A stretch of 64,000 bases of DNA, taken from NCBI GenBank assembly GCA_027050775.1, contig JALUBH010000018.1, positions 1 to 64,000 on the forward strand. The letters are read 5' to 3'. Shown one piece after another: positions 1 through 64,000 of this stretch. Each line of letters starts with the position of its first letter. Position 1 is the stretch's first letter. The position numbers were made by a program, and so were the translations under genes. The DNA comes from Campylobacteraceae bacterium (GTDB taxonomy: Bacteria > Campylobacterota > Campylobacteria > Campylobacterales > Sulfurospirillaceae). The notes below the pieces were generated by a model. It did not search any database, had not been told where the DNA came from, and was given only the letters and a program-made list of their open reading frames with translations.

Positions 1-129
1 GAACTGTATCAGGAATTGGTATGAAATTTATCCTCAACTTTGTATATTTTTCAGTGAAATTATGGCAAAATATACAAAGTGATTATTGGATAAGAGGTGG
101 GTTTACACAGTTTATTTTACGGTCTCAAA

Positions 130-828
130 CTATTTGATTATGGCATAAGCTTTATCTAGCTCTTTATATAACTCATCTGCACCCAAAATCTTGGCATCCA
201 TGATTTCGAGCATGACGATATTGTCCTCTTTGCCATCCCATACTTTCTTGTAGCTTCCGTCTTTATATCCATGATTTTGTCTAAAACCGTTTAAGACATT
301 TTTTGCGATATAGTATTTATAAAGTATCTTTAGATTCACTCCACACTTCAGTGTCAAAGAAAAATAGTTTTTCAATAAACTATTATATATCTCTACCTGA
401 AAACCAGTAGTTTCATGCATGATTTTTTCTATGTCGTTTATAATTTCGGCAGAAGGTGCATCTTTGATACTGTTAGGTTCTTTGGTAAATCTCTCAAATC
501 CTTGCACATCAGTCACATCTCGCGCCATCCTGTCTATGCCTTTGCCTCTTCTTATTTTTCCATCTTCCAGTATCAAACTCATAACAAAATGCCATATATC
601 GACTATCTCTATGACTGCATTTTCCCAGTCTATCGGTTTTTCTATATCTTTCCAGTGTTTCCAGTTAAAACTGTCTATCAGCTCGGCACACTCCATATAT
701 ATACATCTTTTCCAGTTGATAATCTTATCGTTTTTAGTATATCCATTTTCCCAGCCGATTCCATTTGTCTCATCATTTAATTTTTGTTGCAGTAAAAGCA
801 TCTCTCTTATATACTCTAAATTTGTCAT
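130..828 (-). CDS. dut: Dimeric dUTPase (dUTP diphosphatase)
   Basis: 232 residues, the size of the all-alpha dimeric dUTPases of Campylobacter, which are unrelated to the trimeric beta-fold enzyme. It hydrolyses dUTP to dUMP and pyrophosphate, keeping uracil out of DNA and supplying dUMP for thymidylate. The two metal-binding motifs of the all-alpha NTP pyrophosphatase superfamily are visible: MECAELIDS with an ExxE (about residues 45-52) and EIVDIWHF with ExxD (about 74-81). The N-terminal stretch is rich in aromatic residues, as in this family. The ATG is preceded by a strong GAGGAG Shine-Dalgarno. It stands alone, divergent from the next gene. The family call is firm; the activity is inferred. 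Confidence 0.85.
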   Translation of the reverse strand: MTNLEYIREMLLLQQKLNDETNGIGWENGYTKNDKIINWKRCIYMECAELIDSFNWKHWKDIEKPIDWENAVIEIVDIWHFVMSLILEDGKIRRGKGIDRMARDVTDVQGFERFTKEPNSIKDAPSAEIINDIEKIMHETTGFQVEIYNSLLKNYFSLTLKCGVNLKILYKYYIAKNVLNGFRQNHGYKDGSYKKVWDGKEDNIVMLEIMDAKILGADELYKELDKAYAIIK

Positions 829-945
829 GCTATCTTCTCCTCTATATGTAAGGGGAGATTATACCATTTTTTTGTTACAAAATGGTAAAATACAAAAGTT
901 TTTAACCGCAAGTAACACCAACAACAGAAGCTTAAAGGAGTTTTT

Positions 946-1329
946 ATGTATTGCAATAGCTTTAGAATTTTGATTATGTTCCTTTTTACCTTTGGCGCAT
1001 TTGCCCTAAATACCTTTATACCGACTATACCTGTCATAGCTTGGTATTTTGGATCCATAAATCTCTTTTCGTTTATACTTTTTGGCATAGACAAGCTAAA
1101 TTCTACAAAGGATAGAAAAAGAGTTCCCGAGCTCACTTTTCACTTCTTTTCACTCATCGGAGGAATTGTTGGAATTCTATTGGGTGTTGTGTTGTTTAGG
1201 CATAAACTCAAAAGTAGAAATTTTTTGCTTGTTGAACTTGGTATCTTAGCTATCTGGTGCGTAGCTATATATCTTATAATTACCAATATAAGCGCTATCA
1301 TATCGTGGGGGCAAAGTATCAGTGGATAG
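946..1329 (+). CDS. DUF1294 family membrane protein
   Basis: 127 residues with about four hydrophobic segments, so a small inner-membrane protein. The central part (FGIDK, then PELTFHFFSLIGG, then LFRHKLKSRNF) is the recognisable DUF1294 signature: a charged loop between helices with a conserved R-H-K stretch. The function of the family is unknown. The ATG follows an AAGGAG Shine-Dalgarno at normal spacing. The 3' end overlaps the next gene by 8 bp, so the two are probably co-transcribed and coupled. No catalytic motif is apparent. Confidence 0.75.
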   Translation: MYCNSFRILIMFLFTFGAFALNTFIPTIPVIAWYFGSINLFSFILFGIDKLNSTKDRKRVPELTFHFFSLIGGIVGILLGVVLFRHKLKSRNFLLVELGILAIWCVAIYLIITNISAIISWGQSISG

Positions 1330-1729
1330 AAAGATAATCAACTTTATACAAAAACACCATGTCCTCTCTTGTTCATTTTTCGCTACAGAAAAAATTCACA
1401 GTGCTAGTTGTTTTTATATCTTTTTAGAGAATCCCTCTAGATTTGTAGTAGCTTCAAATCAAGACACTCTACATGTAGAGCTTGCCACAAAAAACCCAAA
1501 AGTATCTGGCACAATACACTTAGAAACCAAAAAAATCGGTAAAATACAGGGCATACAGTTTAACGGCAGCTGGAATGAAGCAAAAGACAGTGAAAAAAAA
1601 GCCTACCTAAAAAGGTACCCATACGCCATAGCACTAAATCCAAAACTATGGTGTATTTTGATAGAGTATATAAAATTTACAGACAACACTCTAGGCTTTG
1701 GCAAGAAACTAGAGTTTAGAAATATCTAG
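1322..1729 (+). CDS. YhbP/UPF0306-like flavin-binding split-barrel protein
   Basis: 135 residues starting at GTG inside the end of the DUF1294 gene. The pattern of an N-terminal helix ending in HVLSCSFF, a strand [15 protein letters not shown] and a later GIQFNGSW segment matches the pyridoxamine-5'-phosphate-oxidase-like split barrel of the UPF0306/YhbP proteins. No substrate is known for these. The last 21 bp overlap the 3' end of luxS on the opposite strand, so the two transcripts converge and no terminator hairpin was seen between them. The fold assignment is fairly confident; function is unknown. Confidence 0.6.
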
Positions 1730-2209
1730 CTTCAACTCAACATTGCTCATCACACCAATATCTTGTTCTATGATTTTTTTAGCTATCTCTTTTGCCTCTT
1801 TTAAGGAGTGCATCATATATGAACCGCACTGGTATTTATTTAGCTCCGGTATATCTTCTTGTGATTTTACCTTTAGTATATCTTCCATAGAACTTTTCCA
1901 AGCTTTAGCAACAACCTCCTCTTTCGGTGTTCCTAAAAGACTCATATAAAAGCCCGTCCTGCAGCCCATCGGTGAAATATCTATAATCTCAACTCCATCA
2001 CCATTTAGATGCTCTCTCATAAATCCTGCAAACAGATGCTCTAGCGTATGAATACCTTTTTCGCTCAGCATCTCTTTGTTTGGTCTGCAAAAACGAAGAT
2101 CAAAAACGGTGATATCGTCCCCACAAGGTGTTTTCATATTTTTGGCAACTCTAACTGCGGGTGCCGGCATCTTTGTATGGTCAACTTTAAAACTATCTAA
2201 TAATGGCAT
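1709..2209 (-). CDS. luxS: S-ribosylhomocysteine lyase LuxS
   Basis: 166 residues, the full family length. LuxS cleaves S-ribosylhomocysteine to homocysteine and 4,5-dihydroxypentane-2,3-dione, the precursor of autoinducer-2, in the activated methyl cycle. The metal-binding HTLEH motif (residues about 54-58) is intact, as is the conserved Cys in [13 protein letters not shown] (about 81-93) that acts in catalysis and the distal His region. The start ATG has an AAGGA Shine-Dalgarno. The gene is monocistronic here; its 3' end overlaps the convergent UPF0306 gene. Whether it serves signalling or only metabolism cannot be told from the sequence. Confidence 0.95.
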
Positions 2210-2332
2210 GATATTTTTCCTTTTTATTTTTTAACCCCAGATATGTGCTTAGTGCGTAAGGTCAGTTAGTGAAATTATATCTAAAAATTGTAACTATTAA
2301 TTTAACTCAATTTGATATTAATATATTTTCAC

Positions 2333-2338
2333 TATAAT
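2333..2338 (+). promoter_or_regulatory. Predicted -10 box for the 64-residue gene
   Basis: A perfect TATAAT lies 34 bp before the ATG of the small CxxC protein, in AT-rich DNA typical of Campylobacterota promoters, which often lack a clear -35. Transcription would start near 2345. Confidence 0.6.
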
Positions 2339-2371
2339 ACAAATTCAAAAAACTTTATTAAAGGATAAAAA

Positions 2372-2566
2372 ATGGAAAAAAATGGCGTTCAAGTATGTAA
2401 TGTTTGCCTCAAGGCAAGTAATGACGGTCAAAAAAGAGTATATGTAAAAGCTATTTGCGATAATGAAGAGGTATTTGTATGTACTGCTTGTCTTCCAACT
2501 GTTATACATGAAAGTGCAAATGCTGTAAAAAGCAATGCTGAAGTGGAAAAAGTTTTAGGTTTATAA
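2372..2566 (+). CDS. Small CxxC/CxxC protein, putative zinc ribbon
   Basis: 64 residues. Two Cys pairs, CNVC near residue 9 and CTAC near residue 37, are about 25 residues apart with beta-prone sequence between, the layout of a minimal zinc ribbon. No enzyme motif is present and I do not recognise a named family. It has its own promoter (TATAAT at 2333), an AAAGG Shine-Dalgarno and a strong terminator, so it is a stand-alone expressed gene rather than a chance reading frame. A role in nucleic-acid or protein binding would be a guess. Confidence 0.65.
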   Translation: MEKNGVQVCNVCLKASNDGQKRVYVKAICDNEEVFVCTACLPTVIHESANAVKSNAEVEKVLGL

Positions 2567-2572
2567 AAAGAT

Positions 2573-2598
2573 TAACGGAGAGTTCAGACTCTCCGTTA
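2573..2598. terminator. Bidirectional rho-independent terminator
   Basis: An 11-bp perfect stem (TAACGGAGAGT paired with ACTCTCCGTTA, loop TCAG) lies between the convergent 64-residue gene and nifJ. Read on the minus strand it is followed by a T-rich run, so it can end the nifJ transcript; on the plus strand it follows the small gene directly. Confidence 0.8.
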
Positions 2599-2606
2599 AA
2601 TTAGGA

Positions 2607-5600
2607 CTATTCTACTTCGTTAGAGTAGTCTCCATCTGCCAATCTCTTTAGTTGTCTCCATCTAAATTGGGCATCTTTTCTATTTTTATCAAATAGCTCT
2701 TGTGCATGTTCAGGATTAGATTTTTTCAAAGCATTATATCTTACTTCGTGTAGTAAGAATTCTTCATATCTATCCCAATCGGGCTCTTTACAAGCTAATT
2801 TCATTGGGCTTTTACCCTCTTTCATGAGTCTTGGATCATAAGTGTAAGTTGGCCAGTATCCACAAGTCGTAGCAAGAGCTGCTTGATTACCTGATTGTCC
2901 CATTCCACCCTTTACACCATGCGCTATACAAGGAGAGTAAGCGATTATAACTGAAACTCCAGGATAATCCTCAGCATCTTTCATCACTTTTAGCGTATGT
3001 GCCTGAGAAGCATTTGAGTTAATACTTGCTACATATATGTTGCCGTAAGTCATAGCTATCTGTCCTAAATCTTTTTTCATAACAGCTTTTCCTGAAGCTG
3101 TAAATTCTGCAACTGATCCTCTATGCGATGCTTTTGAACTTTGTCCACCTGTGTTTGAGTAAACTTCCGTATCAACTACTAAAATATTTACATCTTCACC
3201 GCTAGCACTTACATGATCCAATCCGCCATAGCCTATATCATAAGCCCAGCCGTCTCCACCGATGATCCATTGTGATTTTTTAGCTATATATCTTTTGATT
3301 GTATAAAGTTCTGCGACACTAGGGATGTCAAGGTTTTCTTCCAAAAGTGGAACCATTCTGTCTCGTATCTCTGCTGTTTTCACTCTGTCATTTTTATACT
3401 CTAAGAAATCCTTATATAGTGCAACTAACGCATTTGGAACTTCATCCATAGAGTTTGCCATGATATTTGCTGCTCTGTTTCTTATAGTTTCATTTGCTAT
3501 ATGCATACCCATACCAAACTCAGCATTGTCTTCAAAAAGTGAATTTGCCCAAGCAGGTCCATGACCTTCTGCGTTTTTGGTATATGGAGTTGATGGCATT
3601 GAAGCACCATAGATAGAAGAACAACCTGTTGCATTTGCTATCATCATATGTTCACCATAAAGCTGAGTTGCCAAAGAGATATATGGAGTTTCACCACATC
3701 CCGGACATGCACCATGGAATTCAAACAACGGCTTGGCAAATTGTGAACCTTTTACAGTTGTTTTCTTAACAAAATCATCTTTGTATGTTACTTTTTGGAA
3801 GAGATAATCAGCATTTTCTTGCTCATTATTGTCTAATTCTTGATTTATTGGAACCATCACAAGAGATTTTTCTTTTGTAGGGCAAATTTCTGCACAAAGT
3901 TCACATCCGGTACAATCAAGGGTAGAGACTTGGATTTTGTATTTTAAGCCTTTACCTTTTAACTCTTTGCCTTTAGCGTCAAGAACATGGTTTTTAACTC
4001 CCTGTGGTGCACTTTCTAACTCTTCATCATTTATCAAAAATGGTCTGATTACTGAGTGAGGGCAGACAAATGAACACTGGTTACACTGGATACATGTATC
4101 TTCATTCCATGTAGGAACCATTGTAGCTACGCCTCTTTTCTCATATGCTGTTGAGCCATTTTCTGCTGAACCATCTACATGATTCATAAATACAGAAACA
4201 GGCAGTTCATCTCCAAGTGCCTTATTCATCGGTTTACAGATTGATTCTATAAAATGATCTCCCGGATATTTTTCAGGAACAGCGAGTGAAATCTCCTCAC
4301 TCAAATCTGCCCATGCAGGATCAACTGTCACTTCTTCAAGTCCTGCTTCTCCACTATCTATGGCTTTGTAGTTCATCTCTACTATATACTCACCTTTTTT
4401 GATATATGATTTGTGAGCAAACTCTTTCATAAACTCTTTTGCTTTTTCAAACTCGATGATATCTGCTAGTTTAAAGAAAGCTGCTTGCATGATAGTGTTG
4501 GTTCTATTTCCTAATCCGATATCTCTTGCTATTTTTGTAGCGTTTATAACATAAAATTTAGCATGTTTTTCGGCCAATGTTTTTTTAAATTTGTTTGGTA
4601 CTCTTTTGGCAGTTTCCGCTGCATCCCAAATGGAGTTAAGCAAGAATGTACCGCCGTCTTTTAGTCCGCCAATCATATCATATACATCCATATAAGCCGC
4701 AACTGAACAAGCCACAAAATCCGGTCTTGTTACAAGGTAAGTCGAACGGATTGGATTTGGTCCGAATCTTAGGTGACTTCTTGTATAACCACCTGATTTT
4801 TTAGAATCATAAGCAAAATATGCCTGAGCGTAAAGGTCAGTTTTATCACCTATAATCTTAACAGAGTTTTTATTTGCACCGACTGTACCATCAGCTCCTA
4901 TTCCATAAAATAGACACTCTTTTACACCTTCTCCACCTAGTGAGATATTTTCTCCTAACGGCAATGATTTAAATGTAACATCATCTATAATTCCGATTGT
5001 AAAATCATTCTTTGGTTCATCCGCTTCAAGATTTTGGAAAGTTGCTATGATTTGTGCAGGATTTGTGTCTTTTGAAGACAATCCATATCTGCCGCCAACT
5101 ACAATAGGAGCATTTTTCTTTCCATAGTATGCTGCTCGGATATCTAAAAATAGTGGTTCTCCGATGCTTCCCGGCTCTTTTGTCCTATCAAGTACTGCTA
5201 CTTTTTCTACGGTTGTAGGTACTACATCAAAAAAGTATTTTAAGCTAAACGGACGATACAAGTGAACAACAACCAAACCAACTTTTTCACCTTTTTCTCT
5301 TAAGAAATCAACTGTTTCTTTGATGGTTTCAGTCACAGAACCCATAGCTACGATAATTCGTGTAGCTTCAGGATCTCCATAGTAGGTAAATGGCTTATAA
5401 TCTCTACCTGTCTCTTTTGAAATCTCAGCCATATAATCCGCCACTACATCAGGAAGTGCATCATAAAACTTGTTTTGAGCCTCTCTTCCTTGAAAATAAA
5501 TATCATCATTTTGTGCAGTACCTCTAGTTTTTGGATCTTCTGGACTTAGTGCATCTGCTCTAAACTTTGCCACCGCTTCTTTGTCTAGCAATCTGTCCCA

Positions 5601-6170
5601 TACTGCATAATCCATCACTTCGATTTTTTGAATCTCGTGCGAAGTTCTAAAACCATCAAAAAAATGCAAAAATGGCACTCTTCCCCTTATGGCTGAAAGA
5701 TGCGCAACACCTGCTAAATCCATAGCCTCTTGAACTGAACCTGAAGCCAAAATAGCAAATCCGGTTTGTCTTGTTGCATACACATCTTGGTGATCTCCGA
5801 AGATAGAGAGTGCTTGGGTAGCTAGGGATCTTGCAGCTACATGTATGACTGCGGGCAAAAGTTGTCCTGCCATCTTGTACATATTTGGTATCTTAAGAAG
5901 CAATCCTTGAGATGCTGTATATGTCGTAGTAAGTGCGCCTGATTGAAGTGAACCGTGGACAGCTCCGGCAGCTCCGCCTTCACTTTGCATTTCAACCAAT
6001 TTCACAGGCATACCGAACAAGTTCTTTTTACCTTTACTAGCCCACATATCAGTGTGCTCTGCCATAGGCGAAGAAGGTGTTATCGGATATATACCCGCAA
6101 CTTCTGTAAAAGCGTATGCTGAGTGAGCTGCAGCTTCATTTCCATCCATAGTCTTCATTACTTTTGCCAT
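2607..6170 (-). CDS. nifJ: Pyruvate:ferredoxin/flavodoxin oxidoreductase, single-chain NifJ type
   Basis: 1187 residues, the full length of the fused homodimeric enzyme. It interconverts pyruvate + CoA and acetyl-CoA + CO2, passing electrons to ferredoxin or flavodoxin. Domains in order: N-terminal pyruvate-binding domain (YPITPSSPMAEHTD near 28), the gamma-like domain (about 420-600), a two-cluster ferredoxin domain (CIQCNQCSFVCP near 690 and CTGCELCAEICP near 745), and the C-terminal thiamine-diphosphate domain (CPGCGETPYI near 820, GDGWAYDIGYGG and DTEVYSNTGGQSS near 970-1000). All four domain types are intact. It is monocistronic, with a 219-bp AT-rich leader region and a terminator. A second, four-subunit enzyme of the same reaction lies at 52.6-55.8 kb. 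Confidence 0.96.
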   Translation of the reverse strand: MAKVMKTMDGNEAAAHSAYAFTEVAGIYPITPSSPMAEHTDMWASKGKKNLFGMPVKLVEMQSEGGAAGAVHGSLQSGALTTTYTASQGLLLKIPNMYKMAGQLLPAVIHVAARSLATQALSIFGDHQDVYATRQTGFAILASGSVQEAMDLAGVAHLSAIRGRVPFLHFFDGFRTSHEIQKIEVMDYAVWDRLLDKEAVAKFRADALSPEDPKTRGTAQNDDIYFQGREAQNKFYDALPDVVADYMAEISKETGRDYKPFTYYGDPEATRIIVAMGSVTETIKETVDFLREKGEKVGLVVVHLYRPFSLKYFFDVVPTTVEKVAVLDRTKEPGSIGEPLFLDIRAAYYGKKNAPIVVGGRYGLSSKDTNPAQIIATFQNLEADEPKNDFTIGIIDDVTFKSLPLGENISLGGEGVKECLFYGIGADGTVGANKNSVKIIGDKTDLYAQAYFAYDSKKSGGYTRSHLRFGPNPIRSTYLVTRPDFVACSVAAYMDVYDMIGGLKDGGTFLLNSIWDAAETAKRVPNKFKKTLAEKHAKFYVINATKIARDIGLGNRTNTIMQAAFFKLADIIEFEKAKEFMKEFAHKSYIKKGEYIVEMNYKAIDSGEAGLEEVTVDPAWADLSEEISLAVPEKYPGDHFIESICKPMNKALGDELPVSVFMNHVDGSAENGSTAYEKRGVATMVPTWNEDTCIQCNQCSFVCPHSVIRPFLINDEELESAPQGVKNHVLDAKGKELKGKGLKYKIQVSTLDCTGCELCAEICPTKEKSLVMVPINQELDNNEQENADYLFQKVTYKDDFVKKTTVKGSQFAKPLFEFHGACPGCGETPYISLATQLYGEHMMIANATGCSSIYGASMPSTPYTKNAEGHGPAWANSLFEDNAEFGMGMHIANETIRNRAANIMANSMDEVPNALVALYKDFLEYKNDRVKTAEIRDRMVPLLEENLDIPSVAELYTIKRYIAKKSQWIIGGDGWAYDIGYGGLDHVSASGEDVNILVVDTEVYSNTGGQSSKASHRGSVAEFTASGKAVMKKDLGQIAMTYGNIYVASINSNASQAHTLKVMKDAEDYPGVSVIIAYSPCIAHGVKGGMGQSGNQAALATTCGYWPTYTYDPRLMKEGKSPMKLACKEPDWDRYEEFLLHEVRYNALKKSNPEHAQELFDKNRKDAQFRWRQLKRLADGDYSNEVE

Positions 6171-6389
6171 AATCTATCCCCTTTATTAAGTTTTATTTTT
6201 ATAATTTTAGTAGAGTTATTAAAATCATACTATTTTACATAGCATTATCTTAATAACCTATTAATGTGTAATAATATTATAAATTAGATTAAATTAATTA
6301 TTCATGTGCGCATTAAATAAAAAAATTTATATTAATTTGTATATGGGAAATCTTAACATATTGATATGACAATTTCATAAAAAAACATC
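6171..6389 (-). promoter_or_regulatory. nifJ upstream region with predicted -10 box
   Basis: This 219-bp non-coding stretch is very AT-rich. The minus strand carries a TATAAT at 6281-6276, about 100 nt before the nifJ ATG, embedded in the near-palindrome ATATTATAAAT. No clear terminator for the upstream HAD gene was found. No operator of a known regulator could be recognised. Confidence 0.45.
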
Positions 6390-7058
6390 TTATACGCTTA
6401 AAATAAATTTCACTGCATCAAGAGAGTTTGAAAATATATTCTCGCTTAAACTTTCAAGTTCTTTTCTCTCTCCATAGCCGCAAGTTACTCCAACACAATT
6501 TACTTCTGCATTTTTTGCACTTTGGAGGTCCATTACAGTATCTCCTATCATCCATGTATCTTCATTTTTTACTTTTAGTTTAGTCATTGCTTTTAGTATC
6601 GGTTCAGCATGAGGTTTTGGATTTTGCACATCTTCTCTTCCGACAAGTACAGCAAAGTATCTCAAAATTTCCATATGTTCTAATAATTCTATTGAATACC
6701 TTTTTGTTTTTGTAGTTACAATACCAAGAGTTGCAAATCTACTCGCTTCTTCCAAAGCTTCTTTGGCATAAGGCAAAAGTATAGTCTTTTTTCTTGAAAT
6801 TTTCCGATAGTGCTCTTTATAATTTTTTATAATTTCTTGTATATTTTCCTCAGGCACGCCTAGTCCATCATACATGATTTCCAAAGGATGCCCTATGAGA
6901 GACTTTATCAAGTTATCACTTGGTGTTTTTATGCCAAATACTTTAAAGCTCTCATCAAAACTCTCCAAGATAGCCTCAGTTGAGTCTATGAGAGTACCGT
7001 CCAAATCAAAAAGTATGGTTGCCTTATTTTTCTTATTCACTTTAAAACTACCGGGCAT
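6390..7058 (-). CDS. HAD-superfamily phosphatase, phosphoglycolate-phosphatase-like
   Basis: 222 residues. Motif I is ILFDLDGTLIDST (nucleophile Asp about residue 18), motif II/III includes TTKTKRYS and the C-terminal GDTVMDLQSAKNAE, and a helical cap sits between residues 30 and 90. This is the Gph/PGMB-like subgroup; the natural substrate is unknown. It is the last gene of the M20-dppABCDF operon and overlaps dppF by 22 bp. A GTG at 7040, overlapping the dppF stop as GTGA, is an equally good start and would remove only six residues. A second Gph-like protein is at 55.8 kb. Confidence 0.75.
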   Translation of the reverse strand: MPGSFKVNKKNKATILFDLDGTLIDSTEAILESFDESFKVFGIKTPSDNLIKSLIGHPLEIMYDGLGVPEENIQEIIKNYKEHYRKISRKKTILLPYAKEALEEASRFATLGIVTTKTKRYSIELLEHMEILRYFAVLVGREDVQNPKPHAEPILKAMTKLKVKNEDTWMIGDTVMDLQSAKNAEVNCVGVTCGYGERKELESLSENIFSNSLDAVKFILSV

Positions 7059-8011
7059 CTAACCATATGGTTATTACCACTATCAACTAACTCAGGATGG
7101 CTCAAAGTACAGCTTTCTTTTTTGTATATACATCTATTTTGAAAAAAACATCCCTTTGGCAAATCTATTGGACTTTGAATTTCACCTGTTTTTAGCACAC
7201 TTTCGGTTGCAAGAGGTGTGTGAATGTCAGGTACTGTAGAGAAAAGCATCTTAGTGTACGGATGTTTTGGCTCTTTAAAAAGCTCTTTTTTACTAGCATA
7301 CTCTACAATCTCACCTAGATACATCACGGCTATATAGTCACTTATGTGTTTAACTACGCTTATATCATGGGTGATGAAGAGCATTGTTGAGTGAAATTTT
7401 TCTTGTAAATCCATCATTAGATTTAAGATTTGAGCTTGTATAGAGACATCTAGCGCCGAAATAGGCTCATCTGCCAATATAAGTTCGGGTTTTAAAATCA
7501 TCGCTCTAGCTATTGCTATTCTTTGTCGCTGACCTCCTGAAAATTGGTGTGGATAACGCTCAAGATAGCTATAATCAATCCCTACATCATCACAAAGAGA
7601 CAAGAGTGCCTCTCGCCTTTCGCTTTTATTCATATTTGTATGGATTCTCAAAGGTTGCTCAAGTATGGTTTTTATCTTTTTCCTTGGATTTAGTGAAGAG
7701 TAAGGGTCTTGAAAAATCATCTGTATATCTTTTTGTATATCGCCTCTCTTGCTTGGCGCCAACTCCGCTATATCTTCATCTCTAAATATAACTTCTCCTT
7801 TTGTTGCTTGATAAAGCCCCAAAATAACTTTTCCAACAGTAGTCTTACCACAGCCACTCTCTCCAACCAAAGAGAGGGTTTTTCCCTTATATATATCAAA
7901 GCTTACTCTATTTAGTGCATGTAAATCTTTTTTTTCAAAAGCACCAACTTTTACACTAAAAATTTTCTCTACTTCCTTTACTTCTAAAAGCTTTACTTCA
8001 CTTTGTGGCAA
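7037..8011 (-). CDS. dppF: Peptide ABC transporter ATPase, DppF/OppF type
   Basis: 324 residues. Walker A GESGCGKTT (about 55-63), the ABC signature FSGGQRQRIAIARA (about 158-171), Walker B ELILADEP and the H-loop ITHDIS are intact. The C-terminal extension has the oligopeptide-ABC Cys pattern (CFFQNRC...C...C, about 280-320). It energises the DppBC permease with DppD. The start is TTG at good spacing from an AAAAGGAT Shine-Dalgarno and overlaps dppD by 19 bp. Specificity for dipeptides rather than other peptides or nickel is an inference from the binding protein and gene context. Confidence 0.9.
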   Translation of the reverse strand: MPQSEVKLLEVKEVEKIFSVKVGAFEKKDLHALNRVSFDIYKGKTLSLVGESGCGKTTVGKVILGLYQATKGEVIFRDEDIAELAPSKRGDIQKDIQMIFQDPYSSLNPRKKIKTILEQPLRIHTNMNKSERREALLSLCDDVGIDYSYLERYPHQFSGGQRQRIAIARAMILKPELILADEPISALDVSIQAQILNLMMDLQEKFHSTMLFITHDISVVKHISDYIAVMYLGEIVEYASKKELFKEPKHPYTKMLFSTVPDIHTPLATESVLKTGEIQSPIDLPKGCFFQNRCIYKKESCTLSHPELVDSGNNHMVRCPVVLK

Positions 8012-8949
8012 AATACAATCCTTTTATCTATCTCTTGTCGCGGTGGATAGATATCACACTGCTCATCTGCTAATTCGCATCTGTCTTTAAAATAACAACC
8101 TTTGGGCAATCCTAAGAGCGATGGCATGATTCCGGGTATCTGATAAAGTCTCTTTCTATCGTCATTTAACTTCGGCAAACACTCGATTAAGCCTTTTGTG
8201 TACGGATGCAAAGGGTTAAAAATGATATCTTCTTTTTTACCGTACTCCACGATTCTACCTGCGTACATAACGGCTATTTTATCACAAAGCTGTGAAACTA
8301 CTGCTATATCGTGAGTTATGAGTATGAGTGCCGAATGAAACTCTTGGCTGAGTTTTTTCATCAAGTATAAGATTTGCGCTTGTATAGTCACATCTAGTGC
8401 GGTTGTTGGCTCATCTGCAACAAGAAGTTTCGGGTTATTTAAAAGTGCCATAGCTATCACAACTCTTTGCTTCATACCGCCTGATAATTGATGCGGATAG
8501 CTTTTCATCCTCTTTTGCGCTGCCGGTAATCCTACGGTTTTCAGTATCTCTACACAGGCACTATAAGCTTCTTTTTTCGATACACCTTTTTTATGATAAA
8601 GTATCGCTTCCATCATCTGTTCACCAATGCTGATGACAGGGTTTAGCGATGTCTGAGGATCTTGAAAGATCATAGAAATCTCATCTCCTCTTATCTTTTG
8701 GAGTTCATCATCATCTAATTTTACCAAATCTCGCCCGTTAAATATTATCTCCCCTTCAACTATTTTTCCAGGGGGATCAATCAAACCTAAAATAGAAAAT
8801 GCTGTGATTGATTTTCCCGCTCCACTCTCACCGACAATTCCTAAAATCTCACCTTTTTCTATCGAAAAACTTGTACCGTCAACAGACTTTACAACACCAT
8901 TTCTTGTAAAAAAATATGTTTTTAAATTTTTAATCTCTAATAATGCCAT
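7993..8949 (-). CDS. dppD: Peptide ABC transporter ATPase, DppD/OppD type
   Basis: 318 residues from the ATG at 8949. That start (MALLEIKNLKTYFF) is preferred over upstream in-frame codons, which lie inside dppC, because it overlaps the dppC stop by one base (TAATG) and begins exactly at the first beta strand of the family. Walker A GESGAGKS, signature LSGGMKQRVVIAMAL, Walker B LLVADEPT and H-loop ITHDIAVV are intact, as is the C-terminal Cys-containing oligopeptide domain (GCYFKDRC...C...C). It pairs with DppF as the ATPase heterodimer. Confidence 0.9.
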   Translation of the reverse strand: MALLEIKNLKTYFFTRNGVVKSVDGTSFSIEKGEILGIVGESGAGKSITAFSILGLIDPPGKIVEGEIIFNGRDLVKLDDDELQKIRGDEISMIFQDPQTSLNPVISIGEQMMEAILYHKKGVSKKEAYSACVEILKTVGLPAAQKRMKSYPHQLSGGMKQRVVIAMALLNNPKLLVADEPTTALDVTIQAQILYLMKKLSQEFHSALILITHDIAVVSQLCDKIAVMYAGRIVEYGKKEDIIFNPLHPYTKGLIECLPKLNDDRKRLYQIPGIMPSLLGLPKGCYFKDRCELADEQCDIYPPRQEIDKRIVFCHKVK

Positions 8950-9803
8950 TATCTTTTTAACCTCGGATTCATAATATCTCTCATCCTGTCGCCTATAAGA
9001 TTGATAGATATAATCAACACCATAAGTAAAACTCCTGGAAACACAGAAGCCCACCAATACCCGCTAAATAGCACTTGATAACCATTTGCTATCAAAGAAC
9101 CCAATGAGGGCTGGGTGATAGGAACGCCCAAACCCAAAAAACTAAGTGTCGCTTCAAGTATGATTGCATTTGCTATTCTTACGGTTGCTATAACGATAAT
9201 TGGGGCTGTTGTGTTTGGCAAAATCTCACCAAATATGATACCAAAATTGCTCATCCCAAGTGCTTTGGCCGATTGGGCGTAGTCTTTTTCTTTCTCTGAA
9301 AGCACGACTCCTCTTGCTGTTCTTGCATAATATACCCAATTTACTATTGTGATAGCTATAACTACTTTTCCAATTCCCTCGCCCCAAAGTGCCATTATAA
9401 TAAGAGCTATCAAGATAGCAGGAAACGAGAGCTGAATATCTGCTATTCTCATGATAATAGTATCGACCCATCCTCCGTAAAACCCTGAAATCAAACCGAG
9501 AGTATATCCGATTATTACAGAGAATATAGTGCTCGTAAGACCTACATATAAGGAGATTCTAAGACCATATACCATGGCTGAATATATATCTCTCCCCTGT
9601 TCATCGGTACCTAGCCAAAAGTTGTGATTTGGAGGCTGAAAACTGTTTTTTAAAAAGAGTTGAGTTAAATCATAAGGATTTTGGTATGAAAACAGTGAAG
9701 GAAAGAGTGCAAAAACGCACAAAATTAAAAATATAATCAACCCACCAACCGCCAATTTATCTTCTAAAAACTCTACTACTACCTCATTTTTAAAAAATTT
9801 CAT
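8949..9803 (-). CDS. dppC: Peptide ABC transporter permease, DppC type
   Basis: 284 residues with an N-terminal transmembrane helix and a cytoplasmic BPD_transp_1 core of about five further helices. The N-terminal LGTDEQGRDIYSAMVYG signature of the OppC/DppC family and the EAA loop (ILPNTTAPIIV, about residue 195) that contacts the ATPases are present. It forms the membrane channel with DppB. It follows dppB after a single base, with its Shine-Dalgarno inside dppB, so the two are translationally coupled. Confidence 0.9.
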   Translation of the reverse strand: MKFFKNEVVVEFLEDKLAVGGLIIFLILCVFALFPSLFSYQNPYDLTQLFLKNSFQPPNHNFWLGTDEQGRDIYSAMVYGLRISLYVGLTSTIFSVIIGYTLGLISGFYGGWVDTIIMRIADIQLSFPAILIALIIMALWGEGIGKVVIAITIVNWVYYARTARGVVLSEKEKDYAQSAKALGMSNFGIIFGEILPNTTAPIIVIATVRIANAIILEATLSFLGLGVPITQPSLGSLIANGYQVLFSGYWWASVFPGVLLMVLIISINLIGDRMRDIMNPRLKR

Positions 9804-9804
9804 A

Positions 9805-10755
9805 TCACATTCTCACTCTTGGGTCAATAAAAGTGTAAAGAACATCAACCATAAAATTTATAGCTACAAATATAAAAGAGATAACTAGCAAATATGCCAC
9901 AACAACAGGCCTGTCAAGATTTTGAATAGAATCAATGATAAGTTTTCCAGTTCCCGGCCACGCAAATATGGTCTCCGTTACAATCGTAAAAGCAACAAGT
10001 TGACCAAATTGTATACCGATGACAGTGATAAGAGGTATAAGACTGTTTTTTAAAGCATGATAGTACACAATCACTCTTCTTGGAACACCTTTGGCTCTAG
10101 CAAGCTTGATATAATCTTGCATCATAACTTCCATCATGCCGGTTCTTGTCAACCTTAGAATCAAAGCCAATTGAAAAAACGAAAGTGTAAGCACAGGCAT
10201 GATAAGATGTTTGATTCCATCCCATGTAAATGCACTTGTAAAGAGATATACCGTCCCTCTTCCTGAACTCGGAAGCCAACCTAAAATCACCGAAAAAACA
10301 AGCACAAGCACCATGCCCGTCCAAAAAACGGGCACAGATATCCCGCTCAAAGAAAGGAACATAATCGCTTTGCTATACCAAGCTTTAGGCTTAATAGAGG
10401 CTATAATACCCAGGGGAACACCAAAAAGTATGGAAAATATCATGGCTAAAATCGAAAGCTCCAAAGTCGCCGGTAGTCTTTCAAATACAACATTAAGTGC
10501 AGGTTGTCCATAAACAAAAGATGTACCTAAGTTTCCTTTGGCTACATTTTTCAAAAAAGCTTCATACTGTTTTATAAATGACTGGTCAAGCCCTAAAGCA
10601 TGTCTCATCTCTATGACATCTTGTTGAGTGGCATCAGGTGGCAAGAGTAGTTGCACCGGGTCACCCGCTTTAAACATTATAAAAAACACTATGAAACTTA
10701 TAACAAACATGACTATAACTGAGTGAAATAGTCTATTTAATATATACTTTAACAT
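9805..10755 (-). CDS. dppB: Peptide ABC transporter permease, DppB type
   Basis: 316 residues with six predicted transmembrane helices. The OppB/DppB N-terminus (MLKYILNRLFHSVIVMFVIS) and the DP-hydrophobic stretch with LGLDQSFIKQY and GNLGTSF are typical. The EAA loop is ARAKGVPRRVIVYYHALKN (about 215-233). It lies 49 bp after dppA, separated by a hairpin that may lower its expression relative to the binding protein. Family assignment is firm; the exact substrate is not. Confidence 0.9.
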   Translation of the reverse strand: MLKYILNRLFHSVIVMFVISFIVFFIMFKAGDPVQLLLPPDATQQDVIEMRHALGLDQSFIKQYEAFLKNVAKGNLGTSFVYGQPALNVVFERLPATLELSILAMIFSILFGVPLGIIASIKPKAWYSKAIMFLSLSGISVPVFWTGMVLVLVFSVILGWLPSSGRGTVYLFTSAFTWDGIKHLIMPVLTLSFFQLALILRLTRTGMMEVMMQDYIKLARAKGVPRRVIVYYHALKNSLIPLITVIGIQFGQLVAFTIVTETIFAWPGTGKLIIDSIQNLDRPVVVAYLLVISFIFVAINFMVDVLYTFIDPRVRM

Positions 10756-10775
10756 CTCTATCCTCTGTAAAAGTA

Positions 10776-10797
10776 TCGCCCCCTAAAAAGGAGGCGA
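10776..10797 (-). promoter_or_regulatory. Intercistronic hairpin after dppA
   Basis: An 8-bp stem with loop TTTTTA on the minus strand: TCGCCTCC pairs with GGGGGCGA. One pair is G-U, which forms only in the minus-strand RNA, matching the direction of the operon. A short T-run follows. Such stem-loops after binding-protein genes are known in other ABC operons to stabilise the upstream message and attenuate downstream genes. Confidence 0.65.
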
Positions 10798-10804
10798 ATA
10801 TGGT

Positions 10805-12337
10805 TTATCTTATATCGTAAGCCCAGATTCTACTATCTGTCCTTGGTGTAAATTTTATCTTTTTACTGCTGGCATAGATGTCAACTTGAAAGTGAAGTGG
10901 TATGATATTTTGATCTTGAACCAATGCTATTTGCTGAGCTTCTCTCATCTCTTTTACTCTAGAAGTAGGATTCATATTGGCATCGCTCTCTTCTATAAGC
11001 TTGTCAACTTTAGGATTCGAGTACTTTCCGTTATTGTATCTTCCATATCCTCTTACATCATCTTTTGAGTGAATAACGCCATCTAATATGGAGCTTCCAT
11101 CGCCATCACTGCTAGCCCATCCGATAAGAAAGAAACTTGTATCTTGTTTAGCTGTTTTTGGGAAAAAAGTTGATTTTGGAGTCGCATTTACTTTAACTTT
11201 TATGCCTATTTTTGCCATAGATGAAGCAACTGCTTGGGCGATTTGTGCATCATTGATATATCTGTTGTTCGGTGCATCAAGAACTACTGAGAAACCATTT
11301 GGATATCCAGCTTCGGCTAATAATTTTTTAGCTTTTGCTGGATCATATTTAACTCTTTTAATGCTTGGGTCATATCCCACAACAACACTTGGGCTAAACT
11401 GAGCAGCAGGCACAGCAAAACTTTTCATTATATATTTAACGATAGCATCTTCATTTATACCATAATAGAGCGCTCTTCTAACTCTCACATCCAAAAAAGG
11501 GTTTATACCTGTTGGGCTCTTGATATAAGGCGATTTTTTTCTAAACTGATCCATCTGTAAGTATATAAGTCTAAGACCCGGTTTTACAAAAGTATTTAGC
11601 TTGCTATTGTTTTTGATTCTCTTTACATCTACCACAGGAACTCTGTTTATAAGATCTACCTCACCACTTAGTATAGCAGCTGTTCTTGTAGCGTTATTAG
11701 ATAAGACTCTAAAAATCAAATTATCAAATTTTGCTTTACCGGCCCAATAATTTGGATTTGCTTTAAACTTTATCTGATCACCTTTTCTCCAGAAAACAAA
11801 CTCATACGGACCTGTTCCTATAGGGTGCAGTCCTATCCACTCATCACTTTTTCCTTTCACAGTCTCTTTATCTAGTATATCTACATAAGTCAATTTTCTT
11901 AAAAATACCGGAAAAGCTTTTTTTGTGATAAATTTTACCGTATAGTCATTTATTTTTTCAACTTTGTCAATCATAGAGACTTTACCCTTAAAGCCTGATT
12001 TCTTCCAATTTTTAATTCTATTGAAAGTAAAAACAACATCATCCGCATTAAAAGTATTGCCATTATGGAATTTAACACCTTTTCTTAACTTCATAATCCA
12101 AACAGTAGGTTCAGGATTAGTCCATGATACTGCTAAATCAGGATGAACCTTTATATTCTCATCAAATCTTACCAAAGTATCAAATATATTTGACAAGATA
12201 GAGTTTGTAGCTGTTTCATTAAAAGCTTGAGGATCCATAGTGTATGCACCTGATGCCAAGCCAACCCTTAGAGTCTTTGCAACCCCCATAGTACCAACAA
12301 GCGCCAAGGCAGCAATTGCAACTGTTAATTTTTTCAT
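10805..12337 (-). CDS. dppA: Periplasmic peptide-binding protein, DppA/SBP_bac_5 family
   Basis: 510 residues with a signal peptide (MKKLTVAIAALALVGTMGVAK, cleavage near residue 20) and no lipobox Cys, so periplasmic rather than a lipoprotein. The SBP_bac_5 signature is present (TWIMKLRKGVKFHNGNTFNADDVVFTF split over residues 85-110) and the C-terminal half carries the second ligand-binding lobe. It delivers peptides to DppBC. It overlaps the M20 peptidase stop by an ATGA, with the Shine-Dalgarno AAAGGAG just inside that gene. The paralogue at 22.0 kb lacks transporter partners. Confidence 0.9.
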   Translation of the reverse strand: MKKLTVAIAALALVGTMGVAKTLRVGLASGAYTMDPQAFNETATNSILSNIFDTLVRFDENIKVHPDLAVSWTNPEPTVWIMKLRKGVKFHNGNTFNADDVVFTFNRIKNWKKSGFKGKVSMIDKVEKINDYTVKFITKKAFPVFLRKLTYVDILDKETVKGKSDEWIGLHPIGTGPYEFVFWRKGDQIKFKANPNYWAGKAKFDNLIFRVLSNNATRTAAILSGEVDLINRVPVVDVKRIKNNSKLNTFVKPGLRLIYLQMDQFRKKSPYIKSPTGINPFLDVRVRRALYYGINEDAIVKYIMKSFAVPAAQFSPSVVVGYDPSIKRVKYDPAKAKKLLAEAGYPNGFSVVLDAPNNRYINDAQIAQAVASSMAKIGIKVKVNATPKSTFFPKTAKQDTSFFLIGWASSDGDGSSILDGVIHSKDDVRGYGRYNNGKYSNPKVDKLIEESDANMNPTSRVKEMREAQQIALVQDQNIIPLHFQVDIYASSKKIKFTPRTDSRIWAYDIR

Positions 12338-13506
12338 GTTTTCTCCTTTGAAATAGTATCCTTGTTATCTAGTAATTGACTCATATATAGAACAAAAATT
12401 TTTATCCTATATATAAGCGACTCTTTGTATATAAACTCTTTTTTTGTATGACTAAAATTTCCAACTGCTCCCATTCCATCGACGACCGGTATGCCCATGG
12501 CACTTAAAAAATTTCCGTCTGATCCGCCACCTGTCGCAATCTCTTCACATTTTATACCCAAACCATGTGCTATATCCATATATAATTTTGCAAATCTGCC
12601 ACTCTCTTTACTCTTTTGCAGTGGTGGTCTGTTGAGTTCCAAATCGTACTTTATGGTAGCACCAACACTATTTTTGGAAGTTAATATCGCCTCTATATCG
12701 TTGAAAAGCTTTTTTTGCTGTTCTATCGTAGCAAATCTTATATCGACTATGATTTTTGTATATGCCGGCACTACATTTTTAGCAACTCCACCATTTATCT
12801 CATTACACCCGACTATCACGCCTTTTTCATAGTCATTTAAGGCTTCTAGTTTTTGGATAATTTCACAAGCAGCAAGCAATGAGTTTACGCCATTCCAAGG
12901 CTCTACCCCTGAATGTGCTGGTTTTCCAATAACCTCTATCTCTAAGCTTCCTACTCCTTTTCTACTTGTAACAATCTCTCCATTTGGACGACCGGGCTCA
13001 AATATAAAAGCAGCTTTTGCGCCTTTAAATTCACTCTCTAAAATCTCTTGAGAGTCAAGCGAACCCACCTCTTCATCCGAATTAAATAAAATTTTAAAAG
13101 GCAAGTCTCTGTTTGGATAGAGTTTTTTGAGTATATAAAACGAATACAAAGATACGATGAGGCCGGCTTTCATATCATTTGTTCCCGGACCTTTTAAAAG
13201 CCCATCAACCTCACTCATGGTTTGAAAATCACTCTGTGGCGGGTGAACCGTATCAAAATGACCTATAAAAGCATAATAATCCTCTTTTTTGTCTCTTCCA
13301 TACATAAGGTGAGGCCTGACCTCTTTGCTTGAGTATATACTCTCAAGAGGAACTCCAAGCTTTTCACCTATTTGGATTAATTTTTTTGAAACTTTTTCTA
13401 TGCCCTCGAGATTAGATGTAAAACTATTTATATTTACGATATTTTTAAAATCATCATAAATTTGAAAGCTTATATCATCCAAAATATAATCTAATTTTCT
13501 TATCAC
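12334..13506 (-). CDS. M20-family metallopeptidase, glutamate carboxypeptidase-like
   Basis: 390 residues, no signal peptide, so cytoplasmic. Zinc ligands and catalytic residues of clan MH are visible: GHFDTVHPP (His/Asp, about 82-90), GTNDMKAGL (bridging Asp about 108), NSDEEVGS (catalytic Glu pair about 143-150), FEPGRP (Glu about 171) and FSHTKKEF (last His about 357). The central dimerisation domain is present. The closest types are carboxypeptidase G2-like enzymes that remove C-terminal glutamate. First gene of the operon with the peptide importer and divergent from the aspartoacylase, so it probably processes what the importer brings in. The start is GTG with an AAAGG Shine-Dalgarno. 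Confidence 0.82.
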   Translation of the reverse strand: MIRKLDYILDDISFQIYDDFKNIVNINSFTSNLEGIEKVSKKLIQIGEKLGVPLESIYSSKEVRPHLMYGRDKKEDYYAFIGHFDTVHPPQSDFQTMSEVDGLLKGPGTNDMKAGLIVSLYSFYILKKLYPNRDLPFKILFNSDEEVGSLDSQEILESEFKGAKAAFIFEPGRPNGEIVTSRKGVGSLEIEVIGKPAHSGVEPWNGVNSLLAACEIIQKLEALNDYEKGVIVGCNEINGGVAKNVVPAYTKIIVDIRFATIEQQKKLFNDIEAILTSKNSVGATIKYDLELNRPPLQKSKESGRFAKLYMDIAHGLGIKCEEIATGGGSDGNFLSAMGIPVVDGMGAVGNFSHTKKEFIYKESLIYRIKIFVLYMSQLLDNKDTISKEKT

Positions 13507-13629
13507 TTGCTCAACCTTTTATCAACAACACTGCCTGATTATGACTTAAATATCGTAAAAATTGACTTAAATTCTCTAAATTAGAAATTGAAATACAACT
13601 TTAATGAAACTTGTGTTTCTTTTTTACGC

Positions 13630-13635
13630 TATAAT
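13630..13635 (+). promoter_or_regulatory. Predicted -10 box for the aspartoacylase gene
   Basis: TATAAT lies 25 bp before the chosen ATG at 13660. The same 153-bp intergenic space must hold the promoter of the divergent M20-dpp operon; the best minus-strand candidate is a CATAAT at 13543-13538. Confidence 0.5.
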
Positions 13636-13659
13636 TTTATAAAAGATCAAAGGATGCTT

Positions 13660-14550
13660 ATGTCAAATAAAATTAACAAAGTAGCAATCACGGGCGGCAC
13701 ACATGGAAACGAACTAACAGGTGTTTATCTGATTAACAAGTATAAAAAAAATCCTGATTTAGTAAAGAGAGAGGGGTTTGAAACTGTTTTTATGCATACA
13801 AATGTTGGTGCTATGGAAAAATGCACTAGATATGTGGACAAAGATTTAAATAGAACATTTATCAAGAATGATTTAGCAAATGACATGCTATACAGCTATG
13901 AAGATATCCTTGCAAAAAATATAAATGCTAAACTAGGGCCCAAAGGAAGTGAAAAAACAGCAGTTGATTTTATAGTTGATCTACACTCTACTACTTCTGA
14001 TATGGGACTTTCTATAGTTATAGACAATGATAACAAACTCACTTGGCAAGTAGTAGCATATCTAAAAGAGATCGAACCGAATCTTCACATATTTAGGTGG
14101 AAAGGAGATACAAAAGAGGTCTCTTTCGTAAACTCTATCACAAAAGATGGCTTCGCTATAGAAGTAGGGCCGATACCTCAGGGGGTTTTAAGGGCCGATC
14201 TATTTTTTGAAACCGAAAAACTAGTGGGATATATACTTGATTATTTTGAAAAACTAAACGCCGGCAAACTGGGAAAAAAATACAAAACTATTGAGATCTA
14301 CGACCACATAAAACTACTCGACTTTCCAAGAGGTGAAGATGGAGATATAAATGCAACAGTACATCCAAATCTTCAAGACAATGGATACTTTAAACTAACA
14401 AAAGGTGATCCTCTTTTTGTAACACTTGAGGGTGAGATCATAAAATATAAAGAAGATAAAGAGGCATATGCCCTTTTTATAAATGAGGCGGCATATTACG
14501 AAAAAGGGTTCGCCATGTGCCTAACTGAAAAAAAGGTGATTGATATATAA
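13660..14550 (+). CDS. Aspartoacylase-family (AspA) zinc deacylase
   Basis: 296 residues from the ATG at 13660, which sits five bases after AAAGGA; upstream in-frame starts overlap the promoter. Family features: GGTHGNELTG (His and Glu zinc ligands, about residues 13-22), DLNRTF (about 60-65) and DLHSTTSDMG (third zinc His, about 103-112), then the smaller C-terminal beta domain. The family hydrolyses N-acetylaspartate to acetate and aspartate, or related acyl amino acids. It is cytoplasmic and divergent from the M20 peptidase and peptide importer, which suggests a shared salvage role. The family is confident; the substrate is inferred. Confidence 0.85.
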   Translation: MSNKINKVAITGGTHGNELTGVYLINKYKKNPDLVKREGFETVFMHTNVGAMEKCTRYVDKDLNRTFIKNDLANDMLYSYEDILAKNINAKLGPKGSEKTAVDFIVDLHSTTSDMGLSIVIDNDNKLTWQVVAYLKEIEPNLHIFRWKGDTKEVSFVNSITKDGFAIEVGPIPQGVLRADLFFETEKLVGYILDYFEKLNAGKLGKKYKTIEIYDHIKLLDFPRGEDGDINATVHPNLQDNGYFKLTKGDPLFVTLEGEIIKYKEDKEAYALFINEAAYYEKGFAMCLTEKKVIDI

Positions 14551-14551
14551 A

Positions 14552-14576
14552 AAGGAGAGGTTGATACCCTCTCCTT
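14552..14576. terminator. Terminator between aspartoacylase and mscS genes
   Basis: A 9-bp stem (AAGGAGAGG with CCTCTCCTT, 7-nt loop) directly after the aspartoacylase stop, between two convergent genes, followed by GAGATTTATTT. It may serve both strands. Confidence 0.65.
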
Positions 14577-14581
14577 GAGAT

Positions 14582-15388
14582 TTATTTGTCGTTATGCACA
14601 TCCATCTGTGGATATGGTATAGAGATATTTTTTTCATCGAAAGTTAACTTGACTTTTTCTATGGTATCAAATTTTACTCCCCAATAATCCCCACTTTTTA
14701 CCCATGCACGAACCACAAAGTTTACGCTACTGTCTGCTAATTCGCTAACTGCCACAAAGGCAGCAGGATCTTCAAGAACTCTCTCATCTGCATTTATAAT
14801 CTCCTCAAGAGTTGTTTTTGCAAGTTTAAGATCATCATCATATCCTATGCCAAAAACAAAATCGACTCTTCTTGTCTCTTTTTTTGAAAAGTTTGTGATA
14901 TTTCCACCTATAATGGCTGAATTTGGTATGATAATTTGTTTGTTATCGCCGGTTTTCAAAAGAGTGCTAAAAAGATTTATCTCCTCTACCGCTCCACTCT
15001 CTCCTGCTGCATTAATAAAATCTCCAACATTAAAGGGTCTGAAAAATACAAGCAAAACTCCTGCACCAACATTTGAAAGTGTGCCTTGAAACGCCAAACC
15101 GACAGCCAAGCCTGCTGCACCGAGTACTGCTATAAATGAGTTGGTGTTTATACCAAGTTTACTCAAAGCTGCCAAAATAATAAATAGCATTAAGCCACCA
15201 TATATCACATTGCCACCAAATTTTGTTATCGTCTCGTCAAGATTTGCTTTTCTCATAGCTTTTTTTATGAGATTTGTTAGAAATCTTGCGATTATCTTAC
15301 CTATATAAAATATAAGTATTGCACCGATAAGCCTAAATCCATATAGGCTTATAAATGCTATCACTGTATCTAAATTAAAATTCATCAT
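14582..15388 (-). CDS. Small-conductance mechanosensitive channel, MscS family
   Basis: 268 residues, close to E. coli MscS. Three N-terminal transmembrane segments are followed by the pore-lining helix region with alternating Gly and Ala (GAAGLAVGLAFQGTLSNVGAGVLL, in parts about residues 90-115), then the beta domain with FNVGDFI and the C-terminal alpha/beta domain. It releases solutes upon hypo-osmotic shock. Eight bases after the OmpA-family gene stop on the other side lies its start; ATG codons at 15388 and 15385 are both usable, the second having better spacing. Confidence 0.88.
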   Translation of the reverse strand: MMNFNLDTVIAFISLYGFRLIGAILIFYIGKIIARFLTNLIKKAMRKANLDETITKFGGNVIYGGLMLFIILAALSKLGINTNSFIAVLGAAGLAVGLAFQGTLSNVGAGVLLVFFRPFNVGDFINAAGESGAVEEINLFSTLLKTGDNKQIIIPNSAIIGGNITNFSKKETRRVDFVFGIGYDDDLKLAKTTLEEIINADERVLEDPAAFVAVSELADSSVNFVVRAWVKSGDYWGVKFDTIEKVKLTFDEKNISIPYPQMDVHNDK

Positions 15389-15395
15389 TTAGCCC

Positions 15396-16583
15396 TTATT
15401 TTATAAACTTTGCATCAACTCTTCTATTTTTAGCTCTACCTTCTTTTGTTTTATTGCTTGCTATCGGATTTAACTCACCAAAACCTTTAATGCTAATTCT
15501 ACTTGGGTCAATCTTTAAAGCCTCTAGTGCGTCTGAAACAGCATTTGCTCTCATTAAGGATAGTTTCATATTGTATTTTTCACTTCCAACTGAGTCTGTA
15601 TTTCCTTCTAAAATCACTTTATAGTCCGGATTAAGATTCATAAAATTTGCAACTTTTTTTATATCTGCCATGTATTTTTTAGAAATATCGGCATCATTTG
15701 TAGCAAATGTTACATGCAAGTGTATAACTTTTACGCAACCATCGCTGTTTACAACATTTCCTGCCGGGGTATTTGGACACAAATCTTCAGAATTGACTAC
15801 ACCATCATGGTCACTGTCTAGCTCACAGCCTTTTGAGTTAACTTTGACACCTTGCGGGGTATTTGGACACATGTCTTTGCTATCTACCACACCGTCATTG
15901 TCGCTGTCTAGTTCACAACCTTTCTTGTCTACTTTTACACCTGCAGGAGTATTTGGACATAAATCCTGATTATTGTTTACACCGTCATGATCATCATCTC
16001 CAACCACAACCACAGGTTTTGGTTTTGGTACAGGGATTGGTTTTGCTACTGGTGCCACAGCCATAGGCTCAGCTTTTTTTCCAAAAGGAATTACAAATCC
16101 TACTGTATAAAAAAGATTATTGTCACCATGGTCAAATTTTATAGCATGTCTTACTTCTGCTCTCAAAGAGAAGTGATCAGTCACTTTGTATTTTAGCCCC
16201 AAACCATAGTTAAAAAATCCGCTGTCATTATTACCGGCAAATTCATTTGATAAATTTTCATAACCCAAGCCAATAAGTGAGTACAATGATAGTTTATCTC
16301 TAAGCGGATATGATTTTATAATATTTACAAAATATCTGGTTATATCAGTACTTCGTGTAGAATTATCATAATCAACATTATCACTTCTGTCGATTCCAAA
16401 TTCAACTTGATCAAATATAGAATTCACATTGATTCCAAATCTTAATCCATAAGTTAGTTGGTCATTTAGATCAAGATTGCCTTCCGGTAGCACACCGCCA
16501 ATGGTTGGTGTTATTTCATATTTGTAATTACTAGCAAAAACCAAGCTGCTAAGTAATGCAAACAACATAAGCATCTTTTTCAT
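15396..16583 (-). CDS. OmpA/OprF-family outer-membrane protein with thrombospondin type 3 repeats
   Basis: 395 residues: signal peptide (about 1-17), an eight-stranded beta-barrel domain (about 20-170), a Pro/Lys/Val-rich linker, three calcium-binding thrombospondin-3 repeats of about 30 residues each (pattern DxDxDGVxxxxDxCPNTP, about 192-283), and a C-terminal OmpA peptidoglycan-binding domain (about 285-395, with LEGNTDSVGSEKYN and SxxRANAVSDAL). It anchors the outer membrane to the cell wall and may act as a porin. It is followed after a short gap by mscS on the same strand, which could be co-transcribed. Confidence 0.9.
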   Translation of the reverse strand: MKKMLMLFALLSSLVFASNYKYEITPTIGGVLPEGNLDLNDQLTYGLRFGINVNSIFDQVEFGIDRSDNVDYDNSTRSTDITRYFVNIIKSYPLRDKLSLYSLIGLGYENLSNEFAGNNDSGFFNYGLGLKYKVTDHFSLRAEVRHAIKFDHGDNNLFYTVGFVIPFGKKAEPMAVAPVAKPIPVPKPKPVVVVGDDDHDGVNNNQDLCPNTPAGVKVDKKGCELDSDNDGVVDSKDMCPNTPQGVKVNSKGCELDSDHDGVVNSEDLCPNTPAGNVVNSDGCVKVIHLHVTFATNDADISKKYMADIKKVANFMNLNPDYKVILEGNTDSVGSEKYNMKLSLMRANAVSDALEALKIDPSRISIKGFGELNPIASNKTKEGRAKNRRVDAKFIK

Positions 16584-16658
16584 AATCTTCTCCTATAAAA
16601 AAATTTGTCAATATTGTATCATAATCCTCAATAAATAATAATTATTTTTTTGTGATAC

Positions 16659-18746
16659 TTACAGTAAAGCTATATTATTGAGAGAGTATATATAGGATTT
16701 AAAAAGTTCAAAATCGCCAATATCTTCTACTCCTTCTTTATACCAATCTTGGAATTTTTCAGGTATGGTTTGCAAATAATCATCTATGAGTTTTTCTTTG
16801 AGTGTTTTGTCTATTTTATTTGCTTCTGATATGGTCTTAAGATGATTTATAACTGTAGCAGCCCTGATTTCTCTTATGTCTGCTATCTCTTTAATACTCT
16901 TTTCTTTCATGATTAAATCTAATGTTTCTTGCACTGTTTTACTCAGCGTATTTTGCTTCATATCTTTTAGTTTCTCTAAAAATATCTCTCCATATTTTTC
17001 AAGTTTAACCTCTCCTACTCCGTTTATCTCCAAAAAACTCTCTTTGTTATTTGGCAATTTTTTGGACATCTCTTTAAGCGATGCATCTGAAAATACTACA
17101 TAAGCCGGAACACCCTCTTTTTTTGCCAACTCTGCCCTAAGCGACCTTAGTGCTTCAAAATTTTCATCCTTCACTACTTCATCAACTTCCAGTGAAACTT
17201 TATCTAACTTTTGAAATATCTCCTCACTCCCAAAAAGCTTCTCCTTGCCTTTTAACAATTCATTTCCAAAATTCGTAATCAAAAGTTCCCTATAATCACC
17301 TCTTTTTATGGCTCTTTTTTCAAAAAGTTTATCTACTATTAGCTCCCAACTAGATTTTGAAATATCCTCTCCTATGCCATAAACACTCAATTTATCGTGA
17401 GAATTATCTAGGATTTTTTTACCCTTGCTGCCTCGTAAAATATCGATTATATAATTCGCACCAAAACTTTGATTTGTTCTGTATATGGCTGAGAGCAACA
17501 TCCTTGCCTCTTTTGTTATCTCTATCTGTGCTATCTCACCTCTTTTGCAATTATCACAAGAGTCTTGACATACATCTATCTCCTCCTCAAAATACCCTAC
17601 AAGAGCTTGATGTCTACATGTAGAGCCATTTGCATAGTTATACATCTCTTCTATCTTATTTTTTGCATTGTTTCTATATATATCATCTTCTATGGAGTTT
17701 AAAAGTTCTCCTTTTCTCATCACATCATTCATAGAGTACAGAAGTAAACATTCGCTCTTAAGCCCATCTCTGCCGGCTCTTCCTATCTCTTGATAATAAC
17801 TCTCCATACTCTTTGGAAGATCCATATGCACAACAAATCTGACATTGCTCTTGTCTATACCCATACCAAAAGCTATGGTTGCCACTATGATTTTTGCCTC
17901 ATCTTTTATAAAACTCTCTTGGGTCGATTTTCTTTTTTGTGCACTCAAACCTGCATGATAAGCGAGTGCTTTAAAGTTTTTACTTTGTAAAAAGCGGGCT
18001 GTCTCTTCACTCTCTTTTCTTGTAAAAGTATAGACGATTCCACTCTCATCCTCATAGTTTTTCAAAAATTTTAACAATTTGTCTCTACCGTTTCCTGCTC
18101 TTTTTTGGATATTTAGTATAAGATTTTTCCTAAAAAAACTACCTCTGAGTATAGTTGGGTTGTTTAGTTTCAACGATTTTACTATGTCATCAGATACTTT
18201 CTTTGTAGCAGTTGCCGTAAAAGCAGCTATAGGTATATGAGGAAACTCCTCTTTTAAGAAGTGCAATTTTCTATAATCAGGCCTAAACTCGTGCCCCCAC
18301 TCACTCACGCAGTGCGCCTCATCAATCACGATAAAGCTCACATCTATCTGTCTAAGTAGATTTTTAAAACTGTCCGTCACGGCTCTCTCCGGTGAAACAT
18401 ATAGAAGCGAGATGGAACCATCATATATCTTTGTATAAACTTCACTCGTTTCTTGAGCAGTTAATTCACTTGTAAGTTTTTCAGCTTTTATACTGTTTAA
18501 ACGCAGATTTATCACTTGATCGTTGATAAGAGCGATAAGCGGAGATATAACTATCGTAATCTTATCTTTAAAGTAGAGTGCAGGAAGCTGATAACATAGA
18601 GATTTCCCCCCACCTGTCGGCAGTATTGTCAATAAATCTTTGTTGGAGATTATGGTCTCTATACTCTCTTTTTGAAGTGGCTTAAAGTCATTAAAGCCAA
18701 AGCTTTTTTCTAAAATTGATTTGATATCTTTTTCCTTTAGTTGCAA
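16659..18746 (-). CDS. recQ: ATP-dependent DNA helicase RecQ
   Basis: 695 residues. Helicase motifs: GGGKSLCYQLPA (Walker A, about 45), VIDEAHCVSEWGHEFRPDY (DEAH plus aromatic-rich loop, about 140-158), TATATKKV, and YQEIGRAGRDG (motif VI, about 316-326). The zinc-binding RQC Cys set (CRHQ...C...CDNC, about 378-405) is intact, followed by the winged-helix and an HRDC domain (about 530-600). It unwinds recombination intermediates and forks. The start is a TTG only five codons after an in-frame stop; the Shine-Dalgarno is weak, so the exact N-terminus is uncertain. Confidence 0.92.
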   Translation of the reverse strand: MQLKEKDIKSILEKSFGFNDFKPLQKESIETIISNKDLLTILPTGGGKSLCYQLPALYFKDKITIVISPLIALINDQVINLRLNSIKAEKLTSELTAQETSEVYTKIYDGSISLLYVSPERAVTDSFKNLLRQIDVSFIVIDEAHCVSEWGHEFRPDYRKLHFLKEEFPHIPIAAFTATATKKVSDDIVKSLKLNNPTILRGSFFRKNLILNIQKRAGNGRDKLLKFLKNYEDESGIVYTFTRKESEETARFLQSKNFKALAYHAGLSAQKRKSTQESFIKDEAKIIVATIAFGMGIDKSNVRFVVHMDLPKSMESYYQEIGRAGRDGLKSECLLLYSMNDVMRKGELLNSIEDDIYRNNAKNKIEEMYNYANGSTCRHQALVGYFEEEIDVCQDSCDNCKRGEIAQIEITKEARMLLSAIYRTNQSFGANYIIDILRGSKGKKILDNSHDKLSVYGIGEDISKSSWELIVDKLFEKRAIKRGDYRELLITNFGNELLKGKEKLFGSEEIFQKLDKVSLEVDEVVKDENFEALRSLRAELAKKEGVPAYVVFSDASLKEMSKKLPNNKESFLEINGVGEVKLEKYGEIFLEKLKDMKQNTLSKTVQETLDLIMKEKSIKEIADIREIRAATVINHLKTISEANKIDKTLKEKLIDDYLQTIPEKFQDWYKEGVEDIGDFELFKSYIYSLNNIALL

Positions 18747-18811
18747 GAATGATTCTGTATCCTATCAAAATAAAGGTTATCAATATATAAAAACTTGTAT
18801 TTACTAAAAAA

Positions 18812-19897
18812 TTATTTCTTTACCTTGGGCGCTAAGACCCACAACTCTACTTTTTCATTATCTCTAAAATTTGTTCGTTTTGTTCTTCTCGAAGACGCTT
18901 TTACCTCGCGTCTAAGATGCAGGTCTTTTCTAAAACGGTCGTTATTGCGTAATTCTTCTATTATTGGATGCGTGCTTTGCTCATTAACTACTTGTGCCAA
19001 GTTTGAGAATATTAGAACTATTTTTCCATTAGGAGCTAAGTGTTTTTGTGCCTGCTCAAAAAATCTTGGAAATAGTTCTTCTTCATAATATATAGCCTTA
19101 TCAATGCCCTCCTCTAACTTATGTTTTGCTTTCATCCAAGGAGGATTAAAAACGATCAAATTAGCTTTAACATCACAATTCTCAAACAGATCACCATGAT
19201 TTAGTGTTATCTTGTCTTCAAACCCTAATCTTTTGCTATCTTGATAAACACCAATAATCGCGTTTTTATTTGTATCTGTTGCAAAAATATCCCCAAAACC
19301 ATTTTGAATAAGCTGAAATGACAAAATACCACTCCCTACTCCAATCTCTATAACCTTATCTTTTGAGCCTTCGTATTTTTTTAAGTATTTATCAAATAGT
19401 TTTAAGTGATCAAATCTTGTTGGAAAATATGTTCCATAAAAGGGGTGAAGAGTTAAATTTAAAGTTTTAATCTCAATTCCTCTTTTATGCCACTGCCATG
19501 AACTGTTCATGCCTTGCAATTGGGGAAAAGGGATATAAAACTCTGATATATCTGGATACAACAATTTTAACCAACCAATATCTGGACATTTCTTAACAAG
19601 CAGTTTATTGTCTTTTACTTTCAATAATAATCTATGCGAAGCTTCTCTATATGCAGAACGATATTCGCGTTGTCCTTGAAAACTTTTATCATTGTATTTA
19701 CGCGAAAGATTTCTTTTTAGTTCGACTAAAACTTCTAAACCGTTGCTATAAAGTTTTTCAACGAGAACATACTTACCCGCAATCATATCAATAACAGCCA
19801 CTTTTGTCTTCGTTGAAGGAAAGAAACTTATAGTTTTAACCTGTTTAGTTATAATATCTGGTCTATTTGGTTTGATAGATTGCAAATCTCTATTCAT
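18812..19897 (-). CDS. SAM-dependent N-methyltransferase with NPPW motif
   Basis: 361 residues. The N-terminal 170 residues are family-specific; the C-terminal half is a class I Rossmann methyltransferase with motif I VIEIGVGSGILSFQL (about 188-202), an acidic residue at the end of strand 2 (ATDTNKNA) and the catalytic FNPPWMK (about 252-258). The (D/N)PPW motif marks methylation of an amide or exocyclic amino nitrogen, as in PrmC, RlmF/G and adenine methylases. Whether the target is protein, RNA or DNA cannot be told. It stands between recQ and a divergent DEAD-box helicase, which leaves an RNA target open. Confidence 0.7.
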   Translation of the reverse strand: MNRDLQSIKPNRPDIITKQVKTISFFPSTKTKVAVIDMIAGKYVLVEKLYSNGLEVLVELKRNLSRKYNDKSFQGQREYRSAYREASHRLLLKVKDNKLLVKKCPDIGWLKLLYPDISEFYIPFPQLQGMNSSWQWHKRGIEIKTLNLTLHPFYGTYFPTRFDHLKLFDKYLKKYEGSKDKVIEIGVGSGILSFQLIQNGFGDIFATDTNKNAIIGVYQDSKRLGFEDKITLNHGDLFENCDVKANLIVFNPPWMKAKHKLEEGIDKAIYYEEELFPRFFEQAQKHLAPNGKIVLIFSNLAQVVNEQSTHPIIEELRNNDRFRKDLHLRREVKASSRRTKRTNFRDNEKVELWVLAPKVKK

Positions 19898-20045
19898 ATA
19901 GCTATACCTTTTATCTCAAAAAAGTAGTTTAATGTATATATGCTTTGTTTTTGTTTTATTTCTATGATATTGATGATTTATACTAGTGAATATTATTTTT
20001 TAGATACAATGAAAAAAATAAATGAAAAAAAACAAGGAAATATTT

Positions 20046-21335
20046 ATGTCGTTTGAAAAACTAGGCTTAGTATCTGAACTAACCTCTGCGGTCAGTGAAT
20101 TAGGCTATACAAAAGCAACACCTGTGCAAAAGAGAGTTATCCCTTTGATATTGGATGGAAAAGATGTGATGGCAACAGCACAAACAGGAACAGGAAAAAC
20201 AGCTGCATACGCACTTCCTATTTTACAATTATTGAGTAAAAAAGATACAAAACAAAAAACAGAAAAAGTGGTGAGAGCACTTATCTTGGTCCCCACTAGA
20301 GAGCTTGCAGCACAGGTTGAAAAAAGCATTGAAACTTATGGTAAGAACTTTGCATTGAAGAGTTGTGCAATTTATGGTGGTGTTAAATTTACCCCGCAAA
20401 CCAAAAAACTCTCCCGTGGTATTGATATTTTGATAGCAACTCCCGGGCGTTTACTAGAACACATCAAACAAGAGAATCTTAATCTTTCTAAAGTAGAAAT
20501 ACTCGTATTTGATGAATCAGATAGAATTTTAGATATGGGGTTTTGGGAAGAAGTAGAAATACTTTCGTCTATGATTCCTAAAAAGCGACAAACATTACTT
20601 TTTTCCGTTGAGCAAAGTAAATCCGTCAAGCGTTTTTCTAAACTAACTGTGATAAAACCTGTAAAAATTGTGATAAACAATCAAGGTGATTTGGCAAAAA
20701 AAGTTAGACAAACCATCTATATATGCGACCAAGATAAAAAAACAGCACTACTATCTTACATGATAGGTTCACGCAATTGGAATCAAGTATTGGTTTTTAC
20801 AAAAACTAGACAACGAGCAGATGAAGTGGGAGCATACTTGGAAGCAAGTGGATTAAAAACACTAATTTTACATGGTGAAAAAGCCCATTCTAAGCGAACT
20901 AAAGCACTTAGAGATTTTAAAGCTGGAACAATTCGTGTTCTTGTGGCTACGGATATCGCTTCAAGGGGTCTAGATATAGAAGATCTCCCTCATGTCATCA
21001 ACTATGAACTACCTGGAGACGCTGGAGACTACATTCATCGCATCGGAAGAACGGGGCGTGCAGGAAATGAGGGCGAGGCTATCTCTTTAGTTTGCAAAGA
21101 GGAGAGGAGTATTTTAAAGGATATTGAAAGACTACTCAAATATGCACTTAAAGTAGAATTTTTTGAAGGTTACGAGCCAAAAGAATGGCTTAAAAAAGAA
21201 GCCAACAAACATACAATCAAAGCAAAAATTGAGCGTGACCAGAAAAAGAGAAGTACAACTGCAAATAGTGTTGTTGGAATGAGAAAGAAAAAAGCAACTA
21301 TCAAAAAAAGGAAGCAAAATAAGAAGGCGAAGTAA
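20046..21335 (+). CDS. DEAD-box RNA helicase with divergent motifs II and III
   Basis: 429 residues from the ATG at 20046, six bases after AAGGAA; an upstream ATG at 20022 lacks a Shine-Dalgarno. Motifs: Q region (GYTKATPVQKR), I (AQTGTGKT), Ia (PTRELAAQ), Ib (TPGRL), V (VLVATDIASRGLDI) and VI (HRIGRTGRAG) are canonical, as in RhlE. Motif II reads DESD instead of DEAD and motif III reads SVE instead of SAT. The C-terminal tail (about 375-429) is Lys/Arg-rich, as in helicases acting on ribosomal RNA. Motif III couples ATP hydrolysis to strand separation, so this protein may be a clamp or weak helicase rather than a full one. Confidence 0.88.
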   Translation: MSFEKLGLVSELTSAVSELGYTKATPVQKRVIPLILDGKDVMATAQTGTGKTAAYALPILQLLSKKDTKQKTEKVVRALILVPTRELAAQVEKSIETYGKNFALKSCAIYGGVKFTPQTKKLSRGIDILIATPGRLLEHIKQENLNLSKVEILVFDESDRILDMGFWEEVEILSSMIPKKRQTLLFSVEQSKSVKRFSKLTVIKPVKIVINNQGDLAKKVRQTIYICDQDKKTALLSYMIGSRNWNQVLVFTKTRQRADEVGAYLEASGLKTLILHGEKAHSKRTKALRDFKAGTIRVLVATDIASRGLDIEDLPHVINYELPGDAGDYIHRIGRTGRAGNEGEAISLVCKEERSILKDIERLLKYALKVEFFEGYEPKEWLKKEANKHTIKAKIERDQKKRSTTANSVVGMRKKKATIKKRKQNKKAK

Positions 21336-21359
21336 GCTTTCTCAACTATTGAAAAGTTT
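21334..21359 (+). terminator. Rho-independent terminator of the DEAD-box gene
   Basis: AAGCTTTCTCAA pairs with TTGAAAAGTTT across a CTA loop with one bulged C, starting at the stop codon and followed by a T-rich stretch (TTATTATTTTATT). Confidence 0.6.
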
Positions 21360-21408
21360 ATTATTTTATTGACCTAGCGCACTAAAATGAGCAGAGCTCT
21401 CAAAAATT

Positions 21409-21456
21409 GCAGGGGCTAAAGTCCCCTACAAGCACTTAAAGCTACGAAAAGTGGCT
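21409..21456. repeat. REP-like double hairpin in intergenic DNA
   Basis: Two adjacent small hairpins lie beyond the helicase terminator: AGGGG/CCCCT with a 7-nt loop (21411-21427) and AGCTAC/GTGGCT with a GAAAA loop (21440-21456). Read on the minus strand the first begins TGTAGGGG, that is a GTAG followed by a GC-rich stem, the form of REP elements mobilised by TnpA-REP (RAYT) transposases. No second copy was seen in this window. It is more GC-rich than its surroundings. Confidence 0.4.
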
Positions 21457-21555
21457 GAGTTAAATTTTGGTATTTGTCTATGCTCAACTTTGGTTTTAGC
21501 GATAATTAATACAATTTAAGATAAAATTAGTCTTATTTAAGTTAAAGGATAAAAC

Positions 21556-21981
21556 ATGAAAAAAACAGTTACAAAAATTGCACTTGTTGCACTTTTATGC
21601 GTGCCGGCTCTTAGTTTTGCTTCAGGCAAATCACTTATGACTATCGTTACTTCGCCAAATCCTCAGACTCAGCTGATGTCTATGGTACTATCTGTAAAGT
21701 CCATGATGAAAGGCGCTAAAGTCAATATCTTGCTTTGTGGTCCTGCGGGTGATATAGCAACAAAAGGCTCTAAAGAAGTCAGATTAAAACCAAAAAATAT
21801 GTCTGCTCAAATGCTCTTGAAAAAGATGATTAAAAAAGGTGTGAGCGTAAAAGTATGCCCTCTCTATCTTCCAAACAAAGGCAAGACAAAAGCTGACCTT
21901 ATCAAGGGTGTAGGTGTAGCAAATCCAGGAAAAATGGCTGCTATGATTTTAGAAGATAATAGAAAAATACTCACATATTAA
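21556..21981 (+). CDS. Exported DsrE-like protein
   Basis: 141 residues with a clear Sec signal peptide (MKKTVTKIALVALLCVPALS, cleaved near FASG). The mature part has the DsrE/DsrF-like alternating fold: SLMTIVTSPNPQTQ, then VNILLCGPAGDIAT, then VSVKVCPLYLPN. DsrE-type proteins carry or relay sulfur through a Cys; here Cys residues in LLCGPAG and KVCPL are candidates. Members with signal peptides act in the periplasm and their role is unknown. It has its own leader and terminator. A link to sulfur oxidation in this organism would be inference. Confidence 0.7.
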   Translation: MKKTVTKIALVALLCVPALSFASGKSLMTIVTSPNPQTQLMSMVLSVKSMMKGAKVNILLCGPAGDIATKGSKEVRLKPKNMSAQMLLKKMIKKGVSVKVCPLYLPNKGKTKADLIKGVGVANPGKMAAMILEDNRKILTY

Positions 21982-21984
21982 AAT

Positions 21985-22014
21985 GAGAAGGGCTTCATGC
22001 CCTCTCTATTTTTT
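21985..22014 (+). terminator. Rho-independent terminator of the DsrE-like gene
   Basis: GAGAAGGGC pairs with GCCCTCTC over loop TTCAT with one bulged A, followed by TATTTTTT. It overlaps the 3' end of the convergent peptide-binding protein gene. Confidence 0.75.
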
Positions 22015-23499
22015 CCACTCTATTTCGTTGTGCATTACTCCTATGATTGAGGGGCTAACTGGGTGAATTTTTTTATTTACCACTGTTATAGAGTTTGGTA
22101 TCACTAAAAAAAGATACGGATTGTCATCTACTATAAGTTTGAAGATTTTTCTATAAATCGTATTGAATTTTTTGTTATCTACCGTTCTTTCCGCCTTTTT
22201 TATGAGTCTGTCAACTTCTTTGTTTTTGTATCCTACAAAGTTAAAACCACCTTTTTTGTATGATTTACTATCCCATATACTATAGGCGTCTGGCTTGAGA
22301 CCTACCGACCAAGCCAAAAGTACCGTTTCAAATCTTTTGGGCATCACTACTGTATTTAAAAATGCCTGCCACTCCATAATGCGAAGTTTTACTATGACTC
22401 CTGCTTTTCTTAGTTGTGATTGAAGAATCTGAGCCATATAAGTTCTAGTTGAGCCTGTATTTGTCGAGAGCTCAAATGTCAAAGGGTGATGCTTGTCATA
22501 CCCAGCTTTTTTTAACAACTCTTTTGCTTTTTTGATATCTTGTTTTGGTGCTTTGACACTTGGATTAAATGCTCCGGTCCCCGGCAGAAATGGTCCCGTG
22601 CAAACTCTTGCGTGTCCAAAAAACATAACCTTTGCCAACTCTTGTCTATTTATAGCTAAAGAGAGGGCTTTGCGCACAATAGGATTTTGAAACTTTGGAT
22701 TTTTGAGATTAAAACCTAGATACGAGTATGAGTGAGAGGGCGACTCATATATACTAAATTTTTTTTTAAAATCACTATCTATCTGCCTTTCAAGCTGCAA
22801 AGGTGTAAGCGAGCCCACATCTAAAAGACCGGATTTTAGCATCAAAAAATTTGCTGAACTATCCGGTAGATAATGATAAACTATCTCATCAATATATGGT
22901 TTATGTATAAAGTAATTTGGATTTGCTTTTAAAACTATATCGCTTGATATGGAAAATTTTTTGAGTATATAAGGTCCTGTACCGATGGGTGCTTGATTAA
23001 ATTTACTCGTCATCATATTTTTTTCATTTTTTAGCAAATGTTCCGGTAAAATCTCCATCATCCAAGTTTCAAGTGCTTTGAAATACGGATATTTATATAC
23101 CACTTTTACCGTATAGTCATCCAATGCCGTAACACTCTTTATGTGCTTAAAACTCGACGAGTAAGGCGTGAAGATACGAGGTGAAATGATAGTTTTATAA
23201 GTAAAAAGTACATCTTTAGCGCTAAATGGTGCTCCATCACTCCACTTCACACCATGCCTTAGATGAAAAATCAGCGTAGTGTCATTTTTAAACTCATAAC
23301 TACTAGCTAGCATCATCTTAATTTTAGCATTCTTATCATAAGTGATAAGGGAGTTAAATATCCACTGCGTTATCTCACTGCTAGAGCTATCGGTTGAGAG
23401 TATAGGATTTATACGACTAGGATTTGCACTGATAGAGAGTCTAAGCGTTGAAGCAAAAACAGAGGCAAAAAGAGTTAAAAAAATTATTAAAAATTTCAT
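22006..23499 (-). CDS. Orphan periplasmic peptide-binding protein (SBP_bac_5)
   Basis: 497 residues with a signal peptide (about 1-16). It has the family-5 extracellular solute-binding fold: FHLRHGVKWSDGAPFSAKDV (about 75-95), GTGPYILKKF and the C-terminal lobe with VNKKIHPVSPS. It is a distant paralogue of dppA in this window. No permease or ATPase genes lie nearby, so it either feeds the dpp permease or belongs to a transporter encoded elsewhere. It is followed after 18 bp by nothing on its strand except the terminator region; the DUF945-like gene upstream ends 18 bp before it and may be co-transcribed. Confidence 0.82.
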   Translation of the reverse strand: MKFLIIFLTLFASVFASTLRLSISANPSRINPILSTDSSSSEITQWIFNSLITYDKNAKIKMMLASSYEFKNDTTLIFHLRHGVKWSDGAPFSAKDVLFTYKTIISPRIFTPYSSSFKHIKSVTALDDYTVKVVYKYPYFKALETWMMEILPEHLLKNEKNMMTSKFNQAPIGTGPYILKKFSISSDIVLKANPNYFIHKPYIDEIVYHYLPDSSANFLMLKSGLLDVGSLTPLQLERQIDSDFKKKFSIYESPSHSYSYLGFNLKNPKFQNPIVRKALSLAINRQELAKVMFFGHARVCTGPFLPGTGAFNPSVKAPKQDIKKAKELLKKAGYDKHHPLTFELSTNTGSTRTYMAQILQSQLRKAGVIVKLRIMEWQAFLNTVVMPKRFETVLLAWSVGLKPDAYSIWDSKSYKKGGFNFVGYKNKEVDRLIKKAERTVDNKKFNTIYRKIFKLIVDDNPYLFLVIPNSITVVNKKIHPVSPSIIGVMHNEIEWKK

Positions 23500-23517
23500 C
23501 TTTACATTACCGTTTTG

Positions 23518-24918
23518 TCAAAAAACTCTTTTATCATTAATTGATAATTTGCCATTTGAAAACTTGATAACAAATACAGCATCATCGCCTTGGTATTTTA
23601 CTAGTTTACTTATGCGACCCGCTCTTTTTCTCTTATCAAGACTATTTAAAAACTCATAATCCTTCTTTTTCATATGTATATTCACACGCATAGTTATATA
23701 TTTTAATATCTTGATTGGTTTTGTTTTGTTGAAAAATCGTATATCGTTTTTATTAAGCTTTAAATTCATATCCATCTTAACTGCCCCTATGGAGGTAGTT
23801 TTTTTGTTTATTAAAGCCTCTATAGAGCTTGTACCTAGTTTGGTTATATCAAAAACAAAACCATGATTTAAGATTTTTTGTATGATACTTCGATATTTTC
23901 CATTAAGATTCGGCTTGGAATTTATATATGACAACTTACCAATTTCATCAACTAGTTTTTTATCAATACCCGATATACTGCCCTTATATACTAGATTTTT
24001 TACCGATACTCCACCTTTTTTATATTTTGAAGATAAGTTAAAATTTATATCTTTGATTTTATACTTAAATGTGTAATTGATGCTATTTTTCTCAAGAGAT
24101 GAACTAGATGAGCCAAAAATATCATCAAGCACTAGAGTTTGCTCCTTGTATTTCTTGGATTTTAGATAAAACTTATCTAGATTACAGAGCACATTATAGT
24201 TGTATATATCTTTCCTATCCACACTACACTTTAAATTTTTATATCCTATGGAAAATTTATTGCTTGCATTTGAAACAACCTTAAAATTAAACAGTTTATT
24301 TGTCGTTTTAAAGGCATAATTATCATGATATAAATCAAATCTTTTTATACTTGTTAGATAATCTTTAAGTTTAATTTCTATATTGTCATTTTTGATATCA
24401 AACTGTTTATCTATATTTTTTAGTTTTATAGATGTCATCTTGCCAAGAGCATTTATACTTATGCTCTCACCAACTCCTTTGTCTTTTAAAAATTTAGAAA
24501 TTTGCTGTAAAAGCTGATCTGACTTGCCCCTTAACATAAGATTTGGCGGTAAAGATGTCAGGTATATCTTTATGGCATCTTGGTGAGAAGTTGGAAAGTT
24601 TAGTATATTTAAATCTACCCTCATTTCACTGCCGTTGAAAGACGATAGAACCTTTTTTATCATCATCTCTTGACCTGGATTGAACAATTTAGACAAAAAA
24701 ACATCGTATATTGTATCAGGATTTGATATAACTAGCTTGTAACTCTGAACAACAGATAAGTATCCGCTCGTGTCTTTTTGCTTTGAGATGGCAAAACCTT
24801 TGTTGTTGAGGCTATTTATCTTGGAGATTATCGTTTTATCTATGTACTGTTTGTATCCTAGCGGTATAAGTGCGACTATTATGGCTAGAAAAATTAAAAC
24901 TTTTATTTTTTTGTTCAA
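23518..24918 (-). CDS. DUF945-like membrane-anchored protein
   Basis: 466 residues: one N-terminal transmembrane helix (about 5-22) and a long, beta-rich, Lys/Asn-rich domain that would lie in the periplasm. The N-terminus with GYLSVVQSYKLVIS and the later NGKYRSIIQKIL resembles the YdgA/DUF945 group of anchored periplasmic proteins, whose function is unknown; the match is weak over most of the length. The start is TTG seven bases after AAAGGA. Its promoter (TATAAT at 24957) lies immediately beyond the terminator of the small RNA gene at 24962-25040, so read-through from that gene would enter it. Confidence 0.55.
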   Translation of the reverse strand: MNKKIKVLIFLAIIVALIPLGYKQYIDKTIISKINSLNNKGFAISKQKDTSGYLSVVQSYKLVISNPDTIYDVFLSKLFNPGQEMMIKKVLSSFNGSEMRVDLNILNFPTSHQDAIKIYLTSLPPNLMLRGKSDQLLQQISKFLKDKGVGESISINALGKMTSIKLKNIDKQFDIKNDNIEIKLKDYLTSIKRFDLYHDNYAFKTTNKLFNFKVVSNASNKFSIGYKNLKCSVDRKDIYNYNVLCNLDKFYLKSKKYKEQTLVLDDIFGSSSSSLEKNSINYTFKYKIKDINFNLSSKYKKGGVSVKNLVYKGSISGIDKKLVDEIGKLSYINSKPNLNGKYRSIIQKILNHGFVFDITKLGTSSIEALINKKTTSIGAVKMDMNLKLNKNDIRFFNKTKPIKILKYITMRVNIHMKKKDYEFLNSLDKRKRAGRISKLVKYQGDDAVFVIKFSNGKLSINDKRVF

Positions 24919-24951
24919 GTAATTATCCTTTTGCGTTCTAATGAGTGGATA

Positions 24952-24957
24952 ATTATA
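24952..24957 (-). promoter_or_regulatory. Extended -10 box for the DUF945-like gene
   Basis: TGCTATAAT on the minus strand is an extended -10 (TGnTATAAT), placing a transcript start near 24945 and a 27-nt leader. It abuts the T-run of the small RNA terminator. Confidence 0.6.
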
Positions 24958-24961
24958 GCAT

Positions 24962-25040
24962 AAAAAAAGCGTCCGAGGTGGGCATCTCGGACGCTAATCT
25001 TAAAAACATATTCGTTTTAAAAGGAGGGTTGCGTCTTGGT
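24962..25040 (-). ncRNA. Predicted small RNA, copy 1, with anti-Shine-Dalgarno 5' end
   Basis: About 79 nt on the minus strand. The predicted 5' end is ACCAAGACGCAACCCUCCUU, containing a single-stranded CCCUCCUUUU that is complementary to Shine-Dalgarno sequences. A weak hairpin (AAAAC/GUUUU) follows, then a terminator: AGCGUCCGAG pairs with CUCGGACGCU across loop AUGCCCAC, followed by seven U. A TATAAT sits at -12 to -7. No reading frame of note is present. A second copy at 27212-27294 has the same architecture with one compensatory stem change, so the structure is selected. I do not recognise a named family. Confidence 0.8.
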
Positions 25041-25046
25041 AATGGA

Positions 25047-25052
25047 ATTATA
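25047..25052 (-). promoter_or_regulatory. -10 box of small RNA copy 1
   Basis: Perfect TATAAT on the minus strand (TCCTATAATTCC). Homology with the second copy extends about 20 bp upstream of it, so the promoter was duplicated with the gene. It is divergent from the TATAAT at 25108. Confidence 0.7.
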
Positions 25053-25107
25053 GGAGTTTATATTAAATAGTTTCCAACACACATCAAACATAAAGTAAAC
25101 AATATGG

Positions 25108-25113
25108 TATAAT
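25108..25113 (+). promoter_or_regulatory. -10 box of the DUF234-antiporter pair
   Basis: Perfect TATAAT; transcription would begin near 25120, giving a leader of about 19 nt to the proposed AUA start at 25139 with AAAGG at 25127-25131. This tight leader argues that translation starts near 25139 and not at the first ATG, 25208. Confidence 0.6.
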
Positions 25114-25138
25114 TTGTGTAAATTTTAAAGGATTTATT

Positions 25139-26008
25139 ATAGATATAGATAAACTTTCACTAAAAGAGCAATTTAGCAACTTTTGCAAAATAAATAGAAT
25201 AGAAAATATGGAGAGTGCTGTAGAGTATTTTGCTGTTTTTGGAGGTCTTGGAATTGAAATAGATACGACAATACCTCTAGTTGAGCTCATACAAAAACAT
25301 ATCTTGGACAGATATAAATATCTAAGAAACGATATAAGCGCATATATCACAAAAGATGAGCTTCTCCCCTGTGTTCTAACCGGAGCAGCTACCGGAGATC
25401 GCAGGACCAATTCCTCTTTTAAGCGAGCTAAAGTTGCTTACAATGACGGTATGGACTGCATTGAAGATCTGCTTGATTTGGGGGTTATAAAGCTTGAATC
25501 ATCGTTTGAGCAAAATTTTATATCTGATAGGATTTTATTTACTTCACCTTTTGTGCGTTTTTGGTTTGCTTTTATTTCTCCCCTTTTTAGAGGCATAAAA
25601 GAGGGTAATTATAGTGAATTTTACGAGAATTTTAACAATAGGAAAATGGAATTTAATCAACTTATATTTGAACAACTCTGTTTTGAGTTTGTAAAACTAC
25701 ACTTTGCAGATGAAAAGATATACAATATCGGAAGATATTGGGATGAAAAAAGAGAGATAAATCTACTAGCCAAAACCAAAGCAGGGAAAATCATCGCAGG
25801 AAGTTGTAGATATATAAGTTCTAAAGTAAAAAAAAGTGAATTTACTAAATTGAAAGAGAGTTGTAAAATCTTAAAAAGTAAGCCAGATCTTTTTCTACTT
25901 TTTGCAAAAAAGGGGTATACGAGCGAATTGAAGTCAATGAAAAATGAAACTCTCAAACTCTTTACATGTAGAAATTTCAAGATGCTCATAGAAGATGAAT
26001 ACAGATAA
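25139..26008 (+). CDS. DUF234-domain protein, probable AUA start
   Basis: 289 residues if started at the ATA at 25139 (IDIDKLSLKEQFSNFCK...), 266 if at the first ATG (25208). The upstream 23 codons read as normal coding sequence and the ATA lies seven bases after AAAGG. The C-terminal half resembles DUF234, the PD-(D/E)XK-like domain found behind archaeal-type DEXX ATPases: FTSPFVRFWFAFISP, then FEQLCFEFVK and a possible nuclease-like core (YWDEKREINLLAK...GKIIAGSCR). The ATPase domain is absent. It overlaps the antiporter gene by 14 bp. Function unknown. Confidence 0.7.
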   Translation: MDIDKLSLKEQFSNFCKINRIENMESAVEYFAVFGGLGIEIDTTIPLVELIQKHILDRYKYLRNDISAYITKDELLPCVLTGAATGDRRTNSSFKRAKVAYNDGMDCIEDLLDLGVIKLESSFEQNFISDRILFTSPFVRFWFAFISPLFRGIKEGNYSEFYENFNNRKMEFNQLIFEQLCFEFVKLHFADEKIYNIGRYWDEKREINLLAKTKAGKIIAGSCRYISSKVKKSEFTKLKESCKILKSKPDLFLLFAKKGYTSELKSMKNETLKLFTCRNFKMLIEDEYR

Positions 26009-27080
26009 ACTATTGGCTGAAAAAGCTCTGTGGTTATCGCTATTTTGCCTTTTGGGACTATTTTTACTTGAACATACGCTTGAAAGCAGTTTGCAAGGGA
26101 ATGTTGTTGGCTTTATAATTATTTTTTTTGTTATTATATACTCTGCTATCAATGTTGCCCATCATGCTGAAAAACTTGCACAAAAATATGGGGAACCTTA
26201 TGGAACTCTTATATTGACGATCTCTGCAGTTATAGTTGAGATAGTCATCATCGTCATCATGATGACAAATGCTCATAGTCCCACACTAGCAAGAGACACT
26301 ATATACTCAGCCGTTATGCTCGATATAAATGGTCTCTTAGGTATTTGTGCTTTCATAGGTGGTATAAAATATGGCGAACAAAAGTACAATATGGACTCTT
26401 CAAACTCTTACATATCCATGCTTTTGGTTGCGTTTTTAGTAGCCATGGTTTTACCTCATTTTATACCGGATAAAAATCTGATAATGTACGAAAATTTTAC
26501 AGTCGTGGCTTTCATATTGCTTTATGCCTTGTTTACAAAAATACAGCTCAAGAATCACAAGTATTTTTTCACATATAATTATCATAAAAACGAAAAAACC
26601 GAGCAAGAGCATATCGATACTCAAAAAATCAATGGTCTTTATCACTCGACAATACTCAGTGTTTCCATCATCATCATAGGATTATTGTCTGAGCTTCTAG
26701 CACTATTTATGGACAATAGTATCGAATCCATAGGGCTTCCTATGGCACTTGGGGCTTTTACCGTAGCTGTTATATCAGCTTCACCGGAACTAATAACCGC
26801 TATAAAATCAGCCTCAAATAACAATATGCAAACCGTTATAAATATAGCTTTAGGTGCGAGCCTGGCAACTCTTCTTTTAACAGTCCCTAGCGTAATAATA
26901 GTAGCCGAAATTATGCACTTTAGTATTGATTTAGCCTTAACACCACTTCAAATGACTATGATAGGCATAACTTTAGTAGTAAGCATTGTGCACTTCAACG
27001 ATGGCGAAACAAATATACTAGAGGGATTTTTGAATTTCATATTATTTATAGTTTTTTTCTTTTTGATATTTGTAGAGTAA
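25995..27080 (+). CDS. chaA: Cation/H+ antiporter, ChaA/CaCA family
   Basis: 361 residues, 10-11 predicted transmembrane helices in two homologous halves. The two alpha-repeat signatures are visible: GEPYGTLILTISAVIVEIVI (about 60-80) with a Glu in the ion path, and AFTVAVISASPELITAIKSA (about 255-275) with the partner Glu. The short acidic or His-rich linker between the halves (about 190-215) is typical. It exports Ca2+ (or Na+/K+) against protons. It is coupled to the DUF234 gene, and its stop codon is embedded in the left arm of the inverted-repeat element. Confidence 0.85.
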   Translation: MNTDKLLAEKALWLSLFCLLGLFLLEHTLESSLQGNVVGFIIIFFVIIYSAINVAHHAEKLAQKYGEPYGTLILTISAVIVEIVIIVIMMTNAHSPTLARDTIYSAVMLDINGLLGICAFIGGIKYGEQKYNMDSSNSYISMLLVAFLVAMVLPHFIPDKNLIMYENFTVVAFILLYALFTKIQLKNHKYFFTYNYHKNEKTEQEHIDTQKINGLYHSTILSVSIIIIGLLSELLALFMDNSIESIGLPMALGAFTVAVISASPELITAIKSASNNNMQTVINIALGASLATLLLTVPSVIIVAEIMHFSIDLALTPLQMTMIGITLVVSIVHFNDGETNILEGFLNFILFIVFFFLIFVE

Positions 27081-27194
27081 ATATTTTATATTATTTATGT
27101 TAGAGCGACTCTGCAACCAATGGGTCAAAATCTTTGATTTTGGGGTACCCATAGTGTGAAGCCTTAGCGACAACATAAATAATATAAAATATTT
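27079..27194. repeat. 116-bp element with 23-nt perfect inverted repeats and nested hairpins
   Basis: Left arm 27079-27101 and right arm 27172-27194 are exact reverse complements (AAATATTTTATATTATTTATGTT split as two parts of under 20 in the text: AAATATTTTATATT then ATTTATGTT). The 70-bp interior folds further: AGAG/CTCT around CGA (27102-27112) and a two-part hairpin, ATGGGT/ACCCAT enclosing CAAAATC/GATTTTG (27120-27152). The left arm contains the antiporter stop codon. The form suits a MITE-like insertion or a large terminator/processing structure. Confidence 0.7.
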
Positions 27195-27211
27195 GGTGAA
27201 ATTTTGGGCAT

Positions 27212-27294
27212 AAAAAAAGCGTTCGAGGTGGGCATCTCGAACGCTGATTTTAAAAAATATATTCGTTTTCTAAAAAGGAGGGTTGCGTCTTGGT
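27212..27294 (-). ncRNA. Predicted small RNA, copy 2
   Basis: About 83 nt on the minus strand, homologous to 24962-25040. The first 22 nt are identical, including the CCCUCCUUUU core. The middle is AU-rich and diverged by small insertions. The terminator stem is AGCGUUCGAG/CUCGAACGCU: the C-G pair of copy 1 is U-A here, with the same AUGCCCAC loop and seven U. Its -10 is TATACT. It lies between corA and the inverted-repeat element, so it may also be made from the corA 3' end. Confidence 0.78.
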
Positions 27295-27300
27295 AATGAA

Positions 27301-27306
27301 AGTATA
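27301..27306 (-). promoter_or_regulatory. -10 box of small RNA copy 2
   Basis: TATACT on the minus strand, at exactly the same distance from the ACCAAGACGC start as TATAAT in copy 1. The flank TATTTAACATATAATCC also matches copy 1. Confidence 0.6.
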
Positions 27307-27372
27307 GGATTATATGTTAAATAAAAAATAACCTTTTATAAATAAAAAGTAAATAAGAGTAATATTGTCCTA

Positions 27373-28326
27373 TTATAACCAGCCTTTCTTCTTAAAGAAT
27401 AGATATGGTGCAACTCCCGATATAGCAATGAGAACCAAGGCAAAAGGATAACCTATCGACCAGTGAAGTTCAGGCATAAACCTAAAATTCATACCATATA
27501 TACTAGCTATCATAGTTGGTGGTAAAAACACGACTGAAGCTATAGAAAATATCTTTATGATTTTGTTTTGCTGAATATTGATAAACCCCTGAGCAGCATT
27601 CATCAAAAAATCTGTCTTTTCAGAAAGAAATGTATTGTGAGGCATAAGCGTATCTATATCTATCAATATATCGCTTATCTCTTCTTTATCATCTTGAAGC
27701 CATCTTGATTTTCTCTTTTGAAGCATAAGCATATCTCTTTGGGTATCCATAAGACATAGGCGAATCATACCTAAAGTATCGTCTTCTTGGGCTAGATCCT
27801 CTATGCCCTCTTCGATATTGTCACTATTTACGGAAAGTACATTTTTGCCTATCTTGTTTAGTCTCTTGTATGAATCCTCTAGCGTATCAGCAATTCTATC
27901 TATCTTCATCTCCATCAATTTTAGAAATATCTCTTTAGGAGTTGAAAGATTTAGAAGATTTTTTTTCAGGTATGTTCTAAGAAGTCTCAACTCAGGTACT
28001 TCATCTTGACATATAGTAATAATCTGGTCATCATAACTCACGAGAAAAAGTACATTTGCATTGGAATTATCATCTCTTCCTATGAGTTGCAAAAAAAGAC
28101 AATTTAGCTGAAAACCACCCTCGTAAGACTCATAGTGAGAACTAGACTCAATCTCCTGTATCTCTTCAAGAGTAGGCACAGGAAGTGAACTGATTTGAGA
28201 TATAAGCTTCATCTCCTTTTTTGAAGGTTCGTTTATATCTATCCATATAGCATCTTTTAAATTTTGCTCATTTTTTGTCTTTATGATTTGAATGTGATTG
28301 TCCACATATTTAAAAGCCTGAATCAT
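27373..28326 (-). CDS. corA: Magnesium/cobalt transporter CorA
   Basis: 317 residues, the usual length. A long N-terminal cytoplasmic domain of helices forms the pentameric funnel; two C-terminal transmembrane helices enclose the signature YGMNF (about residues 277-281) at the pore mouth. It takes up Mg2+ along the membrane potential. The ATG has a GGAGG Shine-Dalgarno, and two overlapping TATAAT boxes lie 30-40 bp upstream on the minus strand (28365-28355). No terminator hairpin was seen before the small RNA promoter. Confidence 0.92.
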   Translation of the reverse strand: MIQAFKYVDNHIQIIKTKNEQNLKDAIWIDINEPSKKEMKLISQISSLPVPTLEEIQEIESSSHYESYEGGFQLNCLFLQLIGRDDNSNANVLFLVSYDDQIITICQDEVPELRLLRTYLKKNLLNLSTPKEIFLKLMEMKIDRIADTLEDSYKRLNKIGKNVLSVNSDNIEEGIEDLAQEDDTLGMIRLCLMDTQRDMLMLQKRKSRWLQDDKEEISDILIDIDTLMPHNTFLSEKTDFLMNAAQGFINIQQNKIIKIFSIASVVFLPPTMIASIYGMNFRFMPELHWSIGYPFALVLIAISGVAPYLFFKKKGWL

Positions 28327-28400
28327 ACAGCAACCTCCTACTTAGAAGTTGGGTATTATATTATAAGTTTAATAAAGAGTCTATTAGACTTTTTGTATGT

Positions 28401-28856
28401 TTATCGCTCCCAATATTTTCTAGCTTTATCAAGCTCATCTTCAGTAAAAATCTTTATGCTATACTTTTTGAGTAATTTTGCACTTATACCGTCTTTTTTT
28501 ATAAGCCTTTTAGAGAATGAACCATCATATATCTCCCCTCTTCCACAAGATGGACTTTTTGACTTTAAGATAGCCATATCAATACCATTTTCCAAAGCTT
28601 TTTTTAGAGCTGATTTTGCACCTTGGCTAAACTCTTTTGTTTTATCTTCCCCATCTTTGTTTATGGCTTTTTTGCCTATCAACTCAACAGGAATTCTAGG
28701 AGTTGGCAAACCACCCTCCGTCTCAGGGCAAGTAAGTACTAAGAGATTCAAATTTTGAAGTTTTTTTATAAAAGGATTATTTGCAATAGAGTTATTACCA
28801 CCGTCATACTTAACATTTTCACCAAGCAAGCAGGAGCTTATGAGGACTTTTTTCAT
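28401..28856 (-). CDS. DUF523 family protein
   Basis: 151 residues from the ATG at 28856. The start MKKVLISSCLLGENVKYDGG is the family N-terminus; longer in-frame starts run into rpsI and are rejected. Conserved Cys-containing motifs SCLLG (about 8-12), CPETEGGLPTPR (about 48-59) and KSKSPSCGRGEIYDG (about 90-104) are intact, suggesting metal or nucleotide binding. Function unknown. No good Shine-Dalgarno precedes it; instead a hairpin at 28864-28880 lies just upstream, so expression may depend on read-through from rpsI. Confidence 0.8.
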   Translation of the reverse strand: MKKVLISSCLLGENVKYDGGNNSIANNPFIKKLQNLNLLVLTCPETEGGLPTPRIPVELIGKKAINKDGEDKTKEFSQGAKSALKKALENGIDMAILKSKSPSCGRGEIYDGSFSKRLIKKDGISAKLLKKYSIKIFTEDELDKARKYWER

Positions 28857-28863
28857 GGGTTTT

Positions 28864-28880
28864 GAGGGGACTAGCCCCTC
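28864..28880. promoter_or_regulatory. Hairpin between rpsI and the DUF523 gene
   Basis: GAGGGG pairs with CCCCTC around a 5-nt loop. On the minus strand it lies 16 bp after the rpsI stop and is followed by AAAACC, so it lacks a U-run and is more likely an attenuating or stabilising structure; on the plus strand TTTT follows. Its position just before the DUF523 ATG could mask that start. Confidence 0.5.
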
Positions 28881-28896
28881 TTTTGTTTGTTTGTGA

Positions 28897-29286
28897 TTAT
28901 CTCTTAGAGAACTGAGGGCTTCTTCTTGCTTTTCTTCTACCAAATTTCTTTCTTTCGACGATTCTTGAATCTCTCGTAAGAAGTCCGTAAGGCTTCAAAA
29001 CTGCTCTATAATCTTCATCCATACTAGCCAATGCTTTTGAAATACCATGACGCAATGCATCTGCTTGAGCTGAGTATCCACCACCAAAAGTTGTAGCTTT
29101 TATATCTAGGCTTTCAAGTTGTTTAGTAAGTTCTAGTGGTTGTCTGACTCTTTTTTTGATAGTCTCATGACCGCCAAGCCAAGCTTCAAAATCTATACCG
29201 TTTACCACTATATTTCCGCTACCTGCTGCTACCCATACTTTTGCGATTGCAGTTTTTCTTTTTCCGGTTGCATATACTTTTGCCAT
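28897..29286 (-). CDS. rpsI: 30S ribosomal protein S9
   Basis: 129 residues. The N-terminus [15 protein letters not shown], the central [19 protein letters not shown] and the basic C-terminus ending RRSPQFSKR, which reaches the P-site tRNA, are all characteristic. It follows rplM after one base, the conserved bacterial order L13-S9. The Shine-Dalgarno GAGGAG lies in the end of rplM. Confidence 0.97.
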
Positions 29287-29287
29287 C

Positions 29288-29719
29288 TTATTTCTCCTCC
29301 ACTTTGCTTATTTGCGCTGTGTGAGGATGCTCACTGCCAGCATATACTTTTAGTTTTTTTATCATACTTTTAGCAAGGTTTGTTTTTGGCAACATACCCC
29401 TAATACCAAGTCTATACAATTTAGCAGGATTATTTTTTAGTAAATCTTCGAGTTTATCACTCTTGACTCCACCAAAGTATCCTGTGTGCCTATGATAAAG
29501 CTTAGTACTTAGTTTATTTCCGCTAAACTCGACTTTTTCTGCATTGATGATGACTACAAAGTCACCACAATCAACATTTGGAGTAAAGTAAGGCTTATGC
29601 TTACCTCTTAAAAGTGTTGCTACTTCAGTCAAAACTCTACCAAATTTTTTACCTGCAGCATCCACAACAATCCAATCTCTTTTTACCTCATTAGGCTTAA
29701 TAGCTCTTGTAGCCTTCAT
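29288..29719 (-). CDS. rplM: 50S ribosomal protein L13
   Basis: 143 residues from the ATG at 29719, eight bases after AAAGG; a longer in-frame start at 29752 adds a non-family extension and is rejected. Signature features: [22 protein letters not shown], the [11 protein letters not shown] strand and [19 protein letters not shown]. It is an early-assembly large-subunit protein. First gene of the L13-S9 operon. Confidence 0.96.
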
Positions 29720-29791
29720 TTTGAAACCTTTATATCTGTTTTTGAAAGGCAAATTGTAGTGGAATAATCATTAAATATAGCTGAATTTCAG

Positions 29792-30385
29792 TTAAATATA
29801 AGTATTATTTTTGTTTCCTAAGTTTTTTATATCTCTTATGATTTCATCTATACTCATCACATGTGTGCTTGCTCCAAGTTCATAAGCGCTTTTTGGCATC
29901 CCATATACTATAGAAGTCTCTTCATCTTGTGCTACAGTCTTGAAGCCAGCATTTTTAAGGTCCAACATCCCTTTTGCTCCATCGGCTCCTATTCCGCTTA
30001 GTAGATATGTGATGATTTCGACACCCTTGAGTTTTGCTGCTGATGAAAAAAATCTATCTACCTCAGGGTGATAAAAACTCTTTTTTATTGTATCCAACTC
30101 TATATGGTATCCATTTTGATTTTGGCACAAAAAAGAGCTGTCTTCGAGCAGATAGATCTTGCCGTTTTTTATGGGCATATTTTTATTTGCAAAAATAACT
30201 TCACTAGGGTTTATCCGATTTAATCTTTTTGAAAATGATGACAATGACAAGACATCCATATGCTGTATGATGACGATAGTAAAATCTATGCTCTGTTTTA
30301 AAGATGTCAGTATTGACTCTAAAAGTCCCGGCCCCCCTGTCGAAGAGCCTATGAGGACTATCTTATCAGGCTTTGAAGAGCTCAA
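29792..30385 (-). CDS. CheB methylesterase domain without receiver
   Basis: 197 residues covering only the catalytic domain of CheB, which removes methyl groups from chemoreceptor glutamates. The active-site triad is readable: Ser in IGSSTGGPG (about 12-20), His in VIIQHMD (about 38-44) and Asp in [11 protein letters not shown] (about 129-139). The N-terminal receiver that normally gates the enzyme is missing, as in other Campylobacterota. It overlaps the receptor gene by 20 bp. The start is a TTG (30385); an ATA at 30391 has better spacing from GAGGAG. Confidence 0.85.
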
Positions 30386-31928
30386 GCGTATGACGCAACT
30401 CCTCGGTAACTTTGCTTAGGTATTCGGCTGCTCCGGCAATCTCTTCAACGCTTCTAGCATTGTCGGTTGATATAGAGGAAATCTCTGTCATATTTTGCAT
30501 AACAATTTCCATCTCTTTTGAGATTTTATTTGAATCTTCTGCCGATGCAGTGCTTGCATCAACAGCACCATTTAAGGCATTGTTGACACTTTCAATTTGT
30601 TCATCTACCTCGGCTACTTTATCCATAGCATTGGTAAAATCATGTGAATTACTTTGGATGTTTGATGCGGCATCACTTACTGATTGGATAACTAGATTTA
30701 TAGTGCCTGTTATCTCCGTCAAGCTTTTTTGTGTTCTCTCAGCTAGTTTTCTCACCTCATCAGCCACCACGGCAAATCCTCTTCCGTGCTCTCCCGCCCT
30801 TGCTGCTTCTATGGCTGCGTTTAGTGCAAGTAAATTTGTCTGGTCCGCTATATCTCCGATGATGGACAACACTTCCTTGACTGAAGTAACTTCTTCTTGT
30901 AAATGTTCCATATTTTGAGCTAAATCAATCTCTTTTTCTCCGATGATATTTGTAGTGGAAAGAAGCTCTTTTATACTCTCTTGTGTTTTATTTAGAGTTG
31001 TCATCGTGTGTTTTATATCCTCTGCACTTTTATTTACAACTTCAACTGTGCTTTTCAAACTCTCAAATGCATCATTGGCTCTTGATGTAGTATTTGAGAC
31101 AAGTGCTGATTCATTTTCGGCACGCTTTCCTACTTCTAAAGCAGTTGCAGAGAGTTCAGCTGAAACAGAGGCATTTTCTTCACCTCCTTTTTTCGAGGAT
31201 TTGACGGTATCTTGGACTTTTGCTATAAAGCTGTTTATCTGTACAGCTAATTGTCCTATCTCATTTTTACCGATAACCGGCATTCTTTTTGTTAAATCAC
31301 CCTCGCTAGAAGCAAGATCCTCTGCAGCATCTTGTATGCTAAGGAGATTTCTTACTATAAATGAAGAGACAAAAAATGCCAATAAAAGTGCAATCAAGAT
31401 AGCGATGCCACCTACAATGCTCATTATTGATTTATAAGTAAAAATTTCGTTTTCGTCTTGTTTTATTCTTTTGGCTTGTAAAGCTATGATTTTTTGGTGT
31501 AAACTATCTAGTTTTGACAACAAAGATTTTTGGGTTGCGCTTATATTTGAGCTGCTCATCGCAACAGCTTTGTCGTACTGCTTTAAATTTTCTTTTATTT
31601 TAAACAAAAGTTTTTTTAACTCATTGTTTTTTATCTTTTTTGCTATGCTATTTATCTTTTTCATAACTTTTTTGGAAATATTTTGATACATTAAAAGTTT
31701 AGATTTATCTTTTGTTCTGCTAAAATCGAGTGAAAAAACTACACTCTCTAGCACATGTTTTTCTGTTGTAGCGATATCTTCTACTAAAGAGTTTGTCCGC
31801 ACAATCTCTACTACACCATCTGCAGAAGTCTCAAGGGCAGTAAAACCCAAACCAAATATCGCAACCAATGCGATAATCATAACCGAAAAAGCGCTAAGCA
31901 GTATAGCTCGTATGCCCATATTGTTCAT
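30366..31928 (-). CDS. Methyl-accepting chemotaxis protein
   Basis: 520 residues from the ATG at 31928. N-terminal transmembrane helix (about 5-25), a helical periplasmic sensor of about 140 residues (four-helix-bundle type), second transmembrane helix (about 165-190), HAMP domain (about 190-245), and a signalling domain with the kinase-binding tip [20 protein letters not shown] (about 395-414). The sensor has many Lys and Ser and no PAS or Cache signature, so its ligand is unknown. No C-terminal pentapeptide for CheR/CheB docking was seen; the coupled CheB gene follows directly. Confidence 0.9.
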
Positions 31929-32248
31929 CTCATTCCAACCTGATAAAAGAATTTTACCCAAAAAGGGTTTGACGCTCGTAAAAAGCTATTTATTTTTCTA
32001 AATCAAATTTGTCGGATTAAGATATCTTTTTTCAATATAATTTCACCAAGAAACAACAAAAAAACAAACAATTTTGAAATATCAATAAAAATGTTACAAC
32101 TTCTGATATTAATTATTACTTAAATTCTAATATTTGTTAATAAATTTACCATTCAACTACCACATACACACATTTTACGCCAAATTAAACCATAAGATTT
32201 AGTATTTTAAAGTTCCAAGACTACCTTTATATGATAAAAACTGATACC
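31929..32248. other. 320-bp intergenic region upstream of the chemoreceptor
   Basis: AT-rich and non-coding. It separates the end of the addBA/haem-binding run from the chemoreceptor gene, all on the minus strand, and must hold the receptor promoter. A plus-strand TATAAT at 32036-32041 has no matching gene. No clear sigma-28 or sigma-54 box and no hairpin with a T-run could be recognised. Confidence 0.5.
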
Positions 32249-32671
32249 TTAGTATGGTGTTTTACCTGTCCAATTACGGATAATATTTTTTTGTTTTTGT
32301 GTCAATCTCGCATCTTTGTGTAATTTTAGATAATCCGGCAATGGCATCGCATGATAGACCGATCTGAAGATTTGCTCTAACTTTTTATCTTTTTGTTTGG
32401 CGGTGTAGCTATTCCAAATAGAAAAATTTACCCATTCTCTACCTAAACTGACATGTCTTTTTATGAAAAATGATGCCGGAGCTATACTCGCATACCATGG
32501 GAGTTTTACCTCATTTGAATGACAATCATAACAAGATTTTTTCAAAATCTTCATCACCTTTTTTGGAGCTTTTATCTCCAAGCTTACATTACTCTTTGGA
32601 TTCACAACCTTCGCAGGTATAAATTGAATCGCCACTAACAAAACCACTATAAAAATCAAAACACTTTTCAT
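32249..32671 (-). CDS. Haem-binding domain protein (periplasmic, one CxxCH)
   Basis: 140 residues: signal peptide or anchor (about 1-20), then CYDCHSNEVKLPWY with the haem-attachment CxxCH (about 48-52), followed by ASIAPASFFIKRHVSLGREW and NFSIWNSY. This is the small haem-binding domain family often encoded near oxidases and peroxidases. It follows addA after one base at the end of the cbb3-addBA run. The acceptor or donor is unknown. Confidence 0.75.
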   Translation of the reverse strand: MKSVLIFIVVLLVAIQFIPAKVVNPKSNVSLEIKAPKKVMKILKKSCYDCHSNEVKLPWYASIAPASFFIKRHVSLGREWVNFSIWNSYTAKQKDKKLEQIFRSVYHAMPLPDYLKLHKDARLTQKQKNIIRNWTGKTPY

Positions 32672-32672
32672 A

Positions 32673-35387
32673 CTAAACCTTTATCAACTTTATATCATCT
32701 TCTTTTAAGTAGCACAGATAAGCCTCACACTCTTTATCATATATACGTTTAAGAGCCTTTTTATACAGACTTATTTGCCTTACATGCGAAGGGTGCAAAA
32801 GAGGTGAACTTTTGTAGTCTATCACAACCACCCTATCTTCAAACTCAGCCAACAAATCTAGCTGTTTTCTTTTAGCATTGTAAAAAATCGGTTGCTCCCT
32901 TAAGAGTTTTGCACCCTTTACCAATGTTAAAAACTCATCATTCTCTATTAATTTTAGCACTCTTTTTTTAATATCTATTAAATCATCTTCACCCAAAATA
33001 GTACTGTATCTATTTTTCATAGCTTTATAAGCACTTTGCATAAAGTTTATATTAAATTCACCCAACATCTCTAGCATATAGTGAAGTGCCAAACCAAAAT
33101 CGACAGCTCTAAAATCACCTGCATCTGAACTTTCATCTTCCATCTTATCTATCTCTTGTATCCCATATTTTCTAAGCGCAATAGTATATATGAGCTCTTT
33201 TTTGTCAGGTTTAATCTCATCTTTAACATAAATCTCACCTTTTTTATAACTCTTTAGATATAGATCACAAAAGGCTGAACTCTTCTCTTTGGCAAATACA
33301 AAAAGATTGTCTCTAGCTCTTGTCATCGCGACATACTGAGTGTTCATAGCATCTTCATACTTTTTTATACTCTCTTTGTCTTTTGCCTCTTTATATTTAG
33401 CATCAAAAAATTCTCTACCCTTTACCTTTAAAAACATGTTTTCTAATCTTATGTCATCGTACTCAAATATAAAAGTTTCACCACCACTTCTTGCTCTTTT
33501 TAGCCTGTCCATCACCAAGACATTCGAAAATTCCAAACCTTTTGATTTGTGTATAGTTAGGACTCTAATACCCTCGCTCTCTTTAGATACAGAACTAGAT
33601 GAGATATCTTGATAGTTAAATAAAAACTCTTCTATATCTCTAAATTTTGCACAACTTTGGATAAAAAGAAGCAAATCATCCTCAAAATCAAATATATCAA
33701 AATGTCGAATAATTTTCACCACCAAACTTTGCATCTGTTCTCTTGTATCAAACTCTGCTCCATCACCTCTATAGTCTCTTCCGCTCTCTACCCTAAAATT
33801 CTCAAGATACAACTCATCTTTAAAATACAAATAGTGGATAAAGTCTATAATAGCTGATATGATAGGTATATCTATGAGTTTTCTAGTGGCTTCCATCGTA
33901 ACTTTTGCACCCGCTATCTCATCTTCTATCAACTCTTTGAGCAGTAGTGCCTCTTGGTTTGTGTAACATAAAACCGCTATATCATTTTGTGCAATTCCAA
34001 GCCCTAAAAGCTCTTTTACGCACTCCAACAAAGAGTCACTTATCTCTTCATTTTTATATACTCTCACGGCTCCATCTAGAGCACCATCTTTAGGAGTTTG
34101 CTCTTTATAGCCCTCTATCTTGCCCTTAAATGTCTCATTTATAAAGTTTACAATACTTACAGAGCTTCTATAGTTTGTCTTTAAAACGCCTTTGTCCAAA
34201 TTTAGAATCTTACTTGCATAAGAAAAAAGCTCCTTTGCTCCTCCTCTAAATCTATAGATGGATTGTTTGGTATCACCTACTAAAAAAAGGCTTCTTTTCT
34301 CTTTTACTCCAACTCCTGCTACAATCTCTTGCATAAAAGGCTCTAAGATTTTATACTGCACTATGCTTGTATCTTGAAATTCATCTATCAGCAGATGTTT
34401 AAAGCTCCCATCAAGTCTAAAGTAGAGAAAATCCCTCCCAATTTCATCGCCCAATATATCAAAAAGCCTATTTGTCATCTGTGAAAAGCTTAGCGCTCCT
34501 CTTAGTTTAGACTCAACTTTGAGTGCCTTTTCAAAGGACTCATACAACTTCGAGATTTGTGAAAAAAGATAATTTTCTTTAGCCTGTGTAAACTCAAAAA
34601 GTCTCTTTTTCAGATCATCTAACAGAGTATTTATCTTTTCATCTGTATATTTTTTATAACTCCAGTATCCAAAATCAGATCTAGCTAAAAACTTTTTCTC
34701 AAGTAGAGATTTAATATTTGAGACTTGAAGAGTCTTAAGAGCACTTTCTCCCAAGCCTTTTTCTTTAAATCTTCTTCTTATCTCATCTACAACTTCTAAA
34801 ATCCCTTGTTCATTTGGAAATTCAAAACTTTTTTTGGCAAATGATTCCAGATTTAACTCACTATGCTTTTCAAAAAGCATTGAAAATAACAAAAATATAT
34901 CCGAAAGTTTTCTCTTTTCATTTACAGAAAATAGAACCAAAGATTTATAGAGTTTGGCATTTTTTGATATCTTCAAAAATCTCTGTATCAAATCATCACT
35001 AAGCATACTCTCTTCAAGTCCAAAGTCAGGCATTAGCCCAACATTGAAAGAAAATTTTCTCAAGATTGATGAAAAAAAGGAGTCTATAGTTGAGATTTTT
35101 AAATCACTTCTTAGAAAAAGTAACTCTATCTTTGGTTTAAGCAAAAGTATTTCAGCCCTACTCTTCCTAGTCAGCTCGCAGATGTCATCTAGCTCGCTCT
35201 TTGTTCCAAGTTCCTTTAGAGTATCAAAAATTCTCTTTTTCATCTCTTGAGCTGCTTTGTTTGTAAAAGTAAGTGTTAAAATCTCTTCGGGGATTGACCC
35301 CAAAAACATCAATGAAAGATACCTGACGCTAAGTGCATAGGTCTTTCCGCTTCCGGCACTCGCCTCTAGGGCTAAATTTTTAATCAT
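32673..35387 (-). CDS. addA: AddA-like helicase-nuclease subunit
   Basis: 904 residues from the ATG at 35387, which overlaps the addB stop as ATGA. UvrD-type helicase motifs: LEASAGSGKTYALSVRYLSL (Walker A, about 5-24), LTFTNKAAQEMKKRI (Ia), LIDEFQDTSIVQY (Walker B, about 345), GDTKQSIYRFRGG (III), TNYRSS (IV) and YVAMTRARDNLFV (VI). The C-terminal RecB-like nuclease has VVVIDYKSS (about 865). With AddB it resects double-strand breaks and loads RecA. Shorter than Bacillus AddA, as usual in Campylobacterota. Confidence 0.88.
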   Translation of the reverse strand: MIKNLALEASAGSGKTYALSVRYLSLMFLGSIPEEILTLTFTNKAAQEMKKRIFDTLKELGTKSELDDICELTRKSRAEILLLKPKIELLFLRSDLKISTIDSFFSSILRKFSFNVGLMPDFGLEESMLSDDLIQRFLKISKNAKLYKSLVLFSVNEKRKLSDIFLLFSMLFEKHSELNLESFAKKSFEFPNEQGILEVVDEIRRRFKEKGLGESALKTLQVSNIKSLLEKKFLARSDFGYWSYKKYTDEKINTLLDDLKKRLFEFTQAKENYLFSQISKLYESFEKALKVESKLRGALSFSQMTNRLFDILGDEIGRDFLYFRLDGSFKHLLIDEFQDTSIVQYKILEPFMQEIVAGVGVKEKRSLFLVGDTKQSIYRFRGGAKELFSYASKILNLDKGVLKTNYRSSVSIVNFINETFKGKIEGYKEQTPKDGALDGAVRVYKNEEISDSLLECVKELLGLGIAQNDIAVLCYTNQEALLLKELIEDEIAGAKVTMEATRKLIDIPIISAIIDFIHYLYFKDELYLENFRVESGRDYRGDGAEFDTREQMQSLVVKIIRHFDIFDFEDDLLLFIQSCAKFRDIEEFLFNYQDISSSSVSKESEGIRVLTIHKSKGLEFSNVLVMDRLKRARSGGETFIFEYDDIRLENMFLKVKGREFFDAKYKEAKDKESIKKYEDAMNTQYVAMTRARDNLFVFAKEKSSAFCDLYLKSYKKGEIYVKDEIKPDKKELIYTIALRKYGIQEIDKMEDESSDAGDFRAVDFGLALHYMLEMLGEFNINFMQSAYKAMKNRYSTILGEDDLIDIKKRVLKLIENDEFLTLVKGAKLLREQPIFYNAKRKQLDLLAEFEDRVVVIDYKSSPLLHPSHVRQISLYKKALKRIYDKECEAYLCYLKEDDIKLIKV

Positions 35388-37720
35388 CTCAAACACAACT
35401 TTTTGTATGGACAGTACAGACAATTACTATGCTTTTCACACAGTTGAAATGATTTTATAGGCTCTCTGAACTCTTCTAGGACCTCTTTTAGCTTGTCGGT
35501 TTTTAGAGCCAATCCCGGCTCATTTACCAAAGAACCGCTTTTTAAGTCGTAATAACAAGTTTCTTGAACATCTCCGATGTCACTCGCTAGAAGATAATAA
35601 AATTCTAGTTGAAAATTTGTCATATACTCTATCTTTTGCTTAACTAATTTTCCTATATCTCCACTTTTATAGTCAATGACATACAGTTTTCCATCTTTTT
35701 TATCTAATCTGTCTATCTTTCCTTGTATGCCAAAACCCTCAAAATTAAGACTTAATTCTCTTTCTACACCAAAGACTCTATATCCATTTGCATATCTTTT
35801 TTTCTCATTTTGGATAAATTTATCTAACGTCACAAGCCAACCTTGCAGCTCAAACTCATATAAATCATCTTTACAAAAACTCAACAACTCTTTTTGAAGA
35901 AGTTTTTTGATATTTTTCTCATCATCAAAGACAAAATTTTCTGAAAATACCTTTTGCAATGCTTTATGTAAATCCAAACCCAAAGTAGCGTTGGATGATG
36001 TTAGAGAATTTTGTGGCTCTTGAAGCTTCTTGATATATTTAAAGTAAAATTTTCTTCTACATGTAAGGAGCGTATTGAGCTTTGTTGCACTTAGGCTATA
36101 TTTGGTCAAATCATAGCTTAAATCCTCCACTACTTCAACTTTCGGTGTAAAATTTTCTCTTTTTTTAAAAAGTATGTGATTGTAGTTTTGAGATGTATCA
36201 CTCTTAGCATAAGACAAGCCTAACTCATCCAAAAAGCGAGATGGCATAGTTGTCTCGTTTTGTACAGAAGTTATGAGAACTTTTTTTGCATTTTTAAAGA
36301 GATGAAAATAGTAGTACTTTTGCAAACTCTCTCTATCTTTCTTGGTAGGCAAACCTGCATTTTTTCTAATTTGGGTATTTAAAAACAGATCTTTTTGACT
36401 GCGTCTAGGTACATATTCATCGCTGAAATCAGGCACAATCACACCCTCAAAGCTACAACCTCTCGTCTCCAACAGCCCCATCACGGTGATCATGCCACCT
36501 CTTACATCATCTTCACTTTTTAATTTGATTCTTTTTAAAAAGAGTCTGAAAATCTGCTCCAAACTTAAAAAATCTAGATTTAACAAAAATGTACGAAAAC
36601 GAAAAATCTCTTCTTTATACACATCACTATTGCTCTCATTTTTATCCAAATTCAAAAGCTCTTCCAAGATTTTTATAGCCGAATTTGGATCGATCTTGGC
36701 TCTAAATTTATCTGTTATGTTTTTAAGTAGGATTTGTGGCATATCTAATTTTTTTACTCTTGTTTTATGTTCATTTTTATCTGAATTCAGATAAAGCTCT
36801 ATGGCTTCAATCGTTCTATATATATTTGAATTTGCCAAAGAAAAACCCATAGCAAAATTTAGGTTTTTATGCGTATCAAACTCTTTTAAAAAAGTTGCAA
36901 TACTTTCATCAGGCAAAACAACAACTATATTTTGAGGCCTTATACCATTTTTTATGAACTCGTCAATAGCAAAAAAGATAGATCCGACTTGTGAAATTCT
37001 TGTATCAAATGTCTTTACATCTGCTTTTAATTTTTTATGTCCTATCGGCTCTTGGGAAATAATATTTCCAGATGAAATATCTAGTTTATAACTGTAGTTT
37101 TTCTTAAGATCAAAGCCTATATCTTCAAATATCTCTTTTACTTTTTTGTTATATCTGTTTAATTCTAAAATAACATACAAAGGTACAATTTTAGAACACT
37201 CTTCGATGAGTTTCATCTCAAAATTACTCAAAAAACCATCTAGTTTAATCTCGACTTTTTCCAGATTTTTGAGATAATCAACATTTAGTCGATAGTGTGA
37301 ACTAAGATTAACTCTATCTATATAGTTATTTTTATCCAACAGCTCTACATATCTTTTTTTTAAGATTTCAAGGGCAGCTAGGTGATCATCATAAAGAGCA
37401 TAAGTATCAAATTTTCTCAAATCATTTATCTCTATAGCTTCACTTGCAAGCTCGTCAAAAAATTTAAATATATATGCAGAATGGTTTATAAATGTCAAAA
37501 ATTCTGAATCAAATTGCAAAATAGAAAAATCATCAAATTTTGACGCCTCTCTTAAAAGTAAAAACCTACTATCTTCGTCTATAAAAACTCTATCATCGAC
37601 CAAGATAGCTTTAAATTCAAACTCCGCTATAGTGATAGCTTTGGGTAGTAGTGTATTTTGAGTTACAAAACCACTATAAAACTCTCTTATAGCTCTATTG
37701 GTTGAAAATACTCTTGTCAT
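35384..37720 (-). CDS. addB: AddB-like nuclease subunit with Fe-S cysteines
   Basis: 778 residues. The N-terminal part is a degenerate helicase fold without a convincing Walker A; the C-terminal part is a PD-(D/E)XK nuclease with GKIDRLDKKDGKLYVIDYKS split over about residues 675-695. Four Cys around the nuclease (CRRKFYF near 570, then CEKHSNCLYCPYKKLC at 760-776) match the 4Fe-4S staple of AddB/RecB-type nucleases. It overlaps both fixH-like and addA genes by ATGA, so all three are translationally coupled. Confidence 0.85.
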   Translation of the reverse strand: MTRVFSTNRAIREFYSGFVTQNTLLPKAITIAEFEFKAILVDDRVFIDEDSRFLLLREASKFDDFSILQFDSEFLTFINHSAYIFKFFDELASEAIEINDLRKFDTYALYDDHLAALEILKKRYVELLDKNNYIDRVNLSSHYRLNVDYLKNLEKVEIKLDGFLSNFEMKLIEECSKIVPLYVILELNRYNKKVKEIFEDIGFDLKKNYSYKLDISSGNIISQEPIGHKKLKADVKTFDTRISQVGSIFFAIDEFIKNGIRPQNIVVVLPDESIATFLKEFDTHKNLNFAMGFSLANSNIYRTIEAIELYLNSDKNEHKTRVKKLDMPQILLKNITDKFRAKIDPNSAIKILEELLNLDKNESNSDVYKEEIFRFRTFLLNLDFLSLEQIFRLFLKRIKLKSEDDVRGGMITVMGLLETRGCSFEGVIVPDFSDEYVPRRSQKDLFLNTQIRKNAGLPTKKDRESLQKYYYFHLFKNAKKVLITSVQNETTMPSRFLDELGLSYAKSDTSQNYNHILFKKRENFTPKVEVVEDLSYDLTKYSLSATKLNTLLTCRRKFYFKYIKKLQEPQNSLTSSNATLGLDLHKALQKVFSENFVFDDEKNIKKLLQKELLSFCKDDLYEFELQGWLVTLDKFIQNEKKRYANGYRVFGVERELSLNFEGFGIQGKIDRLDKKDGKLYVIDYKSGDIGKLVKQKIEYMTNFQLEFYYLLASDIGDVQETCYYDLKSGSLVNEPGLALKTDKLKEVLEEFREPIKSFQLCEKHSNCLYCPYKKLCLR

Positions 37721-38214
37721 TTCCTAGTAGCATTTACTTCGTAAGAGTTGAAACCCCTGTATTTTTCTATCTTTGTGGTTGTTAGTACTTTCCAACGACC
37801 AAGTTTTTGTATATCTAAATCTTCAAAGATATATGTTCCATTTTTAACTTTTAAGGGTTTGAGTTTTTTATTAAGGTCGTTAGTCTCAAATCTTGTTAGC
37901 AACATCTCTATATCTGCATTATTTATGGGCTTATTAGTAATTTTATCGACTATTTTGATTGAAAACTTGTTTTTGCCTATCCTAAACTTTGCCGTACTAT
38001 AGCTTATAACAAAATGCTTATCAAATGCATCTTTTTGTTTTTCCAGCTCATAAGCATTGTCTTCAACGCCTTGATAGTGTTTCATAAAATAAGTTGACTC
38101 TTGCACAGGATGCTCTAAAGCCTCTTTTACACTAAGAGCGCCACCTATCACAACTGCTATTATAATAGCCAAAATACCATGAGGCCAATAGTTTCTCTCT
38201 TTTTTTTCACTCAT
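37717..38214 (-). CDS. FixH-like protein of cbb3 oxidase maturation
   Basis: 165 residues: one N-terminal transmembrane helix (about 13-30) followed by a periplasmic beta-sandwich (VISYSTAKFRIGKNKFSIKIVD... and ENG-free KNGTYIFEDLDIQKLGRWKV). FixH/CcoG-associated proteins help supply copper or assemble CcoN. The position, directly after the cco genes, supports this; the sequence match is moderate. ATGA overlap with addB; one-base abutment with the preceding TPM-like gene. Confidence 0.68.
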   Translation of the reverse strand: MSEKKERNYWPHGILAIIIAVVIGGALSVKEALEHPVQESTYFMKHYQGVEDNAYELEKQKDAFDKHFVISYSTAKFRIGKNKFSIKIVDKITNKPINNADIEMLLTRFETNDLNKKLKPLKVKNGTYIFEDLDIQKLGRWKVLTTTKIEKYRGFNSYEVNATRK

Positions 38215-38822
38215 TATCTACTCTTTTTTAATCTTCTTATAAAATACCAACCGATAACTGCAATTAAAAATAAAAATATGGAGAGTTGAAGAGAAAAATA
38301 TATATCTCGATTTGTGCTTCCAATTCCACTTTTTAATTTTATATCTTTTGATTCTGCAATTCGCTCAACCATATCTGCATAGCCATTTAACATAGCTGCA
38401 CTAACACTAACATACTTTTTTTTGAGCGTCAAAAGAGGTATGATAGTTCCCTCCCAAGGATATGGAGAGAGTATAGCGCTTTTATCAAAAGTATCTTTCA
38501 AATCCGATGAGTTATAAATATCAACTTTTTGCTCATTTAATACAATTGAAAGTATAGCATACGGAGGTTTTAGCTTTTTAGCAAAATCTTTTTCATACTC
38601 CACTATTGACTCACCATTGAGCTTCTTTTTTGTCAAAAGATAAGCGCTAATACCTGTTTTACTGTAGAGCTCATTTGCCATCTGTTCTATTTTTGCTTCA
38701 GTTTTATTTAGTATAACACCATTATTATAGACAAACTTCTTTGCCTGTAGTGTCACAGTAAATAAAAGAAGCACAAGAAGAGTAAATATCTTCTTGTGCT
38801 TTTGCAAAGTACTACTTATCAT
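38214..38822 (-). CDS. TPM-domain-like membrane-anchored protein
   Basis: 202 residues from the ATG at 38822, which overlaps the stop of the preceding 33-codon gene as TGATG. Signal peptide (about 12-28), a periplasmic domain beginning FVYNNGVILNKTEAKIEQMA that resembles the TPM (TLP18.3/Psb32/MOLO-1) fold, and a C-terminal transmembrane helix (about 175-195) followed by a basic tail. TPM domains act in photosystem or respiratory complex assembly in some bacteria. Within the cbb3 operon a role in oxidase assembly is plausible but unproved. Confidence 0.6.
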   Translation of the reverse strand: MISSTLQKHKKIFTLLVLLLFTVTLQAKKFVYNNGVILNKTEAKIEQMANELYSKTGISAYLLTKKKLNGESIVEYEKDFAKKLKPPYAILSIVLNEQKVDIYNSSDLKDTFDKSAILSPYPWEGTIIPLLTLKKKYVSVSAAMLNGYADMVERIAESKDIKLKSGIGSTNRDIYFSLQLSIFLFLIAVIGWYFIRRLKKSR

Positions 38823-38923
38823 CAACCGACATATAAGTGATTTGGTGTCAATACCAAATACGCAGAAACTACTGCCATTATAATTAAACCCCAGGTTATT
38901 ATTACATCCATTTTATCTGCCAT
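38822..38923 (-). CDS. 33-residue membrane microprotein in the cbb3 operon
   Basis: Reads MADKMDVIITWGLIIMAVVS and then AYLVLTPNHLYVG. One transmembrane helix (about 6-25). The ATG at 38923 follows AAGGGG at six bases, and the stop overlaps the next start (TGATG), so it is a proper cistron between the DUF4006 and TPM-like genes and not filler. Small single-helix subunits are known in cbb3 oxidases (CcoQ, CcoM), which makes a structural or assembly role attractive. Too short for usual gene callers; no homologue is known to me. Confidence 0.7.
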   Translation of the reverse strand: MADKMDVIITWGLIIMAVVSAYLVLTPNHLYVG

Positions 38924-38932
38924 GATATCCCC

Positions 38933-39145
38933 TTATTTTGTGATAGATATATGCTTCTCGGCATTTCTATCTCTCATTTTAATAGTTGTTGGATTAGTTA
39001 AGGTATAAGGTTTATTTGCTACTTCTTGTTGAGCTTTTATGCCCCAAACCGTAAAAACAGCTAAAATACTAAGCAACAACACAGTTGCAATTAACATACC
39101 TGTTACTCCACTCAGTGTAAAAACACCTCTATTTGTATTTTCCAT
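38933..39145 (-). CDS. DUF4006 protein, cbb3-associated
   Basis: 70 residues with one transmembrane helix (about 10-32), of the DUF4006 type that sits behind ccoP in Campylobacterota (NRGVFTLSGVTGMLIATVLL). It lies three bases after ccoP and nine bases before the 33-residue microprotein gene. Function unknown; probably an accessory subunit or assembly factor of the oxidase. Confidence 0.78.
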   Translation of the reverse strand: MENTNRGVFTLSGVTGMLIATVLLLSILAVFTVWGIKAQQEVANKPYTLTNPTTIKMRDRNAEKHISITK

Positions 39146-39148
39146 ATT

Positions 39149-40000
39149 TTATTCCTCACCTAAAGAGTCAACATAAGTGCCAACTGCAGTTTTTTGAATG
39201 TCTGTCAATCTTCCGTCATTGAACTTAGGCATTACACCAATGTTGCCTTTTTTGCCATGATTTAGGACAGCTACAACAAATTGAGCCTTACCATAATTTA
39301 CCAAAGCCGGTGCACTTCCACCCATACCTTTTCCATCCATACCATGACAACCTCCACAAGTTGCAAAAAGTTTTTTGCCTTTTGCTATAAGCTCAGGATG
39401 CTTGCTTTTGCCACTTTTTGACAAATCTTGTACGATATAAGCCGCAACAGCCTGCGCACTTGCCTTATCCATAAGACCTGCAGGCATCTGACCTAGAGGA
39501 TAACCTTGTCCTTTCGAGCCTTTCAAAACAGTATTTACTATGTGATTTTCTCCACCCCAAGTAGTAAGATCTCTAGCTTTTCCATCCATACCGTCTCCAG
39601 TGATGCCATGACAAGGCGAGCATTGAACCAAGAATACTCCTTCACCCATACCCATCAAAGTTTCATGATCCGGATTTGCCCATTTACTCTCAAATCTTTT
39701 AGTGTAATCGCTTACTTCTTGGTTATACTGTCCTATTTGTGAAAAAGTAGCCACAGGGTACCCTAGGAAGAAGTACCATAAACCCCATACAATTGTTCCT
39801 AAAAAGGCAAGCGACCAACCTGTAGGTAATGGATTAGAAAATTCACCTATACCGTCCCAATTATCCCCCGTCAACTCACCAGTAGCCTTGTCTGTTTTCA
39901 TCTGTTTGATGTATTTTCCAGCAATGCCCACGGTGAGAATTATAATTACTGCTGCACCTATTAGTGTCAGCACGTTAATATTATCATTCAGCCAATTCAT
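39149..40000 (-). CDS. ccoP: cbb3 cytochrome c oxidase subunit III (dihaem c)
   Basis: 283 residues: N-terminal transmembrane helices (about 8-28 and 60-78) and two class I cytochrome c domains with CSPCH (about 125-129) and CGGCH (about 217-221). Axial Met candidates lie in LGQMPAG and IGVMPKF. It passes electrons from the bc1 complex or soluble cytochromes to CcoO/CcoN. Spacing of two bases to ccoQ upstream. Confidence 0.94.
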   Translation of the reverse strand: MNWLNDNINVLTLIGAAVIIILTVGIAGKYIKQMKTDKATGELTGDNWDGIGEFSNPLPTGWSLAFLGTIVWGLWYFFLGYPVATFSQIGQYNQEVSDYTKRFESKWANPDHETLMGMGEGVFLVQCSPCHGITGDGMDGKARDLTTWGGENHIVNTVLKGSKGQGYPLGQMPAGLMDKASAQAVAAYIVQDLSKSGKSKHPELIAKGKKLFATCGGCHGMDGKGMGGSAPALVNYGKAQFVVAVLNHGKKGNIGVMPKFNDGRLTDIQKTAVGTYVDSLGEE

Positions 40001-40002
40001 TT

Positions 40003-40230
40003 TTAACGCTCCTCATTATCTTTTTTGTTCTCTTGTGGATGTTTTCCTTCAACCAAGGTATCATCTATATCGTCATTTAGTGCCATATCAGAGTATTTTT
40101 CATAATCCTTTTTGCCACCTTTTTGAGATTTATAGAGATAATATATATAGATATAAAACCCTATAGTAAGAAAAAAAATCATACTTACATATCCCCAACC
40201 TTGAAGATTCCTGATAAATTCCATATCCAC
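40003..40230 (-). CDS. ccoQ: cbb3 oxidase small subunit CcoQ
   Basis: 75 residues with one transmembrane helix (about 12-32) and a charged, Lys/Asp-rich cytoplasmic tail. The position between ccoO and ccoP is the conserved one. A GTG start seven bases after AAGGA is preferred to the ATG two codons later. CcoQ stabilises the complex. Confidence 0.85.
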   Translation of the reverse strand: MDMEFIRNLQGWGYVSMIFFLTIGFYIYIYYLYKSQKGGKKDYEKYSDMALNDDIDDTLVEGKHPQENKKDNEER

Positions 40231-40240
40231 AATAAATTCC

Positions 40241-40906
40241 TTATTTTAGACCATTTAAGTATGCGATTAACGCAACTATCTCTTTAATGTCACCATTTTT
40301 ATATGCATCTTTAACACCTTGGTTTTTCATACCGGCTACTATCTTGCCTGCTTGTATAAAAGCAGCTTTTTTAGCCTGATCATAAGTACCAAGTTTTGGC
40401 ATACCCGGCTGGTTATAAGGAACATCAAAAACTTTCTTGACTGTATATGCTTCTGCATAGGCAGTCTTTAAATCGGCACTCTTTTTAAACATAAAACCAT
40501 ATTTTGGCATGATAGAACCAGGCACAACAGCTTGTGGATTTAGCATATGATTTTCATGCCAATCTGTAGTTCTGTAGTTTCCAACTCTATGAAGATCCGG
40601 ACCTATTCTTCTACTTCCCCAAAGGAAAGGTCTATCATAAGCATACTCTCCACTAAGTGAATATTTTCCATATCTATCTGTCTCAGATTTAAATGGACGA
40701 ATCAACTGTGAATGGCAAGTATTGCAACCATTTCGTATATAAACTTGTCTTCCTGCAAGCTGTAGCACTGTATATGGTTTTGTTCCCTTAAGAGGTCTAG
40801 CACTCTCCATGAAATCAGGAAGAATTGTAACTATACCAGCATATGCGATGACCAAAAATACACCTACTGCAAAAAAGAATGGATTTTTTTCTAACCAATG
40901 AAACAT
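40241..40906 (-). CDS. ccoO: cbb3 oxidase subunit II (monohaem c)
   Basis: 221 residues: one N-terminal transmembrane helix and a periplasmic cytochrome c domain with CNTCHSQ (about 59-65) and conserved stretches RPFKSETDRYGKYS and RRIGPDLHRVGN. The axial Met is probably in PGSIMPKYGF. It accepts electrons from CcoP and gives them to CcoN. Confidence 0.95.
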   Translation of the reverse strand: MFHWLEKNPFFFAVGVFLVIAYAGIVTILPDFMESARPLKGTKPYTVLQLAGRQVYIRNGCNTCHSQLIRPFKSETDRYGKYSLSGEYAYDRPFLWGSRRIGPDLHRVGNYRTTDWHENHMLNPQAVVPGSIMPKYGFMFKKSADLKTAYAEAYTVKKVFDVPYNQPGMPKLGTYDQAKKAAFIQAGKIVAGMKNQGVKDAYKNGDIKEIVALIAYLNGLK

Positions 40907-40917
40907 CTTATACCCCC

Positions 40918-42381
40918 TTACGCCATAGGTGAAGCATATTGAGGTTCTTTCTCAATCGCTTTGCTTGAAGTAGCTGTTTTATAGATGTTATACGCCCACA
41001 TAAATACACCTATCAGATAAAACGAACCACCAACTGCTCTTAATGTCCAATATGGATGAAGAACTTCAACCGTATCAATAAATGAGTAAGCTAAGTTACC
41101 ATACTGATCAGTTGCTCTCCACATCATACCTTGAGTAATACCAGCTATCCACATACTTGTAAAGTACATGACAATACCTGTTGTTTGAAGCCAAAATTGA
41201 GCTTCAACAAGTTTTTTACTAAATATCTCTCTTTTAAACATTCTAGGAGCCATATGAAATATACCACCGATAATCATAAATCCAACCCATCCTAGAGTAC
41301 CATCATGGACATGTCCTGGAATCCAATCTGTAAAGTGCGCAAGAGCATTTACTGATTTTATAGCCTGAATAGGGCCCTCAAGAGTACTTAACATATAGAA
41401 GGTTGAAGCTAGTACATAAAATTTAATCAAAGGGTTATCCTTCAACTGTCCCCACTCACCTTTCATGGTAAGTAGAATATTGATAGCACTTCCCCAAGAT
41501 GGTAAAATCAATATAATAGAAAAGATTGAAGCCATAGTCTGAACCCAATCAGGAACTGTTGAGTAAAGAAGGTGGTGTCCACCTGCCCAAAGATAGACAA
41601 ACATCAAGCCCCAAAATGATAAAAGTGATAATTTATATGAAAATATAGGTTGACCTGACTCTTTTGGTAAAAAGTAGTAAATCATAGCGATAATAGGCAC
41701 TGTAAAGACAAATGCGACTGCATTGTGTCCATACCACCACTGCACCATAGCATCATTACTTCCTGCATACATCGAAACTGAGTGAAACCAATCACCCATG
41801 CCGGATACAAAGTAAGTAGGTACTTCCATGTTATTAAATACATAAAGCATAGCCACACCTAAAAATGTTGCTATGTAATACCATACGGATATATATAAGA
41901 CTTTCTCTCTCCTTATACCTATAAGTCCGAAGATACTAACTCCCCATAAAACCCACACGATTACGATACCTATATCTACAGGCCATTCAAACTCTGCATA
42001 CTCTTTTGAACTTGTTTCTCCCATAAGTAGCGAAACAACGGCTACTGCTACAACTATGATATATAGCCAAAATTGTAGTTTTCCTATGAACATCAAAAAT
42101 TTTGATTCTGCCATAGAGACTTTCAAAACTCTTTGCCCTATATAGTACCAAGTGGCCATTATACCACTGACCGTAAAACCAAAAGCAACTCCATCAGTGT
42201 GTATTGGTCTTAGCCTTCCAAATGTCCCATACTCTCCAAAAAAGTTATTTAACTCAGGGAAAGCCAATTGAAATGCGATGATAACACCCACACTCATACC
42301 CACAATGCCCAGCACAATAGCGGAAACTGTAAAGTATTTTGCAACTGTATAGTCATAGTTAATTGCATTACTAGACTGCAT
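40918..42381 (-). CDS. ccoN: cbb3 oxidase catalytic subunit I
   Basis: 487 residues from the ATG at 42381, five bases after AGGAGG (a TTG one codon earlier is less likely). Twelve or so transmembrane helices. Metal ligands: His in RPIHTDGVAFGF (low-spin haem b, about 52-60), WYGHNAVAF (Cu-B, about 218-225) with the nearby Tyr, GGHHLLYS (Cu-B pair, about 265-272) and GHVHDGTLGW (both haem irons, about 350-358). It reduces O2 at high affinity in microaerobic cells. First gene of the long operon. Confidence 0.96.
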   Translation of the reverse strand: MQSSNAINYDYTVAKYFTVSAIVLGIVGMSVGVIIAFQLAFPELNNFFGEYGTFGRLRPIHTDGVAFGFTVSGIMATWYYIGQRVLKVSMAESKFLMFIGKLQFWLYIIVVAVAVVSLLMGETSSKEYAEFEWPVDIGIVIVWVLWGVSIFGLIGIRREKVLYISVWYYIATFLGVAMLYVFNNMEVPTYFVSGMGDWFHSVSMYAGSNDAMVQWWYGHNAVAFVFTVPIIAMIYYFLPKESGQPIFSYKLSLLSFWGLMFVYLWAGGHHLLYSTVPDWVQTMASIFSIILILPSWGSAINILLTMKGEWGQLKDNPLIKFYVLASTFYMLSTLEGPIQAIKSVNALAHFTDWIPGHVHDGTLGWVGFMIIGGIFHMAPRMFKREIFSKKLVEAQFWLQTTGIVMYFTSMWIAGITQGMMWRATDQYGNLAYSFIDTVEVLHPYWTLRAVGGSFYLIGVFMWAYNIYKTATSSKAIEKEPQYASPMA

Positions 42382-42435
42382 CAATTCCTCCTAAAATATA
42401 TTTTTATGTCACACATTTATCACATAATTATCAGA

Positions 42436-42441
42436 ATTATA
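42436..42441 (-). promoter_or_regulatory. Predicted -10 box of the cbb3 operon
   Basis: TATAAT on the minus strand (GTACTATAATTC), placing the start near 42429 and a leader of about 48 nt. The flanks are very AT-rich. No FNR-like palindrome (TTGATnnnnATCAA) was found. Confidence 0.6.
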
Positions 42442-42495
42442 GTACAAACTTAATACGATAAAGCTTAATAAGATTAAATTTGTATTAAATGATTA

Positions 42496-43173
42496 TTAAA
42501 TTTTCAAATTAATTTTATATCCAAGACCCGGTATGTTTTCTATGAAATTTTTATCAGTTTTTCCTCTAACTCGCTTTACAAATGTTCTTATGGCTGCATC
42601 ACTGACATTTTTATTTGTCCATACATACTTTTTTAACTCTTCATGAAGTACATAAGTACCAAGATTTTTTACTAAAATAGAGATAAAAAGCAACTCTTTT
42701 TTGGTAAGAGGTATAGTTTTACCCTCTTTTATCAAAACTCTTGCTATTTTATCAAAATAATACCCATTTCCAAGATCAATCGTATCACCAAGAGAGAGTA
42801 TGTCTTTTGAGATATGTTCAAGCGTATCTAAAAGCTCATCGGTATCTATAGGTTTCATCAAGTACTTATCTATACCTATATTTATGGCACTCATTAGCCT
42901 CTGTTTTTCATCAAAAGCACTCAATACCACGATAGGTGTATCTCTAGATATTTTTTTGATCTCTTTAGACATCTCGAGGCCATCCAAGATAGGCATCATA
43001 ATATCAGTTATAACTATATCGGGTTTGTATTTTTGAAATTTTTTTAACCCTTCACTACCATCTCTTGCCAAAATAAAATTTTTAAATTCATCACTTATGG
43101 CTCTTTTTAACGCCAGTCTTATACTATTTTCATCTTCTACAAATAAAATCGTAAGACTTTTTAAATTATTCAT
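42496..43173 (-). CDS. OmpR-family response regulator
   Basis: 225 residues from the ATG at 43173, eight bases after AAAGGAG. Receiver domain (about 1-118): acidic pair in FVEDENS (about 11-17), phospho-acceptor Asp in DIVITDIMMP (about 53), Thr/Ser in VVLSAFD and Lys in YLMKPID (about 105). C-terminal winged helix (about 135-225) with LTKKELLFISILV and FVKRVRGKTDKNF. It pairs with the histidine kinase just upstream. Located between that kinase and the cbb3 operon; regulation of the latter is possible but not shown. Confidence 0.92.
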   Translation of the reverse strand: MNNLKSLTILFVEDENSIRLALKRAISDEFKNFILARDGSEGLKKFQKYKPDIVITDIMMPILDGLEMSKEIKKISRDTPIVVLSAFDEKQRLMSAINIGIDKYLMKPIDTDELLDTLEHISKDILSLGDTIDLGNGYYFDKIARVLIKEGKTIPLTKKELLFISILVKNLGTYVLHEELKKYVWTNKNVSDAAIRTFVKRVRGKTDKNFIENIPGLGYKINLKI

Positions 43174-43253
43174 ATTATTGTCTCCTTTGACTTGAGCAAA
43201 GCCCAAGTTAAATTCCTCTCACTAAAGCTTATGCTTTGCATAGAATATTTCAT
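43170..43253 (-). CDS. Possible 27-residue leader ORF between kinase and regulator
   Basis: An ATG overlapping the kinase stop (ATGA) opens a 27-codon frame, MKYSMQSISFSERNLTWALL then KSKETII, that ends at a TGA overlapping the regulator ATG. Its Shine-Dalgarno and start are an exact 20-nt copy of those of the regulator gene (43249-43268 and 43169-43188), so it arose by a local duplication. It may keep translation coupling across the 80-bp insertion, or be meaningless. Confidence 0.4.
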   Translation of the reverse strand: MKYSMQSISFSERNLTWALLKSKETII

Positions 43254-44347
43254 ATTATTGTCTCCTTTAGTGCGGGTATTTTAATTTCAAAAGTTGCACC
43301 ATTTTTATTATTATAGACTTTTATACTTCCACCCATACTTTTTTTTATTATCATTTCACTCATATATAGTCCCAATCCTGTCCCCTCACTTGAGTGCTTC
43401 GTGGTAAAATATGGATCAAATACCTTGTCTATAATATTTTCATCTATACCTTTAGCGTTGTCACTATAAGTCACAACCATATTTTGCCTCTCGTCTGTCT
43501 CAATTACAATCAAAATCTCTCTTTTTTTGATTTTTCTTTGGTTAAAAGCATCTTTCGAATTATTTATTAAATTTAATATAACTTGATTAAATTCATTGAA
43601 ATATCCACATACAAGAGCATTTTTTTTACTTTTTACCTCTACATGTAGAGAGTGCTGCTGTATGGTTCCTTGCATCATTCTTAGGAGCTTATCTACTGCA
43701 TTTTGCACCGAAAATCTCTCTTTTTCCTTATTTGGACTAAAAAAATTCCTAAAATCCTCAATGGTACTCGACATCTTTTTTATCACATCTTTTGAATGCT
43801 CATAACTCTCAAGAAAATCATTCTGCGATTTGTCTGATAAGAAGAGTTTTTTCATCTGATAAACAGTAATACCGAGCTCATTTAGAGGTTGGCGCCACTG
43901 GTGCGCGATATTGCCTATCATCTCTCCCATAGCAGCAAGTCTTGATTGCTGAAAAAGGAACCTGTCTTTTTCTTGCATCTCGCGAGCCAACTCTACACTC
44001 TCAGTCACATCATACCTTATAGCTATAAACTCCTCTATGTCGCCTTTTTTATCTAAAATGGGTATCACAGTTGTGTTAACATAGAGCGTTTTACCGTTTT
44101 TTGAGAGGTTTTTTACCATCGCTTTATATGTCTTTTTAGCTAAAATAGTATCCCAAAGACTTTTAAAAATCTCTTTTGGAACATCAGGATGTCTGACGAT
44201 ATTATGGTTTTTACCTATAAGTTCTTCTCTTGAATACTCAAATATTTTACAAAACTCATCATTTGCAAAAGTTATAATACCATTTATGTCTGTTTTTGAA
44301 ACTATATTACTCTGTTCTATGGCATCTTTATATTGAGCTAAAGTCAT
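43250..44347 (-). CDS. PAS-domain sensor histidine kinase
   Basis: 365 residues, no transmembrane helix, so cytoplasmic. PAS domain (about 10-125, with ITFANDEFCKIFEYSREELIG and GKTLYVNTTVIPI), a short coiled coil, H-box GNIAHQWRQPLNE (His about 152, the HWRQPL type common in Campylobacterota), then the HATPase core with N-box NLINNSKDAF, G1 YSDNAKGID and G2 GTGLGLYMS (about 335). The start overlaps the upstream TauE-like stop as ATGA. The signal is unknown; PAS suggests redox, oxygen or small-molecule sensing. Confidence 0.9.
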   Translation of the reverse strand: MTLAQYKDAIEQSNIVSKTDINGIITFANDEFCKIFEYSREELIGKNHNIVRHPDVPKEIFKSLWDTILAKKTYKAMVKNLSKNGKTLYVNTTVIPILDKKGDIEEFIAIRYDVTESVELAREMQEKDRFLFQQSRLAAMGEMIGNIAHQWRQPLNELGITVYQMKKLFLSDKSQNDFLESYEHSKDVIKKMSSTIEDFRNFFSPNKEKERFSVQNAVDKLLRMMQGTIQQHSLHVEVKSKKNALVCGYFNEFNQVILNLINNSKDAFNQRKIKKREILIVIETDERQNMVVTYSDNAKGIDENIIDKVFDPYFTTKHSSEGTGLGLYMSEMIIKKSMGGSIKVYNNKNGATFEIKIPALKETII

Positions 44348-45033
44348 TTTAGTCCACTAACAACTGACATATATCCAAGATACGACATATATATTCCATA
44401 CAAAATAATTACAATAGAAGCTATCTTTATCATGATTTCTCTAAAACCACTTCCCTTTAAAAATCCTACGATATATCCAAAACCCAAGAGTGCCGGCATA
44501 GTAGAGAGTCCAAATATCAACATCGTAAAACCACCCCAGAGGATTGAGCCTGTTGTTGCAGCAGATACTGCAAAAAAGTAAACCAGCCCACAAGGCAAAA
44601 AGCCGTTTAACATACCTAAACCATAAAAACTATATATGCTCTTAGAGTGAATCAAATGTGAAAAGATATTTTTTACAAAATCATTTGTGGCAAGTGAAGA
44701 TTCGAGTGAAGTTAAAAATCTTATTTTTCCCATCAGCGAAAAGCCCATAAAAACCATAAATATACCGATAAAGAAGTAGAAGTACCCCATAGATGTTGTA
44801 GAAAATGCAACTACACTCCCCAAAGCTCCTGAAGCCATACCTATGAGTATATAGGATGTAATTCTGCCCAAACTATAAAAAGCATGGGAGGTAAATTGTC
44901 TGAATTTTGAAGATTTAGCATCTATTTTTGAGCTACTGTATGCGACTATAAAACCACCACACATACCTATACAATGACCAAGGCTTCCTAAAAAGGCTAC
45001 TATCACTATGGTAGAAATATTTATAGTATCTAT
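44344..45033 (-). CDS. TauE/SafE (UreH-like) membrane protein, probable AUA start
   Basis: 229 residues if started at the ATA at 45033 (IDTINISTIVIVAFLGS...), which lies eight bases after GAGG and follows the carA stop by 12 bp; 220 residues if from the GTG at 45006, which has no Shine-Dalgarno and would cut the first helix. Six transmembrane helices. GHCIGMCGG (Cys and His in helix 1) and NGFLPCGLVY (Pro-Cys in helix 4) are the signature of the UreH/DsbD-like TauE group linked to cytochrome c or cbb3 maturation and metal handling. It overlaps the histidine kinase gene. Confidence 0.8.
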   Translation of the reverse strand: MDTINISTIVIVAFLGSLGHCIGMCGGFIVAYSSSKIDAKSSKFRQFTSHAFYSLGRITSYILIGMASGALGSVVAFSTTSMGYFYFFIGIFMVFMGFSLMGKIRFLTSLESSLATNDFVKNIFSHLIHSKSIYSFYGLGMLNGFLPCGLVYFFAVSAATTGSILWGGFTMLIFGLSTMPALLGFGYIVGFLKGSGFREIMIKIASIVIILYGIYMSYLGYMSVVSGLK

Positions 45034-45045
45034 GTGATTATCCTC

Positions 45046-46176
45046 TTATAATCTCTGCACAAATTCTCTAAATATGTACTTACTGTCATGCGGTCCAGGA
45101 CTAGCTTCAGGATGGTGTTGCACTGAAAAAATAGGTTCATCATTATAATCAACACCCTCTATAGTATTATCAAATAGATTTTTATGTGTAATCTTTGCAA
45201 TAGAACAGATAGACTCAGGTACATTATAGTTGTGATTTTGTGCTGTTATCTCAACTATTTTGTTGTTCTCATTTCTAACGGGATGATTTCCTCCATGCTG
45301 TCCAAAAGCCAACTTATATGTTGGATGTCCATGCGCTATACTTAAAAGCTGGTGACCCAAGCAGATGGCAAACATTGGTATATCGGCATCTATCAGCTTT
45401 TTGATTTTTTCCACTTCTTTTTTATAAAACATAGGATCACCAGGCCCATTTGATAGAAAAACACCATCTATGTTGCTATCTTCATACCTTTTTATCAAAT
45501 CATCTGGATTAAAATCGCTTGGAACAACTTCAACGCTCAAGCCTGCTTCGCAAAGTTCATTTAGTATATTTCTTTTTACACCAAAATCAATCACTACGAT
45601 TTTCTTCTTTGCATCATCTTTTAGTTCATTGTACTTTTGCCCAATATTGTCCCAAGCACCACTTGTGTGCATGTATCTCTCATCAGTGCTAACCTCTTGT
45701 ATGAAATCAACCTCTTCTATCCTAGGAAAAGATTCGAGTATCTTTTTGAGCTCATTCTTATCTGAAATCTCAGTAGAAGCTATCATCATCTTAGCTCCAA
45801 AATCTCGTATCTGCTTTGTTAAAAATCTCGTATCTATATCGCAAATACCTATGGCTTCATTTTTCAAAATAAATTCATCTAAAGAACCTTGTGCTCTAAA
45901 GTTTGAAAATTCTTTATTGTAGTTTCGCACTATCATGCCGCTTGCATGTACGGCTTTGCTCTCCATATCATCATCATTAACACCAACTATACCAATCTCC
46001 GGCATAGTAAAAACAACATACTGCCCGGCATAGCTAGGATCACTCATAATCTCTTGATAACCGCTCATAGAGGTATTAAAAACTATCTCGCCCACTCTTG
46101 TACCATCACTACCAAAGCTCTTCGCTTCTAAAAATATACCACTTTCGATATATATCCAAACAGGCTTTAAGCTCAT
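45046..46176 (-). CDS. carA: Carbamoyl-phosphate synthase small subunit
   Basis: 376 residues. N-terminal domain (about 1-150) and a C-terminal class I glutamine amidotransferase: FLSNGPGDP (about 244), catalytic Cys in FAICLGHQLL (about 274), and the His/Glu pair in VQHHPEASPG (about 359). It supplies ammonia from glutamine to CarB for arginine and pyrimidine synthesis. carB is not in this window. ATGA overlap with the DUF507 gene before it. Confidence 0.95.
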   Translation of the reverse strand: MSLKPVWIYIESGIFLEAKSFGSDGTRVGEIVFNTSMSGYQEIMSDPSYAGQYVVFTMPEIGIVGVNDDDMESKAVHASGMIVRNYNKEFSNFRAQGSLDEFILKNEAIGICDIDTRFLTKQIRDFGAKMMIASTEISDKNELKKILESFPRIEEVDFIQEVSTDERYMHTSGAWDNIGQKYNELKDDAKKKIVVIDFGVKRNILNELCEAGLSVEVVPSDFNPDDLIKRYEDSNIDGVFLSNGPGDPMFYKKEVEKIKKLIDADIPMFAICLGHQLLSIAHGHPTYKLAFGQHGGNHPVRNENNKIVEITAQNHNYNVPESICSIAKITHKNLFDNTIEGVDYNDEPIFSVQHHPEASPGPHDSKYIFREFVQRL

Positions 46177-46727
46177 AGCGCCATGCCTCTTCTTTTCAGT
46201 TCCTCTTCATAGAGTTTTTCAAAAACAAGATCATACTCTGCTGAACCTGGTATAAGTTTTCTTTTATAATTATCTATTTGATCGGCAACAGCATCTTCTA
46301 TGCCTTCAAAATTCTCAAGATAGTTCTCTATTGAGGTATAAATAACATTTTTTACTCTATTTTCTGAAACCGAGTAATCTATTAAGTTTTCTTTCCAAAG
46401 AGTCTCAAGTATCTTGTGAGAAACTTCGCTAAATCTATCCTCGTAGGATAAAATTACGCCATACTCTTTAGCTAGTTTCTTTTTTACAAGCCAAAACATA
46501 CTTCGCCTGTCAACTTGACGAAACTCTATCTCATCATCATTATCATCGAGTATATCATCAACTCGCTCTTCAAGAGCAATCTCTTTTTCTATATTTTCAT
46601 TCAGTATATCGTTTGAAACTTTGGCAACCGGCTCTAGTCCTTGCAACAACTTTATAAAACCGCTATTTAACATATCAATCGCTATTTTATTTGCAATATA
46701 GGGTGCATGAGGTAATCTGACTTTCAT
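46173..46727 (-). CDS. DUF507 family protein
   Basis: 184 residues from the ATG at 46727, seven bases after AAGG. The N-terminus MKVRLPHAPYIANKIAIDML and the C-terminal repeat-like half (KKLAKEYGVILSYEDRFSEV...NYLENFEGIEDAV) mark DUF507, with an acidic middle (about 45-70). The family is frequent next to carA in Campylobacterota. Function unknown. First gene of the run to the response regulator. Confidence 0.8.
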   Translation of the reverse strand: MKVRLPHAPYIANKIAIDMLNSGFIKLLQGLEPVAKVSNDILNENIEKEIALEERVDDILDDNDDEIEFRQVDRRSMFWLVKKKLAKEYGVILSYEDRFSEVSHKILETLWKENLIDYSVSENRVKNVIYTSIENYLENFEGIEDAVADQIDNYKRKLIPGSAEYDLVFEKLYEEELKRRGMAL

Positions 46728-46833
46728 CAATCAACCTTATTATTTTAGATTTTTTACATTTTATCTAAAGTTAGGTAAATATCTGTTTATGTGCAAATTT
46801 GTCACAAAAATATTTTTTACCGGCTATGCCTGT

Positions 46834-47448
46834 TTATCTTCTTAAAATCAAAAAACCACCTATAAATACCATAACACTTCCTGCTGCTATATTTATGATA
46901 TTTTGTGTTCTTTTTTTCTTTATAGATTCTTTTGCTTTTGAGGCAAAATAAGCATATAGTGTGAGCACACACAGAAGGGTGCCTAGCACTAAAAAAGAGA
47001 CCAAAATTATATCTTCAAAAGCTAGGTTAGATAAATCGATAAAAGTCGGCAAAAATCCTACATAAAAAGCTATCACTTTTGGATTGCTAAGAGAGATAAA
47101 CAATCCAGCAAAAAAATCTCCAACAAAACTGTTACTTTTTTTTATATTTGTATCAAAATATGAAGTTTTTGACATATATATTTTAAGTCCTAGATATATA
47201 AGATAGATACCTCCTAAGATTTTTATGACGGTAAAAACTGTTGAAAAATTTGAGGCGATAATACTCAAACCGAAAATTGCAAGGAGTAAAAAGGTCACAT
47301 CTCCCAAAACCATGCCCACAGACATAATCACAGCATGTGAAAAGCCAGAACTAAGGGCTCTTGAAACAATAGCCAAAACACCTGGTCCCGGTGTTGCCAT
47401 AAAGATAAATAAAACACCGATAAAAGTTAAGATGCTAAATAAATTCAA
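46834..47448 (-). CDS. LysE-family amino-acid exporter
   Basis: 204 residues with six transmembrane helices. The N-terminal FIFMATPGPGVLAIVSRAL (about 14-32) is the GPG signature of the LysE/RhtB family, and FISLSNPKVIAFYVGFLP (about 118-135) the second. It exports an amino acid or related metabolite of unknown identity. TTG start; three bases after the DUF4126 gene. Confidence 0.85.
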   Translation of the reverse strand: MNLFSILTFIGVLFIFMATPGPGVLAIVSRALSSGFSHAVIMSVGMVLGDVTFLLLAIFGLSIIASNFSTVFTVIKILGGIYLIYLGLKIYMSKTSYFDTNIKKSNSFVGDFFAGLFISLSNPKVIAFYVGFLPTFIDLSNLAFEDIILVSFLVLGTLLCVLTLYAYFASKAKESIKKKRTQNIINIAAGSVMVFIGGFLILRR

Positions 47449-47451
47449 ATT

Positions 47452-48105
47452 TTATTCTTTTGGTATCTCGTCTATTTGCATCGAATGGTTTGAGTCTTTT
47501 TTGGAGCTAAAAATTCTGCCGATAAACCCAAAAACTCTTTTTATGCCCCTCCATAGCTTAGGAAGAAGCCAAGCAGCAAACAAGATAAAAACAATCAGTG
47601 CCACTAGAAAAAATATCGGGTGATTCAATGCTGCCCAAAGACCTGCAAAAACCGATAAATCTTCCGCTATACTCGCGCCCCAGTTTGTAAATGGTTCGGG
47701 AGAGGTGTTTATGAGCACTCTACTACCTGCTTTTGTGGCATGAGTTGTGGCAGCAAGTCCTCCACCAAGAATCGCAGCACTAATCTGCGCAGCACTACCC
47801 ATGTCCCCCATAGCACCGGCGGCTAAAAGTGCGCCTGCAGGAATCCTGACAAAAGTATGAATGGCATCCCAGCCTGTATCGACACCTGGTATTTTATCTG
47901 CAAAAAACTCTACACAATACATAAACCCTGCAGCACCTATCACTAATGGATTGCTTAAAACATGTAACTCGGGAGGTAATACGAAAGCTCCGTTGAGAGC
48001 ACTAAAACCAAGTATAAATATGGTAGCATATAGGTTTATACCACTAGCCCAAGATGCCCCCATTGCAAGCGATATAGAGTGAATAATATCATTATAATTT
48101 TCCAT
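47452..48105 (-). CDS. DUF4126 family membrane protein
   Basis: 217 residues. Four to five transmembrane helices and the internal pseudo-repeat of Gly/Ala-rich segments (SLAMGASWASGINLYATIF; DTGWDAIHTFVRIPAGALLA; GGGLAATTHATKAGSR) typical of DUF4126. A C-terminal cytoplasmic tail is charged. Function unknown. One base after the motE-like gene. Confidence 0.75.
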   Translation of the reverse strand: MENYNDIIHSISLAMGASWASGINLYATIFILGFSALNGAFVLPPELHVLSNPLVIGAAGFMYCVEFFADKIPGVDTGWDAIHTFVRIPAGALLAAGAMGDMGSAAQISAAILGGGLAATTHATKAGSRVLINTSPEPFTNWGASIAEDLSVFAGLWAALNHPIFFLVALIVFILFAAWLLPKLWRGIKRVFGFIGRIFSSKKDSNHSMQIDEIPKE

Positions 48106-48106
48106 A

Positions 48107-48634
48107 CTATTTCCCTTTTTTCTTTATAATAAAAGGTGGCCCCTGCTTTAGCCTTAATGTTATCTTTGAAGCTTTCATAGGATCCATTTTGGCCAATATC
48201 TTTGATATTTTCTTAGCCGAAAGTGTAAATATAATAGAAGTTGCCTGAACAGTATCCATATCTTCAAAAACACCAGCAGCTGCCGAATCTTTCATTTTAC
48301 TATATGTTTCGCTGAGTTTATTATTTTTTGCACTTTTTATAAGATTTAAAAGTTTTTTATTTTGGGCTATTAGCTCTTCAATATGCTTTTGCTTCTTCTC
48401 AAGTTGGGCTTTTTTGTCATCTAGTTTTCTATTTTCTCCCTCTATATGAGCTTTTTGCTTATCAAATAAAGCATTTGTTGCTGCTTTTAAGGCTTCAAAA
48501 GATTGTCTTGCATCATCCACTTTCTCTATGTCTTTGAGTATTTCTGATTTTCTACTTTCAAATATTTGATTACAATCTACACTACTTGCATAAGAAGAGA
48601 GGGCTAATAATAGTATAAAAAAAATGCTTCTCAT
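48107..48634 (-). CDS. MotE-like flagellar motor protein
   Basis: 175 residues: signal peptide (about 1-17), a long coiled coil (about 40-110) and a C-terminal MgtE-N-like helical domain containing AAGVFEDMDTVQATSIIFTL and KISKILAKMDP, as in the periplasmic chaperone MotE that supports MotC or PflA/B-type scaffolds in Campylobacterota. The neighbouring fliJ-like gene overlaps as ATGA, which supports a flagellar role. Confidence 0.7.
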   Translation of the reverse strand: MRSIFFILLLALSSYASSVDCNQIFESRKSEILKDIEKVDDARQSFEALKAATNALFDKQKAHIEGENRKLDDKKAQLEKKQKHIEELIAQNKKLLNLIKSAKNNKLSETYSKMKDSAAAGVFEDMDTVQATSIIFTLSAKKISKILAKMDPMKASKITLRLKQGPPFIIKKKGK

Positions 48635-49050
48635 CGTTTATTCCTTTTAAAGAGTAGAGTTGACACTTCATCTAACTCTTTTTGTTCATCTTTTTTTATC
48701 TTTTTTAGTTTTTTACTTATCTCTTGTTCTTCAAGATATTTCATCTTTTCGTGCTCTAATTTTGCCTTTTTATATTCATCATATTTTTGCGATAATTCCA
48801 AATTTTTCTTATTTAAATCACTTCTTTGTCTATCTTTTTGAAGATTTAGCACACTTCTTTTTTGCGTATAGACATTAAACTCCTTGATAGTCCCGTTTTG
48901 AGGAATAACCAAAACACCTATATCGCGATATATCTCTGATATCTCTCTTTCTATCCTTTTTATCTCGGATTTAATAATAAAAAGTTCGCTCTCTATCTTA
49001 TCTAGTTTTTGCTTATTTATCTTACATATCTTAGAGTAAATTATCGGCAT
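48631..49050 (-). CDS. FliJ-like flagellar export coiled-coil protein
   Basis: 139 residues, almost all Lys/Glu-rich heptads: a two-helix coiled coil of the FliJ/CdsO type, with no other feature. FliJ binds the export gate and the FliI ATPase in type III flagellar secretion. The name rests on length, coiled-coil character and overlap with the motE-like gene, since sequence identity is low in this family. Confidence 0.6.
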   Translation of the reverse strand: MPIIYSKICKINKQKLDKIESELFIIKSEIKRIEREISEIYRDIGVLVIPQNGTIKEFNVYTQKRSVLNLQKDRQRSDLNKKNLELSQKYDEYKKAKLEHEKMKYLEEQEISKKLKKIKKDEQKELDEVSTLLFKRNKR

Positions 49051-49057
49051 ACTTATT

Positions 49058-51167
<2,110 letters not shown>

Positions 51168-51256
51168 AACTTACCTACTTGTCTTTTTGCTTGAGGAAAA
51201 CTAGGCTTCTTGCATAATTTTCGCTCTATTCTATCCAAAAGTAACTTTTTGTTTCT

Positions 51257-52453
51257 TTAGCGAACCAAATTTCCCCAAATCAATATCTTGCCATATCTAT
51301 ATCCCCACAATAAAAACAGGACTAACCATGCGCTAATCGATATATCAAATACAAAACCCATGCCCCAGTTTAATGCTACATTTAGACTAAAAACTGTTCT
51401 TAAAATAAGAATAAATTGAACAAATAAAAATATATTTTTAGCAAAATTATCTGCATGTGGTGATAGCCCTGAGTGGCCAAGCACTACCCTGGTACCAAAA
51501 CCTATAAAAACTGTAGTCAAAAAACCCAGTGCCACAAGATGTATACCTAAAAAGTAGAAATCCAAACCATACATAAACTCAACAAATAGACTAACTGATG
51601 AGAGCATAAAAGCTAAAGGCAACCAAAAAAGCCCCAAGTGCAAAACCCATAAAATAGCTGGCGTACTGGGTTTTACAAGTTTCCATCTTAGAAATTCTCT
51701 TAACATATAAACCCCGATAAGCGCATCCAAAGATGCTTCTAATATCTTCGCTAAATAAAAATTTTCAAAAAAAGAAGATGTGGTTTTTAAGATAAAAAAC
51801 AAAAATACAAAAGCTACAAATCTACTATCTTTTGGCTCCATCGAGTGTGAAAAAAATGGAATCATCCTTTGAGCAACACTAAAAGTTAAAAATGTAAGGT
51901 AAAGATAAAATGATACATCAACTGCAAAATTTCCAACACCAACACCAAGAGTAACAGCTAAAAAAAGAATCTGTCCAAAAGCACCAAAATAAAGAGCGTT
52001 CAAAATCCAAAAAGAGTCTTTTTTGTTTACCGAATGACCTTTTTTATAAATCATCTGTAATTGAAAAACTACAAAAGCAAATACAAAAAAGTTGTAAAGC
52101 ATGGCTAAAGCCACAAAGATTTCAGAAATAAACATAGAAATTAAAAATAATATAGTGCCAATAACGCTAGCATAAAAAAGTCTGGTATAAAAAACTTTTG
52201 CTACAGTTTCACTCTGGTTAAATCTAGGAAAAGTTGTAAATAAAAAACCTATAAAAAAGTTAGTAAAAACCAAAAAGATGAGTGAATAGGAGTGGAAAAG
52301 AGGCACCGGCATCTTTAAGCTAACCACACCTTTATATGCCAACATAAATATAAGCATAAAAACTATAGCATTAATTACGCCCAATATAAAAAACGGTTGA
52401 TGCGGTTGCGATAAAAAGTAACTCTCTTTTTTCATCTGTTTTGTAAAAATCAT
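51257..52453 (-). CDS. nnrS: NnrS-family haem-copper membrane protein
   Basis: 398 residues with twelve predicted transmembrane helices. PHQPFFILG (about 17-25) at the start and the later HSMEPKDSRF and GHSGLSPHADN are hallmarks of NnrS, a protein that protects against nitric oxide, often encoded with NO-responsive genes. It is divergent from porGDAB across a 174-bp space. Role by homology. Confidence 0.85.
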   Translation of the reverse strand: MIFTKQMKKESYFLSQPHQPFFILGVINAIVFMLIFMLAYKGVVSLKMPVPLFHSYSLIFLVFTNFFIGFLFTTFPRFNQSETVAKVFYTRLFYASVIGTILFLISMFISEIFVALAMLYNFFVFAFVVFQLQMIYKKGHSVNKKDSFWILNALYFGAFGQILFLAVTLGVGVGNFAVDVSFYLYLTFLTFSVAQRMIPFFSHSMEPKDSRFVAFVFLFFILKTTSSFFENFYLAKILEASLDALIGVYMLREFLRWKLVKPSTPAILWVLHLGLFWLPLAFMLSSVSLFVEFMYGLDFYFLGIHLVALGFLTTVFIGFGTRVVLGHSGLSPHADNFAKNIFLFVQFILILRTVFSLNVALNWGMGFVFDISISAWLVLFLLWGYRYGKILIWGNLVR

Positions 52454-52506
52454 ATCTCACTCTTTTTTTAAAATGGCAAGATTATATCAAAAAAAATGAT
52501 ATTAAA

Positions 52507-52519
52507 GCTTAACTTAAGC
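52507..52519. promoter_or_regulatory. 13-bp palindrome between nnrS and porG
   Basis: GCTTAACTTAAGC is a perfect palindrome about a central C, 54 bp upstream of the nnrS ATG and 109 bp upstream of porG. It is followed by an imperfect hairpin (AATAAGAC...GTCCTATT). A binding site for a dimeric regulator is possible; the regulator is unknown. A CATAAT at 52609 is a candidate -10 for por. Confidence 0.4.
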
Positions 52520-52627
52520 CGTCTTTTCATAGAATAAGACAATTTTCGTCCTATTTATATTCTCCAGAGTCTTAAATCCCTATTTTATGGTATTTAAAAC
52601 TGTGATGAGCATAATAAAGGAGATAGT

Positions 52628-53185
52628 ATGTTAGAGATAAGATGGCATAGTCGTGCCGGACAAGGTGCGGTTACCGGAGCTAAAGGCTTGGGTGATGTTG
52701 TAGCAAATACAGGCAAAGAGGTGCAGGCATTTGCTTTTTATGGTTCAGCCAAAAGAGGTGCTGCGATGACAGCCTATAACCGGATAGATGATGAACCTAT
52801 CATAAATCATGAAAAGTTTATGAAGCCTGATTATGTGCTTGTGATTGATCCGGCTCTTGCATTTTCGGCTGACATAACTGCAAATGAAAAAGAAAATACA
52901 AAGTATATCATCACTACTCATCACACCAAAGAAGAGTTGCTAGAATTGATTCCAAAGCTTAAAGGAAAATCCGTACATGTAGTCGATTGTATGAAAATAT
53001 CTATGGACACCATAGGCAGAGCCATACCAAATACTCCTATGCTAGGAGCCCTCATGAAAGTCTCGGAAATGTTCGAGATAGAGTATTTTAAAAATGCAAT
53101 GCTTAAAGTTTTGAGTAAATTTCCACAAAAAATTATAGATGCAAATATGACCGCGATAACTCGTGCATATAACAAAGTCAAATAG
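52628..53185 (+). CDS. porG: Pyruvate:ferredoxin oxidoreductase gamma subunit
   Basis: 185 residues, of the POR_C/gamma family: RWHSRAGQGAVTGAKGLGDV (about 4-23), FAFYGSAKRGAAMTAYNRID (about 36-55) and GRAIPNTPMLGAL (about 138-150). It closes the CoA-binding site in the four-subunit PorGDAB complex, which in autotrophs fixes CO2 from acetyl-CoA into pyruvate. First gene of the por operon, 12 bp before porD, with a GGAG Shine-Dalgarno. Confidence 0.93.
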   Translation: MLEIRWHSRAGQGAVTGAKGLGDVVANTGKEVQAFAFYGSAKRGAAMTAYNRIDDEPIINHEKFMKPDYVLVIDPALAFSADITANEKENTKYIITTHHTKEELLELIPKLKGKSVHVVDCMKISMDTIGRAIPNTPMLGALMKVSEMFEIEYFKNAMLKVLSKFPQKIIDANMTAITRAYNKVK

Positions 53186-53197
53186 AAAGGAAGAAGT

Positions 53198-53593
53198 ATG
53201 GAATACAAAGGATGGGATCAGGTTGAAGCAGGTGCAGTTCTTCCTTCATTTAGCCAAAAGAGTTGCGATGTAGTAAACCAAAAACAAGAAGAGAGAAATT
53301 ATGCGGATACAAATTCGTACACAGCGAGTGTTTCCGACTGGCGAGTCTTCAAGCCTGTATTTAACAAAGATGTTTGTATAGACTGTCAAAATTGTTGGGT
53401 TTTTTGCCCAGATACGGCGATTGTTTCAAGAGACAAAGCTATGCTAGGGATTGATTATGATCATTGTAAAGGGTGTGGAATTTGTGCAGAAGTTTGCCCG
53501 ACAAATCCAAAATCACTCATAATGTTTTTTGAAAACGAAGAAAACGAAGAAGTGCTTTCACAATGGCCAGAAAAAAAGAAGAAGGAAAAGTAA
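53198..53593 (+). CDS. porD: Pyruvate:ferredoxin oxidoreductase delta subunit (2x4Fe-4S)
   Basis: 131 residues. Two 4Fe-4S motifs: CIDCQNCWVFCP (about 62-73) and CKGCGICAEVCP (about 89-100). It carries electrons between the TPP site and external ferredoxin. The stop overlaps the porA start as TAATG. The last ten residues are Lys/Glu-rich. Confidence 0.93.
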   Translation: MEYKGWDQVEAGAVLPSFSQKSCDVVNQKQEERNYADTNSYTASVSDWRVFKPVFNKDVCIDCQNCWVFCPDTAIVSRDKAMLGIDYDHCKGCGICAEVCPTNPKSLIMFFENEENEEVLSQWPEKKKKEK

Positions 53594-54834
53594 TGGCAGA
53601 AAAATTAGAATTACAAGATATAGAAGTTTGGGATGGCAACATGGCTTTTGCCCAAGCTATGAGACAAGCGCAGATAGATGTAGTGGCAGCCTACCCTATA
53701 ACACCATCAACACCAACAGTACACGGATATGCAAAATTTTTAGCTGACGGCTATATAGATGGTGAATTTGTTCTCGTTGAGAGCGAACATGCCGCTATGA
53801 GTGGCTGCGTAGGTGCAGCAGCAGCAGGCGGAAGAGTCGCAACTGCCACTAGCTCTCAGGGCTTTGCTTTAATGATAGAAGTTTTATATCAAGCAAGCGG
53901 AATGAGGCTTCCCATAGTTCTAGGTTTAGTAAACCGTGCTTTAGCATCTCCTTTAAATGTTAATGGTGACCACTCTGACATGTACCTTGGTCGAGATGCC
54001 GGCTGGATTATGGTAGATGCTTTCAATGCTCAAGAGGCTTATGATTTGATGCTCATGGGCTTTAAAATTGGGGAAGACTTAAGTGTAAGATTACCTGTGA
54101 TGGTCAACCAAGATGGCTTCATCACTTCACACACTGCACAAAATGTCAAACCATTGAGTGACGATGTGGCATACAATTTTATCGGTGAGTATAAAGAGGT
54201 GAATCCTATGCTTGATTTTTGTAAACCTGTGACTTATGGTGCTCAAACTGAAGAGGATTGGCACTTTGAATTTAAGGCAAGACAGCAAAAAGCTTTGATG
54301 GATTCAAGCAAAGTCATCTCTAGCGTCTTTGAAGAGTTTAAAAACTTGACAAACAGAGAATACAAAGCAGTCGAAAGCTACTTGATGGATGATGCCAAAG
54401 TAGCAATCGTCGCTCTTGGAAGTACTGTGGAGAGTGCTATTCAAGCCGCAAAAGATTTACGAAAAAACAAAGGCATAAAAGCTGGGGTTGTGGCAACTAG
54501 AGTGATAAGACCTTTTCCATTTGAAGAAGTAGCCGAGGCATTACAAAATGTTGAAGCCATAGCAACACTTGATAGAAGTGCGCCTGGTGGTACACTTGGT
54601 ATGCTTTTCAATGAGGTCAGTGCCGCTTTATATCAAAGCAAAAACAGACCTGTCATAAACAACTATATATACGGACTTGGTGGAAGAGATATGACTCAAG
54701 CAGACATCAAAGAGATATATGCAGATATAGTCAAAAATGCCGAGGCAGGCAAGCTTGTGACACCATTACAACAGTTTAGCGGATTAAGAGGCCCTAAACT
54801 CTCTTTTTTCAATCAGGAGCAAATAGATGAGTAA
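53593..54834 (+). CDS. porA: Pyruvate:ferredoxin oxidoreductase alpha subunit
   Basis: 413 residues from the ATG at 53593, overlapping the porD stop by one base; an earlier in-frame ATG lies inside porD and is not used. YPITPSTPTVHGYAKF (about 37-52) for pyruvate binding and ESEHAAMSGCVGAAAAGGRV (about 71-90) are conserved. The C-terminal transketolase-C-like domain is present (about 260-400). It overlaps porB by 8 bp. Confidence 0.94.
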   Translation: MAEKLELQDIEVWDGNMAFAQAMRQAQIDVVAAYPITPSTPTVHGYAKFLADGYIDGEFVLVESEHAAMSGCVGAAAAGGRVATATSSQGFALMIEVLYQASGMRLPIVLGLVNRALASPLNVNGDHSDMYLGRDAGWIMVDAFNAQEAYDLMLMGFKIGEDLSVRLPVMVNQDGFITSHTAQNVKPLSDDVAYNFIGEYKEVNPMLDFCKPVTYGAQTEEDWHFEFKARQQKALMDSSKVISSVFEEFKNLTNREYKAVESYLMDDAKVAIVALGSTVESAIQAAKDLRKNKGIKAGVVATRVIRPFPFEEVAEALQNVEAIATLDRSAPGGTLGMLFNEVSAALYQSKNRPVINNYIYGLGGRDMTQADIKEIYADIVKNAEAGKLVTPLQQFSGLRGPKLSFFNQEQIDE

Positions 54835-55777
54835 AATAATAAAAAATTTAAAACAGTTTTCAACCTCCAATGACAGATTTGAGGGCGCACACCTTCTATG
54901 TCCGGGATGCGCGCACTCAATCATAGTAAGAGAACTTCTAAACTGCACAGATGACAATCTAGTCATAGCAAATGCGACAGGCTGTCTTGAAGTCTGTACG
55001 GCTGTATATCCTCACACTTCATGGGATGCTTCATGGATACACATAGGCTTTGAAAATGCTGCGACTGCCGCAAGCGGGGCAGAAGCTATGTATAAAACAC
55101 TAAAAAGAAAAGGGAGATTGAAAGATCCAAACAAACCTGTCAAGTTCGTTGCATTTGGCGGTGATGGTGCCACTTATGATATAGGCTTTCAATTTTTAAG
55201 CGGCGCAGTTGAAAGAGGACATGATTTCACATACATCTGCCTTGACAATGAAGTCTATGCAAACACGGGTGGACAAAGAAGCAGCTCTACTCCAAGAGGA
55301 GCAAGCACTACTACAACACCTGCGGGAAGAGTGAGCTATGGAAATAAAAAATACAAAAAAGATATGGTAGCTATCATGGCTGCACATGGTGCGCCTTATG
55401 TGGCACAAGTTGCTCCAAATAAATGGAAAGATATGGTTAAAAAATACCAAAAAGCTCTTGCTACCAAGGGGCCTGTCTATATAAATGCCATGAGCGCCTG
55501 TACAACAGAGTGGAAATTTCCAGCAGACAAAACCATAGATATTAGTGATATGGGTACAGATTCACTTGTTTTCCCTCTATATGAGATAGAAAACGGTACC
55601 AAGCTTACAATCACCTACAGACCTAAAAATATAGTACCTGTAAGGGATTATTTAGGAGTCCAAGGGAGATTTAAGCATCTGTTTAAAAAAGAGAATGAGC
55701 ATGTCATAGAAGAGATGCAAAAAGCCGTAAATGAGAAGTGGGAGCTCCTTCAAAGAAGAGAAGAAGTGGGAGTTTAA
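54827..55777 (+). CDS. porB: Pyruvate:ferredoxin oxidoreductase beta subunit (TPP-binding)
   Basis: 316 residues. The Cys pair CPGCAHSII (about 23-31), ANATGCLEVC (about 50), the TPP/Mg motif AFGGDGATYDIGFQFLSGAV (about 108-127) and NEVYANTGGQRSS (about 141-153) are intact, with a further 4Fe-4S Cys in SACTTEW. It completes PorGDAB. Confidence 0.95.
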   Translation: MSKIIKNLKQFSTSNDRFEGAHLLCPGCAHSIIVRELLNCTDDNLVIANATGCLEVCTAVYPHTSWDASWIHIGFENAATAASGAEAMYKTLKRKGRLKDPNKPVKFVAFGGDGATYDIGFQFLSGAVERGHDFTYICLDNEVYANTGGQRSSSTPRGASTTTTPAGRVSYGNKKYKKDMVAIMAAHGAPYVAQVAPNKWKDMVKKYQKALATKGPVYINAMSACTTEWKFPADKTIDISDMGTDSLVFPLYEIENGTKLTITYRPKNIVPVRDYLGVQGRFKHLFKKENEHVIEEMQKAVNEKWELLQRREEVGV

Positions 55778-55783
55778 GATATA

Positions 55784-55808
55784 GGGCTAGATTACTCTAG
55801 TCTAGCCC
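55784..55808. terminator. Hairpin between porB and gph, probable bidirectional terminator
   Basis: GGGCTAGA pairs perfectly with TCTAGCCC over a 9-nt loop, just after the porB stop and overlapping the end of the convergent gph gene. A T-run is not obvious, so the call rests on position and stem. Confidence 0.55.
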
Positions 55809-56450
55809 ACCTATCAATTTTACAGCATCCATTGGTGTCTGTACTATGTATTTTGCGCCATTTTCCTTTAACTCTTGTCTGTCTCTAAAACCCCATAAAA
55901 CACCTATCGAATCTATGCCGGCACTCTTAGCTGTGATCATATCTATCTTGGTATCACCCATAAATAAGCACTCTCTAGGCTCTACATGTAGCTCTTTTAA
56001 TATTTCTATGGCACCGCTAGCATCAGGCTTTCTTGGAACTCCTTCTCTTATGCCATATACTGCATCAAAATCCCAATTCCTTAGGTATTTTATACCGCAA
56101 AGCTTAGTAAAACTGTCCGGCTTATTTGATAAAATAGCCATCTTAAAATCTTTCTTCTTTAAAAAAGTTAAGAGTTTACCTATGCCATCGTAAAGTTTTG
56201 TATTTTGATTATATTGATTTGCATAATGTTTTTCAAATAGTACCAAAGCTTTTTGTGCCTCATTTTTATCGACACCAAGACTATTTTGCATCAATTTTAA
56301 AGCGCCCTCTCCTACAAGATATCTAAAATCATCTAGCACAATCGACTTTTTTCCATAGCTTGCTAACACAAAATTCGCACTTATAGCTATGTCCTCAAGT
56401 GTATCAAGCAAGGTTCCATCTAAATCAAAAATTATAGCTCTTTTTTTCAT
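55797..56450 (-). CDS. gph: Phosphoglycolate phosphatase-like HAD enzyme
   Basis: 217 residues. Motif I IIFDLDGTLLDTLEDIA (nucleophile Asp about 8), motif II LSNKPDS (about 107), Lys in RKPDASG (about 140) and acidic motif FMGDTKIDMITAK (about 160). A helical cap lies at about 20-85. It may salvage 2-phosphoglycolate, which would fit a cell that also runs transketolase, but the substrate range of this group is wide. Last gene of the long minus-strand run; ATGA overlap with the racemase gene. Confidence 0.78.
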   Translation of the reverse strand: MKKRAIIFDLDGTLLDTLEDIAISANFVLASYGKKSIVLDDFRYLVGEGALKLMQNSLGVDKNEAQKALVLFEKHYANQYNQNTKLYDGIGKLLTFLKKKDFKMAILSNKPDSFTKLCGIKYLRNWDFDAVYGIREGVPRKPDASGAIEILKELHVEPRECLFMGDTKIDMITAKSAGIDSIGVLWGFRDRQELKENGAKYIVQTPMDAVKLIGGLD

Positions 56451-57127
56451 AATGCCATCCTCACAGCCTCTTTTGCATGAATAAGTGTAGTGTCATAGAC
56501 ATTTATATCTATATCATTTTCAGATATAAGCATACCTATCTCAGTACAACCGAGTATAACACCTTGTGCCTCTTTTGCCTTTTTTATAATCTTTATAAAA
56601 GCGCTTTTAGAGTCATCTTTTACAACTCCTAGACACAGTTCACCATATATAACTTTATGGATAATCTCCATGTCGTTAAAATCCGGTATGATTACTTCTA
56701 TGCCATTGTCTATAAGTATCTGCTTATAAAAGTCCTCTTGCATAGTAAATTTTGTGCCTAAAAGCAGGACTCTTTTGATTTTATCTTTTTTAATCTCATT
56801 TGCGGTGGCTTGGGCAATATGTAAAAAAGGAAGCTCTACATGTAGAGCAATTTGCGGCAAGAGTTTATGCATAGTATTGGTACAAATCACTATAAAATCA
56901 GCTCCTCCATCTTGTAGTGATTTGGATGCATTTATGAGTATTTGGGTCGCTTCATCCCATCTATTTGCGTGTTGCAGCTTTTCTATCTCTTCAAAGTTTA
57001 CTGTAACCATCAAAGACTTTGCATTGTTTAGGGAACCTAAAAGCTCATTTGTATATTCATTTATAATTTTGTAGTAGGTGGCACTGCTTTCCCAGCTCAT
57101 GCCACCGATTAATCCTATGGTTTTTAT
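56447..57127 (-). CDS. Aspartate/glutamate racemase family protein, probable AUA start
   Basis: 226 residues if started at ATA 57127, giving IKTIGLIGGMSWESSATYYK, which restores the MKTIGLIGGMSWES N-terminus of the family; the first ATG (57100) would delete the first beta strand and nucleotide-free loop. The ATA overlaps the tkt stop as AUAA and follows AAAGG by nine bases. Catalytic Cys pair: ICTNTMHKL (about 92) and LGCTEIGML (about 191). It may interconvert D- and L-aspartate or glutamate for cell wall synthesis, or be a broad-specificity racemase. Confidence 0.85.
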   Translation of the reverse strand: MKTIGLIGGMSWESSATYYKIINEYTNELLGSLNNAKSLMVTVNFEEIEKLQHANRWDEATQILINASKSLQDGGADFIVICTNTMHKLLPQIALHVELPFLHIAQATANEIKKDKIKRVLLLGTKFTMQEDFYKQILIDNGIEVIIPDFNDMEIIHKVIYGELCLGVVKDDSKSAFIKIIKKAKEAQGVILGCTEIGMLISENDIDINVYDTTLIHAKEAVRMAL

Positions 57128-59109
57128 AGTTTTTCACCTTTTGCTTCAGTCTCTTTATACTCTTTACCCATCAAACTCATCGCTTTTTGCTTGATACCTT
57201 TTATAGTAAAACCAAACTTACTAAAGAGCTCACCTGCCGGTGCACTTGCACCAAATCTACTCATACCTAAAACCTCATCAGCAAATCTATACCATTCATT
57301 TCCACTGGCTGCTTCTACTGCTAAAACTTTGGTATTTGGATCTATAACTTTGTCTATATAACTTTTATCTTGCTGTACAAAGAGGTCAAAACAAGGCACA
57401 CTTACTACATTTGCATTTATACCCGCAAGTTCCAAATGACAGGCGGCTTTGAGTGATGGCATAAGTTCACTTCCGCTTGCTATGATAGTCAGTGTTGCAT
57501 TTTCTCTTTTTTTGATTAAATATCCGCCCTTTGCAACTTCTCCAAATTCTACCTCTCCTGCTTTTAGAGTTTGTAGTTTTTGACGAGAGAGAACAAAAGC
57601 TGATGGTGAGTTTTTCATGCTAAGGGCTTTTTTCCAACACTCTACATTTTCACTCGCATCTGCAGGTCTAAAAGTATAAAAGTTTGGCATTGCTCTAAAT
57701 TGACTTAACTGTTCTATGGGCTGATGTGTCGGTCCATCTTCTCCAACACCGATACTATCATGCGTCCAGACAAAAAAGTTTTGTATTTTCATCAGTGCCG
57801 AAAGTCTTGCTGCAGGCTTTAAATAGTCACTAAATATAAAAAATGTAGCACTAAACGGTATAAAAAGTCCGTACAAAGAGATCGCATTTGTCATCGCTGC
57901 CATAGCATGCTCACGGATACCGAAGTGTATATTTCTACCCGTTGGAAAATATCCCATATCTTTTAAGTTGCTTTTATTTGAAGGAGCTAAATCTGCACTT
58001 CCACCGACAAATCCGGGAATTGCCCTGGCTATTGCATTTAGTATTTGACCATTACTGTCTCTAGTGGCCACTTTTGAGCTATCTTCAAACTTAGGCCAAG
58101 AAATCTTTGAGAAATCAGGATTTAGGAGTGCTTTTAGAGCTTCGTTTTGCTCTATCAAAGGAGCTTCGCTTAAGAGCTTTTTCCACTCACGCTGAGCCAA
58201 ATCTCCTTTTTCAACTGCACACTCAAATCTAGCCTTTACATCTTCATCGATGAAAAACTCAAGATCCGGGTTAAATCCTGCATTTAATTTTGACTCTCTT
58301 ATCACTTCTTCACCTAGAGGAGCTCCGTGTGTGGCACTTGTGCCCTCTAATCCAACTGCACCTTTTCCAATGATTGTGTTTGCAATTATCAAGTATGGTT
58401 TTGTCTGCTCTTTTGCATTTTCCAATACTTCGTTTATCTCTTCAAAATCGTGACCATCTATGCGAGATACTTGCCAACCTTGTGCTTCGAAACGCATCTT
58501 CACATCTTCACTCCAGGCAAGATTTGTACCGCCCTCTATAGTTATGTGATTACTGTCATAAAAAAGAACTAAATTATCAAGTCCAAGATGTCCTGCAAGT
58601 GCACTTGCCTCATAGCTTATACCCTCTTCTAAGTCACCATCACCACAAATTGCATAAACTTTATGGTCTATTATCTTTGCAGTATCACTGTTTAGTTTGC
58701 TTTGTGCCATCTTTTCCGCCATAGCAAAACCGACTGCATTTGCGATGCCTTGACCCAAAGGTCCTGTAGTTATCTCAACTCCTGGAACATCACCATATTC
58801 GGGATGTCCTGGGGTTTTAGAGCCTAATTGTCTAAAATTTTTCAAATCATCCAAGCTGATATCATAACCGCTTAAGTGCAAAAACGAGTAGATAAGCGAA
58901 GATGCATGCCCCCCACTAAAGACTAATCTATCTCTATTTAACCATTTTGGGTCTTTTGGATTGTGTTTTAAGTGCCTACTTAAAACCGTAACAATATCCG
59001 CCAAACCCATAGGGGCACCGGGGTGTCCGCTATTTGCACGCTGTACCATATCGGCACACAAAAATCTGATAGTATCAGCCTGCTTTTGCAACATCTCTAA
59101 ATCATCCAT
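57124..59109 (-). CDS. tkt: Transketolase
   Basis: 661 residues. TPP-binding GDGDLEEGISYEASALAGHL (about 161-180), substrate His residues in NSGHPGAPMG (about 27-36) and THGAPLG (about 263), and the second domain with GIREHAMAAMTNAI (about 402-415) and HDSIGVGEDGPTHQP (about 460-474). It transfers ketol units in the pentose phosphate pathway. It overlaps ispA by 8 bp and its stop overlaps the racemase AUA. Confidence 0.96.
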   Translation of the reverse strand: MDDLEMLQKQADTIRFLCADMVQRANSGHPGAPMGLADIVTVLSRHLKHNPKDPKWLNRDRLVFSGGHASSLIYSFLHLSGYDISLDDLKNFRQLGSKTPGHPEYGDVPGVEITTGPLGQGIANAVGFAMAEKMAQSKLNSDTAKIIDHKVYAICGDGDLEEGISYEASALAGHLGLDNLVLFYDSNHITIEGGTNLAWSEDVKMRFEAQGWQVSRIDGHDFEEINEVLENAKEQTKPYLIIANTIIGKGAVGLEGTSATHGAPLGEEVIRESKLNAGFNPDLEFFIDEDVKARFECAVEKGDLAQREWKKLLSEAPLIEQNEALKALLNPDFSKISWPKFEDSSKVATRDSNGQILNAIARAIPGFVGGSADLAPSNKSNLKDMGYFPTGRNIHFGIREHAMAAMTNAISLYGLFIPFSATFFIFSDYLKPAARLSALMKIQNFFVWTHDSIGVGEDGPTHQPIEQLSQFRAMPNFYTFRPADASENVECWKKALSMKNSPSAFVLSRQKLQTLKAGEVEFGEVAKGGYLIKKRENATLTIIASGSELMPSLKAACHLELAGINANVVSVPCFDLFVQQDKSYIDKVIDPNTKVLAVEAASGNEWYRFADEVLGMSRFGASAPAGELFSKFGFTIKGIKQKAMSLMGKEYKETEAKGEKL

Positions 59110-59965
59110 TAAAATATCCCTTTACTATTGTATCTAGCCTTACGGCAAGATTTTTATCTAATTTATTTAACTCCACATGTAAAGCTTTTAGTGCATTTTG
59201 TTTGTACTCTTGCGCACCCTTAAGACCTAAAAGATTTACAAATGAATTCTTATGTTCATCATTTCCTGTCGGTTTTCCAGCCTCTTTTGAACTCATAGTC
59301 GCGTCAATAATGTCATCTTGAATTTGAAATAAAAGTCCCAATTTCAGACCAAAACTATATATGGCATTTTTACTATTTTCATCCAATTCGCATATAACTG
59401 CCCCCATAAGAAGAGAAGCGGCTATCAATTTGGCAGTCTTGTTTAAATGCAAAAATTCCAATTCATCCTGTTTTAAAATTTTGTCTTCAAATTCACAATC
59501 AATAGCTTGACCGATAACCATACCGCCACTTCCACCATTTTGTGCTAAAATCTTTACGAGTTCTATTCGTATCTCACTGCTAAGCGGTGCATTTGCTATC
59601 ACATAAAAAGCATCGGTATTTAGAGCATCCCCTGCTAATATAGCTGTAACCTCATCATAAGTTACATGTAGAGTCGGATGTCCTCTTCTAAGGTTGGCAT
59701 CGTCCATAGAGGGCAAATCATCGTGTATCAAAGAGTAGGTGTGTAGCATCTCAAGACCGAGAGCCACAGGCAGGGAGTTTCTGAGCAATAATGGTGAGCA
59801 AGCATCAACAACACTCAAAAGTAAAATCGGTCTGAACCTCTTTCCTCCTGCTTTTAATATCTCATCCAACGCTTTTTGAAAGTATGGATGAAAACCCTCT
59901 ATCTTAGGTGTATTTTCCATCAAATAAGAGTCAAATCTTTCCAGCAAATCACTCTGTATATTCAC
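59102..59965 (-). CDS. ispA: Farnesyl/geranyl diphosphate synthase
   Basis: 287 residues. First Asp-rich motif HDDLPSMDDANLRRG (about 86-100) and second DDIID (about 228-232) bind the Mg-diphosphate; GGKRFRP (about 38-44) and the KTAKL helix are also present. It makes farnesyl diphosphate for quinones and undecaprenyl lipids. GTG start overlapping the PDZ gene stop as GTGA. Confidence 0.93.
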   Translation of the reverse strand: MNIQSDLLERFDSYLMENTPKIEGFHPYFQKALDEILKAGGKRFRPILLLSVVDACSPLLLRNSLPVALGLEMLHTYSLIHDDLPSMDDANLRRGHPTLHVTYDEVTAILAGDALNTDAFYVIANAPLSSEIRIELVKILAQNGGSGGMVIGQAIDCEFEDKILKQDELEFLHLNKTAKLIAASLLMGAVICELDENSKNAIYSFGLKLGLLFQIQDDIIDATMSSKEAGKPTGNDEHKNSFVNLLGLKGAQEYKQNALKALHVELNKLDKNLAVRLDTIVKGYFNG

Positions 59966-60972
59966 ATATTTACCTTAACAAAAAATTGAAAATTATTCCT
60001 CTCAAAAAGCAAATTTATCGCTTTTTTTCCAATTTTTGACAAAACTCTTCTTATGTCATCTTCGCTTTTGACACTCACTCTGTTTATCTGAAGAAGTTTA
60101 TCTCCTCTGTGCAAACCACTTTTTTGAGCAAATGAGCCTTTTTTTATAGTTTTTATCCTCAACTTCTTATCAAAAAACATCCCTTTGACTTCAAGAAAAG
60201 AGTCACTTAATTCTCCACCACCATATCTTTTTTGAACTTTTATCTTTTCTGTCATCAATTTATAATTTCGTACAAATTGCAGCTTTATTATCTTGCCTAC
60301 CTTTTGAAAAAGAACATAATCTTCAACATCTTCAACTTTTCTTACCCTTCTGCCGTCAATTCTTTTGATGATATCACCTACTTTTAATTTTTGGTGAGCA
60401 AATAAAGGATTTACCGAAGAGACTATCACATCTTTTCCCCTTCTTAAAAATCTTACACCAATATCACCATAAGCAACACTCTTTGAATTTAAAAATCTCT
60501 TTATAAAATTTGAAGATATAAATTTTCCATTTCCAACACCAATTCCATATACACTGCAACACAAACAAGTAATCATACTATTTGGAGGGGTTTTACTGTT
60601 TTGTTTGAAAAATATATTTAATCCTACTCCCCTTTGTGCAAAGTTACCGGTATACATGGAGCTGTCATCCATGCTCGCCAGCCACTCACCAAGTGTTAAT
60701 TTATCCGTATTTCTCAAGTGTACGGGATGTAAGACTTTTTTGCTATGAAAAAGATACAAATTCAAAAATTTATCATGTCTGACAAATGGATATTTTGGCT
60801 TTTTCTTCAAGTAAGCAACCGCATAATGTTTACTGATAGCTACAGCCTTTGTATCTCCAAAATAGACCATAGACTTTACATCTTTTTTATAACATTTTCT
60901 AAAGTCCGGATATGTAAAACTAACACTAAAAAGTGCATTTACAGTAAAAAGTAAAATCAGTACAAATCTCAT
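59962..60972 (-). CDS. Secreted protein with two PDZ domains
   Basis: 336 residues with a signal peptide (about 1-17). Two PDZ-like domains occupy the C-terminal half: LKVGDIIKRIDGRRV (about 200-214) and GLHRGDKLLQINRVSV (about 285-300). No Ser protease triad is present, so it is not a DegP-type enzyme. The N-terminal half contains a Cys pair (TCLCCSVYG) and is otherwise unlike known domains. Function unknown; possibly a periplasmic scaffold. Confidence 0.65.
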   Translation of the reverse strand: MRFVLILLFTVNALFSVSFTYPDFRKCYKKDVKSMVYFGDTKAVAISKHYAVAYLKKKPKYPFVRHDKFLNLYLFHSKKVLHPVHLRNTDKLTLGEWLASMDDSSMYTGNFAQRGVGLNIFFKQNSKTPPNSMITCLCCSVYGIGVGNGKFISSNFIKRFLNSKSVAYGDIGVRFLRRGKDVIVSSVNPLFAHQKLKVGDIIKRIDGRRVRKVEDVEDYVLFQKVGKIIKLQFVRNYKLMTEKIKVQKRYGGGELSDSFLEVKGMFFDKKLRIKTIKKGSFAQKSGLHRGDKLLQINRVSVKSEDDIRRVLSKIGKKAINLLFERNNFQFFVKVNM

Positions 60973-60980
60973 AAGTCTCC

Positions 60981-61292
60981 TTATTTTCCGAAGCCGCCCA
61001 ATCCACCGAGCATTTGGGATGCTGCTAATTTTTTATTCTCTTCAACCATTTTAAAACCATCATTTATAGCGCTTATTAAAAGAATCTGCAGTGACTCTTT
61101 GTCCTCAAGTAGTGAATCATCAAAACCAAGGTCTATCACTTCTCCATGTCCATTTAAGCTTACCTTTACAAGCCCGCCGCCACTCTTAGCAGTAAACTCT
61201 TTACTATCCGCCTCTTCTTCCATCTTTTTTGCCTGTTTTTGCGCCAACTCCAGCATTTCACCCATTTTGGAAAAATCCATATTTTCAAACAT
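60981..61292 (-). CDS. YbaB/EbfC nucleoid-associated protein
   Basis: 103 residues. Long N-terminal helix with LELAQKQAKKMEEEA, then AKSGGGLVKVSLNGHGEVIDL (in parts about 35-55) and a C-terminal helix with AINDGFKMVEE. This is the YbaB/EbfC fold, a small dimer that binds DNA. The last residues are Gly-rich (GGLGGFGK). Three bases after panD. Confidence 0.9.
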   Translation of the reverse strand: MFENMDFSKMGEMLELAQKQAKKMEEEADSKEFTAKSGGGLVKVSLNGHGEVIDLGFDDSLLEDKESLQILLISAINDGFKMVEENKKLAASQMLGGLGGFGK

Positions 61293-61295
61293 AAC

Positions 61296-61664
61296 CTATC
61301 CTACAAAATCTCTTATTTCTTCTATATCATTCTCTTCATTTACCAGCACAACACTGGGTTTAAAGTACTTTGCTTCATCTTCACTCATGCTAGCATAGGC
61401 TATAATGATAATCCTATCTCCTTTTTCCGCTTTTCTGGCAGCTGCTCCGTTTAGGCATATATCTTTGTTTCCTCTTTTGCCCTCTATCGCATAAGTGCTA
61501 AATCTCTCACCATTGTTGATGTTTACAATCTCAACTTTTTGTCCAACTCTTAAATTTGCAGCATCCATCAACTCCGCATCAATTGTGATTGAACCAACAT
61601 AGTTTAGATTTGCATCACTTACTACAGCTCTATGTATTTTAGAGTATAACATCTCAAATTTCAT
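61296..61664 (-). CDS. panD: Aspartate 1-decarboxylase (pyruvoyl enzyme)
   Basis: 122 residues. It makes beta-alanine from aspartate for pantothenate and coenzyme A. The self-processing site is the Gly-Ser in [10 protein letters not shown] (Ser about 25), which becomes the pyruvoyl group; Lys9 in YSKIHRA and Tyr in STYAIEG are conserved, as is [11 protein letters not shown] (about 73-83). Its start abuts the murE stop without any gap. Confidence 0.94.
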
Positions 61665-62972
61665 CTATTTTATCCTATTTTTTATTAATTGTTTTATTAT
61701 CTCTCTATCATCAAATGGAATTTTTTTACCGTTTATATCCTGATATATTTCATCACCTTTGCCTAAGACCAATAAAACTTCACCATTTTTTTGCCAATCC
61801 AGCGCCATTTGCAAAGCTCTTTTCCTATTAACTTCAACCTTTAGCTCTTTTGGATTTTTTATCCCACCTAATATCTCTTTTATGATACTTTGAGGATCTT
61901 CACTTCTTGGGTTATCACTTGTGACAATTATCTTCTTGGCAAATTTTGAAGCAATGAAGCCCATCTTTGCCCTTTTAGTTTTATCTCTATCGCCACCTGC
62001 TCCAAAAACCACTACTATATCTTTGCCTTTCATGCTGTCTAAAACTTTTTCCATACCATCTGGTGTATGTGCAAAATCAACTATAATAAGAGGTTTATCG
62101 CTCACTAGCTCCATGCGTCCTTGAACTCCAGCAAAATTCTCAACTACTTCACAAATCTTTTCCATCGGCACAATCTCAAGCATATCCACTGCACTGATTG
62201 CTGCTAAAAGATTGTATAGATTAAAAAAACCTTGCATCGGGCTAGAAAAATCGTATACCTTTTGTATCTTCGCCAAAGCTGCGCTTATACCGTCATTTAA
62301 GGAGTATGCAAGAATCTTATATGTAGCAGAATTTTCTATACCATAAGTTCTACAGTTTTTTGGATTAAACTCAATCTTTTTTTCATCTTTATTTATAAGT
62401 TTCATAGTATCATCTTGGAAAAAACTACTTTTTACTCTAATATAATTTTCCAAGCTACTGTGATAATCAAGATGATCTTGGGTTACATTTGTAAAAATCT
62501 TGAGTTCAAAATTTAGACCATCTATTCTGTTTTGGGACAATGCATGAGAGCTCACTTCCATGATAAAATACTCGCATCCATCATCTATAGCTTCTTTGAT
62601 ATGCAACATCGTGTCAAATATAGTAGGAGTAGTTAAGCCTTTTTGGGCGATTTGTCTTTCATTTATAAAACAACCTCTTGTGCCTTGCAGCGCAACTTTT
62701 ATATCCAAATCCAATAGTATGGAGTATATGGCTGCTGCAGTTGTTGTTTTGCCATTTGTTCCTGTGATACCTATGATTTTTATGGTGTTATCGATACCCA
62801 GTATCTTTGATACTTCTTTTGCTCCAAGTATTTGCTTGCAGCCTCTTTTTTTTGCGTCCTCTAGGTATCTTTCATTTAATTTTGAAACAAAAAATGCACT
62901 TGATTCATCGCACAAGGAGGAGTTGTCGGTTATAAATGAAAAATCATAATTACTTTTTATATCTTTTTTCAA
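61665..62972 (-). CDS. murE: UDP-MurNAc-Ala-Glu ligase MurE (diaminopimelate-adding)
   Basis: 435 residues, shorter at the N-terminus than the E. coli enzyme, as in other Campylobacterota. ATP loop GITGTNGKTTTAAA (about 67-80), carbamylated-Lys region YHSSLENYIRVKSSFF, and SDNPRSEDP (about 352-360), whose DNPR motif recognises meso-diaminopimelate. It adds the third residue to the peptidoglycan stem. TTG start overlapping the preceding stop as TTGA. Confidence 0.93.
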   Translation of the reverse strand: MKKDIKSNYDFSFITDNSSLCDESSAFFVSKLNERYLEDAKKRGCKQILGAKEVSKILGIDNTIKIIGITGTNGKTTTAAAIYSILLDLDIKVALQGTRGCFINERQIAQKGLTTPTIFDTMLHIKEAIDDGCEYFIMEVSSHALSQNRIDGLNFELKIFTNVTQDHLDYHSSLENYIRVKSSFFQDDTMKLINKDEKKIEFNPKNCRTYGIENSATYKILAYSLNDGISAALAKIQKVYDFSSPMQGFFNLYNLLAAISAVDMLEIVPMEKICEVVENFAGVQGRMELVSDKPLIIVDFAHTPDGMEKVLDSMKGKDIVVVFGAGGDRDKTKRAKMGFIASKFAKKIIVTSDNPRSEDPQSIIKEILGGIKNPKELKVEVNRKRALQMALDWQKNGEVLLVLGKGDEIYQDINGKKIPFDDREIIKQLIKNRIK

Positions 62973-63535
62973 TACTTTGTTGCCCTACTTACAAGTGATA
63001 GTAATTTTTTGTCATTTGGGAAGACACTCATGGCACTCTCTAAATAGTTCAGCGACATTTCAGTAAATCCATTTTCTATCAATTTTTCTAAAAAATCTAT
63101 AAAGTCCTCTTTTTTAGATATCAGAACTTTTGTAGAGAACATAATATCCTCAAATGCTTTTTTGAAACTTCCTCTATTTTTTATGAGCTCTTTAAAGTCT
63201 TCATACTCTATACCATTTTCTTCGGCTATGGCATATTCTAACTCTTTCTTTTCGATTAAGCTGTAGATGGACTCTATACTGTTATCTATTAAGCCTATAA
63301 TTTCTTCTATATTACCTTCTTCGACCTCTTCATCACTCTCTTTTGAAAGCAGATAATACTCAAAAAGAGCTGAGGCTTCTATCTCTTTTTCACTCGCCAT
63401 ATCTGATAATATAGCACCAAGCCTTGCATCTTTGGAGTCTGGCTCTTCTTGCAGTGCAAGTGAAAAATAAAATAGCGCCAAAACATAATCTTTTTTGTAA
63501 AAACTATCTATTCCTAAAGTTATGTGTAGATTCAT
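62969..63535 (-). CDS. Small TPR-like hypothetical protein
   Basis: 188 acidic residues, all helical. The first 40 (SFYKKDYVLALFYFSLALQE) look like a TPR unit, and the last 40 (GFTEMSLNYLESAMSVFPND) like another; the middle is Glu-rich. No signal peptide. It sits between the NifU-like and murE genes with two-base and overlapping junctions, so it is part of the operon. Function unknown. Confidence 0.6.
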   Translation of the reverse strand: MNLHITLGIDSFYKKDYVLALFYFSLALQEEPDSKDARLGAILSDMASEKEIEASALFEYYLLSKESDEEVEEGNIEEIIGLIDNSIESIYSLIEKKELEYAIAEENGIEYEDFKELIKNRGSFKKAFEDIMFSTKVLISKKEDFIDFLEKLIENGFTEMSLNYLESAMSVFPNDKKLLSLVSRATKY

Positions 63536-63537
63536 CT

Positions 63538-63816
63538 CTATGAAAAAGTCTCTATATCAAACTCTACGCCTAGTGGTATACTCACAACTTCTATCTCAGG
63601 GTGTATATCTATCCTAAGCTGTCTTTCTATGCCATATTTAAGGGTTTGTGAAGCTGACGCACAGCCATGACAGGCGCCTTGAAGCTGAACAAAAACTTTG
63701 CCATTTTTTATCCCTAAAAGTGTCAAGCCACCACCATCAAGTGCCAACATAGGCTTAACTTTATCTAAAGATTTTTCTACTGCCGGAAGTAATTCCTCAT
63801 CTGAAAAAGGTATCAT
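63538..63816 (-). CDS. NifU C-terminal domain protein (Fe-S scaffold)
   Basis: 92 residues covering only the NFU domain. LDGGGLTLLGIKNGKVFVQL (in parts about 23-43) and the CHGCASASQTLKYGIE motif (about 49-64) with the cluster-binding Cys pair are intact. Such short proteins carry 4Fe-4S clusters to apoproteins, of which this window has many (PFOR, AddB). First gene of the run that reaches gph. Confidence 0.9.
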   Translation of the reverse strand: MIPFSDEELLPAVEKSLDKVKPMLALDGGGLTLLGIKNGKVFVQLQGACHGCASASQTLKYGIERQLRIDIHPEIEVVSIPLGVEFDIETFS

Positions 63817-63840
63817 TTAATGTCCTAATATTTTTTCTTA

Positions 63841-63862
63841 TTTAACCAAATCTTTGGTTAAA
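63841..63862. promoter_or_regulatory. 22-bp palindrome upstream of the NifU-like gene
   Basis: TTTAACCAAA and TTTGGTTAAA are perfect reverse complements with two bases between. It lies 25 bp before the NifU-like ATG and could be an operator or a hairpin ending the preceding transcript, though no T-run follows on the minus strand. Confidence 0.45.
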
Positions 63863-63941
63863 AGCGACTGAATCGTGAGAGATAGTTTTATGTACAGATT
63901 TATCTGCTCACTTTAAGGTACCCCTAAATGCATAGTAAAAT

Positions 63942-64000
63942 TTAAAAACCTCCTGCGCCACCCCCCATACCACCTCCTGCACTATCACCACCCATGCCGC
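63942..64000 (-). CDS. Gly-rich C-terminus of a protein cut by the window edge
   Basis: The last 19 codons before a TAA read GMGGDSAGGGMGGGAGGF. Such Gly/Met tails are seen in some membrane proteins with TPM-like or chaperone domains, but too little is visible to name it. The rest lies beyond the window. Confidence 0.5.
   Translation of the reverse strand, partial: GMGGDSAGGGMGGGAGGF

Follow-up and report, generated by a model that had tools for sequence, protein, structure and literature searches.

A multicopy small RNA family with a putative anti-Shine-Dalgarno 5' end in Sulfurospirillaceae and its relatives in Campylobacter

The window analysed here is a stretch of 64,000 nucleotides from a genome of the Sulfurospirillaceae (Campylobacteraceae bacterium, assembly GCA_027050775.1, contig JALUBH010000018.1). 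Between rpsI on one side and the genes for a 466-aa protein and a family-5 solute-binding protein (SBP) on the other, it carries corA, a Ca/cation exchanger gene and a DUF234 gene, and one copy of a predicted small RNA (sRNA) stands on each side of the exchanger-DUF234 pair. The features considered below are as follows.

22006-23499, minus strand: SBP gene (Pfam SBP_bac_5, E 7.8e-88), the downstream anchor of the locus
24962-25040, minus strand: predicted sRNA copy 1, ~79 nt, covariance-model score 97.6 bits
24968-24995, minus strand: terminator hairpin of copy 1, 10 pairs, loop AUGCCCAC at 24985-24978, then 7 U
25019-25028, minus strand: anti-Shine-Dalgarno segment of copy 1, CCCUCCUUUU, unpaired in the predicted fold
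25047-25100, minus strand: predicted promoter of copy 1, -10 box TATAAT at 25052-25047, T-rich boxes upstream with a period of ~11 bp
27212-27294, minus strand: predicted sRNA copy 2, ~83 nt, 109.4 bits, identical to the copy at G000:C45
27218-27245, minus strand: terminator hairpin of copy 2, 10 pairs, loop AUGCCCAC at 27235-27228, then 7 U
27272-27282, minus strand: anti-Shine-Dalgarno segment of copy 2, CCCUCCUUUUU, unpaired in the predicted fold
27301-27360, minus strand: predicted promoter of copy 2, -10 box TATACT at 27306-27301, periodic T-rich boxes upstream
28897-29286, minus strand: rpsI, an ORF named from its sequence, upstream anchor, synteny by tblastn
29288-29752, minus strand: rplM, an ORF named from its sequence, upstream anchor, synteny by tblastn

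A preliminary description of this DNA had reported two minus-strand copies with their own promoters, hairpins and runs of seven U, and direct reading of the strand bore this out to the base; a mechanical terminator scan also picked up both hairpins, with 10 pairs each. The 5' ends are identical, as reported, over 26 nt (CATTACCAAGACGCAACCCTCCTTTT) rather than 22. The compensatory C-G to U-A exchange between the two stems is real, and the CCCUCC segment is unpaired in the predicted fold of both copies, in keeping with the suggestion that the 5' end is free to pair. Copy 2 matches copy 1 at 90% over ~86 nt (E = 1.8e-26). Because of this match and of two further copies in the genome, the likeness is not due to chance.

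The term "duplicated" is accurate for the window and understates the rest: the source genome (2.19 Mb, 48 contigs) holds four copies, the two outside the window lying at C45:12029-12116 and C20:240983-241069, and most relatives hold several. Copy 2 and the C45 copy do not differ over 88 nt, and their similarity extends from ~76 bp upstream of the CATTACC start to ~91 bp downstream of it. These borders indicate that the duplicated unit is exactly promoter, RNA and terminator. Movement as such an exact unit of ~167 bp could also be read as the mark of a mobile repeat, or of a set of terminators with no regulatory function. We consider this extremely improbable, as promoter, 5' core and loop are kept across genera, syntenic copies occur in two families, covariation is strong and no terminal repeats were seen.

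An initial blastn comparison with 60 relatives already made multiple copies in the genus evident. A first covariance model, applied to 397 genomes of the phylum, gave matches at E up to 0.01 in 24, of which 22 belong to the window's family. A second model (R2), built from 45 distinct copies, recovered 132 copies in 41 of the 44 genomes of this family, in all five genera and at one to nine copies per genome; the three genomes with no match are incomplete assemblies (77-92% complete). The preliminary description had called for such a search of Campylobacterota genomes and had set in advance what would count against it, namely homologues with non-compensatory stems and unconserved 5' ends. The family passed this test. 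Its members share a 5' ACCUCC core, a covarying terminator with a UGCCC loop and a periodic sigma-70 promoter, and we regard the RNA as almost certainly an sRNA gene, in support of the original proposal that each copy is a small-RNA gene with a promoter and a terminator of its own. Rfam 15 returned no match over the window (the best sub-threshold score was 24 bits, versus 50 for rdlD), and the family was not found in the open-access literature on Sulfurospirillum and Sulfurimonas sRNAs, on anti-Shine-Dalgarno sRNAs of Epsilonproteobacteria or on the motif itself, in line with the earlier remark that no described family with this sequence was known. Two matches were dismissed: one in G292 (L118) has no promoter or loop in common with the family, and another (L135) is limited to the 3' half.

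We then considered which parts of the RNA are conserved. All 10 pairs of the terminator stem show compensatory changes among the 45 distinct copies, with 127 cells changed on both sides (36 in shuffles) and 96.2% paired. The covariation score was 0.784, compared with 0.337 for shuffled stems and at most 0.197 when the partner was slid. These results support selection for pairing, as had been concluded from the single exchange. Because any conserved terminator should show covariation, however, the loop UGCCC and the 5' core are stronger evidence than the stem. In Sulfurospirillaceae copies the loop reads U-UGCCC-R with almost no variation; UGCCC occurs in 72 of the copies examined, ~10 of them with a poor or absent U-tract, and all three copies in G009 keep stem and loop despite a poor or missing U-tract. 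The 5' core ACCUCCUUUUUG hardly varies, also in copies that have lost the U-tract, and the anti-Shine-Dalgarno segment (CCCUCCUUUU in copy 1) is nearly invariant across the 45 distinct copies. In many relatives CCUCC can sit in the loop of a weak A/U hairpin. This hairpin, ACAAAAA-CCUCC-UUUUUGU, was rejected as a selected helix: it is 84.4% paired, shows no compensatory change and does no better than shuffles. In the cluster of three G009 copies (L049, G009:C1:2050069-2051485), no U directly follows the hairpin; a U-rich stretch starts ~10 nt past it, preceded by ACCUC, ACCCUCC or ACCUUC.

An alignment of the -10 region of 69 copies revealed an invariant TATA and final T (TATAMT), TTTA at -15 to -12 in 68-69 of the 69, and further TT peaks near -25, -36 and -47 in the position profile. 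In C. jejuni, a periodic T-rich signal replaces the -35 box of sigma-70 promoters (PMC3847290), and the sRNA promoter appears to be of this ordinary Campylobacterota type. The upstream 11-bp repeats had been suspected to be a specific response-regulator site from their likeness to the TTTAAG repeats, 11 bp apart, that HP1043 binds (PMC5253667), but they fit an ordinary sigma-70 promoter. Two regulon pattern searches gave about as many matches as the control, and the spacing they used did not fit most of the genome's own sRNA promoters, so they are uninformative. A regulator at these repeats is possible; since the periodic T-rich signal is that of the ordinary C. jejuni promoter, we do not claim one. 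Some 55-65 nt upstream of the -10 box, many family copies (e.g., L026, L071, and L049) carry a short inverted repeat, AAGAG...CTCTT, which may terminate the gene before it or be bound by a regulator.

Beyond the window's family, model R2 found clear diverged members in a Campylobacteraceae-type family, f11 (G364, G424, G426, and G423; loop UUACCCG or UUCCCG), and weaker matches in the Campylobacter-type genera of f11. The 16-mer AAACCTCCTTTTTGTA occurs in 85 of the 397 phylum genomes, against two control matches in all 397; 78 of the 85 are in f11, six in the window's family, and one is a chance match. This lone match, in family f19 (L207), has neither promoter nor terminator in its flank. In the f11 copies a TATAAT-like box precedes the sequence GUCCRAYMAG...AAACCUCCUUUUUGUA, and the terminator after it is unrelated and in many cases has a C-rich loop; L145-L148 are intermediates that link the Sulfurospirillaceae and Campylobacter forms. 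Among f11 genera, those of the C. jejuni/C. lari type have the gene order rplM-rpsI-RNA-cadF and others rplM-rpsI-RNA-SBP-cadF; the order in the window's family is rplM-rpsI-(DUF523)-RNA-SBP, and cadF-like genes follow further on in several loci there. The Campylobacter rpsI-cadF RNA thus has the same 5' core and the same neighbourhood. Because orthologues with this core lie at this neighbourhood in both families, the comparison argues that the sRNA gene is older than the split of Sulfurospirillaceae and Campylobacteraceae. We infer that the position next to rplM-rpsI is ancestral and that the extra copies elsewhere are later duplications.

Two other elements adjoin the sRNA copies in the window. 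The DUF234 protein encoded at 25208-26008 is stand-alone, split from its usual ATPase part, and in the window's genus (G000, G001, G002, G003, G005, G006, and G009) its gene neighbours copies of the sRNA. A 116-bp MITE-like element, whose inverted terminal arms match perfectly over 23 bp (AAATATTTTATATTATTTATGTT), occupies 27079-27194, 17 bp past the copy 2 terminator; the genome holds at least four more copies, full or partial (C25 twice, C37, and C28).

The orthologues bear on which part of the RNA does the work. A genuine sRNA might act mainly through its UGCCC terminator loop, with the CCUCC 5' end secondary or stabilising. RepG offers a precedent for a terminator loop as the working part (PMC8295292), UGCCC is kept in Sulfurospirillaceae copies even where a proper U-tract is missing, and several Campylobacter orthologues have C-rich loops (ACCCAA, CCCCC). 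The part kept across both families is nevertheless the 5' core, and in some Campylobacter genera the loop differs and is not C-rich; we therefore judge a loop-centred action to be rather unlikely.

Published work on C. lari provides a view of expression. Hirayama et al. mapped the start of the cadF transcript by primer extension to within TTTTATAATTTCAAAG (PMC2751783). In L195, L197 and L199 this 16-mer falls exactly at the sRNA promoter, and the primer site used in the C. lari work is present in L197 as well. The mapped start, assigned to cadF in print, probably belongs to the sRNA promoter, so the published C. lari cadF promoter would be at least in part that of an sRNA. Since the start falls exactly on the orthologous promoter, that promoter appears to be active, and since it was detected reading back from cadF, some C. 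lari transcripts would pass the terminator into cadF. The Campylobacter-type leaders of cadF (L195-L213) hold the sRNA and a second -10 box nearer cadF; the published start corresponds to the distal of the two boxes.

Such read-through would be expected if the RNA worked in cis, as leader or attenuator for the envelope or transport gene that follows it (SBP or cadF), with the scattered copies as by-products, and in 17 of 75 copies the first downstream gene is indeed SBP. This reading is improbable in our estimation. Just past the terminator, SBP and cadF each have a TATAAT-like -10 box of their own, a good terminator is kept in most copies and unrelated genes adjoin the same RNA. Moreover, 20 of the 75 copies, window copy 2 included, oppose a convergent gene, which excludes a role only in cis for these 20. 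Together, the separate -10 boxes of SBP and cadF and the 20 convergent arrangements favour action in trans. In six loci (L040, L043, L049, L059, L082, and L101) the downstream SBP_bac_5 gene begins a few nt after a TATAAT box, and its mRNA therefore looks leaderless in several genera.

We propose that the RNA probably acts in trans by short, Hfq-independent pairing with Shine-Dalgarno sequences, the loop perhaps being a second contact. Each copy would be an independent unit, with a sigma-70 promoter, a transcript of ~80 nt and an intrinsic terminator. The exposed 5' CCUCC(UUUUUGU) would pair with the Shine-Dalgarno region of an mRNA and block 30S binding, the UGCCC loop might contact an mRNA or a protein and give specificity or stability, and several gene copies would raise the dose. 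Hfq was looked for and not found, as in other Campylobacterota with sRNAs that pair by C-rich or CU-rich segments, such as RepG (PMC8295292) and CjNC140 (PMC10470494). Target prediction covered the 62 ORFs of the window. At their start regions the 5' end reached a median of -9.45 kcal/mol, compared with -7.5 for internal sequence (p = 4e-6), and was only slightly better than its own shuffles there (-9.45 versus -8.81). The best-looking local candidate, corA, was dropped as a conserved target, its complementarity being gone in relatives. A search of the whole genome for extended mRNA complementarity, using the 15-mer AAAAGGAGGGTTGCG with up to two mismatches, gave three non-self matches against five in the control and revealed no dedicated antisense target. 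Repression of many messages by these RNAs is thus still a proposal: extended complementarity is absent from the mRNAs of this genome, and the gain in pairing energy at start regions is modest.

A fixed core in a genome with no long mRNA complement might instead point to a protein or ribosomal component as the partner. The core ACCUCCUUU equals the general bacterial 16S anti-Shine-Dalgarno tail, and ribosomal-protein genes adjoin the RNA, which could, for example, mimic the 16S 3' tail and titrate an initiation or ribosome-maturation factor. This is quite improbable in our view: no protein partner is known, the 16S segment that flanks the core is absent from it, and conserved Shine-Dalgarno pairing is a simpler account of the core. 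Within Shine-Dalgarno pairing, a broader and admittedly unlikely role would be that the ancient, vertically inherited RNA by rplM-rpsI modulates translation initiation in general, in a manner controlled by its dose. As a stand-in for the 16S anti-Shine-Dalgarno tail, it would compete, without Hfq, for the Shine-Dalgarno sequences of the whole transcriptome and couple ribosomal-protein output to envelope genes (SBP, cadF).

Trans-acting sRNAs that expose a C-rich anti-Shine-Dalgarno stretch are already known as a kind; the present family appears to be new. The alphaproteobacterial "cuckoo" RNAs are small, likewise come in several copies and expose an anti-Shine-Dalgarno CCUCC motif, CCUCCUCCC; they belong to another phylum, their motif differs and the sRNA described here has no Rfam match. 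RepG of H. pylori comes from a phylum without Hfq and targets by its C-rich terminator loop, but it lies between hp1043 and hp1044 and its loop, rich in C/U, pairs with homopolymeric G-repeats; the authors of that study found homologues in Helicobacter and none elsewhere, Sulfurospirillum included (PMC8295292). Our sRNA has rpsI, DUF523, CorA, SBP and CadF genes as neighbours, and its UGCCC loop is C-rich with no C/U run. The CU-rich segment of CjNC140 of C. jejuni binds AAGGAG sequences in EMSA (PMC10470494); CjNC140 is encoded upstream of porA, whereas the sRNA loci are not at porA. CJnc230/FlmE also has a single-stranded anti-Shine-Dalgarno stretch (CCUU), but is processed from the 3' end of the flgE mRNA, depends on RpoN and is described only in Campylobacter (PMC11187230); in 69 copies of our sRNA the -10 box is of sigma-70 type, and no flgE neighbour was seen. 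CjNC1 and CjNC4 are very short paralogous sRNAs that repress at ribosome-binding sites independently of Hfq, but they are <50 nt, of narrow phylogeny and transcribed from sigma-28 promoters (PMC4626219), whose -10 box (CGATwt) contrasts with TATAAT or TATACT here.

By BLAST, most C. jejuni sRNA candidates are species-restricted (Dugar et al., PMC3656092). The sRNA is traceable over two families by sequence, structure and gene order, at up to nine copies per genome, and is shared by Campylobacter and free-living organisms of the Sulfurospirillum kind. It would offer a testable, putatively ancestral case of Hfq-independent Shine-Dalgarno targeting. Its Campylobacter rpsI-cadF counterpart has the 5' core ACCUCCUUUUUGUA, its own -10 box, a terminator and the same neighbours, but differs in that stem and loop are unrelated in sequence, it is usually single copy and the literature assigns it to cadF. 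It may correspond to one of the candidates numbered in C. jejuni, and CJnc160 would fit by map order.
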